Positions 1-64,000 of a DNA stretch of 64,000 bases are shown here, piece after piece. The notes beneath the pieces are model-generated. The model was not told the DNA's origin. It saw nothing but the letters and a program-made list of their open reading frames with translations, and did not search any database. This stretch comes from Loxodes magnus (lineage: Eukaryota > Ciliophora > Karyorelictea > Loxodida > Loxodidae). Positions within the stretch are counted from its first letter, which is position 1, and each line of letters begins with the position of its first letter. The DNA lies in assembly GCA_946699065.1 (NCBI GenBank), contig CAMPDV010001091.1:1-64000 (forward strand), given 5' to 3'. Both the position numbers and the translations under genes were made by a program.

Positions 1-3000
1 TATAATTATGAACCTGAAAATTTCTAAATTAATTCATATTCAAGTGATTACTGATGACAATATAATCGTTGCAATACATATTTTTATTCCCTTTATGTAA
101 ACATGTGTTCATATTTGCATCGTTTATTATTTCTAAATCGTTTTAGAGAATGAATTCTTAGAATCTATTTGTATTGTCATAGTTGTTAATAGGGTTATCC
201 CCAAAGTCTTATAGTAGAGCGTTTAAAATCTCCTAATAATATATGTGAGTTGTCAGGAAAAGAATTAAGGAATACATTTATATATTCATATGCTTCGTCT
301 TTTATATTTTCACTCTTGCTGTTATCTGGCATGTAACAAGATGTTATGAATATATTATCTAGTTTGATTGTAACGAACCTCTCTTGAGCTAATTGTTATA
401 TGCTATTCTATTCCGTGCTATTAAGTTAATCTCTAACAATTAAGCAAACTCCTCCTCCTTTTCCTGAGTTCTTGAAATAGGTCCTATATCCATTAATAAG
501 TATTGGAGGATAGTCTTATTTTTATCACGTTTCATTAATTGAGAAAATGTCTAAGTCATTATTTCGTATAAATTCTTCCACGTTTAATTGCTTGCTTCCA
601 ATTCCATTTATGTTAATATGTCCAAGCTTTATTATGCCTATCTCTCTTTGCTTATCGATAGGCATCTTTATTTCTTAATTCCCAAATTCTTGTTTGCATT
701 AATATGGTTATTCTACATTGTTCTCTACACCTCCTTTGAGTCTTAGTTATTTTTAAAGGACAATATAGTTAATTCTAAAATCAGTTTATAGCAGCGTTTT
801 AACTATATAATTTCCGTTTTTTATAAATCGATGAATTTCTTATGATGAAGTCAAAACTCCTCCTTTTATTCCTGGCTCATAAATACAGAGAATCTTCTCA
901 TTTTGATGAATTTATATGTTAAGCAATTTGGGGCAATTTTTGATGTATTACCTGTAACTTATTATAATGAATAATGTCAATGAATCGTACTTTTCGCTCA
1001 ATTTATTATCGATTTTTTATATCTATTTCATTTCCATCACACGTAGCATGGTTTAGTTTGCAAGATAAAGTTATAAATCTATTGCCTACTAAAGTGAAAA
1101 GATTCTAATTTCATCATTTATTGGACCTTATAAATTGAATTAGTTAGGCGTCTTTAAATTCGTATTTATTTAAAATCTCTTCAATATTTATTTCATTAAA
1201 CCCAAATTTTGACTATTTTAAGTTTAAAGTGTCTTGGTTAAATTTGGCATCTCTTCAACTTCTCTTTCCAAATTTTGTTTGGCTACCCCAAATCATCACA
1301 TATGATGTCTAGATATTTGAATTTTCTAAAATTTCAATCTGCTAATCTTCTTAAATTTAATCACTTAAAAATGTTTATGTTGAAGCATTTCATTTTATTT
1401 CTTTCAAGTAAGATTGAGTTTTAACATCTTATTATTTTCTCTATATTTCTGAAATTTATGCATAGACATTTAGCTTCAATTCTACTTGATGCTCATAATC
1501 CTGCATGAGTTAAACATATAATCCGTTTAATTCATTATATTACTCTTACAGTTTTCCATTATTCTATTTTGTGATTTATAGTTCTTGTTAAGAAGCAACT
1601 AGCTAATGATTGGTAACTACTGTTATTGTTCCTTCATCCTTAGCATTGATAGAATTTTAAGTCTAAATAACCTAATTCTTTAACTCCATGATTCTTGTCT
1701 AACTATAATTGCTTATTAATTTCCCTTTTTTTGTTCATGTTCAAGCATCTTTGCTATTAATCTTTAAACAGGTTTGTGTTTCCTTTTCTCAAAACTATTT
1801 TTATTAACACGAGACAAGCCTTTAGTAGACACTCTATATATCTTAATTGATAAATTATTTGTTTAATTTATCATATAAATTCTACAACTTTGTATACTTC
1901 AATTCAACGAAGTCGCACTAGGTAGATTGATCTAAGAATAATAAGTCTGTATCAGTAGTCGAATCTAAAGTCGATATAGTTGCTTGATAAATTTAGTTGC
2001 TGAATTGAATTTCAATTTATGTTTATTCATTCTATGCCTGAGGAGTGATTGTTTATGTAAAAATGCTTTTGACTGATTTGGCATATTTATTTTTTTGAAA
2101 GCTCAGTTCCTATGATATTTAATAATTCTCATTTTGTAATAATTAACACTAAGCCTGTTGTTACTGGCAATTGACTGTGAATTAATGTACCTTTTAGTCG
2201 ATCTGATCTATTTTGCTTAATAAATGAAAATTTTCACCTTTGAGATTTTAGTTAAGAGTTTCTACCTCCCTAAGATGTTATTATACTTCATTATGTCTCA
2301 AATTACATTTATTCAATTCAGCTTGAATGAATTAAATTTGAGTAACCAAGTTGTTTATAATATTTTGGGCTTCTTACTTGGAAGCAAGTATTGCCTCATC
2401 TTGTAGTTTAAATGATTGTGTCATGTTCATTAGCTCCTCGCTAAGCATAGCTTGTTTTACTATACTTTGCTATTAAGTCTAAGTGAGAAGTTAACTCTAA
2501 GTTTCCAATTCTTATATTTAAGTTAAAGAAAGATCAGTATTCGTTTATATTGATTATTATTTATTTGTAGCATTATTTACAAATTATTTGGACTAAAGCA
2601 TTAACTATTTCTACTAATTATCAAACCTTAAGATTTAATTTTTATTCTAGATTTTCTTAATTTACTTTTGAGCTTTAAATAAATAATTTTGGTATTATTC
2701 TAAGTGTATTTTATATTGTGATTTAATGTTTAAAGTTTCTTTATTGTGTTACTCATATATATGTATTAGCTTTTCTTACAGAGAATTATTTTTAGTTATG
2801 AGTTTTTAAATTCGAAATTTAAGATTTTTGCTTTCACTTAGCCTTTAATTTTCAAAAGTATTTGCCTCTTCTATCTTGCTTTAAATTTATATTTTAATTT
2901 TGCAATTTTTTCTTAAAGTTACGCATTTTAAATCTCAAGATCAGTTAAGTATGTAATATCAAACTTCTCTTAGTAATCAGTTTAAATGTCTATTGAAATC

Positions 3001-3050
3001 TGCTATTGATTTTTTATGTTATTTTGTGTATTTGGTTTTATTATATTTTA
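1..3050 (-). mobile_element. LINE family 1, copy 1 (5' part, enters from left edge)
   Basis: This is the reverse complement of the LINE at 40,915-47,433, covering its coiled-coil N-terminal region and most of the endonuclease domain. The rest of the element lies beyond the left edge of the window. In the first 120 bases compared by eye there is one difference from the other copy, so the two are recent duplicates. The similarity fades near 3,050, which corresponds to about 41,360 in the other copy, so roughly the first 150 codons are missing or replaced. The endonuclease frame holds the Asn-Glu-Thr-Trp motif with Trp written TGA, and many TAA and TAG codons read as Gln. There is no sign of strong decay in the part visible here. 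Confidence 0.88.
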
Positions 3051-3238
3051 CTAGACTTGAATACTTTAAAATTAATTAGTACCAATTAAATTTTATAAAT
3101 AATGAAATAAATTCAATCTTTTTATATCTGAGTTCTCAACTGAACTAAATAAATCATCATAAATTTTTTTTATTTTGTCTTATTTACAAAAAATTATGAA
3201 TAAATCTAAATAAAAACATTTATTACTATATATATAAA

Positions 3239-4105
3239 ATGGCTTCTAAGAAATAACAGAACTTTGAGCAAAACATTTAAACTGGAAAATTCTCTAAAAA
3301 ATAAAAAAACGAAATAATTACAATGAGTGAAAGTGAGAAATATGATTGATATGACGAACATTAACCACTTGGAAATCCAGAATTAAAAAAACTTCCGACA
3401 CAAACTCAAATAGAAATATTATCTAAGTAATTAAAAGAGTTTATGTTTAAAAATAGATACCTCACTGATAAAGTAAAAAAATTAGAAAAACTAATAACGT
3501 CTTTACTTGAGAAACAATATTAATCATCATAAGAAATAGAAGACAAACTGGAACAAAGAATTCTTTAAATTTAATAATAAATTCAGGTTACGCCATTTTC
3601 GTTTTAACAGAATTAATCAGATCTTATGGAAATAGAAAATGAAGCCTCAAATTAAAATAAACAATAAGCGTTTATTTAAAATAAGTAGTAAATTTAAATT
3701 AAATAAGTGTTACAGGAATAATAGTTTAAAAGAAGAATAAAATGCTACGTGTGCAATAAATAACACCAATGAAAATACTACTACTAACTAAGCGAAAATT
3801 TAAAGAAAGAATAAATAAGATATTTTTAGAAAACTATTTAGGATATATCCAACATAAAGCAGAAAAATTTATAGAAAAAAAATTCTTTAATTCAAATCTT
3901 AATCCTTGGATAAATAATTAGGAACGCTAAGTGCAAGACCAAAACTATTCAGAATATTAAAGGATGGTGCGCTAATGAAGTGCTACACCGCCTAACTAAG
4001 CCTAGTAGAAATTCAAGACAAACTAATGGAGACAAGCTGATAGAATAGGTCAGATGGCTGACTACTAAGGCTTTAACAAGGCTTTTTAACTTTAACTTTT
4101 AACAG
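3239..4105 (+). CDS. ORF1-like protein of a small one-ORF element (decayed CCHC knuckle)
   Basis: Reading TAA/TAG as Gln and TGA as Trp gives a continuous frame from the ATG. It has a Lys/G1n-rich start, a coiled coil with Lys-Leu-Glu-Lys-Leu heptads (about residues 60-110), a Gln-rich linker, and then CYVCNKQH near residue 170. That matches the first half of a CX2C...H zinc knuckle whose last Cys is lost. The order coiled coil then CCHC is that of LINE ORF1 or gag-like nucleic-acid chaperones, and it recurs at 6.4, 38, 47.8 and 49.3 kb. The frame runs into a stretch at about 3,963-3,995 that resembles the LINE-2/SINE tail, including the bases gaagtgctac. No terminal TGA was found, so the end is approximate. 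The function is inferred from domain order only. Confidence 0.5.
3963..4085 (+). repeat. structured 3' tail of the 3.2 kb element
   Basis: Two short hairpins are visible. One pairs ggtg with cacc around a loop containing gaagtgctac, which resembles the tail shared by the SINEs and LINE 2. The other pairs gtcag with ctgac around four bases near 4,048. A repeated aaggcttt motif follows. The stretch is richer in G+C than its flanks. Confidence 0.4.
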
Positions 4106-4439
4106 GTAGATAAAGATGGTTATTATTTAAAATAATGTATTCATTTTATCTTTTTTAATTTAATTTAATTTAATTAAATTATATAGTGTTCGCCTTTCAG
4201 CTTAATATAATAATTTTAAAATTTCACTTTTTTTCGAGAATTCTTTGACCTTCATTTTTGTTATCTTTGACATTAATTATTTTTATCGTTTGATGCTCTT
4301 CTTTTTTAAACTATGTTCATTTAAAAAATTAATTATAATAAATCTTTTTGTTTTTCATATTACTAATAGATTTAGTTTTCGCTCAGACATTCTTAAAATA
4401 AATAATTATATATTTTAGTAAAGAACATTATAATATAAT

Positions 4440-5295
4440 TTCTAACAAGATTATCCCCTATTTTTCATTCTTATCTATTTTACTTTTTATACTCAATTTT
4501 TTTGATTATGAATGAAAGATTATGCAAAACTTTAAATCTAAAAATTTATTTCTAAATAGAAAAATTTAGTCCTATAATTTTAAATTTAGTTATAACTAGC
4601 ATAGTACTTAACTTTCAATCTAAATATATTTTAAAATACAATCTATATTTTTATCTTAAAAGATAATTTTATTTATTCCAATTTTCTGAAATATTAATGA
4701 TATTACTCTTATTTAATTAGAAAATTACTAGTAAAATAATAATTTAACTCTAGATATTTCTTCGAGGTTAGGTTATATGACAACAATCGCAACATGAAAA
4801 TTCATTTACTCTTGTAGAATCTCTCCTCAACTTTTGAGACTCCTCAGGAGCAAAAGCGAATGAAAGAGTAGAAACTTCTTTATTAGTATTATCTCTTTAT
4901 GATACCATAGTTTAAGCTTTAAAATAAATTCCTTGTGGAAGTTATTCATTAATAGTTTTCATTCACTGCTTCATTTCTTAGTTGTATTTACTTCATTTTC
5001 CGCAAGGAATACATGGAGATATGAAAATTGGAACGATAAGTTAACCTATAACTACTAATCAAAACACAAATTAACAATTATTACTATGAGGTTTTACATC
5101 TCTATCATAAAGTTTATCTATTATTTTCAATGCTAGTCTGTTATTCCTTTTTCGATCAATTATTGTTGTATTTACTATAAATCTCTTTATTCAAATTCAT
5201 TATAAAACCCTAACGAGTTTATCCGTAAAGTGTTAGTATTTATGCTTCTCTTTCAGTAGGTTTTATTTTTTCGACTTGTAGGATGAACTATTTCC
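4440..5295 (-). pseudogene. broken inverted duplicate of the 13.1 kb Cys-rich gene
   Basis: The reverse complement aligns with 13,090-13,960, covering the coding region and about 300 bases of its downstream flank. A one-base loss early in the reading frame shifts the conserved part, the start codon is not kept, and the C-terminal Cys clusters are partly changed. Because the 3' flank is copied too, this was a DNA segment duplication rather than a processed copy. The stretch encoding Glu-Val-Ser-Thr-Leu-Ser-Phe-Ala is still almost identical to the source. It is most likely a non-functional relic. Confidence 0.75.
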
Positions 5296-5299
5296 ATAT

Positions 5300-6300
5300 T
5301 TAAAATGATTTATAAAGAAAAAGGAATTTAAGATATAAACAAATAACGATATAGAGATAAACTAGAAGCAAATATAAAATGTTTAACTTTAATAATGCAC
5401 GTTAAGACTTAAATAAGAATGAACTTAAAGATAAAAAAGCTAAACTAAATAAAATAAATCAAAATATCTATATTCGGCTAGGGAAATTTTAGCAAGATAT
5501 TACTTTAAAAATCTTAAGGTAAGATTTTAAAATTATAAAAGATTAATTAAAATAAGCTGAATCATAGTAACAGCATCTTAAATTAGCTAATGTCTGAAAC
5601 GTAAATTAAGTAACAAATCAAATTTGTATATATCTATTAAAAAAGATAAGTGTTATAATAATAAAAATAGAAGTTTATGCATATATACAATTTCTTAAGA
5701 AATGAACTATAAAAGTTTATACATTTTTATTAGATTTTTCTCAAATATATCAATTCTTTGTACTGACTTTTGTGAAATTCATTTTTTTTTAAATAAATTA
5801 TTTAAATTCTAAATTTAAAAATTATAGAAATATAGTTAATTTTAATAGGTAAAATCTTAAAAAAATACTAATTTGCTTGGAAAATATCATAATAATAATT
5901 TTTTGTTCAAAGACTAAAAAATAAATAACTGGACAATCTATATTTCCAAGAAATTAGTTTATAAGTTTTTTCATATATTTCATATTGAGCCATGTATAAA
6001 ATATCAAGTTAGCTTTCTTAAATTTAAATAATTTAGCAAAATAAATTATATTTAGTAAATTTAGAGATAAAAATCCATAAAAAATAAGCAAATAATTAAC
6101 TATTAAAAAATGTAGCTAGACATAAATAAAAAATAATTTTGAATTTTTTACTAAATAATTATGAAATTAAAATGTTTGACTACTTTTAAAACTTAGAACA
6201 AATTTTAAAAAATATATAGAACATTCATATCTAGAAAAAAACACTTGAACTTTGTATTATTTATTTTTTGATATAGCATAGAAAATTAAAATTTCTTTAT
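5300..6300. other. AT-rich stretch with no recognised gene
   Basis: This is low-complexity A+T-rich sequence. I see no conserved frame, hairpin tail or repeat shared with other parts of the window. Open frames are meaningless here because all three stop codons can be sense in this genome. Confidence 0.6.
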
Positions 6301-6375
6301 GATAATAATAATAATAATATACTTAATTAAAGTGTTTGTGGTTTTGAGGTGTTTCAACCTCATTTCCACTGACAT
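6301..6375 (-). repeat. 3' hairpin tail and (TTA)n end of the 6.4 kb element
   Basis: On the minus strand GTGG and CCAC enclose an inner stem GAGGT / ACCTC with loop TGAAAC. A short TTTAATT follows and then a TTA microsatellite. The terminal TGA of the ORF lies in the 5' side of this structure. Hairpin tails followed by a simple repeat are typical of LINE-type retroposons. Confidence 0.65.
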
Positions 6376-7136
6376 CCGGTGATCGCTCCTGTATGCTTAA
6401 AATAAAAGTTCGGATCATCCAGTTTTTTCGGAGTTCTGGAACTCGAATGGAAAATTCTTCTTCTGTAAATTCTTCCTTCTATCGTCACGTAAATTCTTGT
6501 TAATTCTCTTCAGATTTCTTCGCTGTTTCTCTTCATCTTTTCCTTGTATATCTTGCAACTCTTGAATCTATGGAATCTTGATTAGCACAGGTAACATCTC
6601 TTGAGAATCCTTCTAATATTGGTTGGTTCTTTTTACTTATCGTCTTCTACTTCCATTTTTATTTCTTAGATTAGAGGCTCTATTCTTTTTTGTCCAAGTT
6701 GCTATACTTCGAATTCTTATTTGAATAATCTTTCTTCAGTATTTTAACTTTTTTCTAATAATTTTTTGTTTTCTTATCTTAATATTTTTACTTCTTCTTA
6801 AAGAATACGCACAGATTTCAAAAGACTTTCAATTAATAATTATTCTTCATTTGTCTGTTTTTGCATCGTTTTTGGATTCTCTTATTTCCTATAGTTACTT
6901 GGTCTAGGTTTAGGAAGAAAGTCAATATTTTATTATTAGTTTTATTCCGTTTATGCTTATTTAAGTTCTTATTTTATTTAAGATTATCTTTAATTTTCAA
7001 CTATTAGAGGTTATTAAGATTAAGAAGATTATTATTTTATTAAAGAAGACGTGATGGATGAAGAATTAGAAGTCTCTGGTTTTTGCTCCTTTATCTATGG
7101 AGCCTACAAAAAACCCTTCTTGAGACCTTCTGCCAT
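6360..7136 (-). CDS. intact ORF1-like CCHC protein of a one-ORF element (258 aa)
   Basis: The frame starts at the ATG at 7,136 and ends at TGA 6,360-6,362, with TAA/TAG read as Gln. Domains in order are: a start with Lys-Lys-Gly-Phe (residues 6-9), a Ser/Gln-rich linker, a coiled coil at about 97-150, and a perfect CX2CX4HX4C zinc knuckle at residues 181-194 (CYLCQSRFHRFKSC). A basic Arg-rich tail follows. This is the layout of LINE ORF1 or gag-like RNA-binding proteins, but no endonuclease or reverse transcriptase follows. The stop codon sits inside a 3' hairpin, and a (TTA)n run follows it on the minus strand. It is probably a non-autonomous element copied by a LINE in trans. Confidence 0.75.
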
Positions 7137-7139
7137 TTT

Positions 7140-7910
7140 TTATAATTTCTTTATGATTTATTTAATAAAGACTTCTCTTTAAATTTTATTTTCTTTATAT
7201 GTCTTCAGTAATCAGTATAGTTATTAATTTATCTAAGTTATAATGATTTTCATTATCATATAATTTACTCAAAAATTTTAAAATAGATGATGAAAAGTAG
7301 TATATTTAAGGAGAATTGTTTAATTATTTCCTAACAAAGCTTCTTAATTAAATTTCTATGTCTATTTTTTAAATTAGCGAAAATAATTAATGATTTGTTA
7401 GCAAATTAAAACAAATAATTGTTAATAAAAAAGTAAAACAAAAACAAAGTTATTATATTTGTATTCTCATTTTTCACCCAACTAATTCTAGATTTTATTA
7501 TTAAACTATAAGCCAATTTTTCAGATTTATTCAAAACAATTAGCTTTTTGATTATTCTACAATATCTTAGATTTGTTTAATTACTAAGAATAAGTTAGTA
7601 TGCAATTGTAACTTTTTATAATTTATAAGTAAAAATTTATTTTTGAGTAATTTAATTTAGATATAATTCTTAGTTTTAAGAACTACAATATAAAGAACTA
7701 TTTTATAGTAATTATAGGATTTTCATATACTTTTAAATTTAATTTTTTAGAATAAAATGAATTTAGATTAAGAAATTGAAATATTAGTTAGAAATTTGAA
7801 GAAAATTGAAAGGAGGAAAGGGATTCTGTAAGATTAAAATTGCTAAAATAAAAATGCTTATTAAGAGGATCTAAAGTAGATTAAGATAATCTTTTATTAT
7901 ATCTATAATA
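7140..7910. other. AT-rich stretch with no recognised gene
   Basis: This lies between the start of the minus-strand one-ORF element and SINE A. I see no conserved protein motif or structured repeat in it. Confidence 0.5.
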
Positions 7911-7912
7911 AA

Positions 7913-8345
7913 ATGGATATCGGCCGCGTCAGCCAAACTAGTAGGTAATCTGGTTTAGTGTATACTGCATTGCGACTAATCTCGCATTAGATGCCACCAC
8001 GGGGAAGGGTAGATAAGCTCCATCTGAGACATGCCTAACTTACCCTGAGGTTCTCTCTAGCAGTATGAAAGCTTGACTGATGGACTTCTAATTAATGATT
8101 TAATAACTAATTTTTATTTGGACTTTACTCAAGAAGACTGAAGCATTTTACTCAAGATTTAAGAATAAGTTTTATTAAGAAGATTCTCTATTTGGAGAAG
8201 TTGACATGACTCATTGGAATTCTAGAATTTTAACAAGAAACATGAGAACATTTTTCTTAATATTAAATATTAATAATGAAAGAGCTGCACGCCAATGAGG
8301 TGCTACGCGCTCTATAATCATATTTATTTAATTAATTTATTATTT
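7913..8345 (+). mobile_element. SINE A
   Basis: One of three copies (with 11,799 and 35,301) of a roughly 400-base non-coding repeat. It starts ATGGAT(A/G)T and ends in the tail gaaagagctg...ctacgcgctctataatca, followed by TTTA-rich repeats. It is much richer in G+C than its surroundings. The head contains two small stem-loops (around GCGA...TCGC and CCACC). The 3' tail matches the end of LINE family 2 at 17,711-17,751, which points to LINE-2 machinery as its mobiliser. No clear tRNA-type A and B boxes were found, so the source of the head is unknown. Confidence 0.85.
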
Positions 8346-8349
8346 ATTT

Positions 8350-11300
8350 ATATATTTTTGATTTTTAGAAAGATTTTATTTTGATATAATCGCTTTTAAG
8401 ATTAGAAATACTAAATTCAGATTTACAAATTAAATAAAAGTTTAAATTTTTTAATTTCATCTTTAATCAAAAATTTAATAATTTCTATTTTAAATTTGAT
8501 ATGAATATTCATTTTTTTAACTAAAGATTAAAAAATTGAGCTAAAAAGATAAAAAATGTAAATATACAACAATAAAATTTCTTAGTTTATCTTTAGATAT
8601 TTTAAACACTTATTAAATAAGTTATAATATTCATTTAATTAAATTATCTTTTTATTAGAATTTTTTTAGAAATATATTCTAAATTTTATACTTTTATTAA
8701 TGAAAAATTAATAGCAAATATTTAAATTCTTAATCATTTTACTCTAAACTTATTTATTTAAATATAATAAACTTTTTTTTATTTTGTACTTAGATTCTAA
8801 AAAATCTAAAATATTATCAAAATAAATTTTATTTTAAATATGTGCTTGAAATTTAATTTTAATAGACAAATGATATTTTTCTAAATTAGGTTATAAAGAA
8901 AAAACTATTTTCGTAATTAGAAGAGAATGAAAAGTATAAAAAAGGCTTTATAAAGATTATAGAAATAGAAAATTAAAAAATAATTACAGTTGAGGGGAAA
9001 TAAATTTTAAAAGTTCTAACACTAGAAAATTTTTAATTTTTTAATGCAATTTATCTAATAATAAAAAAGACAAAATAAAATACTTTTAATTTCACTTTAT
9101 TATTTTTAAAAATTTCGAAACATTATAATTAAAATACTTAAATACTAAAATAAAAAGATATAAAATATAAAATATCTAATATTAATTACATGTTTCAATT
9201 CTTAATGGAAATTTAAAATTTTTCATAATCTTCTTGATTTTATTATTTTAACTTATCTTAATTATAAAAATTTTAAATAAATACAATAATTAAAATTATT
9301 AATAGATAGATCATTTTTTTGTTTATATTATGTTTTACTTAAATTATAGTAAATTTAAAAATACTAAAATATATATAAAAAATACCTCTAATTTAATATA
9401 TTCATGTATTCTTAAACTTAAAATTTAATTTTTTTATTATTTTTTCTTTAAAAAATAACTAGAAATTATTTCATTTTCATGTTTATAAGCAATATAAAAA
9501 TTTAGCTAATGTATAAACTTATTAAAATTAAATTAAAGATATTTTAATTATTTCAGGAATTTAATTTTAATAATTCTACTTGTACTTAGCTATTTTTTAT
9601 TATAATTAGACATATTAAATTAAATTAATTGTATACCCTTTCATATGCTAATTTATATTCCTGACATTGTAATAATAATTTTAAAAGCAAATATATTATA
9701 AAATATTGTTAAAATGAGCACCTAATTTATCTTAGATTTCTATAGCTAAATAAAAAACTATGTATTGACTTTCAGTTTTTGTTTAAGGAAGTAATTTTAT
9801 TTAGAAAATTTGAAGAAGAAAAATAATTGCAAATAAATAATTAAAGCTGACGTTAAGAGATCGAACCTTATAGATAGATATAAAATTAAATAAAGACAAA
9901 CAATAGTGAATTGATTCTGAAGAAATTAGCTAAATTTAATTATAAATTTAAGTATAAAGTTTATTTTAGTTTTGTTTCTTTTGCAAGTTTATTTTTAAAT
10001 CTTATTATGAGTTTTGCATTTATCCAACTCATAATATTCATTATTAAACATAAAAATACAATTATTTATCTAATTTTTTTCTTAATAAAAAGAACAAAAA
10101 ATTCAAAATTATCGACGATAAATAATTTTATTTTCCAGGTAAGATTAAAATCCTTGATTTTAAAGAATAATTGTATTTCAATTTTTTTAAATTAATTTTT
10201 TTAAGCTAAAGTTATAAAAGCTAAAATTATAATTAAAAAAGAATAAGATAAAGCACCCTGTTTGCATTTTTTTCTAAATATTCCATTTAATATTTCTTTT
10301 TCATTAATAAACTGTGTATTACATTTCAGATTTATAAATAAAAAAATTGAGATAACTAAAACTTTAAAACACTAGATGAGTTAATAATCTTATTCAAATA
10401 TGATCTTAAAGCCTTCAACCTTTGCAAATATTTATATTTGCTATAAAAACTTAATATCATAGATTTGATATGTTTCTAGATAACTTTCAATGTATTCTTT
10501 AAAATATTTTGTATCTAGTATGCAAATAAACTTAGAAATACTTTCTACCATAATTGCTATTTACCTTATAAACAAATTTAAAATTCAATTTTTGTTCATT
10601 TTTTCATTTTTAGTTTTAACATCTAATCATAAATTAAATTATCTGGAAAATTAATTGTTCTAAAACTGAGTTAATAAAGATTTCCCTAAAATTTTATTAT
10701 AATTATAAAATTTAATTTTAGACAATAAGTTGCTTATTTACACTTTATCCTATCTTATTTTTCGTCTAACTAATTTGCCATAATTATAAAAATTTTAAAT
10801 TATAGCAGTCATAAAACTAATGCTTTTTGCTTATCTAAAATCTAAGATTTGTATATCATTTTTTTATTTAAAAAAATAGGAAAAATTTATATGGCTAATG
10901 TTTAACAAAGCGAAATCATTCTAGGTTTAACTTAATATTTTAAATATTCTCATAAAATTGTTTTTAAATTACGAAAAAGAACTTCTTTAAAAGTTAAAAA
11001 TAGGATATAATTACAGCATCAAAAGGTATAACGAAATTAATTATAAAATAGCCTATGTGAGCTATTATTTATGAGTGTTTATTTAAGTTAACAATGAGTA
11101 TATAAATAAAAATAATTATATCTATACTTAAAATGCTATAAGTATTATTATAACTTAATTTAGAAGCATACTTTTTAGCACTGAAATATTATAAAGTAAT
11201 AAAGCTCAGTCCAATTGGAATAAAATAGCTATCTTATCAATTTATTTATACAAATAAAGAAAATATTAGAAGTATTAACAACTTTACTTGGTAAGAATAA

Positions 11301-11795
11301 ATAGTTAAATCTCAATAAATTAAGATAATCAATAAAACTAAAATTTGTTTTTATAAGTACAACAAAAGATAAACAATAACTAACAATAAAATTTTAAATT
11401 AGGCTGAATCCTTAAGGTTTCTTTGATATCTTAAAAATTAATTACAAGTTGATATAAAGCTTGGAAAGGTTATTTTAAATGGTTCTTTAAAATTAGATAT
11501 AAGTCTATCTATAATAATTCTTTTTAGTTAATATCAACTAATAATTAAATTTTAGTAAAGCAATTTTTGAGTTATCTTATATATAGAGACTAAAAATTAA
11601 TTTTATTTGATTTTGGTGATTTCTCAAAGAATAAAATTAAACAAAAATTAATTTTAAGCTCTTTTTCTTTGAGTTATTTAACAATTAACTGATAAAGTTT
11701 ATATAAAACTTTAACATAAAATATCCAATTTAAAAAATATAAAAATAATTATTTATTCTTGTCTTTATTATAGCACTTAACTATTTATTATATAA
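8350..11795. other. 3.4 kb AT-rich stretch with no recognised gene
   Basis: This is extremely A+T-rich, low-complexity sequence with no conserved frame, hairpin tail or repeat match that I can support. A 94-codon ATG-to-stop frame at 9,911-10,195 is composed of Leu/Ile/Phe/Lys only and looks like chance. Confidence 0.6.
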
Positions 11796-11798
11796 AAT

Positions 11799-12208
11799 AT
11801 GGATGTTGGCTGATATCAGGAGAACTAGTAGGTAATTTGGTACAGTGTATATTGCATGTGAGTAATCTCGTGCTAGATGCCACAACAGGGAAGAGTGGAT
11901 AAGCTTGGAAGAGATAAACCTAACTTCCCGAGAGTTCTCGCTAGCAGTATGAAAGTTTGACGAACGGGCTGCTAATGACTTAAAAACTAATTTTTATTTG
12001 GATCTTATTCAAAAAGACTGGAGTATTTGATTCAAGATTCGAGAATAATCTTTAATAGCTAGATTCCCTATTTGGAGAAGCTGATTTGACTCATTGACTA
12101 CTAGAATTTTAACAAGAAGTATGAGAATATTTTTTTATTATTAAATATTACTATTGAAAGAGTAACGCGCCAACGAGGTGCTACGCGCTCTATAATCATA
12201 TTTATTTA
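11799..12208 (+). mobile_element. SINE B
   Basis: The second copy of the SINE, more diverged than A and C. The first stem-loop reads GTGAG-TAAT-CTCGT, so two pairs become G.U wobbles while the stem is kept. The second stem is CCAC/GTGG. The tail reads gaaagagtaacgcgccaacg then aggtgctacgcgctctataa. It abuts the 3' end of a minus-strand one-ORF element at about 12,225. Confidence 0.85.
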
Positions 12209-12224
12209 TATTAACCATTAAATA

Positions 12225-12755
12225 AATACAAATACAAAATTAAATGCTTGGCGTTCTTGGAGATATTTCAACTTCTTTCCCGCCAACCCATTTAACGCTG
12301 CAATTTTTGCTGGCTTTCTTCTATTTTTTCTATTTTGTTGATCAATTCTTTCTGCTTCTATTATTAGTGTTATGACTAATTTTTCTGGCTTGTGAAATGT
12401 TTCAAAATACGTTAAGGTCTCTTAATTAGGTCATGAGTCTCGATTTTATTTCCTCTGCAAGTTCAAATTTTTCAATTAACTTCTTATTGTCTTTCTTCAA
12501 TTTTTTTGAGCTCTTTTTGGAGGTCCAACATCACTTTAATCAGCTGATCGTAACTTATTTACTATCATGGGGTGAGATTCGAAACTTCCAAGCGTATTAT
12601 TTTTAGTTTGTTTCCTAGGCTTTTCTTTAGAGATGGGATACTCATCCTGATTTGTAACCTTTTTGGTACCTTTTTCCTAGTCCTAGCCTTTCTAGGATGT
12701 CTTTAACTCTTGCCTTTTTGAAGCTGCGAAGAATCCTGATATTTTTATCTTTTTA
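12225..12755 (-). pseudogene. deleted copy of the 49.3-50.2 kb one-ORF element
   Basis: The reverse complement matches the element at 49,255-50,166 over its N-terminal and coiled-coil parts and its last 60 bases. The roughly 360-base block encoding the CCHC knuckle region (49,330-49,690) is missing. The start codon is lost and the frame is shifted relative to the longer copy. The 3' end is shared (TTTAATTTTGTATTTGTATT on the minus strand). In this copy the tail stem is longer, TTGGCG / CGCCAA. Confidence 0.75.
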
Positions 12756-13088
12756 TATATTAATCACTACAAAATATTTTAAATTACATAATTTACATTT
12801 CAGACATCAATAAATTTAAGATGCTGTTATTATAAAAAACTTTTATATTAACTTATCTATTATAATTTTTCTTTCTTACTCTTAGGATTATTAAAGTCTT
12901 ATCTAGTCTACATTTTTTCTAGCTGACAAAATGAGTTTTTAAATTACTTAGCTTATTTAATTTATTTTAGCAGTTTAAAGTCTTAGCTAGCATTATTAAA
13001 GTTAAGCAATGCTTATTAGCTTAAATTTATATAGTTATAATTTTAATTTATTAATTACATTTTTTTTTCTTTATAAATTGATTTAAAT

Positions 13089-13649
13089 ATGGGTCAAGTA
13101 CACCCTACCAAATCTAAAAAAATCAATCCTACTGAGGGAGAACGCTTAATACTAACATTTTACGGATAAACTTGTTGTGGTTAGTCGAATGGATTTGAGG
13201 AACGAGATTTATATTAAATACCACAATTATTAAGCGAAAAAGGAATAACAGACTAGTAATGAAGGTATTGGATAGAACTTTACGATAGAGATGTAAAATC
13301 TCATAGTAATAATTGTTGTTGTATGTTTTGGATAGTAGTTGCTTGGATGTTTATTATTCCAGGATTCTTTATTTCATGTTGTCCATGAGGCAACTGTAGT
13401 AAATATAACTAAGGAATGAAACAGTGGATGTATACAATTAACCAATAGCTTCCACAAGGAATGTATGTCAAAGCTTAAACAATGGTAGCATTAAGAGATA
13501 AATCTTATGAAGAAGTTTCTACTCTTTCATTCGCTTTAACTCCTGGAGAGTCTCAGAAATTGTGAAATGAGCCTATAAGAGTGAACGAATGTTCATGTTG
13601 CGACTGTTGTCATACAACTTGCCCCTCGGAGAATTCTCTAGTGATTTGA
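13089..13649 (+). CDS. small Cys-rich membrane-associated protein, possibly ERF4/GOLGA7-like (186 aa)
   Basis: The frame starts at the ATG at 13,089 and ends at TGA 13,647-13,649. Two internal TGA codons fall where Trp fits (CCPWGN and KLWNEP), and TAA/TAG read as Gln. Visible parts are an N-terminal CCG motif, a cluster NNCCC, one hydrophobic segment (about residues 80-98, Trp/Val/Ile/Phe-rich) and a Cys-rich C-terminus (CSCCDCC). The pattern of a leading 'ekGIT..qW' motif, a membrane-facing middle and 'iNq.lPqGmy' loosely resembles the ERF4/Golgin-7 family of palmitoyltransferase cofactors. That is a weak family guess. The Cys clusters could be lipidated. A broken inverted duplicate lies at 4.4-5.3 kb. 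It is the clearest compact host gene in the left half. Confidence 0.72.
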
Positions 13650-14393
13650 AAAAACAAAAGAATAAAAATATTATTTTACTAGTAATTTTCAAGTTAAATA
13701 AGAGTAATATCATTAATATTTTAAGAAACTAAATTAAATTATCTTCTAAAATAAAAAATACTCATTTTATTTCAAATTATAATTAGATTGAAAGTTAAGT
13801 TAAGTGTTAGTTATAACTAAGTTTTAAAAATTATAGGACTAAATGCTCTATTTATAACTAAATTTTAAATTTTGCTTAATCTTAATTCATAAAAAAGAAA
13901 ATTGAGTATAGAAGGAAAATAGATAAGAATGAAAAATAGAATTTAATCTTCTTTAAGACATAGATAATCTTAACTAAATCATTAAGTTAATACCTTCTCT
14001 AAGATAATAAGCATGCTTTTCTATTTTTAATCAATATTTTGAAAATATTTATTTATATATCTACAAAATTGTTTTTATGAAAAGTCTAAGAAACAAAAAA
14101 AATCTTTGATGATGAAAATTATTAAGTTGATCAAATGCAGAAGAAGTAAAAAGATAAAGATTGAAGTGTATTTAAGTAAGCAATGAGATATAATATCGAT
14201 GAGCTATTATTTAGAAATATACTTTAATTTAGCTTTAGTCTAAGAATTAAATAAATATTCGTAAATTAAATAACTTAGTTAGAAACTATTTGAATAAAGT
14301 AATATCTTTATCTCTTTTACTATTACTTATCTCCTTCTTAAAGACTTGTTAAGGATATAATTTCTAAGGATTTGTTTAGGAATAATTAATATA

Positions 14394-15124
14394 ATGAATA
14401 AAAATAAAGTTGATCCATGGTATGGAAAAGACAAAGAGAAATAATAAAGAGTTATTTAAATTAATTAAGAGATATTTAATGAGAAATAGCATGAATATTT
14501 AATGTTTAGTGTCTCTTTTATCTACATCATCAAGACAGGCAGGTTAATATTAACATCGCTCAAATAATTAAACTATTGCACTTTCTAAAAGTAAAAATAA
14601 CGGAGAAAGGGATCAGTGTAAGAAGCACTTTTAATGACTACTTGAGTGACTAGGCCAAAAAACAAGTTCTTGGAATAGATTCTAAATAAATTTCTAAAAT
14701 AATTTTACGCTTAAATAGAGCTGTTATGGAACTGGAAAAAAATTGGAATAACTCTATTAGACATCAAATCTCATGCTATGAGTGAAAACATAAAAATATT
14801 CTTCTTTATTCCCAAATGAAGTTCGAAAAAAAAGATGGAAAAATTAAATAAAATTTTTTAATAATGTAGCAGCAAAGAGAAAAGATTAAAAAAGTAAAAA
14901 AATCAAAAATAAATGATAAAGAAAATAGAATCAACTTTGCATAAATGGCATAAAAGCAACACATCTATAATTTCACTTAGTAATTCTGTGAAACTGCCGA
15001 CAAAGTTAACTTGCAAAAAGATTCGAAAGACCCAACATGTGATGGAAAATATGAATGAAGAAATTCAATTTATAGAGGCAAGATAATCCATCAAGTTAAT
15101 TGGTTTAAAACTAGAAAATCTTGA
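14394..15124 (+). CDS. hypothetical protein (about 235 aa)
   Basis: I do not recognise the family. A good frame runs from the ATG at 14,394 (MNKNKVDPWYG). After a frame change near 14,509-14,534 it continues with charged, protein-like sequence containing KITEKGISVRSTFNDYL and KKQVLGIDSKQISK. A 26-nt intron (GTGTCT...TCAAG) would join the two frames, but a frameshift cannot be excluded. Two in-frame TGA codons stand after Tyr-Glu and before Lys/Arg and read well as Trp. A TGA at 15,122-15,124 is the likely stop. The middle is helical and Lys-rich. It lies 0.75 kb downstream of the Cys-rich gene on the same strand. Confidence 0.45.
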
Positions 15125-15129
15125 ACATA

Positions 15130-17690
15130 CTCATTAATCAGGAGTATATAACCTTTTAACAAATCATTTTAATTTCTTAAAATCCTTTTAATTCGATTTA
15201 TTATAGCCATTGTTTAGCTTCTATTTTTTATTAAATTTGCTAAGTTATTAATTTTAGTGTAAATGAAAACTATTAAATTTCTATTTTGAGGATAATAGTA
15301 AGTTATTAATCCCTCTATCTTTAAAAATGAGAATTAGATATATTGCTTCCTATTTTATTGCTATATAACTTCTTTTCTTAAGTTAATACAATTCAAACTT
15401 TAACAAACAAACTTATTTATTTTATTAGTGTAAAAGATATTTTCTAATATTATCGTTTCAACTTTTTTTTATATAGAGGGATCAATAAATCAAAGTAAAT
15501 AAAGAGATAATTAAATCAGTTATTGTATCTTTAAATTTAAGTATAGTAGGATTAATATTCTTCTATGTGCTATAAACTTAGTTTGAGTGTTTGCAAGACA
15601 AAATTATAAAATAAAGAGGAATAATTAGTTGAAGGTTATATAGGTATTATTAAGTATAAATAATACTTATAATTACTATCTAAGCTTTATTTTTAAATGA
15701 GTCTTTAATCATTGATATATCTTAGCTAAATTAGTTATATATTTTGCTTTTTTAATATTCAAATTTAAAATTAAAGGCTTTAGTTTTCAGATGTTTTTTA
15801 TCCAGATAATAGGAAACTGTGAGAACATATGATAGATTAAGAATTTCTTGATAAAACATAGAAGCATAAAATATAATATCAACCTAAGAAAGTAATATAA
15901 ATATGATAGATATAAAAAACCAATTTATTATTCTTGATGTCTATAGAAGCATAAAGAATATAAGATTTGCTTAACTTTTAAAATTCTAAAATTTTACATT
16001 TGGCTATTTAACTAATCATAATAAAAGTAAACTTATTTCAAAAGTATTAGCAAAATAGATGTATTTAGTAAAGATTTCTATTATTTATATATAATAAATA
16101 TAATAGCTTGAGCATTTCCAAGGAAATAATTTTAATTAAGAAATTCGAAGATTAACTAAAAATATATATCTAAATATTATTAAAGCAGACAATAAGAGAA
16201 TATAGTACATATATTAAAATAAGCTTTTTTTAATAGTTAAAAGATAAATAATAGTAAAAAAATTAAAAAGGAAAGAAAATAAATTTAATGATATTGCTGT
16301 CAATGTTTTATTTTAATTTTAAAATTAGACTGTTTCTAAGATTTATTATGATAATTGATTAACTTTTCTAAGATTATTACGAATTTATCACTTCGATAAT
16401 TTAAGATTTTGACTTCACACTATCCTGTATTGATAACTAATTCACAATATTTAGTTCATAAAAATATAAAACTTCTTAACTTATAAAATGATTCAATTTA
16501 TACATTGCTTAATGATTTATACTTTTATATATTGAGTAGGAATTTTTCTAATAAGCATAAATCTTTTTTATTTTAAAGGTATATATTGAAATTTTCTTAC
16601 TTTTATGTGATATCATATAACTGGGTAATTATATCATATAAGCTAATCTTCAATTATAGCAAAATATTAAACATTTTTAGCATAATTTAATAGTTAATTT
16701 TATTATATTTTATTTAAAATTGTTTGGGATATATCTTTATTTATTACTATTTTAGTAAATTCTAGCAAATAACTATTATCATTAACTATTCTAATACTTT
16801 AAAATGAATATTACTTATTTAGATTAAGATTTATTTACTAAAATATCTATCAAATTATTTATTAAACTTTTGGATATTTCTGGTATAAATTAGTTCTTTC
16901 ATATACTAATTTAGTAATATTTATCTCACAATAATGTTTTCATAAAAGCCTAGTATTTATAAGGTTTTACACATATTATAAATTAAAATAGACAACAGGG
17001 TTATAAACTAAATTTAAGGTATATGACAATGTCTAATGCTATATATTTTAATTATATTTCCCTTTTTTATTTTTTTTATAGAATTTGCTTAATTTTCCTT
17101 TCTAGATCGCTTTTAATAAGCAATACGTTTCAAAATTTGATAATGAAATATTTATTTTTGTTTCTTTTATTTTTATAATTTGATAATCTTTAGTATATTA
17201 TTAAATATTTTCAGCATCTTTTCGAAATTTGCTTAAATTACTTTAAATTGTTACTAAACCAATCTTGGCAAAATATTTTTATATCTTTTTAAGTGAAAAA
17301 TTTTTCTTCATTAGATAGTCATATTTAATTTAATTTTTAACTCTAAACGTAGTATTGATAGCTTATTATTTTATAAACTTATTTGTTTTTTGGCAAAATA
17401 TTAGATTTAAATTCTATAAAAAGTAATAAGTTTAGTTATATTTTTAATATAAAATACAAATATTCTAATTTCTTTTATTTCTAACTAGTATAGTTTTTCT
17501 TTTATTTGCTAGTTATTTATCTAAAACATTATAAATTAAATTTAGTTTTTTTATAAAAAAAGACTCATAAGTTTATATATCTTTCTTAAATATTAAGTTT
17601 ATTTATGTTTTTTATTCTAGTCATCGATAATATTTAATCTAATAGATATATTTTTATATTTATATGGAAATAAATAAATAATAATAAATA
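15130..17690. other. AT-rich stretch with no recognised gene
   Basis: This is low-complexity A+T-rich sequence between the hypothetical gene and the 3' end of LINE family 2. No conserved frame or structured repeat was found. The last 60 bases are an AATA-type microsatellite abutting the LINE tail. Confidence 0.55.
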
Positions 17691-20600
17691 AATAATAATA
17701 AATAAAAATTATTATAGAGCGTGTAGCACCTCGTTGGTGCGCAGCTCTTTCCATATCTCAATATATGTCCGTTTCTTCAAGTAAACTTTCAGGTAATAGA
17801 AATTCTTCTCTTATTAGTTACATATCTTCCTCATTTTCCTTCACATTACCTCTCATTCTTCTGTCTTCTATCTATTTACTTTTTATTAGATCTTTATTGC
17901 AAGCTTATTTTATTTTTTCTTACACATCTTACTAATTTTCATTTCTAATTATTTTTTTCTTGATCAAGCTTTTATACACTCATAAAAGTTATCCTTTTCG
18001 TGCTCTATATTATTTTCCTATTTCTTTTTAAATTCAATTTTCTTTTCTATATATCCTCTTTTCTAATATATCTTTGATATAATCTTTTATTATCAAGTCA
18101 GCTATAGCACTTTTTACTCTTATTAGGTTCTAAATAATTTCTCGAATTTGGCCGTACCTCATATTATATAAAATAGTCCCATTCCTTATCTCTCTACTCC
18201 TATTGCTCTAAGATTTCAGATACATTATTATCTTCCTTCTTTATACTCTAAACAATTTTCTATGATATGCCTTTCATTTTCTCTTGCATTGTTACAGAAA
18301 GGGCATTGATTTGTCATAACTAGGTGTCTTTCTTTTAAGCAATCCTAGCTCCCTTTACATCTCGTTCTTATTCTAAATAGGTAACATATTACTTCTTTTC
18401 TATTTTTATTATATCTCAGGTAGTTGGGTGGTCCTACTGCATATTCATCAAATCATGTTTTTCTATATTGTAATGTTGTTATTATTTACTCCATTCTTTC
18501 TCTATCTTCTACGTATACTCTATATTTTCATATTGCACGATTAATATTTTTCTTTCCTTTTTAATTGCTATTACCATCATCTATAAATATTTCTTGATCT
18601 TCAATTTTTAATTCTAATTTTATTGCTGTGTAATATTATTCAAATATAAAGTTCTCTTCTTTACTTAGGTCAAACATTAATCCGTCTACTGTTTTTCCTT
18701 AATTTACTATTAATTTGCCTCAATCTCAATGTTTTTTGTCATAAGTAAAGTTTAAATTTCATAAACTGTAATTCGTGTTCTAACATCTCGTTTTGCACTT
18801 AAAAAGGGGCGTCTATGATTGTTCGTAAAGATCTTCTCTATATTATTTCTAGTCGCTCCATCTCTTATTTTCCTAAAAATTATTTGCAATATTGAATCCC
18901 TTCTGTCCCATAACTGAAAACTGAGTTTACGAAGATTTTTATCTTTATTCCTGCATTATATGGTATTAATCCCTTATTCATTGTTATTTTTCACAATATT
19001 AATGCTTGCATTTTTTATGCTGCTTCTAGTCTACTCTCCATGTGTTTTTCAAAGCTGATGTTCTCTTCTATTATATGACCTAGGTAATAAAAGGTCGTTA
19101 ATCTTTCGATCCTTAAATTTCCCACCTCGATAGTATTTCCAATATTTTCTCGGTTTCTATTTTCTGCTGATTTTCATATCATTCATTTTGTTTTATCTGC
19201 AATTTCCAATTTGTACTTTTCTGCCCATTAGGTTAAATTTTCGATTACTTCCTCTAATTATTTCCATTCACTTTTGAGGCTAGGTCATCTGCGTATGCAA
19301 AACATCCTGCATATATTTCTTATGTTCATCCCTCTTCGTTTTATAGTCTATCATAATTCCTAGCTTTTAATCTTCCAAACTATGGAGAATTATTCTATTA
19401 TCAAGTTAAATAGTCTTGGCGAGGTTATGCTTCCCTGTTTTAGCCCTTTATTTGTCGCGAATTATTTCGCTATTTAACCATTTATTTTCAGTTTAATTTC
19501 TTCTTCACAGTAGAAGTTTACTAGCAGTCTAATTATCTATTCCGGTACTTTTCGATCGTTTAGGATTTATCATATACCCTTTCTTTGCACTGAGTCATAA
19601 GTTTTCTTAATATCAACAAATATTACGTAAACATCTTTTTTGTTCTGCATTGACCATTCCTATACTGTTCTTAGGTTGAAGATTTATATTGCGCATGATT
19701 TTCCTTTTTAAACCATATTAATATTCGCTTCCATCATTATGAAGATATCCTTACAATTGCTAGAAAATTCATGCTTCTACAAATTTTAAAGTATGATTCA
19801 ATAAATAGATTGGTCTGAATTTCATCGGGTTCATCTATCCTCCTTTTATGTATATTAATATTATGTATTGTTGTTTCATCTCTTAAGGTATTATTCCCTC
19901 TTAAATCATCTTAGCTATCATTTTGCAAGTTATTTCTATTAATTTTTTCCACCAGCTAAAATTGTTTCTACTTAAATTTCATCAGGTCCTGCTGCTTTTC
20001 ATTTCGCCAATTAATTAATGTTTTCTCAAATTTCATATTCGTTTATTACTATTTGTCTCTTGTTTAAGAAATTAGTTGAAATCATATTATCGCCATCTTC
20101 ATATAACTGCTATCATTTGTTCCTGAAAGTCTTAACATCTTTTTTTGATAAGGGTACTCACTAATTATTTTTTCTATCAAGTAGGTTTTTTAGTTTCTTC
20201 CATATTTCTGTCAGGTTTCCTTTATTTACATTGTCCATAAATAGGTTAAATTAGTTTATTTTATCTTTTTTTCTTTATTAAATGTAATCTTGTCTTACTC
20301 TTTGGTATTCTCTATATTTCTCGTTTGTTGATTTTCATTTATTTCTTCGTTGTTCTTTATTCTTTATTTTAATTGTTTGCTGCATTTTCTGAAAATTTTA
20401 TTGCCCTATTTTGTTGTTTCTGAGTATTTATATATCTTAAAGTTTTATGTTTTAACTGTTCCACATACCATTTGAGCTTCTTCTTATATCTTTTTCTTCA
20501 TCATTTGTAAGCCTACATACCGTTTAGGCTTTCAATTTCTTCTTCTTATATATTTTCTTGTATAAATCTTTCAAATTTTTCTTAGATCTCTTTTTTCTTT

Positions 20601-21880
20601 AATAGTAGGTAATTTATTTTTGCTATCTTTTATAGTTTTCTAACTTCTTTACCAATCTTTATCTATATATAACACCAGGCCTATTGTCTCCTATTAAGTA
20701 TGAGTAATAAAAATCACTTTTTGTCATCTTTTCTCTCATTATCTCTTCAATTAAAAAGCAATCTATTTTATATTCATTGTTTTAGTGAACGAAAATACCT
20801 ATTTCAATTGGATCAAGTTATATTAAATTATTCTGCTCCATGAACTGTAGCATTCTCTTTCCAGCTGAGTTTGTTTTCTTTGGTAATCATTACTCTATGT
20901 GCGCATTTCAATCTCCTATGATCGATACATTAATGTCCTTTATCTATTGCTTATAGTTTAAATTCTTTCACTAAGTATAGAATGGATCATATTATTAGTT
21001 GTCATTAGCCACAGGTGCATATATATTTATTACTGCCATTTTCCTCATTATTTCAATGACCAATACTCTCGCTCCTCCAAAAAGCGTTATTTGATTGACT
21101 TCATTCTATATTTCTCTAATCTCCTTACATATGTCGTTTCTAATATAGAATGCTACTCCTTTCCCTTTTTTTGACTCCACATTTATTAAGTTTTTATATC
21201 TTGCTATATTAAACATATCTTTTTAGTCTTCAATCTAAATCTCTTATATTGCCATTATGTGGATACTTTTTTGAGTCATGAATTTGGCTAGTGCCTCTTT
21301 TGCACTTCTAACTCCCCTCACATTTGCTGTCCCTATTTTTAATGACTTATTCTTATTCTTCTTTTTCATCCATCCCCTTTTGCTTTCTCTTCATCACTTT
21401 CTTCTTTTTATTCATCTCCTTCTCCACCTTTTCTTCTTCTTATCTATCATTCTCTGCTTCCATATTCTCTTCATTATTAGTTCTTTCCCCTTTTTTATAT
21501 TTTTCCACTTATTATCTATCTTTTCCTTCTTATCTTATCTTATCTTATCTTTTCTATTCTTTTTCTTTTACCTTTTCCTATTAATTGTTGTTGGGTAATT
21601 GTTCATTTTTTTAGGTTTCTTGGCATAGCAAATTCTAATTAAAGTTTGCTTCAATTTGCTTCTTACTTCTCACTTTTATCTTGTATTTTATTCTTTTTCT
21701 TCTTGAGTTTGTTCTATTTCTTTTTGTTATTTTTCTTTATTTACGCTTTTCCTTACATACTACATTATGCTAATTTTTTATTTCTTATTTCTTCTGTTAG
21801 GGTTTAGCGTTTTTACCATCACTCTTCCTATCCTTTTCTCTGATTTTTTTTATATTATATCTTATTATATAATTGATTGC
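17690..21880 (-). mobile_element. LINE family 2 (APE-type endonuclease and reverse transcriptase)
   Basis: On the minus strand the encoded protein has, in order: a Lys/Glu-rich low-complexity start (about 21,345-21,750), an APE-type endonuclease, a reverse transcriptase, and a C-terminal Cys/His motif. The endonuclease begins TANVRGVRS, has AIQEI for the metal-binding Glu, and has GDWNAH. In the reverse transcriptase KKTYDSVQRKGIW, LKQGSITSPRLFNL and FAYADDLA are seen. The C-terminal motif is CPFCNNARENERHIIENC. The LKQGS and YADD blocks are in different frames, so there is at least one frameshift near 19,380-19,400 and this copy is probably dead. It ends at a hairpin tail and an A+T microsatellite. 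The sequence differs clearly from family 1. Confidence 0.88.
17711..17751 (-). repeat. LINE-2 3' tail hairpin shared with SINEs
   Basis: On the minus strand the tail reads gaaagagctgcgcaccaacg followed by aggtgctacacgctctataa. GCACC pairs with GGTGC around the loop AACGA, and the outer AGAG pairs with CTCT. The same tail ends SINEs A, B and C, and degraded versions lie at 22,152 and 38,633. Confidence 0.85.
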
Positions 21881-21904
21881 TTTCTAATATATTTAATAAT
21901 TTAA

Positions 21905-22190
21905 TTTAAATAAGGTAGACCTTCCCTCTAAAGGTTACGAGAAGAATTCCCCAAAGATGAACTGACTGAGAAGCAAGCTTTCTAAGTATTGGACCAGACT
22001 AACCTCTCCATCATGAGATGGAAATCATTCTGTAATCGCCTATTGACGTCCTGTGCTTTGGAGAGTTGGAACTGCAACCTTTCCTACGATTAGGGGAGAA
22101 AATGCCATGTGAATATTGGGATTTAAAGAAACTTAAAAATTGACTTTTTAAAGATATGCGCTCTATTGAAATGCTACACATTCTATAATA
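21905..22190 (+). mobile_element. SINE-like insert D with degraded LINE-2 tail
   Basis: This is a G+C-richer, non-coding stretch of about 285 bases. It ends in gcgctctattgaaatgctac and then acattctataataac, a decayed form of the LINE-2/SINE tail. The head differs from SINEs A-C except for a short agaag(a)attcccc motif. It sits between the 5' end of LINE 2 and the ORF1-like gene at 22.2-23.1 kb, in the opposite orientation to both. It could be a second SINE family or a very old copy of the first. Confidence 0.5.
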
Positions 22191-22199
22191 ACATTTTTT

Positions 22200-23088
22200 A
22201 AAATTCTTTGAACATTTCTCTGTCCTTCTGCCTTACATATGTCCAATTCCATTTGATGAAAAATAATTGTTATTTATTTAGTATAAAAGACTTTTATAAT
22301 TTAATTGTTTAATTGTTTTAATTATTTTTATAATCTCCTCGTTTTATTTCCTTCTCTTCTTCCCTTCCTTCATGTTTGAGTATTTGTTTATTATGAAGTA
22401 AACTGGGTAATTATTATGTCAAAGTATTCTAATTAGTTTCTTGCTTAGATAGGAATTTTAACGCCTTTGAATGTTTATTTCCTGAATTAAGCGAATTGCT
22501 ATTATCTTTCTTCATTTTGAATATTAAATATACTATTCTGTTTTATTTGTCGATGAATTTAGCCACTGCTTGTCCGTACTCGCTCCATATTTGATTCCTA
22601 AAAACTTGCTTTACTTCTTAGCCTATGGTCTTTTTCTCTACTAAATCAGTATTTTCCATATAGTGGTTAAAATAAACTGCGACCACCATTTCTGATAGAT
22701 CATCATAGGCATTTTAGTAGACTCTTACCATTTAGTCTTCAGGGACGTTGGCTGAGATTAGTTGTTCATTCTTTTATTAAATTATAGCTTAGGTTGTGAC
22801 TTTTTTTAACCACTTCATTCCTATCTTATTTAATGCTCCTCCTTTTAGTGAAGCCTTTCCAATCATAGAAATATTGGTATCCTTTTTCCGTTAAGTGTAT
22901 TATTATATCGTGTTTCTTTGATCAGTGAAAATGGTTCCGTGTATGAGAGCTTGGGTTATAAGTCTGGTTTCCATTCGTAATAAAGAAGGTTAGACTAATT
23001 AAAGCGAAGATGTGGTAGAAAAAAAGTGCTTCAGGTTTTCTCTCCTACATTGAGGAGATGGTTTAAAACCCTTCTTGAAACTAACCAT
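22200..23088 (-). CDS. ORF1-like protein upstream of LINE family 2
   Basis: The ATG is at 23,086-23,088. With TAA/TAG as Gln and TGA as Trp the frame stays open for about 295 codons. It begins MVSFKKGFKPSPQ, whose Lys-Lys-Gly-Phe matches the start of the CCHC element at 6.4-7.1 kb. No CCHC knuckle is seen. The middle (ENTDLVEKKTIGQEV to FIDKQNRIVYLIF) alternates charged and hydrophobic residues and might be a small alpha/beta RNA-binding fold, but this is a guess. It lies upstream of the LINE-2 endonuclease ORF on the same strand, separated by insert D, so it may be that LINE's ORF1. The end is approximate. Confidence 0.5.
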
Positions 23089-23099
23089 TTTTTAATATA

Positions 23100-23810
23100 T
23101 GTATAATAAAACTATAATATAACTATTGACTTCAAGAGTTGTGAAATGCAAAGAAATGCTAAGATGATGAGTTAGTCGCAGAAATTCTGCTTATAATGAC
23201 AAATACAATATTTTTTAACAAACTAAATCCCCAACCTTCAAGTATAAGAATGAAATGGTCCCCCTTTAATTCAGAAAAAAATAATGGAAGCTAAATTTCT
23301 CCTAGACTCATTATAATTTCAAGTATTTGATAAATAAAATAGAAAATGATGCAATTTTACTTAAAAACAAATAAAAAGACAGCCAAAGGAAATTAAAGCT
23401 ATATAAAAGAAATAACTTTACTAAATAATAAAATAAAAGATTTATATTAGCTATATTATGTACTTTAGTATTTTATTTATATTAAATCTCTTTATTTAGT
23501 TTTTATTTGTTTTCATAATTTTCTATCTTTTAGTTTGTAATAATTATCAGCTGAAATAACTAGAAGGTTGAGATTCATTAATAAAAATTTATTTAATAGA
23601 TGATTTTGTTAGATTAAGATTAAATAAGTAAAATAAACTAAAGAAATAAATATAATAAAGACTAAGCAATGATTAATAGCTACCATTTGAATGTTTTAAG
23701 TTATTAGTTTTAGATTGTAAAATATTTGTTTATAATAGCCTAGGTTAATATAATAAGATATTTTAAAATTTAAAAGGGAGAAATATAAAGTTTAATGAGT
23801 TAATAGCATG
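23100..23810. other. AT-rich stretch with no recognised gene
   Basis: No motif, repeat or structured element was found between the ORF1-like gene and the Cys-rich fragment. Confidence 0.5.
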
Positions 23811-23811
23811 C

Positions 23812-24320
23812 GTATATAATTGTGATCCAAATTGTAAAACTTGCCTTAGTATTGGGCCTAATAGTTGTTGAACTTGTAGGACAAATTAATAGTTAGACAC
23901 AAGTGATTATACTAGCAAATGCAACTCTTATTCTTGAAGTGCAAGTTTTAATCCTTTTAGTTGCTAAAAGTGCTTATAAACCATGACTAACTGTTAAAAT
24001 TGTACTGATAGGCTAATTTGTCTTTCATGTTTATCGCCTTATTATCTTAGATTAGATGGAACTTGCTAAGCTGATTGTTCTTCAAGTCAACGAGACGCAG
24101 ATGGAGACTAAAATTTGAATTATGTAATTTAGAACTTTCTAACTGTCTTTAATGCAATTTGGCTAGAACAATATGTACATAATGCGATTCATGATATTTT
24201 CTTATGAGTAACACTTGTAATTTATGTTTTAGTTATCTTGACGATTGTACTACTTGTTCTGATATATCTACTTGGATTTCATGTTCGACTAAATTTTAAA
24301 CTACAATTAAGAACAATATG
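23812..24320 (+). pseudogene. fragment of a Cys-rich (furin-like) surface protein gene
   Basis: The frame shows closely spaced Cys pairs: NCDPNCKTC, CWTCRTN, CQKC, CQNC, CLSCLSPYYL and CQADCSS. It then loses its pattern near 24,095. A second frame continues with TCNLCFSYLDDCTTC at about 24,206. The CxxC repeat style is that of the large gene at 59.5-64 kb and of the many Cys-rich membrane proteins of ciliates. There is no start codon, no partner domain, and at least one frame break, so this is probably a decayed or truncated copy. Its right end merges into A+T-rich DNA before LINE copy 3. Confidence 0.6.
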
Positions 24321-24539
24321 TTGCACTTTAACCTATTTTTTAAGAATAAAATCAAGCAAAAGGATTAAGTCTAGATAAGCAAATTTAAACTTAAATAATA
24401 TAGTGTGAAGACAATACAACAAATACAACTAACACTATACAAAATTAATAATTTGATAAGTTTTGTTAAGTCAACTCCTAAGATTAAAATTTTTAGGATC
24501 TGATGTAATATTATTAATAATTAAATCTTAATTACATTA

Positions 24540-27500
24540 GTAGCAGTTAAAAATAAGAAGAAAAAGAAAAACAATTATTGAGGACTAATAGAGAATTAAG
24601 GGAGAAATTATTCCAAATAGAAACTAAGCCTTGGTCCAAAATTTAATAGAATCAAACTAATATGCCTCAAGTTCAAGATAGTATTATTAATATTAATTTT
24701 ATATTTGACAAAGAATTTAACTATTTAAAAAGAAAATGCCAATCAAACTGGAATACATTTCCTTCAAAAAAACGTAAAATTATACACAAAAATGAAAAAG
24801 AGAATGAAAGTTCAATAGATTTCGATAAGAACAGAAAGTTTTAGTATGAAATTTAAAGTTTAATTAAACTAGATTGAAATAATTAAGATTAATCTTGTGA
24901 TTATTAATTTAAAGAGAACATTTGTTATCAAAATTAAGATTAATCAGAAGTAGAAATTATTAAACTCAATTCCTAATCTGTTGTTAATGAAGCTTTTAAC
25001 TAGTTAATTTAAACTGAAACATGTTGTTATAAGAATGATCGCGGAACTATAACGGAAATTATTAACTAATAACTTGATCTTTCCTTTTAAGAGTTATAAA
25101 ATCTTAAATAAAATGAATTTAAAATGTAAGAAGTTTATAATAATCTTAACATTAGATATTCTTAATTGACACAAGATTATGAACGTGAAATTGAACGTAA
25201 ACTTGATGTATATGCAAGAATATCAGAACTTTAAAAACAAAAGAAAGAAGATATGTCTCAATAAATGCTAAAATACTAAAAACAAAATTAAGCTAGTTAG
25301 ACTATTTAATTAAGTGATACTTACGATCAAAATAATGATAAAAGCAGAATCTCTTAACAACTATAGAAAATAGATTCATTACTTTATCTTCTAGATTAAA
25401 TCGTGCGACATGTGATGGAAACTCAGTACATAAAATAGATAAATAGTTATTATAAGAATATGATTCATCGACTTTATTTATTATAATATGCTATAGAAAT
25501 ACAATACGATAAGCTCCTAATTTACTTCATATTTAAACTTAAAATGGTTAAAAAGTCCTCTGCATTTATGACCCAGGACTTAAAGGAGGATCAAATAGAG
25601 AGATTTTAAACTTAGCTCACTGCAATATGAATTAAATATCTACTAAATAATATAGTATTTAACAGTTTACTTTATAACATTAAATTGATATATTTTCCAT
25701 TAATGAAACATGATAACATTCAGACTTTATTCCAATATAGATTCGCGGATATAGAACCTATTATAAAAATTGTAATTAAAGTACAAGAGCTGGTGGAGTA
25801 TGTCTTCTTGTTAAAGATGATCTGGACTCAGGCTAATTTGAAATTGATTTTGGAGGACAAGATGATAGATTTCTTGTAATTAAAGCTAATAACATATATT
25901 TTGCGACATGCTATATGCCAACAAATGAAAAGCCAATATCTTTTAAAGATTAATCATATTAACATTTAGAAAATATCCTAAGAGTAATAGAAGATAAAGG
26001 AATAATACTAATGGGAGACTTTAACGCTCTGCTACATGGTTATAGTAGCAATGATGTACAGAATTAATAAGATAACGGTTTAAGATTACAAAATTTGATT
26101 GAAGAATAAGATTTATAGATAATTAACAATCCTATTTTCGATACTTTTAGAAGCATAAATAGCTTATTAAAATGCGTTAATATAGCAGGGAAGAGCAAAT
26201 CAAGAAGTAATATAGCTAGCATAAGCAAAAACAAAAAAATTTAATAGATATAAACGTAATTACTGATAATATAAGTAAAAATAGGCTAAGAAAAACAGAG
26301 GATTAATGAATTAGTCTCCTTAAAAAATGTTTAAATAAGTAAGGAAACTTTTAAACCCTAGGAAAAGAAACTATATGCATATGGATCAAGAAGGATTTGC
26401 TTAATTTATTAATAATTGGGAAAGTAATGTTTTTGACAAGCATAAGATTATTGATGAAGAAGAACTAAAAAGCAGCAATTAAAGGATTGATAATATTTTC
26501 AAAAGTTGTACCTTTGTAAAAGAATAATAGGCTTTTTATTTGTAAGGATTAGATCTTATTAGTTTTAAGAAATTCAGGAAACCATAAAAGGACTAGCGAA
26601 TAATAAATCATCAGGAGCAGATGGCATAAAAGCAGAACTTATTAATTATAAATCCCTCTTAATAAGGATTTCTAAAGAGTAGACAAACAATGCATCATGT
26701 CTGAAATTTATAATCAATTATTGATTTACACCAAAGATGGGGGAAATAAAAGCACTTACTTACAACTCTTATAGATGTAGAAAAGATGTTTGACACTATT
26801 AACAGAAGACTATTGTTTCATCATTTACGCAGAATAAAACTACCTCTTGCCCTAATAAACTGCTTCGAATCATTTTATCTTAATCTAGATATTAGATTCA
26901 TTTTAGATGGTACTCTTTCAAGAAATTTATAATATAGTAATGGAGTATTGTAAGGAAGTTCCCATGGTCAAGAAGACATTAATGTTAACATAAGTTTGAA
27001 TAATTAAGAAATTAAAAGATCTAAGAGGATAACTTATTTAGGATATACTTTCCATGAAAACGAATATTATAAAGTCCATTGCAAAGAAATAGTGTAAAAA
27101 TATAAGAAATGTGTTAATGGATCATTGATATAATTGTCCAAATATTAGAATATCACTCCTTACAACTTTAAGTAGATTTTTCAAGTCTTTTTACTCCCTA
27201 AAACAGAATATGGCTCAGAAGTTATTCCATGGACGATTTTAAAGTGCATTGGAAAAATAAAGAAAGACATACATACTAGTTAAAGAAAAGTAGCAAGATA
27301 TGCATTCTAAAGTCCAAATTCAACGTTTAATGAATCATGCTTTATTGATTTGAACTGACTACCTTTTGAGTACTACATAGCAATGAGATATTTAAAGTTT
27401 TACGTAAAATTATGATAAGAAACATAAACAAATCCTGACTCTGATATTACCTTTTTATTTAACAAAACAAAAATAGTTAATCTGAAATATTTTAAAAACT

Positions 27501-28245
27501 TGGAGAAATTAACTTAACTTTTTGAAATAGATGTATAGAATATTGAAAACAGCAAATTATTTTTGAGTAAAGCTTATAACAAAATCTAAGAGAAGTTCTT
27601 TTAAGATGCTACAGAAAAGATGACATCAATGTAAACTGCACACTTTTACTTTGAAGATATTAATAAAGAAACAAGATAGTTTCCATTTTATATATACGAA
27701 ACTAAATAAATTTATGATTATAGAAATAATTTCTATTTATAAATTTAGAACCTTTTGCTATAATTTCTAATACGACTTATAACAAAGACACTTCAAAATC
27801 AAATACTCTGAGATTTGCATATGTGGAGAATTAGATAGCTTTGTTCATATTGAATCATGTGAAGCTCTGCAAGATCTAATTTAGGAATTTAAAGACTTTA
27901 AAAATTAGACCTAATAAAAATGTTAGCATATAATTAAAGCTATCTTACTCTTAATTTCCCTACTTAAAAACAGCTAAGAGAAATAGATTTTAGAATTAAA
28001 AGCTTCCATTAACAATTATTGAAGAGAAGAATTGAAATCCTATAGTGGAATGAGGAAATACTACAGTGGCAGAACGATTTGGATAAAGTTGTAGCAGTAG
28101 AAGGAGAAGAACAAGAACAAGAAGAAAAAGAAAAATAAAAAGAACATGAGCAATGAATAAAATAGGAATGATGAATTAGATGTAAAATAAACAGTTTTAT
28201 TATCTATATGAAAATATAGTAAAGACATATTAAATGATATTATTA
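24540..28245 (+). mobile_element. LINE family 1, copy 3 (diverged, internally deleted)
   Basis: It parallels the intact LINE. A Gln-rich coiled coil shares the YA.ISE-Q motif, followed by a block FITLSSRLNRATCDGN and YDSSTLFIIICYR. The endonuclease shows INETW, GGVCLLV and MGDFNALLHG. The reverse transcriptase shows TLIDVEKMFDTI and GSSHG. Directly after GSSHG the sequence jumps to a motif corresponding to TYLG, so the segment with the catalytic Asp-Asp pair is deleted. The endonuclease's C-terminal end is also disrupted. It cannot be active. A (TAT)n run follows the 3' end at about 28,225. Confidence 0.82.
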
Positions 28246-28639
28246 TTATTATTATATATTAAAGTAAGAAAATTTCAAACTATAACATTATTTAAAATTA
28301 TATCCATTCAGATATATAACTCTATACTATAAAAATTTAAAACCATTTAATATATTTGATAAAAAATGCTTATTATGGATATATAAAAATAATTATCCAT
28401 TTAATAATATTAAGCACTCTAGAAAAATTAAGAATTTTGGTATTAGTTTAAATAATTTCTAACTAAACAAGTAATGACTATTTAGTTTTTAATAAATTCC
28501 TTATTTTAATTATATGAGAAATATAAAAATTTGAATATTTAATTTCAGTTAAATTTTATTTAATAATTTCCTTTAATTATCTCATTTTTAGCTCATTTTA
28601 TCTATTTAATTATTTAACCAAAATTTTATATGTTCTTAC

Positions 28640-30400
28640 CATATTTCATTTAGGAAATAAAAAAAGTTTTTCAACTTCCATCTCAATAATCTTGATTCAA
28701 TTTTCTTTAATCATTTTCTTCTTCGCTTGCTCACTAGCCAAATTGTTAAAATAACTCTTCACTTGTTTTTCATTTTGCTATAAAATTTAAATTCTTCTGT
28801 GAAGTAATTTTGAATGAAAGTATTTAATTCATAAGTCAATTTATTAAAGTTATCTTCGAGTAGTGAAGTTAATATTAATGTAATTTTGGTTGTAAGTTAT
28901 AAGTTTATTTAAATCGTAATTCCTGAAATATTTTTATTATTTTATTAAATCATGCAAAGTTTCACACTAAGAAATACGTTAATAGGTTTCTTATTCTCCA
29001 CAAATGCAAATTTTAGAGTGTTTTATTTAATAATGTCATTATTTCAAATCATACTAAAAATTGTAACTAAATGTCTTAATTTGCAAATTGATACTATTTC
29101 TCTAATCATAGTTTTGTTTAATATTGTGTAAGTATAATTTGGAATTTCTGCTAATCAATGTTATTATCTTAATCTTCGAAATAAATGTGTATTGTAGGCA
29201 TCACATTCATTCTTCCTATTGTATCTTAATAAAACTTTTATCCTATTTTATTTCAAATTTTGTTTAAAAATTATTTGCTGCTACTAGCATTTTAAAGGTC
29301 TATTTTAAAATTTAAGTTATTTGTTTTAAATTCTGAAATATTTAAGGTTACTGTTCTTTGTTTTTATTAAATAGAAGTGCTTCATTAGAGTAGGGATATG
29401 TTTAAGATTCAATGTAAAGTTTTATATAGAATTTGAAATACTCATTGCAATGTAATATTCAAAAGTAATCAATTCAAGTCAATAAAGCAAGATTCATTAA
29501 AAGTAGAATTAGTACTTTGTAAAGCACATTTTGCTGCTAATCTTTAGCTAGTTATTATATGATGCTTTATTTTTTATACCCAGAAGAATAGTCCATAGAA
29601 TACTTCTGACCCATATTCTGCCTTCAATAGTATAAATGTTCGAAAAATCTATTTAAAGTTCTAAGGAGTAATAGTTGATATTTAGATAATTTTAAATAGA
29701 TCCACTTAGACATTTTTATACTTCATTAAACTTCTTAACAAAGAGTTTTATATTTTTAATTTTAATTATTAGCATATACTAGACAGATTACTTTTTTATA
29801 TTTAAATTAGCTAATTATTTAATTTTATATTAAAGTCTATATTTTAGTGCTTTTAGTGCTTACTTCTAAAGCAGGTATATTGAGATCAAGCTTTTATAGT
29901 CAATTTAGCTCAGCCAAATACTTCATATGTGGACTAAATTAATAAATTAATATTATCTTCGTTAGATAGCAATAGCAAGTCATCTGTCAAGTTTTGAAAG
30001 AAATAAACGTCCACAACTTTAAAGCTAAGCAGCTTTTAAAAATTTTTAAATTATCTGGTTACAATGTCATAGAAGATAATGGCAAGAAATGGATCACATG
30101 AACTTCCTTGTAATACTCCATTGCTATAATTCAAATTTTTTGATAATGTTCCATATTAAAGAAATATAACGTTTAGGTGAGAATAAAATGATTCGAAACA
30201 ATTTATTAAAGTAAGAGGGAACTTAATTCTACGTAAATATCCAAATAGTGAATCTCTATTAATGGTAAAAAACCCTTTTCTACATCTATAAGAGTAGCAG
30301 GAAGATATTTTCCTCTTTCTCATCTGCTGTGTAAGTCAATAATTGATTATAAAGTTCAAACTTTATGATATGTTTGTCTCTTCTTTAAAAATTCTTGCTA
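28640..30400 (-). mobile_element. LINE family 1, copy 4 (3' part, decayed)
   Basis: On the minus strand it encodes TLIDVEKGFFTI (reverse transcriptase motif A), SNGVLQGSS (motif B), a TDDLLLLSN in place of the usual Ala-Asp-Asp box, LLKAEYGSE, and a remnant of the C-terminal Cys/His motif near 28,995. Several frame changes separate these blocks. Its 5' limit is near 30,400, so it lacks the endonuclease. It stands head-to-head with copy 5. Both contain the same downstream part, so they are two insertions rather than one inverted copy. Confidence 0.75.
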
Positions 30401-30439
30401 TGAAGGGTGTATGATCTTACACTCATAAATGTATCATAA

Positions 30440-31660
30440 ATTATTTAAGTTATTATTTAATATTTATTTTGAGGATGATATTTATAAGAGCAAATAAGTC
30501 GCCTATTTAGGAATTATTCTACATCAAAAGAAGAATTTGAATCTCCATTATTGAAAAGTCACGTTCAAATATATAGCTACAATGAAAAAGCTTTTTTTAA
30601 CTAGTTAGATGTAAGAATGTAGCTCCTTGGCATTTGAAAGCTCTATGCAAATTTTTTACATTATCTAAAGCAGAATATAGAGGTAACATAGTACCATGAA
30701 GTATTCAGAAATAGAAGCTAGAGTTTTGAACAGAATTGAATCAAGCATAGAATGATTTCAAGAAAAGTATTTTAAACATCAATTTCAACTTTAAACAAGT
30801 CATGCTATATAGATTTAAACTGGTTGCCTTTTAAGCACATAATAGCTCTGAAATTCTTCAGATTCTACTATAAAATGAAATAAGAAAGTATTGATTTTCC
30901 AAGATCAACAAATGGATATTTTTTCATTAATAACTAGAAAAAAGAATTTCAATAATATGATAGTTTAATAATTATCAGACCTTTATAGTATCAGTCTTTA
31001 GAATTCTAAGATTAGTCCAAATTTAAAAACCTTCACTAAATATATAAGGGACAAAATACAAAATTATTTCTATAATACAGCTACCCAAAATTTAAGAGAA
31101 TGAAATTGCTAGAATATATTGAGTCAGTTTAGTAATCTTAGCTAATTTCCAGTAATTACTTACACTAAGTTGAACAAAGAATTTAGAAAAGAAATTATCA
31201 GTATATATAAACTTAGAACTCAATCCTATAATTTTCTAAAATATCTTTAAGATCGTCATTATTCTATTGATAATTCCTATTATATGTGTGGAGAGTATGA
31301 TACATTCGAGCACATATTTAAATGTAAATACTATTCTAATATAAGAGATTTACTATCGTAAAAGATTAGCAATTATGACTTAAGACATCTTATATTATAT
31401 GATTAAGGACTTATAAATTCCTTTCCGAAGTCTTATTTGGAATATTTAGATTTATAAATAAAAAATTTTCACAAGAAGGTTATGTCAAAAAGTTGAGAAA
31501 TATTAGAAATAAAAGAAGAGACTATAACAAGAGTAATTAAAAATTGATGAGATCAAGATTATATTTAAAAAGTATTACAAATATTTATTAATATCTATAT
31601 CTGAAAGAAGCAATTCTTACAAATATAGATGTCTAAAAACTCTTTTTGTTTAAAATTTTA
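30440..31660 (+). mobile_element. LINE family 1, copy 5 (3' fragment)
   Basis: It begins just after the catalytic box (AYLGIILHQKKN) and runs to the C-terminal motif MCGEYDTFEHIFKCKYY near 31,280, in several frames because of small indels. It ends in a hairpin, ATCTATAT (31,593-31,600) pairing with ATATAGAT (31,623-31,630). gtctaaaaactctttttgtt follows. The same tail plan is seen in the copies at 36.4, 40.0 and 47.5 kb. Confidence 0.78.
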
Positions 31661-31664
31661 ATTT

Positions 31665-32890
31665 TAGTTCAGATTTGAAGGCATATCTTTAGAGATCTGA
31701 ATGTCTTCAATAATAATATTATTTTTGCAATATTTTTTAGGGATGATCATTTTGTATTTTTGACTGTAGCATTTTAGGAGATTAACTAGTTAACTACCTA
31801 TGGGTTGGTTTTTTTCAATAAACACTACAATTAATGTCCACTTTAAAGATAATTTCGAAGTAACTTCGATGGAATGCTAAAGAAAGTGCTTTCCTGTTTT
31901 TAACTACAGATTTTTAGTAATTATCTTAACAAATTCCTTATCAAGTTTACCTATTGGAAACGTAGCAACTCCAAAACTTTTTTTTAGAAAATTTTATGCT
32001 TCTAATCGTGCTTTATCTAAGAGTTTTACAACTTCTTTATAGTCAATTAAAGAAGAGTCACTAATTATAAATAGTGACATCCGATATTTTCCATTTTTTT
32101 GCTTATATTTATTTAAATAAAAATAATCCTGAGATTCATAGAAGTTGCTGATATTTTTAATATATCAATTAGTAGCAAATCATTTATTTAAATATTTAAG
32201 TTAGAATTCTACTTTTGATGACTAATTTAAAAACTAAAACTTTATATTTGCAAGCGTTTAAATTTATTTTTTATCTAATCATTAGATAATTCTTAGGACT
32301 TCAATGTGGTATCTTGCTTCAGTGGGATTCAATACCATTCATTTTTTGGCTTTTTTTTTATTGCATAAATGCGAAGTGCATCAAGACTTCTCTCTTTTTA
32401 TAAATAATTTTCAGTTTATGAATTTTTAAACGCAGTATAGAAAATTTATTGATTATCATATCTTAAAACTTTCTAATTCTTATTTTCTTTAGGATCTTAT
32501 ATATTATTTTCAAATGTATCCATAAGCCAAGAATTACTTTACTTCTCTTTAATTGAGAAATTTTAGTCATCTGAGTATCCGATTTCATATCTATGGGATT
32601 GTTCGTTTTTATCAATCTTTCAATCTACTCGGCTAATCGATTGAATTTTTATTCCATCTTTTTAATTCTGAAGCAAGCTGTTTTTGGATTTTCGTTCTTA
32701 TATATTAAGGTTGAAATAATGAACTAGATTTTTCCTTTAAATCCATTAATTTGATTTTAAACCTTATAATTTTCATTTAAAATATTTTGAAGTTCTCAGA
32801 TGATAACTTACTTATTGCAGTGTGAATGAGAATCAACCTTTTTCTATAAATCTTTTGCAAGGAATTTTCCATTTTTCGTATATATAATAA
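31665..32890 (-). pseudogene. decayed ORF of unknown family, ORF1-like
   Basis: On the minus strand protein-like sequence is spread over at least three frames. First comes a coiled coil (KMEQKFNRLAEQIERL), then a charged block (RYEIGYSDDQNFSIKEK, YDNQQIFYTAFKNSQTENYL), then LFIISDSSLIDYKEVVKLL and KSFGVATFPIGKLDKEFV. I do not recognise the globular part. It finishes near a hairpin pairing TTCAGAT with ATCTGAA (31,668-31,701), like the LINE tails. That suggests an old one-ORF retroposon, although a decayed host gene is possible. No intact frame remains. Confidence 0.45.
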
Positions 32891-35300
32891 AAAAGATTCA
32901 AAAAGATAATTTACTTAGATTTCAAGAATTTTTGATATAGAATGATATAGAAATATTAAACGATAAGAGCGCTAATACATGTATACACAAAGGTACTGGA
33001 TTTAGTTACTGCAATGATTATATTGTTATAAATAATCATTTAAACAGTAATTAATTTGCTAATTTTCAGGCACATATGATAGTTTATTTACTGATCATAT
33101 TCCTTTCAAAATTGAATTCATTTCTAATATACCCATTCATATGGAAAAGTAAATATAATAAAAATACAAAATAAGTAGACTTTAAGATCCAATTGATAGG
33201 AAGAAATATCAAGATTCTTTCCTTTGATCTTATATTGAATTCTTTCAAATTGATAGTAATAATTTAGAAGGATAATATTTATGCATAAAAAACAATATAG
33301 AAGATAATGCAGACCTAATTTTAGCATCATTTATTCCGGGTACAAAATATAATATACTTACTAGAGATTTAACAAGCAAATATATTTAGGAAAAAAGAGC
33401 AAATTCGTTGTATTAAAAGCTCATGTATAATTTGGAAGAGTCAATTAATAAGTTATCAATTTTCATTAAACAGCTATATGACTTTGAAAAAACTTCAAAC
33501 ATCACTTATGAAGATTTAGAAAAAACAAGGTCAAAAAAAATTTCGACTTCTTAATGAAAATGCAAAAGATAAATTTTCTTAAGCTAAGAAAATTCTTAAT
33601 CCTAGAATAAAAAACTAAATGAATTTTAACTAATAAAAATAAGATTAATTCGTTAACTAATGGGAGAACTTTGTATTTAATAAATATGAAAAACTCGTTT
33701 AATAGGAAATTGATATAAGTAACAAAATAATTGATTAAATTTACGAAATATTGAAAATATATAAAAGAAATAACCTTCACATTACTAAGGATTTAATCTC
33801 TTTATTATTGAGGAAATTAAAGAAATTATAAAAGAAATTCCAAATGGAAAAGTGGCAGGTCCAGATTGAATTAAAGGAGAACTGTTGAAATATGGAGGCG
33901 ATTATTTAACTTTAATACTTCATTCCTTCTTGAATAATATGCTTAGACTTGGAAAAATTCCTGACGGGCTCAATGATCAATAATCATCCCGATTTAAAAA
34001 AATGGAAACAAAGATGATTGAAAGAATTGACGACCAATCTCTCTTAATAACACTATACAGAAATTATATGATAGTATATTCTCAAAAAGATTATATTAGC
34101 TAATATATTAAAGGAGCTTAATCCATAGGAGTTAAATGGGATTTTTAAAATAGAAATAGACTACTCATTATGTTTGAGTAATATAATAAATAACAGATTT
34201 ATTTCGAAAGTAAGCCAAAGGAAAAACAAAACTAATAGCAACTTTGATGATGTGGAAAAAATGTTCGACTTAATAGAAAGAAGATTGCTTTTTCATCAAC
34301 TGAAACGAGTCAAGTTACCATTAGGATTGATATTAGCATTTGAATCTTTCTACAAAAATCTAAGTTCTTAATTCCTTATAGATGGAAACTTTTCTAAAAA
34401 CTTAAATATAGCAATGAAGTAATGTAAGGAAGTTCGCATGGACCAGTGTTAGTGCTATTGTATTATGATATTGTTATTAGATATATAGAAAGTAAAGAAA
34501 AAAGATTGAATTCCAACGTAACAGCTTCAATAATAGTTTTGTTTGTAGAGGATGGGCAGATGACTTAATACTCCTTTCAAAATCTAAAAAGAACATGTAG
34601 ATATTAATAGATGAAGCAAATAGAGCTTTTAATTGAACTTAGCTTAAAATAAATGCCCCCAAATGCGAATCAATTCAGTTTTTAAAAAAACATAGAAGAA
34701 AAGAGGAAAATTTAAACTTGAAGATTGGAAATCAGGTTATCGCTCAAAAGTAGCAAGTTTCATATTTAGGAGTAACTCTGCATTAAAAAAAGGACTTAAT
34801 TAATCACTGCAAATAGGTCTCAATTAAATATCTGTCTGCTATGAAGAAGGCAGTATTTACTTTATCAAGATATAAAAATGTGACACCTTGATACTTTAAG
34901 ACTTTGTGTAGAATTTTCACGCTTCCTAAAGCAGAATATGGAGGAGAATTAGTACCTTGGACTATCTAAAATGGAATTACTGCAACATTAAATAAAATTG
35001 ATAAAAGCATGAGACTGATAGCAAGAAAAGCCTTATAAGCACCTGAAAATACTTTTAATGATTCTTGTTATATAGATCTTAACTGAATGCCATTTAAACA
35101 TATTATGGCTCTGAGATTTTTTTAATTTTTACAAAATACGATAAGAAAGTATTAATAATCCTTTATCAACAATAGGATCTCTTTTTAAGAATAACTGATA
35201 AGAAGTTTATTAATATAGAGACTAAGTAGCACTATCTGAATATTATGAAATAGATATTAATAATTAGGAATATAATAGTAGTATTAAATATGTATATAAA

Positions 35301-35728
35301 ATGGATGTCGGCCACGTCAGCCAAACTAGTAGGTAATCTGGTGCAGTATATACTTCATTGCGAGTAATCTCGCACTAGATGCCACCACGGGGAAGGTGGA
35401 TAAGCTCCGTTGAAATATACCTAACTTACCCCGAGGGTTCTCTCTAGCAGTATGATAGTTTGACTGACGGGCCTTCTAATTACCGACTTAATAACTAATT
35501 CTTATTTGGACCTAATTCAAGAAGACTGAAGCATTTGATTCAAGATTTAAGAATAAATTTTGATAAGAAGATTCCCCATTTGGAGAAGCTGACATGACTC
35601 ATCGGACTTCTAGAATTTGAACAAGAAACATGAGAACATTTTATTAATATTAAATATTAATATTGAAAGAACTGCGCTCCAAGGAGGTGCTACGCGCTCA
35701 ATAATCATTTTTATTTATTTTATTTAAC
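35301..35728 (+). mobile_element. SINE C, nested in LINE copy 6
   Basis: This is the best-paired SINE copy. It shows GCGAG-TAAT-CTCGC, then CCACC...GGTGG, and a possible long-range pairing of ggggaag with cttacccc. The tail reads gaaagaactgcgctccaagg then aggtgctacgcgctcaataa. The LINE sequence on both sides carries aaatatg, a likely target-site duplication. The insertion postdates that LINE copy. Confidence 0.87.
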
Positions 35729-36434
35729 ACTTTTACGAAATATGCTAAAAGTAAGATTCAACATTAATTTTATAAAGCAACCATTTAAAGACTAAAAAGG
35801 ATGCCCACTGCAAAGTTATTTATAGAATAATTCTAATAATAATAATTCCCGTAAATTACCTTTCCGAAATTAAATAAATAATATCGAAGAGAAATATTTA
35901 GTATATACAAACTCAGAACATAAATCTACAACTTTCGAAAAGAACTTCAAGACAGACATTATTCTATCGAGAATCCCTACTGCGTATGTGGAGAATTTGA
36001 TAAGTCTAAGCATACTCTGGATTGCGATTGCTATATAGACATGAAGGAATGGATAATAGCAAAGATTGGATAATGCGATATTAGAAGGCTAATAACATAT
36101 GACCAAAACTATATCAATTAATTTCCAAAAAACAGATTAGAATACATTGATCTACAAATAAAAATTTTTCATAGGATGTTAATTAAAAGGATATTAGAAT
36201 TATTTGGACTGGAAAAAGATGATTGATTAGAAAATTCGGCAACTAAGGGAGAACAAGTTAAAGATCAAGAAAAAGAAAAAGACGAAAAGAATAAGGAAGA
36301 TAAACAGGACGAAGAAGAACATGAAGAGTAAAAAGAATAATAGAAGGGATGGACTGATGAAGAAGATGATCAAGCTGAAGAAGAAGATGAAAATGAAAGT
36401 GTGAAAAAAGGAAAAACTTTTAAATAACATTATA

Positions 36435-36476
36435 ACATCTTGAATTGAAGAAAGCAATTCAACAATGAAAAGATGT
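36435..36476 (+). repeat. 3'-terminal hairpin of LINE copy 6
   Basis: The outer stem pairs ACATCTT with AAGATGT and the inner stem pairs GAATTG with CAATTC. The next bases are cacaagactattttagtt. The corresponding hairpin of the intact LINE has a different stem sequence but is followed by the same CACAA and TTTTAGTT. Confidence 0.8.
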
Positions 36477-36823
36477 CACAAGACTATTTTAGTTAAATTT
36501 AAATTTAAAGAGAATTTACTTCATTAATACAAGTTATTTAGTTTAAAGTTATTCTGTTTTGCTTTTATTAATGAAAAAGTAAAATGATTTATAGTTTCTA
36601 TTCATCTAATTTATTTTTAAACTGGTACTTTAAGATCGAAATATCTTAATACTTTAAAAAATAAAATAAATTTAAAAATATTATATAATATCACCCTAAT
36701 TTATTCGATTCTTTTTATAATTTATAATTATATTTCATATTTTCCAAAAATATATAAACTAATTAGATTTTTTTTACTTTATTTTTTTTTTTTTAATTAA
36801 TTAATTAATTTCAACTAAAGTAA

Positions 36824-37110
36824 TTTTTGGATCGGAAACTCCTTTCCGATTGCACAACCCGACGCTCTCTTTTAAGGAATAACGGGGATATCCTTTTGTG
36901 TTCCAGGCACAGCTGCTAGGAAGCTCCATCGCTTTGAGCAGCCAGTTTTCAAGACCCTACCAATAGAGGATAATCTCAAAGATAACGTTCCTTCAGAAAA
37001 TGACTCTGACCAGGGACTTTCTCAGCGACAGGAAAGGAACTTGTTCCTAGCCATAAAACCAGAAAGTGTTGTCACGAAGGTCATTCTCAGCTCTCACCAT
37101 CTTTTCAATT
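36824..37110 (+). ncRNA. GC-rich island, possible structured RNA of unknown family
   Basis: A stretch of about 285 bases with far more G+C than its flanks and no protein-like frame. It opens with aatttttgg and then a perfect stem-loop ATCGGAAA-ctcc-TTTCCGAT. Further on, GCTGCT pairs with AGCAGC around a loop containing ggaagctcc, and AGGAAC pairs with GTTCCT. It ends at cttttc, as a polymerase III transcript would. The ggaagctcc motif recalls one of the conserved regions of eukaryotic RNase P RNA, but the match is too short to name it. It could also be a SINE with a tail I do not recognise. The strand is inferred from the terminal T run. Confidence 0.4.
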
Positions 37111-37114
37111 ATAT

Positions 37115-37810
37115 ATTTTTAATTAAAAATAAAAATCTAAGCATACATTAGTTTAGACTATTTGCATTACTTCTTTGTATTTTTTAATTTAATTTAAAAT
37201 AAAAAAAATTTTTCATAATATAATTCTATGAATTGCTACAATATTACTAATCATCATATTTTTATATTAAACTAATTCTTTATTGAATTTAAAAAACAAC
37301 TCTTTTAAAAATGCCAAAATACCTTTACTTTCATTTAATTAAAATAGCTAATTAAAGCTTATTTTTAATTTATTTTTAAAAGATATCTAAACAATCTATA
37401 TAGATTTTAATTCTCTAATTTTTATGATACTATAAGTAAAAAATAAACAACTTTTATGTTTCAAATTTCTTAAGTTAAAAGAAAAATAATTTTTATTTAA
37501 CGAATAAAACATAATCAAATTAATAAGCTTGTGTAATTTATATTAGCATTATTTTTTCTTTATATACATTTTTTTTAATATAGAAAAAGAAATGATAGTA
37601 ATGGTACAAAAAGAATGAATACTTTATAAACTTATTTGAAGCAAGCATTATATTTAAATAAGTAAAATATAATTGTAAGTTTATAGTTTAAAATAAAAGT
37701 ATTATATCTTAACTAAACAATTAATATAACTATAAATATAAAATCAAAAATTAGTTTTATTTCTCTATATATTAATTTAATTATTATGATATTAAAAATC
37801 CAACAATTCT
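37115..37810. other. AT-rich stretch with no recognised gene
   Basis: This is low-complexity sequence between the GC-rich island and the CCHC fragment. No motif or repeat was found. Confidence 0.5.
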
Positions 37811-37814
37811 TGTA

Positions 37815-38520
37815 AAAGCTTTCTTCTAAATAGGAGTCATTTACGGTTAGCAAATCATACTCTAACAACTAAAAGCTATGTAATATGAGGATTTTAAACT
37901 TCTAAGAAATGTATAAGAACTTTAAGGAAAAATAAAATACCTAATGTCTAGCATATAAATATTAAAAAATGAAATCTCCAACCAGTCAATCTATGAATTG
38001 AATAAATAGAATTCAAATTCAATCAATTAGAGGAATCGACTAAAAGCTTATTCCTAAAGAATATAACAGCAAATGATCCCATGGATTTGGAGCTTAATCC
38101 TCAACCAGCAAAAATTCCGATAGCAAAGAATAGAAAGTAATGCTGGTATTGCAGGAAATATGGTCAAATTTTAAGATATTGATGAAAATTCTAATAAAAA
38201 TAAAACTTGAAGATTTTAAGTTATGGAGATCCATAAGTAATCTATACTGCATTCCTTTAAATTTGCTATACAGAAAAAAATATTACATAGGAAATGAACT
38301 CTTGAAGGATATCGCATTTGCTCAATAAAGAAGAAATAAGAATATATTTGGAACCGAACTTGATTGAAGCAAGAAACCTGTAATAAAAGAGTAAACGAAG
38401 TACAGCAGATATGTATTCTAAGAAGAAGACTCAGAAGAAGATTGAAAATGGAATAAAACTTAAGAAATTTTCAACTTTTTGATTAATGGCAAACTAAATA
38501 AAGGTGACGTCGCATTAATA
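37815..38520 (+). pseudogene. decayed one-ORF element with CCHC remnant
   Basis: A coiled-coil stretch (LLRNVQELQGKIKYLMSSI) is followed in another frame by DPMDLELNPQ. CWYCRKYGQILRYWWK comes next, at about 38,142-38,190. This fits a CX2CX4HX4C knuckle in which His has become Gln and the last Cys has become Trp; the codon for that last residue is TGA instead of TGT or TGC. A basic tail follows. Frame changes and lost zinc ligands mark it as inactive. The order of parts matches the intact elements at 6.4 and 47.8 kb. Confidence 0.5.
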
Positions 38521-38632
38521 AATTATGTTATGTTATAAAATAAATAATAAATAAATTTATATAATTGATAACTATCAGCAAAATTTATATTTTTTAAATA
38601 GTAATTTGGATGTATAAAAACAGCTTAAATTA

Positions 38633-38672
38633 AAGAGCAATTAGTTCCTCACTGATGTGCAGCTCTTAAGTA
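38633..38672 (-). repeat. isolated LINE-2/SINE tail (degraded)
   Basis: On the minus strand the sequence reads aagagctgcacatcagtgag then gaactaattgctcttta, a decayed form of the tail that ends LINE 2 and SINEs A-C. No SINE head or LINE-2 coding sequence is recognisable upstream on the minus strand, so it is probably a 5'-truncated insertion. Confidence 0.6.
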
Positions 38673-38699
38673 ATAAAATAAATTTAAAATACTAAAATT

Positions 38700-39920
38700 A
38701 TAAGATTATTAAAAAGAATTAAATCATAAAGTTTTTTTAATACTAAATTGATAAGAAAAGTTAACTTTAACAATTAATAAAAAAGCTATTTGAAGAATAC
38801 ATTTTAATTATATTCTTAAAAGAAATTTGAATTTTCTATAATTATAAAATAATTATAGATATTAAAATCTTTTAAAATATATTTTTATGTCTATTGTAAA
38901 CTTAAACATTTCAAATTTCAACTTCACTAAAATCATTACAACTTGTTTTAGTATAAATCATAAAACTTTGATTTACTATTTTTATGAAAATATAACAAAT
39001 GCTAATAAATTTTTTTGGATAAGCAAATAAGTTTTTTTATTAGCAATTTCGATTATATAAATCTATTTTAAACCTAAGATTAAGAAACATAAGTATGAAT
39101 TTAGAAATATTATGATAGCCAACTTTCTCAATGATTTAAATATTATTGCTGAATAAAAAGATTGATTGAAAATAAAATCTATAATAATATTACATTTAAA
39201 TAAAAAGATATATAGCTGTAACTCAAAATTATTTTATTTTGCTAATTGTTTTATTTAAAGAAAATATTTTTATAACTGATAAATTTTATCTTAACTTTCT
39301 TTAAACATTATATATAAATTATAATAATTTTGATATTAAAAATAAAATGTTTTTCTTGAATAAAGAATATTTAAAAATTTCTTTCATTTAATTTACTCTT
39401 ATAAAATAACTTTTTTAAATCAAATTTTCAAAATTTTATTTAATATATATGAGAAACATGATAATTTTATTAAAAATGTTGGTTTTGCTTAATGTATCAG
39501 ATTCAAATACATTTTTTTTTCTTTTTCATATGTGATACGTAAAAATTTTAATAGACACTTATTTAATCCATTGCTAGAATTTAAAATTATATATATTTTC
39601 ATTATGATGTAAACTGAATTTTTCTTAAGTAGTTTTGATTATAAAACTTTATAAAATTTAAAGCTTAATATAATATTTCAAAAAGCAAGATCTTTAAACT
39701 AATTCTCAAATTCACACTAAGTTAAAATTTAATTTCATTTAAAATTTAATTCAGGTATATTAACTACTTCATTGATTCAATACAGGTATTGAAGACTAAA
39801 TTTCAAATATATCACTTTAAAATAGATCCTATTTATTTATATATCAATATCTTTATTAGTTTTTTTTATCCTGTTGCTTTATTCCTTAGATGCATTTTTT
39901 GTTGAGATTATCATTTAAAC
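38700..39920. other. AT-rich stretch with no recognised gene
   Basis: No conserved frame, structured tail or repeat was found between the degraded SINE/LINE-2 tail and LINE copy 7. Confidence 0.5.
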
Positions 39921-39934
39921 TTTACATATTAATA

Positions 39935-40660
39935 TTTAAACTAAAAAGATTTTTGGACATCTTTAATTGTAAGAGTTTCTTCTTCTAATTAAAGACATTT
40001 AAATTTAAAACATTCATCACATCACTTTCTCTTCATCAGCTTTTCTTATCTATACATTTTCTGATTATTCCTTCTTTTCTATTTTAAATAGCTCCATTCT
40101 TCGATCATGTAGCAATCGGTGAAATATTTTAATTTGTAAATTTATTTCTACTGCTTGACTGCTAGGAAACATATTTATATAAACTTAATCATAGAGATAA
40201 AACGCTTTATTTCAAAATTCCCAATCTTATACTATAATTATTCCCTTATGTCTAAATAGTAGTTACATTCCATTATATGTTCAAAAGTGTCATAATCTCC
40301 ACATATGCAGTAAGGACTATCAATAGGGTAATGACGGTCTTAAAGATCTTTTCGGAAATTGATGAAACTTTATATAATATAGAGATTTATTACATTTTAA
40401 TAATTTAAAAGATATTATAACTCTATGCATTTTAAATTATTTTAGTCTGATAATCTAACTTTTTTTTGTTTTTCTTCTACCTTTGAAAAAATCTTATATC
40501 TTCTTTAATTATTTTAGTTTTTATCCATGCTTATAAATTTAATAGATAACATAATTTACTTCTCTTTGCTTCTATGGAAATTAGTTGGATAATTTTCCTT
40601 GACCTTCAAATAGTTTAGTTATTTCTAAAGAGAGACATGAAAGTTAAGATTGAATATTCA
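39935..40660 (-). mobile_element. LINE family 1, copy 7 (3' fragment)
   Basis: On the minus strand it encodes RKDLQDRHYPIDSPYCICG and then DYDTFEHIMEC, the C-terminal Cys/His motif of the family, with the Lys/Glu-rich tail after it. The 3' end has a hairpin: on the plus strand TCTTTAATT (39,960-39,968) pairs with AATTAAAGA (39,987-39,995). The upstream limit near 40,660 is not sharp. Only the last few hundred bases of the element are present. Confidence 0.75.
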
Positions 40661-40914
40661 TTTTTTTATTTTTGCTGTTTCGATGATATGTTTAAATATA
40701 ACTTGATGAATTAGCAATATTTTACTTATCTTGATTATTATTATATTTTTAATTTAAAATTCATTTACTTTTTTTCTTTTAATCCCTTCATTAAATACTT
40801 TAATCATAAACAAACTTAAAAGCAATTTTCATCATAAAAATAAATGAAATAAGCTTATAAATCATTTTCCTACTATTTTTATTTATTTGAATAATTAAGA
40901 CTATAATAAAAAAA

Positions 40915-43900
40915 ATGGACATGCACAAAAATTCGCAAGATTTCTTTCTTAGCGACTCTTCTTTATCTAAAAATAAAGAAGCTGCTTTCTAAAACGATGA
41001 ACATAGGCAGATGCTCAACTACTTTTATGAAATAGACATGGAATCGCTGCAACTTAAATCCGTTGATAATATCATGAAATTACTAAGAAATTTGCTAAAG
41101 AGCTGCAGTTAATGCCAAATTAATAGATATCTTCGAATTCCACTAAGACAGCTTGGCAATTCTTTAAAACGTGGACATTAATTGAAGACTAATCTCAAAT
41201 ATAGGAAATATACTTATAGGTAAAAAGACTAGCTTGTTACTTCAACCTCTACGATGGTATCTAAAATATCCAATATACAGTAAGATACTTTAGATACTTA
41301 GGATATTTAAGATATTTCTTTAATTAAAAACTAAAATTAAATTTAAATACAAAATTAATAAGAGACTATAAAAATTCAACAATTCAATACAAAAAATAAC
41401 ATTAAAATTCAATAGCAGATTTCAATAGACATTTAAACTGATTACTAAGAGAAGTTTGATATTACATACTTAACTGATCTTGAGATTTAAAATGCGTAAC
41501 TTTAAGAAAAAATTGCAAAATTAAAATATAAAATTTAAAGCAAGATAGAAGAGGCAAATACTTTTGAAAATTAAAGGCTAAGTGAAAGCAAAAATCTTAA
41601 ATTTCGAATTTAAAAACTCATAACTAAAAATAATTCTCTGTAAGAAAAGCTAATACATATATATGAGTAACACAATAAAGAAACTTTAAACATTAAATCA
41701 CAATATAAAATACACTTAGAATAATACCAAAATTATTTATTTAAAGCTCAAAAGTAAATTAAGAAAATCTAGAATAAAAATTAAATCTTAAGGTTTGATA
41801 ATTAGTAGAAATAGTTAATGCTTTAGTCCAAATAATTTGTAAATAATGCTACAAATAAATAATAATCAATATAAACGAATACTGATCTTTCTTTAACTTA
41901 AATATAAGAATTGGAAACTTAGAGTTAACTTCTCACTTAGACTTAATAGGAAAGTATAGTAAAACAAGTTATGCTTAGTGAGGAGCTAATGAACATGACA
42001 CAATCATTTAAACTACAAGATGAGGCAATACTTGCTTCCAAGTAAGAAGCCCAAAATATTATAAACAACTTGGTTACTCAAATTTAATTCATTCAAGCTG
42101 AATTGAGTAAATGTAATTTGAGACATAATGAAGTATAATAACATCTTAGGGAGGTAGAAACTCTTAACTAAAATCTCAAAGGTTAAAATTTTCATTTATT
42201 AAGCAAAATAGATCAGATTGACTAAAAGGTACATTCACTCACAGTCAATTGCCAGTAACAACAGGCTTAATGTTAATTATTACAAAATGAGAATTATTAA
42301 ATATCATAGGAACTGAGCTTTCAAAAAAATAAATATGCCAAATCAGTCAAAAGCCTTTTTACATAAACAATCACTCCTCAGGCATAGAATGAATAAACAT
42401 AAATTGAAATTCAATTCAGCAACTAAATTTCTCAAGAAACTATATCGACTTTAGATTCAACTACTGGTACAGACTTATTATTCTTAGATCAATCTACCTA
42501 GTGCGACTTCGTTGAATTGAAGTATACAAAGTTGTAGAATTTATATGATAAATTAAACAAATAATTTATCAATTAAGATATATAGAGTGTCTACTAAAGG
42601 CTTGTCTCGTGTTAATAAAAATAGTTTTGAGAAAAGGAAACACAAACCTGTTTAAAAATTAATAGCAAAGATGCTTGAACATGAACAGAAAAAGGGAAAT
42701 TAATAAGCAATTATAGTTAGACAAGAATCATGGAGTTAAAGAATTAGGTTATTTAAACTTAAAATTCTATCAAGGCTAAGGATGAAGGAACAATAACAGT
42801 AGTTACCAATCATTAGCTAGTTGCTTCTTAACAAGAACTATAAATCACAAAATAGAATAATGGAAAACTGTAAGAGTAATATAATGAATTAAACGGATTA
42901 TATGTTTAACTCATGCAGGATTATGAGCATCAAGTAGAATTGAAGCTAAATGTTTATGCATAAATTTCAGAAATATAGAGAAAATAATAAGATGTTAAAA
43001 CTCAATCTTACTTGAAAGAAATAAAATGAAACGCTACAACATAAACAATTTTAATTGATTAAATTTAAGAAGATTAGCAGATTGAAATTTTAGAAAATTC
43101 AAATATCTAGACATCATATGTGATGAATTGGGATAGCCAAACAAAATTTGGAAAGAGAAGTTGAAGAGATGCCAAATTTAACCAAGACACTTTAAACTTA
43201 AAATAGTCAAAATTTGGGTTTAATGAAGTAAATATTGAAGAGATTTTAAATAAATACGAATTTAAAGACGCCTAACTAATTCAATTTATAAGGTCCAATA
43301 AATGATGAAATTAGAATCTTTTCACTTTAGTAGGCAATAGATTTATAACTTTATCTTGCAAATTAAACCATGCTACGTGTGATGGAAATGAAATAAATAT
43401 AAAAATCGATAATAAATTGAGCGAAAAGTACGATTCATTAACATTATTCATTATAATAAGTTACAGGTAATATATCAAAAATTGCCCCAAATTGCTTAAC
43501 ATATAAATTCATCAAAATGAGAAGATTCTCTGTATTTATGAGCCAGGAATAAAAGGAGGAGTTTTGACTTCATCATAAGAAATTCATCGATTTATAAAAA
43601 ACGGAAATTATATAGTTAAAACGCTGCTATAAACCGATTTTAGAATTAACTATATTGTCCTTTAAAAATAACTAAGACTCAAAGGAGGTGTAGAGAACAA
43701 TGTAGAATAACCATATTAATGCAAACAAGAATTTGGGAATTAAGAAATAAAGATGCCAATCGATAAGCAAAGAGAGATAGGCATAATAAAGCTTGGACAT
43801 ATTAACATAAATGGAATTGGAAGCAAGCAATTAAACGTGGAAGAATTTATACGAAATAATGACTTAGACATTTTCTCAATTAATGAAACGTGATAAAAAT

Positions 43901-46900
43901 AAGACTATCCTCCAATACTTATTAATGGATATAGGACCTATTTCAAGAACTCAGGAAAAGGAGGAGGAGTTTGCTTAATTGTTAGAGATTAACTTAATAG
44001 CACGGAATAGAATAGCATATAACAATTAGCTCAAGAGAGGTTCGTTACAATCAAACTAGATAATATATTCATAACATCTTGTTACATGCCAGATAACAGC
44101 AAGAGTGAAAATATAAAAGACGAAGCATATGAATATATAAATGTATTCCTTAATTCTTTTCCTGACAACTCACATATATTATTAGGAGATTTTAACGCAC
44201 TACTATAAGGCTTTGGGGATAACCCTATTAACAACTATGACAATACAAATAGATTCTAAGAATTCATTCTTTAAAACGATTTAGAAATAATAAACGATGC
44301 AAATATGAACACATGTTTACATAAAGGGAATAAAAATATGTATTGTAACGATTATATTGTCATCAGTAATCACTTGAATATGAATTAATTTAGAAATTTT
44401 CAGGTTCATAATTATAGCTTATTTTCAGATCATATTCCATTCACAGTTGAATTTGTATACCATACTCATCTTCAAACTGAAAAAATAAAAGTGAGAAAGT
44501 ACAAAATAAGTAGACTGTAGGATCCTATTGATAGATTTATCTATTAGAATTCATTCAAAGATTAAGTAGAAGTATTCTTCCTAATTGATAGAGATAACTT
44601 AGAAGATTAATACACTTATATTAGAGACTGCATTTAGAACAATGCAGATTAAGTTTTAGGCTCATTTATCCCAGACCCGAAGTATAATAGACTTCCTAAG
44701 GACCTCACATAAAAATATATCGAAGCAAAGAGAGCAAATTAATTGTACAAAGAAACTTTAGCATATATAGGGAGGAATAACTAAGAAATCATTGATCTTC
44801 ACTAAAGAGCGAACACATTATGAAAAAGCTTTTAGCATCATTTATGAAAATTTAAAAAACAAAAGGCCAAAAACAGATTCCTACTCCTCAATGAAACCAC
44901 AAAAGATATGTTTTCTTAAGCAAAGAAAATACTTAACCCTAGACAAAGAAATTTGATGAATTTTAATAAGGAATTGAAGGACTAATTTGTAGAAACATGG
45001 GAAAATTAGGTATTTAGCAAGCATTCGAATTTAACTAACCAATAGATTGAACTAAGTAACTAGAAAATAGATGCAATTTATGAAAATAACATAGAAATTC
45101 AAAATTAACCCTTTTCTTACTTATAAAATTTCGATCCTTTTACAATAGAAGAGATTACCTAACTTATAAGTCTAATTCCTAATGGTAAAGCAGCAGGGCC
45201 AGATGGAATAAAAGGAGAACTGCTAAAATATGCAGGATATTATCTAGCGTTGATGCTTCATTCTTTTATAAATAACATGCTTAGAATTGGAAGGATTCCT
45301 GAAGAGCTTAATACTTCTATCATAATCCCCATTTTCAAAAAAGGAAGTAAAGACGATTGAAAAAACTGACGCCCTATTTCCCTTATCAATACTATTTTGA
45401 AATTATATGATAAGGCCCTTACGAAGAGACTCTACTCAATAATTTATGAAAGACAGTTAATCCACTCAAGCTAAATGGGGTTTATGAAGAACAAATAAAC
45501 GACCTAATAAATATGAGTGATCCAATAAATCATAGATCTTTATCGAAAACAAGCGAAAGGAAAAACTAAATTGATTGCAACTTTAATTGACGTAGAGAAA
45601 ATGTTTGATTCTATTGAAAGAAGAATTCTTTTTAAATAACTAAGAAGAGTCAAATTACCACTAGGTCTCATCTTGGCTTTAGAATCATTTTATAATAACT
45701 TAACTACTTCCTTTATTATAGACGGAGCAAATTCTAAGAAATTGAAATTTAGCAATGGAGTGATGTAAGGAAGTTCGCATGGACCTGTGCTTGCATTATT
45801 ATACTATGACATTGTCATTAGACATATAGAAAACAAAGGAGAAATATTAGGATTCAGATGTGCTAATTTTAAGAATAGGTTCACTTGTAGAGGTTGAGCT
45901 GACGATTTAATCCTATTATCGAACTCATAAAAAAATATGTAGTCACTTATTAATGAAGCAAACTCCATTTTCAATTAGACATTTCTTAAAATAAATGTCT
46001 CCAAATGCGAAACGATATAGTTTTTAAAAAAGAAAAGCAAAGAAACAAAACTAGACTTAAAAATAGGAGACCAAGCAATAATTTAGAAACAGCAAGTCAC
46101 ATATTTAGGGGTGATCCTTCACCAAAAGAAGAATCTAATTAACCATTGCAAATACGTTGCTGCAAACTATCTTTCAGCAATTAAAAAGGCAGTATTTGCA
46201 TTATCAAGATATAGAAACGTAACACCTTGAAACTTCAAAATGCTTTGTAGACTGTTCACGCTTCCTAAAGCAGAATACGGTGGGGACTTAATACCTTGGA
46301 CTGTTCAGTATGGAATAAATGGAATCTTGAACAGAATTGAAAAGAGCATGAGGTTAATAGCCAGAAAAGCCTTTTAATCAGCAGGAAATACGTTTAATGA
46401 ATCATGCTTTGTAGACCTCAACTGGATGCCATTCAAACACATGATGGCTCTTAAGTATTTCAGGTTTTTCTTTAAGATTAGAAATGAAAGCTAAAATCAA
46501 CCTTAATCATCTATTGGAATATTGTTTGAGAACAATTATAAAGAGGGATATCAATATTATGATGAAGTTTAGAAACTGGCCTCATTTTATAAAATAGAAA
46601 TTGATAATAAAGAGCACAATAACAACTTAACTTAATTCAGTAAATATGTGTAGGCATAAATATAAAAGACATATTTTGAATTAGCTCTTTCAAGATTCAG
46701 CAGAATGCCTACTGCATAAATATATACAGAACAATTTTAAAACCTAAGATAATTCCCCAAAATAACATACACAAAATTAAACAAAAAATATTTGAAAGAA
46801 ATAATTTGCATCTATAAGATTAGAAGCCAGTCTTACGCATTTCGAAAGACTCTGAAAGATCGAAATTATATTATTGAAAACCCTTTTTGTATATGCGGAG

Positions 46901-47433
46901 AATATGACACTCTCCAACATGTAATGGAATGTATATATTACATTGATATAAGAGAATGATTGGTCTCCAAAATTGGTTAATGTGATATTTTGAAACTAAT
47001 AAGTTACGATTAACTATATATAAACTCTTTTTCTAAGAAAAAAATAGAAATGGTGGATGAATAAATAAAAATATTCATTCAAATGTTTATCAAAAGGAGG
47101 CGAGAAATTCTATAACAAGAGAAAGAAGAAGAGCAATACGAGAAATAATAAAAAGAAGCAAATCTAAGAATAGAAAATTTTAATGAAGAGAATGAAGAAT
47201 AATAAAAACAAGAAAACAAAGAATAAGATGTCCAAAAAAATTAGATGAAAAATGATGAGGAAGAAGAAGATTGGAACGAAGAGGAAAACGATAGCGAAGA
47301 TGAAGAAGAAGAAGATTGACAACAGAAAATAGAAAAAAATGAAAGTTAGTTTGAAAATGAACAAGAAAGGAGATACTTAGAAGAAAAAAAAAACCTAAAC
47401 TAGAAAATTAGTTCTGAAGAGCAATAAACTTGA
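40915..47433 (+). CDS. LINE family 1, intact copy 2: fused ORF1-endonuclease-reverse transcriptase (2172 aa)
   Basis: One frame runs from the ATG at 40,915 to TGA 47,431-47,433 when TAA/TAG are Gln and internal TGA is Trp. Residues 1 to about 830 are Gln-rich coiled coil. Next comes a block conserved in copy 3 (RFITLSCKLNHATCDGN; YDSLTLFIIISYR). The endonuclease at about 955-1185 has HININGIGSK, INETW, LLGDFNALLQG and SDHIPF. The reverse transcriptase has GKAAGPDGIKGELL near 1424, IPIFKKGSKDDWKNWRPISL, ATLIDVEKMFDSI, GSSHGP and GWADDLILL with Asp at 1663 and 1664. A CICGEYDTLQHVMEC motif follows at 1992 and an acidic Lys/Glu tail closes the protein. The motif order is that of APE-type LINEs such as the Jockey group. 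It looks capable of activity. Fusion of the ORF1 part to ORF2 without a stop is notable. Confidence 0.9.
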
Positions 47434-47460
47434 TATAATAACATTTAAAAACAATATAAT

Positions 47461-47520
47461 ACCTTCAATTTGAAGAACATATTCTGAAAATTGAAGGTAC
47501 CACAAATTTTTTTAGTTAAA
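47461..47520 (+). repeat. 3'-terminal hairpin of the intact LINE
   Basis: A perfect 11-bp stem pairs ACCTTCAATTT (47,461-47,471) with AAATTGAAGGT (47,488-47,498). The loop contains gaagaacatattctg, and the downstream bases are accacaaatttttttagtt. Copies at 36.4, 40.0 and 31.6 kb have different stem sequences in the same place and similar downstream bases. It probably serves as the recognition site for target-primed reverse transcription. Confidence 0.82.
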
Positions 47521-47724
47521 TTTAATTTAATTTTATTTATTTGAATCAGTTTCTTTTAAATACTCTTACTACTAAGAGTATTTATTATACTTCTTTAATA
47601 ATATTAACAATTGGGAAGTAATATTTGAATTATTTTATCATTTCCTAACTCTTTTCGTCTCAAAATATCTTTCTTCTATTTATTTTTGCTTAAGTTATGG
47701 TTAGAAACTATTTTAAAAATTAAA

Positions 47725-47870
47725 ATTAACTAAATGTTAAGAGTTTTCGAGCTTACTGGAGTTCCAACCAGTTTCACTCTGCCATTTTTTTTACATGGAT
47801 GTAGACCATGACCTTTTTTGATAAGTGGTAGGTTACCACTAATAAATTTAAGTAGGTCTTGCAAGGAGTT
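47725..47870 (-). repeat. three-hairpin 3' tail of the 47.8 kb element
   Basis: Read on the minus strand there are three stem-loops in a row: AGTGGTA pairing with TACCACT, CATGG with CCATG, and ACTGG with CCAGT around a TTGGAACT-type loop. The last loop resembles the TTGAAAC loop of the 6.4 kb element tail, although the stem differs. It is G+C-rich compared with its flanks. Confidence 0.6.
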
Positions 47871-48541
47871 TTTATCTATATATTCCAGTTTTTGCTATCC
47901 ATAATTTGTTAAGTCGACATTATGTTTTTATTGTTTTTTTCGTTTAATCTTTCTCATTATTAGCATTTTCTTAGTAGATGATAGCTTAATTGACAGTATC
48001 TGCAATGTTTTTTTTATTATTGTTAAATTGTACTTATATTAAAAAAATTTTATATTTTTTCAAGTCCTTTAATTATGTTATTATCGTAATTTTCAGATTC
48101 TTTTTATTGGTTAGATTGTTTTTCGCACGATAGTGACTATTTTTCGACTTCTACCTTTTAAGAATATTTAAAGTTTGGTTAAGATAATTTTCAGAGTTAC
48201 TCTTCCGTTACTAGGTTGTTTTCAATAAGTTTATTTTTTAATATTACATGTTCATTGTTTTAGTCTTCTATAAAGTTTGTTAACTCCCTTATTTAAAGAT
48301 TTTAATTGTAAATTGTTTCTTCGTATTTAATTATTTGCGCTTACATTGCCTCAACCTTGATTTGTAGATCTTCCTGGATCTGTATTTTATGTTTGTTAGA
48401 TTCAATTGCACCTGTCATAATTTTGCCTTGCGAAGATGAGCTTGAATCTGATTCGTATCTTTCCTATTTGCGTAACTCCTGCGCCGCCTTTTATTTAACT
48501 TTTCTTATTTAATTTTTAGAAAGGCGGATGTTTCGCTCCAT
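47774..48541 (-). CDS. intact ORF1-like CCHC protein of a one-ORF element (255 aa)
   Basis: The frame runs from the ATG at 48,541 to TGA 47,774-47,776. It has a basic start, a Ser-rich patch (SDSSSSSQG), a coiled coil at about 47-115, a Lys/Gln/Ser linker, and a perfect CX2CX4HX4C knuckle at residues 180-193 (CRYCQLSYHLLRKC). Two internal TGA codons read as Trp (one is in CQQWERL). The stop falls at the start of the hairpin-rich 3' tail, as in the 6.4 kb element. There is no endonuclease or reverse transcriptase. It is probably an RNA-binding chaperone of a non-autonomous retroposon. The sequence is well diverged from the other copies outside the knuckle. Confidence 0.75.
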
Positions 48542-48559
48542 CTTTTTTATTATGGTTAG

Positions 48560-49250
48560 AAATGATTTTAATAATTATAAATATTATTATAAGTTTTATA
48601 ACATGCTATAAACAATCTTCCCTTTAGTTTATTATTTAAATAGTTTCTATAATTATTTGTATAATTATTGAAAATCTTGCTTATTAAAGCTTTTATTTAT
48701 AAATGCTAAACTTACATTCTCTTTACTCATTTAGATTTATCATTCTTAAACCATTTTCCATTGATTTAATCTGTATCTGTATGTTCTAATATAAAATTTT
48801 AGATAAAGAAGAGACACTATTAGTTGACTTATCGATTTTTAATACTTGACTATACATTTTTCTAGCTAAAAATAAGCGTTTTCTCTTTTCGGTAAGAATT
48901 TACTATAATTGCTACGTTATATTTGTATCTTTTCTAATAAACCAACTCTAGAGTGACTTTTATATAAAAAACCTAGCATCAACTAAATTTCTCTCAGTAT
49001 AATCATATATTACTATTTAGATGAAGAAAGTAGCAAAATTAGTTGACATTATCTTGCTTAACCAATAGATAAAGTTAGTGATTATACTCTTTCTAAGTTA
49101 TTACACCCAGAAGAACTATTTAATAAAAAAGTAACAATAAACCATATTATTTACGCAACAGCCAAGTATATAGTAAAGAGGATTAAATATTCTAATATCT
49201 AATTAAATAATAAAGGAAGGGGATAAAACTTGAAACAATTCTATATTTAT
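48560..49250. other. AT-rich stretch with no recognised gene
   Basis: This lies between the start of one minus-strand element and the 3' end of the next. No conserved frame or structured repeat was found. Confidence 0.45.
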
Positions 49251-49254
49251 CCAT

Positions 49255-50166
49255 ACTTATAAATACAAATACAAAATTAAATGTTTGGCTTACTTTGAGG
49301 TATTTCAACTTCTTTCCCTCCAATCTCTAGATTGCTCTAGAGGCTAAATATAAAATTATAAATGTTTCTACAACTTTTCTCTTGCTATACAAACTGTCAC
49401 TTAGGTATCCATTCGCCTAGGTAATGATTGCATCTTTCATCTTTTATATTTTTCCAAATTTGTTGTAATATAATCTTTCTCTTTTTATTTTTAGTTGTTG
49501 TTGTATCTTCTTTCTATTCTCCAATTTCTTCTAGTAGTTTCAGTATTCTTATTTAAAGTTTTGAAATTTCTAACATTCTTTTAACAGATGCATTTGAGAG
49601 TTACAATAATAGTATCTTTTTGCTAAACGTATAAATCTAAATCTCGAGTTATTTTCTCCTTCGATTATCATTGAGTCATTTCCTTAATCTTATAGATTCA
49701 TTTAACGCTGCAATTTTTGCTGATTTTCTTCTATTTTCTCTATTTTGTTGATCAATTCTTTCAGCTTCTATTATTAGTGTTATGACTAATTTTTCTGGTC
49801 TTGTGAAATGTTTCAAAATACGTTAAAATCTCTTAATTAAATCATGAGTCTCGATTTTATTTCCTCTGCAAGTTCAACATTTTCAATTAACTTCTTATTC
49901 TCTTTCTTCAATTTTTTGAGTTCTTTCTGGAGGTCCAACACCACTCTAATCAGCTAATCATAGCTTATTTATTATTATATGGTGAGATTCGAGTCTTCTG
50001 TGCGCATTATATTTTTAGCCTATTTCCTAGGCTTTTCTTCAGAGATGGAAGACTCATCCTGATGGGTGACCATTTTTGTACCCATTTCCTGGCTCAAATC
50101 TTTCTAATATGTCGTTAACTCCTGCTTTTTTGAAGCCACTGAGAATCCTGGCTTGAATTCTGACAT
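49255..50166 (-). CDS. ORF1-like protein of a one-ORF element, longer relative of the 12.2 kb copy
   Basis: The ATG is at 50,166. The frame has MSEFKPGFSVASKK, an acidic Ser/Gln-rich part, a strong coiled coil (DLQKELKKLKKENKKLIE), a second coil, and YYYCNSQMHLLKECQKF. That fits a CX2CX4HX4C knuckle whose first Cys is Tyr. A basic Lys/Arg stretch follows. TGA reads as Trp twice. No terminal TGA was found at the 3' tail, so there may be a slipped frame near the end. The tail pairs TTGG with CCAA around GAAGTTGAAATACCTC, which resembles the tail of the 6.4 kb element. The copy at 12.2 kb has lost the knuckle region. Confidence 0.6.
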
Positions 50167-50392
50167 CTTTTTTAAATAATGAAAGTATAATTATCCATAC
50201 TTTAAAGCAATATTTGCCTATAAATCTTGATACAACTAATCTCGAAATATTAGAATTTGAATTGGTTTAATAAATGATAATTAAATAATTCTAAAAAGGT
50301 TTTTTCAAAACACTTTAAATTAAATTTGATAGTTTTATTTAAAACTCATCTACTTTTAAATAATTATCTCAGCAATTTATTTATGAAAGCAT

Positions 50393-51660
50393 TTACAAAG
50401 AGTATATTAACTAAGCCTACAAAGCTATACAGTGAACTTAAGGCTTTAAAACTTGTATTTAGATATCATTTTTATATCAAAATTATTAAAATAAATTTCT
50501 AGAGTATGAAATCCTTTTTTCAGATTATGCCTACTACGTTAAGCTTAGCTGAATAGATACTAAAAAATTAAGTCTCTATGAAGTTTGCAATAACTACATT
50601 AAAGATATTTCCTTTAATATGATTAATGAAATTTAACTCAATTATACTATAAGCTAATTAATGGCTTTCTTTAGAAATATGATCTGATATAATTAAGGTT
50701 ATAATATAGAAGACACTAATTAAATTCACTAAGTATCATTAATTATCTTTGTCAACACTTAGAAGATAAATTAAAAGAGTCAATTATAATATCTTTATTT
50801 AATTTGCTTAAAGCACTTATTTAAAGTGATATGCCTTATCTAAATAAATTTTTAACTTCAATGATAAGACTTAAGCATGAAATATAGCTTTATGTTTTGA
50901 ATTATTTATAGGTAAATAAGGTACTATATTACTAGATAAAATAAAACTAATCTAGGATATCTTATCCTTTTAGTCTGATAAACTCATTACACCTTCCGAA
51001 TATATTTCATCACTTATATTATAACAGAGTTGAATATCTGTAATTAAAAACACTATTTTCATTAAAATAACTTTAAAGAGAAATTCAACAGAAGTTTCAA
51101 TATCTCTTAGTGATTTCATAGCTAATTAATATACCCAATAAATGTTTTAAACAAAGTGGAATTAAAAAAATGATAACAAAGATAAGCAATTTTTAAGTAG
51201 AAAGTACTTTGCTTAGTAATATCTTAGGGTTTTGCTTAAAAATAAAGTTAAAAAGTAAACCTTAATAAGAAAAATTTTGAATTGAAGATTAAGTATTATT
51301 ATAAGAAACTTGTACAAAAAAGTAAAAAATTAACTAGCTTAAGTATATTTTATTTTATCTAATTTGATTAAATTAGAAAGACTTATTGAAAAAGGAAAGC
51401 TAGATTTACAAGATCAAGTTGAAAGATATAAATAAAGACTTAAAATTTTAATTTGAATAGATGAGCAAAAAATTCATAAAATTTTATATTTTGATGATTA
51501 TTATTTAAAGAAAATGGGTTAAAGTAATTTAGCAGAGATAAATCCTAAAATTGAAGCAGAAAGAATTTGAGATTAAGTAATCCAGTCTCTAACTAAACCT
51601 GCTTAAATTAATAAGGAAGACTATATTTAAAAGTTAAATTTAAAGATTTAAAAATATTCC
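50393..51660 (+). CDS. unidentified host gene
   Basis: I do not recognise the family. The ATG at 50,393 starts MKAFTKSILTKPTKLY. A 20-nt intron GTATG...TTTTTTCAG (50,504-50,523) would join it to YAYYVKLSWIDTKKLSLYEV, and a further frame change leads to ITPSEYISSLILQQ and SLSDFIANQYTQQMF. The last block (KILYFDDYYLKKMGQSNLAE, IEAERIWDQVIQSL) is rich in charged residues and may form an EF-hand-like helical pair, but no complete calcium loop was identified. The gene converges on the receptor gene at 51.8 kb. Exon limits and the stop are not resolved. Confidence 0.45.
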
Positions 51661-51794
51661 CTATTATATTAAACAACTATAAGTAGAATAAGTATTAAGC
51701 ATTATAGTATAACAATTAAACTTTTAAAATAAAAACTTATAATTATACTTAATAAAGCTTAGCTATAACCATTTAATCAATCTCTTAAAGTAGT

Positions 51795-54700
51795 TCAATT
51801 TTATTCTTTCGCTTGTGCATTAAAATATGCTTCAAACTTTACTTATGGAACGTCTTCCAGTTATTAATTTGATTAAAGGAAAGTTTCTTTACAATTATTC
51901 TTGCCAAGGTTTTCAGTTTTTTATTCTGTAAGATTAAAGTTTTATGTATCAGGATCTGTAATTCCCTAAAGAAACATTTTACTTTTGCTTTGCTAGATAC
52001 CTATTTATGGGCTTAATGGTCCAAGAACTTTCAAGTACATTCTTTACTAATCTGTTCATAGTTGCTAGATTCTTTATTTCTAGGCCCTTAAATGCTCATC
52101 TAGCATTTATATATTACTATTCAACTTAAAAGCAAACCGGAATAGTTTGACAGTGTCTATTTATATTCTATATAAGAGTTTAGGGTTCTTTCTCTGATGC
52201 AAGTAATAAACTATAACAATTAAAACACAGCAGACTGACATACTTATCAGTAGTGCTTGCTTATATTCCTGGTATACAATAGCTATAGAAGTAAAAATAT
52301 AAACCACTAATTCTGCTGTCAATAAATAGAACTATAAGCAGTTAGCTCTATCATAATTAATAGGTCACTGGAAATAGAAAAAAATGGTATATAGAAGAAG
52401 AATTATTAGGCAGATAATTCCAAACTCTGTTTCATAGTCATTTTTCATAATTCTATTCAAAAATACTAGCAAAAGCTACATAAACGCTTCTACTATTATA
52501 AATAACGGTTGAACGTTTATATGAAGGTAAGGATATTTCATATCTTAAAAACTAGGTTTAACTAATATTAGAAATGGAATTAGCAAACATAGAAGAAATG
52601 ATATAAAGCTAAGTAAAACTAAGTATTTAGTAGATCCACAGCTTAAATAACAGTCGTTAGCGAAGAAAACTTCTTAAAATGTTACTTTTTAATCTAAGTT
52701 TCTATCTTCACCTTTCTCACACTAGTAGATCTTAGTAAATACAAATATAGTAGGAATCACAAAAAGATCTCCAATATATGGCAGTAAAGCAAAAAGAAAA
52801 GAGTCTAGGAATTTTAAAGATGTATATTTCCTATAAGCTATCTCTAATCTTGAGAAAAAGCAAAAAAGAGCTAAGAAAAAAATAACTGCGATCGAAATAC
52901 TCAAGTAAAGCATTATCCAAAAAGCATATCTATTGTTGAAATCAAATACAAACTTTTGAATAAAAAAATCCCCTATAAATATAAATTTTCCTACTTCAGG
53001 ACCTAGTGCGAGCATTTATAGAAATTTAACAAACATTATTACATAAAATAAATCATCCTAAAATGTTTAATATTTCGGTCTTTTAATTTATTTTATTTAT
53101 TTTTACTTCTTTAATTTCAATCCGAATAAAAATGATAAAGTAGCGATGAAAATTAAGCTAAAAAATACGATAGCACAATATAGTTTATATTTTGTGTATT
53201 TGTAAATATGCCTTTCGGTAAAAGGTCAATCTTCATATTATCTAAAATGATCAAGAGATGTTTAATTAGTTCCATGATAAATAATAGGATTTTAGAAATC
53301 TCATACTATTGCACAGCCTGGACAGTATTTACCGTTATATACGAAATCAAATACACCCTTTTTAATTTCTTATAAAGTTCTAAAAAGGAATATATTATAA
53401 ACTCTAAAGTTGTTTTTATAAAACTAAACTCTTCCACTACAACCAATAAAGTCTGATTTTTTAATTTATTACTGCAAAAGATCAGGATCATTGTAATTTT
53501 TTCCTTCTTTTATTAACTCTTACAAAGCATAAGCAATTATGTAAGCTTCATCTCAGTAATAGCATTACAAATATGGAATAAAATTAATTGCACACTTTTT
53601 GAAATGCTCAAACATATCTTATCCAACCTCTGATTGCCAAGCTGTTGGATGAAATAAAATGATACTATCTAAATTAGACTTTTAAAGAATATCAGCTCCA
53701 TTTTTAAAGCAAGATCACTTTCAACAATAAAGCTCCAGAATTATGGCTTAAAAAAACGAAATCTCCTTATCTCCCTCCTACCTATCACAACTTTACTCCA
53801 AGCTCAACTTAGGTTTAGACTCAAGATAATAAAATAATAATTCTAATTTATTTTCTTAAAATATCCCATGCTATTTACTAATATTTGTTCTGTCTTTCTT
53901 CTACATCTTAACTTAAATACTAAGGAATTATTTATAAATTTGAATCGCTTGCTATGTTTATATGGAATTATTTAGCATTTTCTATTATATATTTCCCAAT
54001 TATTTTATACTCTGAAATGTTTTCTACGTATATTCCTATTCTTTTTCAATGGTTCTTTTCTATGAATTTTAGTACTGTATTTCCATACTCTGAATAATCA
54101 ACTTAATTAAATATCTATCACTTAAAATCAGCATATGAAAAATCTTAATTTACCGATAAGAAAGGAAGTTAAACTCCATATTCAGCTAATAGATCCGAAG
54201 TTGATTTCATTGATTCTGTAAACTTCACACAGTGAGCTACTCCTAATTTATCTATATTTGGGATTAAATGCTAAATTTAGTATTCTCTATTAAACCAACT
54301 TTAGCCATAATCCACACCCTTTATTTCAAAATCGTAATTGTCAAGTAATCCTTCTCTTCTATTAGCATCTTCTGCTCCACACTTAATAGTATCTTACATA
54401 GCTGAGCTTATCTAATTCTTTTCTCCATCAGGTGTTAAAATATTCATTTCATAAGAGAAAGAAAGAGTTATTCTATTCTAGGGAATCTTCTTTGTATTTC
54501 CTGGCCATATTGGTTGCTTTATTTACAAGAATTGTAATCCTTTTTCACTGATATGTGTAACAACGTTAGTCCAGTTTTACCTATTAATGACTTAGAAATT
54601 TAGTAAATAGTTATGTTAATAATTAGAGGTAAATGATCTGATTTGCTCCTTTAAGTTTTTATTCTAATTGGCCGTTATAAAAGAGACTAAGCTATCTAAA

Positions 54701-55524
54701 TAAAGTTTCAAGTATATCCAATTTATTTATTTTTCATCTTCTATTCTTTCTTAGAAGGTCTAAATACCCAATAAACCGTTTTCAAAAAGGCTATCCTTGA
54801 AGTTTCATTCCTCTTTCATGATAAAACTTCCATATAAAGGAAGAATCCAAGCGAAGTTTTAAGTTTAGTATTTAATTCTCTAAGCACATTTTAGTACTTA
54901 AAGAGTTAAAGTTTAGTTAGCTGATAGTATAAAAAAAGGAGTACCAGCAGACATTATTTAAGTAGCTAAATGTTCAGCTATTTATTCTTTTATAGTAATA
55001 GACTATTTAATTCTAAAATTATCTAAATATTGCAAAGGCTTGTAGTATTTTTCCTTATCCTACTAGATTATCATTATGTTCTAGAAGTTATAATATCTCA
55101 TTAAGCTATTCAAAAACTATCCTTCCAACTCATAAGAAGCAATTATTTATACCACATTTTAGGAAATTTTTATTGAATCTTCATCTTATCTTAAGCATTT
55201 AATATAAGGCAAGTTAAGCATAACAGCTTTTTATAATAGCAAAGATTCAAATTATCTATGCTTTAGTATATCAAGTAACAGTAGCTCTTCTTATTAATCT
55301 TCAATACCTAAATCCTAAAAGTCTTAAATCTTATTAATTTTAACAAGCTAATACTCAACCTAAATTTGATTTTCTAAATGCTAAAAATGCAAATAGATCT
55401 AATTAATCAAGTAATAAGAAATTTCTTACGTGCTAGCAGAATAAAAAATAAAAAGTTTAAGCTAAAAACAGGTAGTTACCTTTAAGTAAATGACTATCAA
55501 AAATAAAATCTTAAAGCCTACCAT
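51795..55524 (-). CDS. receptor-like membrane protein with periplasmic-binding ectodomain
   Basis: The ATG is at 55,522-55,524, followed by a hydrophobic signal sequence (FKILFLIVIYL). The likely stop is TGA at 51,795. The ectodomain, about residues 130-640, shows a type-1 periplasmic-binding (ANF-receptor) pattern: ITLSFSYEMN, DTIKCGAEDANRREGLLDNY, LLAEYGVQLPFLSVN and FIEKNHWKRIGIYVEN. In the last one the conserved Trp is TGA. A Cys-rich bridge (YNGKYCPGC) leads to about eight hydrophobic segments, then a Gln/Lys-rich cytosolic tail. One small intron near 53,766-53,796 restores the frame (16 nt GTAGG...ATAAG or 19 nt GTAAA...GGTAG). The layout recalls class C GPCRs and related ligand receptors, but the membrane part does not match a standard seven-helix set. 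The ligand is unknown. Confidence 0.72.
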
Positions 55525-55529
55525 TATAA

Positions 55530-56285
55530 CAAACTTAATAAGCTAAACAATAAATAATTTGACTATTTTAAACAAAGATTAGCATCTAAATATATCATTC
55601 AATACAACTTAAATTTTTAAATGTAATCCAGCATAGAATAACCTTTAAATGGTGATACTATTGAACTAACTATCTTGCTTAGATTATCCTATAATGTATC
55701 TTTGCATAAGCTTAAGATTTAAAAAGCTCTAGAATTAGATTATTTACATTCTGTTAGTAACTAAAATTATATTAAACCATACTTAAACTAACTTAGGGAT
55801 TATTACTTCTAAAATAAGTAGCTTATAGTCCTTTGACAGTCAACTATCTCTTTTGAAAAGTTTATTACTAGCCTTTTTTAAAGCAAAGGCTTAAATCTTA
55901 AAAATGGTTTCATGACTTTAAGCTTTAAAAGTGACAACTTTAATCTTTTTCAGTTACCTTAGTTTCATAAATGACTTTTGTCTATTTGTATGAAGCTAAG
56001 GGATAAACTTATATATAAACAATTTAATTTCTTTTATTCAAGTAGATTGAAGATAATTTATCTTCTATTTGATTTTAGCAGACAAATGTCTACTTAAGCA
56101 AAGCAAGTTCAGATATATGAAAATAAACATTAATGTAAGTTTAATTTTTATACTTAAAATTTAACTTAAAAATGCTGTATATATAGTGGATGTATCTTTA
56201 CTTAGGTAAACTTAATACCAAATATTTAAAGAAAATAAATAATTTCTTACTAGTTAATATTTTATCTATCTATCATTGAAAACTC
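55530..56285. other. probable divergent promoter region
   Basis: An A+T-rich stretch between the start of the minus-strand receptor gene and the start of the plus-strand gene at 56,288. No repeat or structured element was recognised. Confidence 0.4.
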
Positions 56286-56287
56286 CA

Positions 56288-57100
56288 ATGAAGTCCAGTA
56301 TAAACGCAAATGAGATGCTTTAGTACTTATATCTATATCTTAAAGTAAGAAAATGCAAAGAGGTTTTGCAAGCACTAGAAAGTAGGTTTGATGATATTAA
56401 TTTCTAGTTATTGTTCAATCTTACAAATTTAAAATTTTAGTTGTATAGAAACGAAAGAAATTTAGTAGTTTAATAGTAGTTTGAAGATAGATAATTATAG
56501 ATATAACCTAAGGGAATAAACTTATAATACCTTATTTATTAAGTAAGTAATCTGGCTTTAGCTTTAAGTAGGTAGAATTTTAATTTAGTTGAATAATTTG
56601 TTTCTATAATTTACACTAAGCAATAAACTATTTCTTGGACTGTAATAATAAAGAGGTTAATATATAAGGATATAATTAGAATTAATAAAGCAAGGAATTA
56701 AAAATAGATAGCTTTATAAATAAAGCATGGCATTATACTCATATAATCATTATTAAAGTATTGCTATAATTAAAAAGAGTACAATCATATAATGATAGAG
56801 TATCAAAGCAGATTATCTTATATTAAATCAACATATCATTATATTTAAAATGTATATCACATGATACTTCAATTTATTTTTATACTAAACTTCATAGAAA
56901 GTAAATGCAAGTCTATATCTAGTCTCAATAATTGTCTTTAATATGAAGATGTTTATAGGTTAAGTAGCCAATATAATAAAAATTAAATCACAATCCTAGA
57001 TTTTAATTTTCTTTCTAAAAATAGAAAAATAGATAAGGATTAAAGTTTTGTACTAACTAAATTATAAACATAATCACAAAATACAGGATTAGTTCTTATA
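56288..57100 (+). CDS. hypothetical protein with possible LisH-like N-terminus
   Basis: From the ATG at 56,288 the frame reads MKSSINANEMLQYLYLYL followed by KVRKCKEVLQALESRFDD, which resembles the LisH dimerisation motif (short helix, then a Leu and Glu pattern). A helical region follows (NLVVQQQFEDRQLQ, QVSNLALALSRQNFNLVEQF). I cannot name a family. No in-frame TGA occurs until 58,325, yet two better-looking genes on either strand start near 57.5 kb. The real end is therefore unclear and a small intron may change the frame before 57.1 kb. The gene is divergent from the receptor gene. Confidence 0.45.
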
Positions 57101-57121
57101 TAATTTTCAGATTTAATACTC

Positions 57122-57475
57122 TCAATAGTTAAGAGATTGATAATGTTTTGCATCATTAATTTAAAATTAAGTTAGTTTAGTAATTTCTTTTATCTTTTTA
57201 TTGTTTAGTCTTTTTAATAAATCCTTTATAAATTCATCCTCATATTACTCATTAAGTTTGAAATAAATTAGAGAATTAAATTAAATCATTAAATCATTAA
57301 AATAACTATTCGCCTTCCTGCTTAATTGAAGTTTTAAATGTATAAAATCTCCTTTCCTGCATGTTCGTTCCTTGTGCTCTTTTTCCTGGACTTCTTCCTT
57401 TTTAATAGTCTGAGTTAAGAATTTTTTTTCCAGATTTTCCCGTTTCCCGATGGGAAGAATTCCGACGCTCGCCAT
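57122..57475 (-). CDS. small basic hypothetical protein (117 aa)
   Basis: The frame runs from the ATG at 57,475 to TGA 57,122-57,124. It begins MASVGILPIGKREN, has a Lys/Glu-rich stretch (KKEEVQEKEHKERT), then LQLSRKANSYFNDL and a helical C-terminal half with KDLLKRLNNKKIKEI. The Ser-Arg-Lys-Ala...Asn pattern loosely recalls the start of the histone-fold second helix in H2B, but the rest does not align well enough to claim it. The start is G+C-richer than the surroundings. It starts 75 bases from a plus-strand start codon, so the two may share a promoter. Confidence 0.5.
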
Positions 57476-57549
57476 TTTAGTTGCTTATAGTTAATATTAC
57501 TCCAAATATTAATTCTTATTCTTTTCTATTGGGGACATTTTCGCCATAG

Positions 57550-58038
57550 ATGTCAAGTGCTGTTGCAAATAAAATTAGAGAATTAAATATTTATTTCTAA
57601 TAATTTAGACTTAAAGATATTTTTAATCATTAGTTACAAGCTAGCTAAGGTATTTATACAAACTAAGAGTGCAGTCATTTTGTTGAGCTTTTCCTATTAA
57701 ACAAGCATCTTTTAATTTAATTAAACTAACTTAAAATACCAGGATTATTTACTCTCATTAGCTTTATAATTAAGAGAATAAGAATTTTTATCTATGATAC
57801 CTTAATTGAAGATATCAAGCATACATACAATACAGAACAGAGAAGCTTATCTTATAACCTATTTTTATAGAAAGCATTGCATTATTTATAGGCTTATATT
57901 TATCAACAATTTGATTACTTAGATAAGGAATTTAAGCTTCCACTAAGTTATATACTTCAAATCAGAAGTTTATCAACAAGATATTTAATTTGCTATTTGC
58001 TATTTACTTCTGCTAGAAATAAATTTTCTTCATAATGA
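57550..58038 (+). CDS. hypothetical protein (162 aa)
   Basis: From the ATG at 57,550 to TGA 58,036-58,038 the frame reads MSSAVANKIRELNIYFQQ and continues with mixed charged and hydrophobic helices (IEDIKHTYNTEQRSL, YIYQQFDYLDKEFKL). All non-terminal TAA/TAG read as Gln. No family was recognised. It is divergent from the small basic gene at 57.1-57.5 kb. A different frame, continuous with the gene at 56,288, is also free of TGA across this stretch, so the assignment is not certain. Confidence 0.42.
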
Positions 58039-58039
58039 G

Positions 58040-59499
58040 ATTGTGTTGTTAAATAGATAAGTTGTAAATTCCAAGCTTTTGCAAGCTTATTATCTTTCCT
58101 TCTCTAATAAACTCTAATATCTGTCTTCTTTTTCTGTATTGAGCATATAATTTAAAGTTAATCCATAGTTCTCCTAAATTAACTTTCCATTTATCATTAC
58201 TAATTTTTTCTTTCCTTCATTCAACTTTTTAAATAGATTTGATTATTTGTTATAATCCATTTAAAATAGCTAAGGTATATCTCTAAGGTATAGTATAAGT
58301 TTTTAATTATCCTTACAAATTAATTGAAAGCTAAAAATTAAATTCTTTAGCGATTTTTTGAAATGAGATATATAACTAATTTATGGAATTTAACTAACTT
58401 ACCTTTATAACTTTATTTGAAAGCTAGAAATCTTTTAGACTAATATAGGGCTACTGAGTCTTAGATTTTAAGACAAGGAAAAAATCAAAAATTGATTTTT
58501 TTAGGCCAAAATATAGTAAACTTATATTAGATTGGATGTTGCATAATAGCTAGCAGTTCACTAGTATAAAAGTGTTCTTTAACTTAATAAAAGTAGAACT
58601 AGATAATAATCTCATATCCTTCTATCAATGTAAACATTTGAAAAAGGATGGGATTAGTCAACTTATGATTGATAGGAGAAAGAAATAACAAATTAAGAAG
58701 AAATTTAGCTTAATAATATATGTAGGCAGACAAGAAAAATAAAAACGGAACTCAGAATGGCTTATCATTGAAGAGTTATTCATGAAATAAAATTTCTATC
58801 ACTAGCTAAAGTAAAAAAGTAGAGAATTAGAATTAATTTCCTTAATATTAATTCTAAAGATTAACAATTATAAGCAAATATACGAATTAAATAGAAGTAT
58901 ATCAATTCTACATTTTTATGTTTTATAAAGTTTTCTTTTATTTAAATTATTCCATTAAACCTTTTCTTACAACCGACTTCTGCAAGTTTAATTGATATTA
59001 AAATTTCTTAATTCTCAAAGTCAGTTTGTGGCGATGTACTTATTAGACAGATAATTGGAATTTTCATCTAAAAACAAATTGGAAGCTATAGATAGTAGTG
59101 TAATGCGCTATTCCCTTTTATAGTGTTTATTATATATAATATATAGTAAAAAAGACTTAGCCATTATATATTAAATTAATTTATTACATTTTATCAAGTA
59201 TTTTTGTATTAAACTTCCTTTTTAATCATCTAACTTTTTAAACTTTTATAGGATTTTCTAGAAGATATTCCTTAAAAAACAGATACTTCATAACTGAGTT
59301 ACGAGGGATTTAATTTAGTACTTTTTTTAAAAGTTAGAATCAATTTTAACTCCAAAGTTTTTTATGTCCTTTTATATCTTAATCCTGTAGGAATAATTAT
59401 TCCTGGATTCTCTTTAGTAAAGTCATATTTAAAGTAGAATAAACTAGTTTAATTTAATTAAATAGCTCTTTGCCTTACTGTTTATTTATAATTCGTATA
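58040..59499. other. intergenic stretch with one coding-like patch
   Basis: It is mostly A+T-rich. Around 58,640-58,850 a plus-strand frame reads KKDGISQLMIDRRKKQQ and SEWLIIEELFMKQNF, which looks protein-like but has no start, stop or known family. Upstream of 59,500 lies the probable promoter of the LamG/Cys-rich gene. No repeat element was recognised. Confidence 0.4.
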
Positions 59500-62400
59500 A
59501 TGAAAGCTGTAAACTACATTTATGTGTTGCTTTTCTTTATTTTTACTTAGAAGGATGGGCTTGCATCTGCTTAGTATTATTACGCTTAAATAACTGATTT
59601 TTTTAGTACGTAAGAATTAGACCAGAGCTATTTAAAAGAAACCTCGTTTTCAAATGATTTAGGTTATAGTCCTTCCTATAACCAAATTTCTACTTCTCTA
59701 ACATTTTGGATATAGAATAGTTGTATTGACTTAGAGTAGAGAGATCTCATTTCTTTTAATGACTAAGGCTAGCGATAAATAACCATTACTCTTTAGTAGA
59801 ATCAAGACAAGCAACATACTCTACAATTCTGTTACCAGGATTAAAACGGAAATCTTCAAGAATGTACTGAGTTCAGCTTAGATAAAACTTGCGGCTAGTG
59901 AATTTTTGTTGGCTTAAAGTATAAAGAGATAGAGAATCAAGAAGGTAGTGTGGTGCTTTGCATTATTTAGATATATAACGGATTTATTTAAAACTGCGAA
60001 ACGAAGAATTTAAATACATATGAGTTTAAAAGCTTTGGAGATGATTCAGTGATGTACATAGGAAGTCTAAACAACAAAGGAGTGAAAGGAAAAATCTTAT
60101 AGCTTTTATTTTGATATTATAACTCGTAATAAATCTCGGAAAACTTCTAAGAAGCTATCTCATTAATACCATGTGATTAGTACTGTGGAGGATACTGTAA
60201 AGGGCCTGAAATTTCTGATTGCTAAGATTTTTAGTTTTACAGTCTATACTCAGAGAAATTTGCCTATAAAAGAATTCAAGGCAACGATAACTTGAATATT
60301 TAAATAATTTACTTAGAATAAATTTTAATGCTAAAGTACTCTCCTAACTATATCAGCTTCTCAGCTTGAATTTAGAACAGTTGTAATTTAGGCAGTGATT
60401 AACAAAATATTTGGTCACTGAGATATGCATATCTAGTGAACTTTTTATAATATGAAGTTCAAGATGAGATGTATTCATTTTAAATAATAGGCTACAATTA
60501 ATAAGATGGCTCTGAAGATATCTTACATGACTAAAGCTTAATAAATTGCACGACTTGGATTTTTATTGGAAATTCTTTCGATAAACTTAATCAGAAATTG
60601 GATCTATATGTCTATATTCCTAGTATGGGAGACAGAACGATGCATAAAAAGAGTATTAGCATTCTAATTGATTGAACGGAAGAATAATAAATATCCCTGT
60701 CTGATGGAAATTATTTTAGTGGGTATGTCCTTTAATCTAGAATCTATCTATTTAATTCCTATTTTGGACAGGAATAATTTCTCCAAGTAGCTAAGTTTGA
60801 AACTCCTTGTCATCGAGGATCATTTTGTACTGAATGTCCATCTCCTGAAATTCAAAGTTGCTTTCACTCAAATTTTCTTGAACTTAATGATATATCATTA
60901 AAGCCATAATCTACTGTTCAGATTTAAAATCATTAATTCTCAGATTTTTCATATGATCCTAGTCAAAATTCAAACGAAAGATGGGCACTTAGCTTTTGAA
61001 TAAAAAATTATGGAACTGACGATGAGGCAAAATTTTTTTTTTCAGATAATCGATTTACTTTTTGTTGGCAGAGTTGCAAACATGAAAAGATCTTTATAAA
61101 ATAATAATTAATAGTACATATAAATAAAGTATGATTCAAACTTAAAATAATAGGAGATATTCATAACTAGTAATGATTATATGCTTTATCTCATTCAAAA
61201 AACAGATAGGTATTAATGATTCTTTTTATCCTTATCGGTTAGTAATAATTTATAGGTCTTTGCTTGTTCAACTGACTAGGTTAATCCAGAAGAGTTGTAG
61301 TGTAATAGAACTGAATAATGAAATTGAATAGTTTTTGAAAATTATTTCTAATTGGAGTGAACTGATATGTACAGTTAGCCTCCTTATTTTAACGGACTTG
61401 TTCTTCAGCCAAGATTTTATATTAATAATTAAAAATTTACTGAATAAGATTTAATTTAAATTGTCAAAAACGAAAATCCTTGTATAGCTGCAGGATAATC
61501 CAATTGTACCTCTCCTGATATATGAGAAAGCATAAAGCCGCCTCACTTAAGTGGTACCTAAGATGAGCAAATAATAGAAAGCAGTGATTAATAAGATGCC
61601 TTAAATTACATGTTTGCAGAAATGGCTTATGATCCTTCAAAATATTCTGTCTAAAGTTACAGTCTTTCATTCTGATTCTAAAATAAGGATTTGAATTACA
61701 GACTAATCAGATAAAGTAGAAATCTATTAGTTTCAGTTTGAAGAATAATTTGTCAAATAACATAACCAATTTAATAGTCAATTACTATATAAATAAAAGC
61801 CTTAGATTTATAACGGTCAACAGTATAAATAGTACTAGCTTCATTCTCATCTAAAGAGTCGTATAGTTATACAGTTTCGAATATGAAATGAACCTTGTTT
61901 TCTTTTGCAATCAACTTGGAAAATTCATAAGCTTAAATATGCTTATCTGAGTTTATGCTAAACTAAAAAGTGAACTGTGATAATTAAACAGCTACTTTTT
62001 TATAATTTAGTGCAGATAGCTGAATAATACTAGGAGCTAGTCAAAAATAATATAACTTTATAGGAGAGTTATATCAGTTTAAGTTTTATACTTATGAGAC
62101 TTTTCTTTAATAATCAGACACATAAGATTTGTTTGATAATAATGAATGCTGGAAAAACTGCAAGCTAAGCACTTGTAATGGTCCTCATATAAGTAACTGC
62201 CTTTTAATCTGTCATTAAAGTTGTGCTACTTGCTTTGGAAAGAATCAAAACTAGTGCTCAAGTTGTTATAATGGGTTCTATTTATAATAATCGTCATCCA
62301 CTTGCTAGCCATGCTAAAGCTAAATCTAGAACTGCAAATAATGTAGTGAAAACAATGGAAAGATAACATGTGAGGTATGTGATTAAGGTCTTATTTTAGA

Positions 62401-64000
62401 TCAAAATACAGGTTTATGCAAGCCATGTAGCAATTATATAAACTAATGTTCCTAATGCGTCTAGAATAACAACTAAGACACGATTTGCACTTAATGTGCT
62501 AATAGTTTGTATATATAAAATAACGAATGTCTATGTAAGATGTAATATTGCGATTAATGTGATATTTCTGGTAGTAAATGCTTGAGATGCTAGGATGAAT
62601 ATTACTGGAATTAGTAGAAACAAATTTGCGAATCTTGCTCGTTAGTAAATAAAGATTGTGTCAAGTGCCTTGATTAGTCCAAATGTCTTTATTGTAGAAA
62701 TCCTTTAAAGCTGGCTAATAATCAGTGTGTAGTATAATGTCCAGCTGATTAATAAGATTCTGATGGAGATTCCATATGCAAATCTTGCTAGAGTCAGATT
62801 CCTTCATGTTTACAATGCGATGAAAAAGGAGAAAAATGCTTCAAGTGTTAAAAAGATATGGTATTATCAAATGGTAAATGTGTTCAGTGTAGTTAGATTT
62901 TTCCTAGCTGCCTAGAATGTGAATCTGAAAGCTGTGTTAAATGCGACGCTCTTCTAGTTTTATTTAGAAATTAATGCCTAGAAAAATGTCCTAAGGGTAC
63001 ATTCTAAGCTAAAGATAAATGTGTAGAATGCAGGTAGAATATCATGAATTGCGAAGAATGTAGCGACCAAGGAACAGAGTGCAAGTTATGCGAAAATAAG
63101 TTCTACATAGAGAATAATAAATGCGTAGCTTGCTCTTCCCTTTATCTTAATTGTGAAGAGTGTTCTAATAATTTATGCACTAAATGTTAGAAACCCTATA
63201 AACTATTAGAATCAGCTAGCAAATGCTTTCTTAAATGTCCAGTAGCTTATCAAGATTACGCTGGAGAAGGATATTGTAAACTATGCAACTAAAGTATCCC
63301 ATTTTGTGAAAAATGCGATAAAGAAGAATTTAAATGCAAAAAGTGCTCTAATAATTATATGTATTTTCCTTAATTCAAATCATGCATCTAAAATCTAAGT
63401 ACGATAGAAGAAAACGAAGAGAGCTCTAAAGTAATACCTCCCAAATCTATTAAAGATTTGAATTTAACAAGTTATAAAGAACAATTAGCCTATTTTATTT
63501 AAAACTCTCGTTCGGTTGTTATTCCCATAACTATTTCAGCTGGAATGATAGCTTTAATTGCAAGCTCTGGCTCATCCTCCACTTGCTGATAACTCTGGAT
63601 TGCTTATTGTCTAGATGAAATGATTGTCTGCACAGGCATGGTTTCAATTATGATGCCGAAAATATTCCAAGCCTTATATTTAGTTAATTAGGATTTACAA
63701 TAATTGACCCTCGATGCTATAGGCCTAGATCTAAACTCAAACTAAAAGTCACAAAGAGACATTTGATACAACTTACAAATCTAAGGAATTAACTCAGCAA
63801 CATTCTTTTCAAATGGATTGGTAGAAATTCTTAACTTTCTGCTTTGCAGTTTCTTATTTATATTTATTTGATTAGCTAGAGACTGGAAATTTCGATTCAA
63901 GTAATATATGCAATAAGTCTACATAAATTATAAATATTCCACCTTCATTAGACTTATCTTAAATATGTCTTTAGGAACTGTGACTTATGCACTAATTTAA
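59500..64000 (+). CDS. large secreted/membrane protein with four LamG-like modules and Cys-rich repeats (partial)
   Basis: The ATG at 59,500 is followed by a signal peptide (YIYVLLFFIFT...LASA). Four related modules of about 200 residues follow. Each has a strand motif with Trp: LTFWIQN (TGG, codon 70), FSAWIQN (TGA, 290), LSFWIKN (TGA, 500) and LSFWFQN (TGA, 61,673). Each module ends in a Cys-Pro/Gly element such as CTECPSPEI. They resemble LamG/pentraxin-type jelly rolls. From about 62,140 to 63,390 there are roughly 20 CxxC-type repeats of furin-like or growth-factor-receptor style. Near 63,500 and 63,820 hydrophobic segments suggest membrane helices. A small intron at 61,129-61,153 (25 nt, GTATG...AATAG) restores the frame. 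The alternative is 16 nt at 61,114-61,129. The frame continues past the right edge. It is probably a ciliate surface receptor or adhesion protein. Confidence 0.82.
61129..61153 (+). other. candidate 25-nt intron
   Basis: It begins GTATG and ends AATAG, and its removal joins ...VHINK to EIFITSNDYM in one frame for the rest of the 64-kb-edge gene. A 16-nt alternative (61,114-61,129, GTACA...ATAAAG) also fixes the frame. Tiny introns are usual in ciliates. Confidence 0.6.

Follow-up and report, generated by a model that had tools for sequence, protein, structure and literature searches.

Karyorelict ciliates, Loxodes included, use NCBI translation table 27, in which UGA is the sole stop codon and also encodes tryptophan, the choice between the two being made by the distance of the codon from the 3′ end of the mRNA (PMC11441545). 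The karyorelict code, described for Loxodes magnus (PMC11441545) and Parduczia sp. (PMC4967479), has TAA and TAG for Gln and TGA for Trp and stop, and goes with short introns. Condylostoma magnum, which uses table 28 (PMC4967479), assigns the three codons the same amino acids and has tRNAs that read UAA and UAG, a tRNA-Trp(CCA) with no UCA form found, and a tRNA-Sec; all three codons can act as stops there. A tRNA-Trp with a 4-bp anticodon stem has been reported for Loxodes (PMC13092985, PMC12005148, both citing Swart et al.), and the effect of such a stem has been described in other species (PMC13092985, PMC12153298).

Here we follow up a first-pass annotation of one stretch of L. magnus DNA (the window, 64,000 nucleotides of contig CAMPDV010001091.1), in which four related modules of a single gene were taken to show that TGA encodes Trp, with TAA and TAG encoding Gln, and TGA ends of other genes were taken to suggest that TGA is also a stop, as in table 27. 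We find that the observation is correct and so is its interpretation. Because table 27 and the 4-bp tRNA-Trp are already published for Loxodes, the finding is correct and not new, and among the features tested here we observe no difference from the karyorelict code. With a probability of about 0.96, the window is part of a somatic (MAC) genome, that of a karyorelict ciliate using table 27, in which UAA and UAG are read as Gln by cognate tRNAs. This reading starts from features observed directly: codon meanings in the sampled genes, TGA stops in tubulin and eRF1 genes, tRNA genes and eRF1 residues. In the corresponding mechanism, UAA and UAG would be decoded as Gln by their own tRNAs, the 4-bp anticodon stem of tRNA-Trp would act in the reading of UGA as described in the literature, and distance from the poly(A) tail, again following the literature, would set whether UGA means Trp or stop.

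A gene of repeated modules and its tryptophan columns

The gene was read on the forward strand from an ATG at 59500 to a candidate TGA stop at contig position 65759, beyond the end of the window. Its 2,082 codons include 17 in-frame TGAs before the end and 11 TGGs, and its Gln-type codons comprise TAA (n = 123), TAG (n = 55), CAA (n = 37) and CAG (n = 17). Since table 27 closes no frame, an open frame under this table is no evidence for a gene, and the reading frame was instead picked by similarity between the modules, denoted M1 to M4 (Table 1). Direct reading of the codons places M4 one frame off M1–M3, which we attribute to a short candidate intron within 61114–61153. Both candidates in this region shift the frame by +1, and the 3′ edge of exon 1 at 61113 depends on choosing the 16-nt one. 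The candidate lengths of 16 and 25 nt, for what is one candidate intron, agree with the lengths given for Loxodes in PMC11441545 (mode 17 bp, 93% at 25 bp or less, introns below 16 bp negligible).

We infer that the product is a large membrane protein of an ordinary ciliate kind, built of four beta-rich modules, a set of Cys-rich repeats and a membrane part. The hydrophobic, membrane-like part of exon 2 and its charged tail were recognised by eye, and matches of R-spondin-1 to the Cys-rich repeats are weak (E 0.13–0.30). A Pfam search of the gene gave no match above the cut-off, and Pfam searches of ten of the longer table-6 frames in the window gave no family. The predicted fold of M1 with M2 and M4 is mostly beta (mean pLDDT 49); a fold search with this prediction returned no match at E ≤ 0.001, and the modules are therefore given no fold name. 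The 20 codons upstream of the candidate stop at 65759 contain four TAA and two TAG, whereas UAA is reported as depleted just before stops (PMC11441545), a difference that counts against this stop.

Table 1. Coordinates of the module gene and of the codons compared between its modules (M1–M4).
Feature	Position	Strand	Codon or content	Basis
Exon 1	59500..61113	+	538 codons: hydrophobic N-terminus, M1, M2, start of M3	frame from module similarity
Short-intron region	61114..61153	+	candidates 61114–61129 (16 nt) and 61129–61153 (25 nt), both GT...AG	
Exon 2	61130..64000, on past the window to the candidate stop at 65759	+	rest of M3, M4, Cys-rich repeats, membrane-like part, tail	
Cys-rich repeats	62138..63436	+	CxxC type, perhaps furin-like	by eye
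Trp column 1, M1	59707..59709	+	TGG	masked alignment and direct codon reading
Trp column 1, M2	60367..60369	+	TGA	masked alignment and direct codon reading
Trp column 1, M3	60997..60999	+	TGA	masked alignment and direct codon reading
Trp column 1, M4	61673..61675	+	TGA	masked alignment and direct codon reading
Codon two after Trp, M1	59713..59715	+	TAG (Gln)	direct reading
Codon two after Trp, M2	60373	+	TAG (Gln)	direct reading
Codon two after Trp, M3	61003	+	AAA (Lys)	direct reading
Codon two after Trp, M4	61679	+	TAA (Gln)	direct reading
Trp column 2, M1	59899..59901	+	TGA	masked alignments, code-27 alignment, direct reading
Trp column 2, M2	60556..60558	+	TGG	masked alignments, code-27 alignment, direct reading
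Trp column 2, M4	61889..61891	+	TGA	code-27 alignment, direct reading; absent from masked alignments

A degenerate DNA motif scan performed at chance level (93 matches, 92.37 expected), and the evidence therefore rests on protein alignment. After every TGA, TAA and TAG had been masked by replacement with X, the single TGG and the three TGAs of the modules fall in one column in three MAFFT modes, bearing out the claim that Trp occupies the same motif position in all four modules and is written once as TGG and three times as TGA. The motif proposed around it, S-x-S/T-F-W-I/F-Q/K-N, holds in general and departs in M2 (S-F-S-A-W-I-Q-N), where Ala and not Phe precedes the Trp. The Gln said to follow as TAA or TAG in modules 1, 2 and 4, against Lys in module 3, agrees with the codons. 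When the 13 TGAs in the alignment of the modules were randomly redistributed, three or more came together with a TGG in one column in 6 of 200,000 trials. Of these 13, only four stand in a column that also holds a TGG; the remaining nine lie in low-information columns, most of them poorly aligned. At the second Trp column the pairing of M1 with M2 is stable across the three masked alignments, M3 does not align clearly in the masked runs, and the code-27 alignment took in M1, M2 and M4 without M3. The TGA of M1 at 60112 faces Tyr in the other three modules in the masked alignment, a position compatible with an aromatic residue.

TGA/TGG exchanges also occur between paralogue pairs within the window; these pairs were left out of the evidence because exchanges other than TGA/TGG occur in them too.

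If the gene were a pseudogene, its internal TGAs would be disabling stops and their match to the Trp column would be due to chance. Its 17 in-frame TGAs, and the fact that table 6 yields short frames only, fit such an origin. Against it stand the alignment of TGA with TGG at two separate columns and the rarity with which random placement reproduces the first of them. The same TGA/TGG exchange recurs at Trp columns of kinases sampled from this genome (below), which speaks against decay as a general account, and we regard a pseudogene as extremely improbable.

Codon meanings and gene ends across the genome

We read 70 of the 136 kinase domains listed from the window's own genome. A search for the DxWSxG motif, with the Trp position left free, found it in 60 of the 70 loci (10 without the motif), and the codon at the Trp position was TGG in 34, TGA in 23, TTT in 2, TAT in 1 and TAA or TAG in none. 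A leave-one-out alignment was made of 56 non-redundant domains, 14 of the 70 having been dropped at 90% identity. These domains contain 54 TGAs, and the informative ones are limited to conserved columns. Where column consensus reaches 70% or more, TGA stands at Trp in 24/25 cells and TGG in 58/58; at 50% consensus or above the figures are 24/27 and 58/64. One TGA cell lies at a Leu column, and one TAA cell lies at a Trp-consensus column (two in all 70 domains before redundancy removal). TGA is thus not missing from conserved Trp sites of the kinases. The kinase columns holding TAA and TAG roughly match the Glu/Lys spectrum of those holding CAA and CAG, and Gln is never the consensus residue there.

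The Gln meaning of TAA and TAG was read from other families. Five Gln columns of beta-tubulin in 7 paralogues hold CAA (n = 14), TAA (n = 11), TAG (n = 9) and CAG (n = 1), so that TAA and TAG fill 20 of the 35 cells. Alignment of eRF1 copy 1 to the solved mammalian eRF1 structure 4d5n places Gln opposite 7 of 13 TAA cells, 2 of 6 TAG cells and 2 of 7 CAA cells. For copy 2, to which the copy 1 alignment was transferred, the corresponding counts are 8/15 for TAA and 1/5 for TAG. The beta-tubulin and eRF1 columns, together with tRNA genes with anticodons UUA and CUA (below), uphold the claim that TAA and TAG encode Gln.

Gene ends were taken from the tubulins and eRF1. In nine of the 11 fetched tubulin regions the tail is unambiguous and closes with TGA, and the remaining two also reach a TGA first at a plausible end. 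The two eRF1 copies, each of 436 codons and with no in-frame TGA within, both end at TGA. None of these 11 ends with good support (9 from tubulin, 2 from eRF1) is a TAA or TAG; they are not 11 independent cases because several are close, partly recent paralogues. The kinase Trp columns and these ends support the double meaning of TGA, Trp and stop, that the first-pass annotation had assigned by reference to table 27. Its own three examples of stops are the weakest part of its evidence. TGA codons are present at 13647, at 47431 and, on the minus strand, at 6360, where inspection of the surrounding frames leaves them as putative gene ends.

A small minority of karyorelict transcripts reportedly suggest the use of UAA as a stop, which would count in favour of a code of the Condylostoma type (table 28), in which TAA and TAG are stops as well. 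Such a code has the same sense meanings as those found here, and C. magnum and the karyorelict Parduczia are described together in PMC4967479. In contrast to C. magnum, where any of the three codons can terminate, all 11 well-supported ends here are TGA, a count that leaves room for rare use of the other two. UGA is moreover named as the sole stop in karyorelicts in PMC11441545, and we consider table 28 very unlikely for this genome. TGA might conversely mean Trp only, as in table 4, with gene ends set in some other way; the module data, taken alone, need no stop meaning. In the nine clear tubulin ends and the two eRF1 ends, TGA falls at the point where proteins of the family terminate, and the two tubulin regions with less clear ends reach a TGA too, leaving this last alternative a negligible probability.

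Transfer RNAs, eRF1 and a possible third meaning of UGA

We searched with a tRNA pattern open to the anticodons UUA, CUA, UCA and CCA in long- and short-D-loop forms. The long-D-loop form gave 184 matches against 6 for a reversed control, the matches listed reading UUA, and the short-D-loop form found two tRNAs with CUA and two with CCA. We infer that both the UUA and the CUA tRNAs are charged with Gln; ARAGORN labels the CUA tRNA as Pyl, not Gln.

The first-pass annotation had proposed looking for a tRNA-Trp with anticodon CCA or UCA and for a modified eRF1. The CCA form is present, and the UCA form was not found in one exact-pattern search of the genome. Allowing up to 2 mismatches, a tRNA-Trp(CCA) pattern matched 165 times, and there were 124 exact matches to two forms in which positions 27:43 are unpaired, leaving a 4-bp anticodon stem. 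Among the matches listed, 48 of the 27:43-unpaired genes lie on one contig (C67) and the others on a second (C148), in arrays. Full copies were read for both forms, one of the first and two of the second, and the anatomy given here is that of the copies read. RNA folding of four tRNAs alone gave no cloverleaves, and an Rfam alignment was used instead. In this alignment the top anticodon-stem pair is A.C in one copy (L112) and U.C in another (L113), both non-standard. The CCA anticodon and the mismatched top pair are shared with other 4-bp tRNA-Trp systems, and the U.C of one array is the pair named for Amoebophrya and called identical to that of C. magnum in PMC12005148. The second array differs in having A.C, and two single copies (L068, L069) retain an ordinary 5-bp stem, with irregular T-arms, and count against the 4-bp account.

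Aligned to the solved eRF1, the eRF1 of this genome keeps NIKS, preceded by RAQ, and has Ala at positions 55 and 70 in human numbering. The best PF03463 match, on C2 (L001), showed no NIKS in the minus frames or in the stretch of the plus frames inspected. The list of eRF1 motifs was taken from PMC12153298, which connects the Gly at residue 70 of the Blastocrithidia eRF1 with UGA readthrough; the Ala found here differs from it and, as a link to readthrough, is suggestive only.

Three tRNA-Sec genes with anticodon UCA score above the Rfam cut-off, and UGA may therefore have a third meaning here, selenocysteine. A figure legend in PMC4967479 speaks of UGA ‘codon triality’ in Condylostoma and Parduczia, and in Blastocrithidia both Trp and Sec are reported to come from UGA (PMC12153298). 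The tRNA-Sec(UCA) genes found here beside the Trp meaning resemble these systems. A partial literature search brought up no paper naming tRNA-Sec in Loxodes, and we claim no novelty on this point.

More tentatively, UGA could mean Trp, stop and selenocysteine, with the Trp meaning driven by gene dosage. At least 124 broken-stem tRNA-Trp genes in tandem arrays would then compete with a weakened eRF1 (E55A, S70A, TASNIKS to RAQNIKS), and termination would work only near the end of the mRNA. We put this forward as a doubtful proposal. If it were true, the balance of dosage and eRF1 would be the new part, as triality itself has been published for Condylostoma and Parduczia. The module gene itself has the value of a control, in that a published ambiguous code was recovered from the raw sequence of one gene, and the anatomy of the tRNAs and of eRF1 supplies concrete, testable pieces for explaining how a single codon can mean Trp in one place and stop in another.

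Repeats and reverse transcriptase copies in the window

The window carries a reverse transcriptase gene at 44251-46620 (Pfam RVT_1, E = 1e-31), in whose reverse transcriptase motif TGA immediately precedes ADD. A diverged copy lies at 32917-35277, with 70.8% DNA identity to this gene and no Pfam match of its own.

We also observed an inverted repeat and an inverted pair of related stretches. The first, of 3.0 kb, pairs 1-3032 with 41386-44416 at 98.6% identity. The second pairs 12784-13953 with 4444-5613 at 75.7% identity, and no clear coding frame was identified for this pair from synonymous change. The TGA at 13647, listed in the first-pass annotation as one of three examples of a gene end, is located inside this second pair.

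eRF1 and tubulin genes

The genome encodes two eRF1 genes of 436 codons each, separated by ~35 kb on the same contig (C196). The top match to the eRF1 N-domain family is a third locus (L001, C2:1762690-1763037), which may encode a Pelota-type protein; no NIKS motif was found there in the frames inspected (the minus frames and part of the plus frames). Tubulin genes are multi-copy, on contigs C64, C237, C134, C441, C1299 and others, and Tubulin_C matched the genome 150 times. Many of the matches on C134, C441 and C1299 had lower scores.

tRNA genes and the meanings of UGA

Genes for tRNA-Trp are organized in tandem arrays at C67:482300-491368 and from C148:155441 onward, with units of ~187 and ~241 bases, and a comparable array on C214 (unit ~275 bases) encodes a tRNA with anticodon UUA. 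Contig C110 carries two single tRNA-Trp(CCA) copies (L068 and L069), whose anticodon stems have the usual 5 bp and whose T-arms are irregular.

tRNA-Sec genes in the Loxodes magnus assembly
Locus	Position	Anticodon
L126	C30:829388-829473	UCA
L127	C6:804625-804710	UCA
L128	C6:164898-164983	UCA

Because three tRNA-Sec genes carry the anticodon UCA, selenocysteine may be a further meaning of UGA in this genome.
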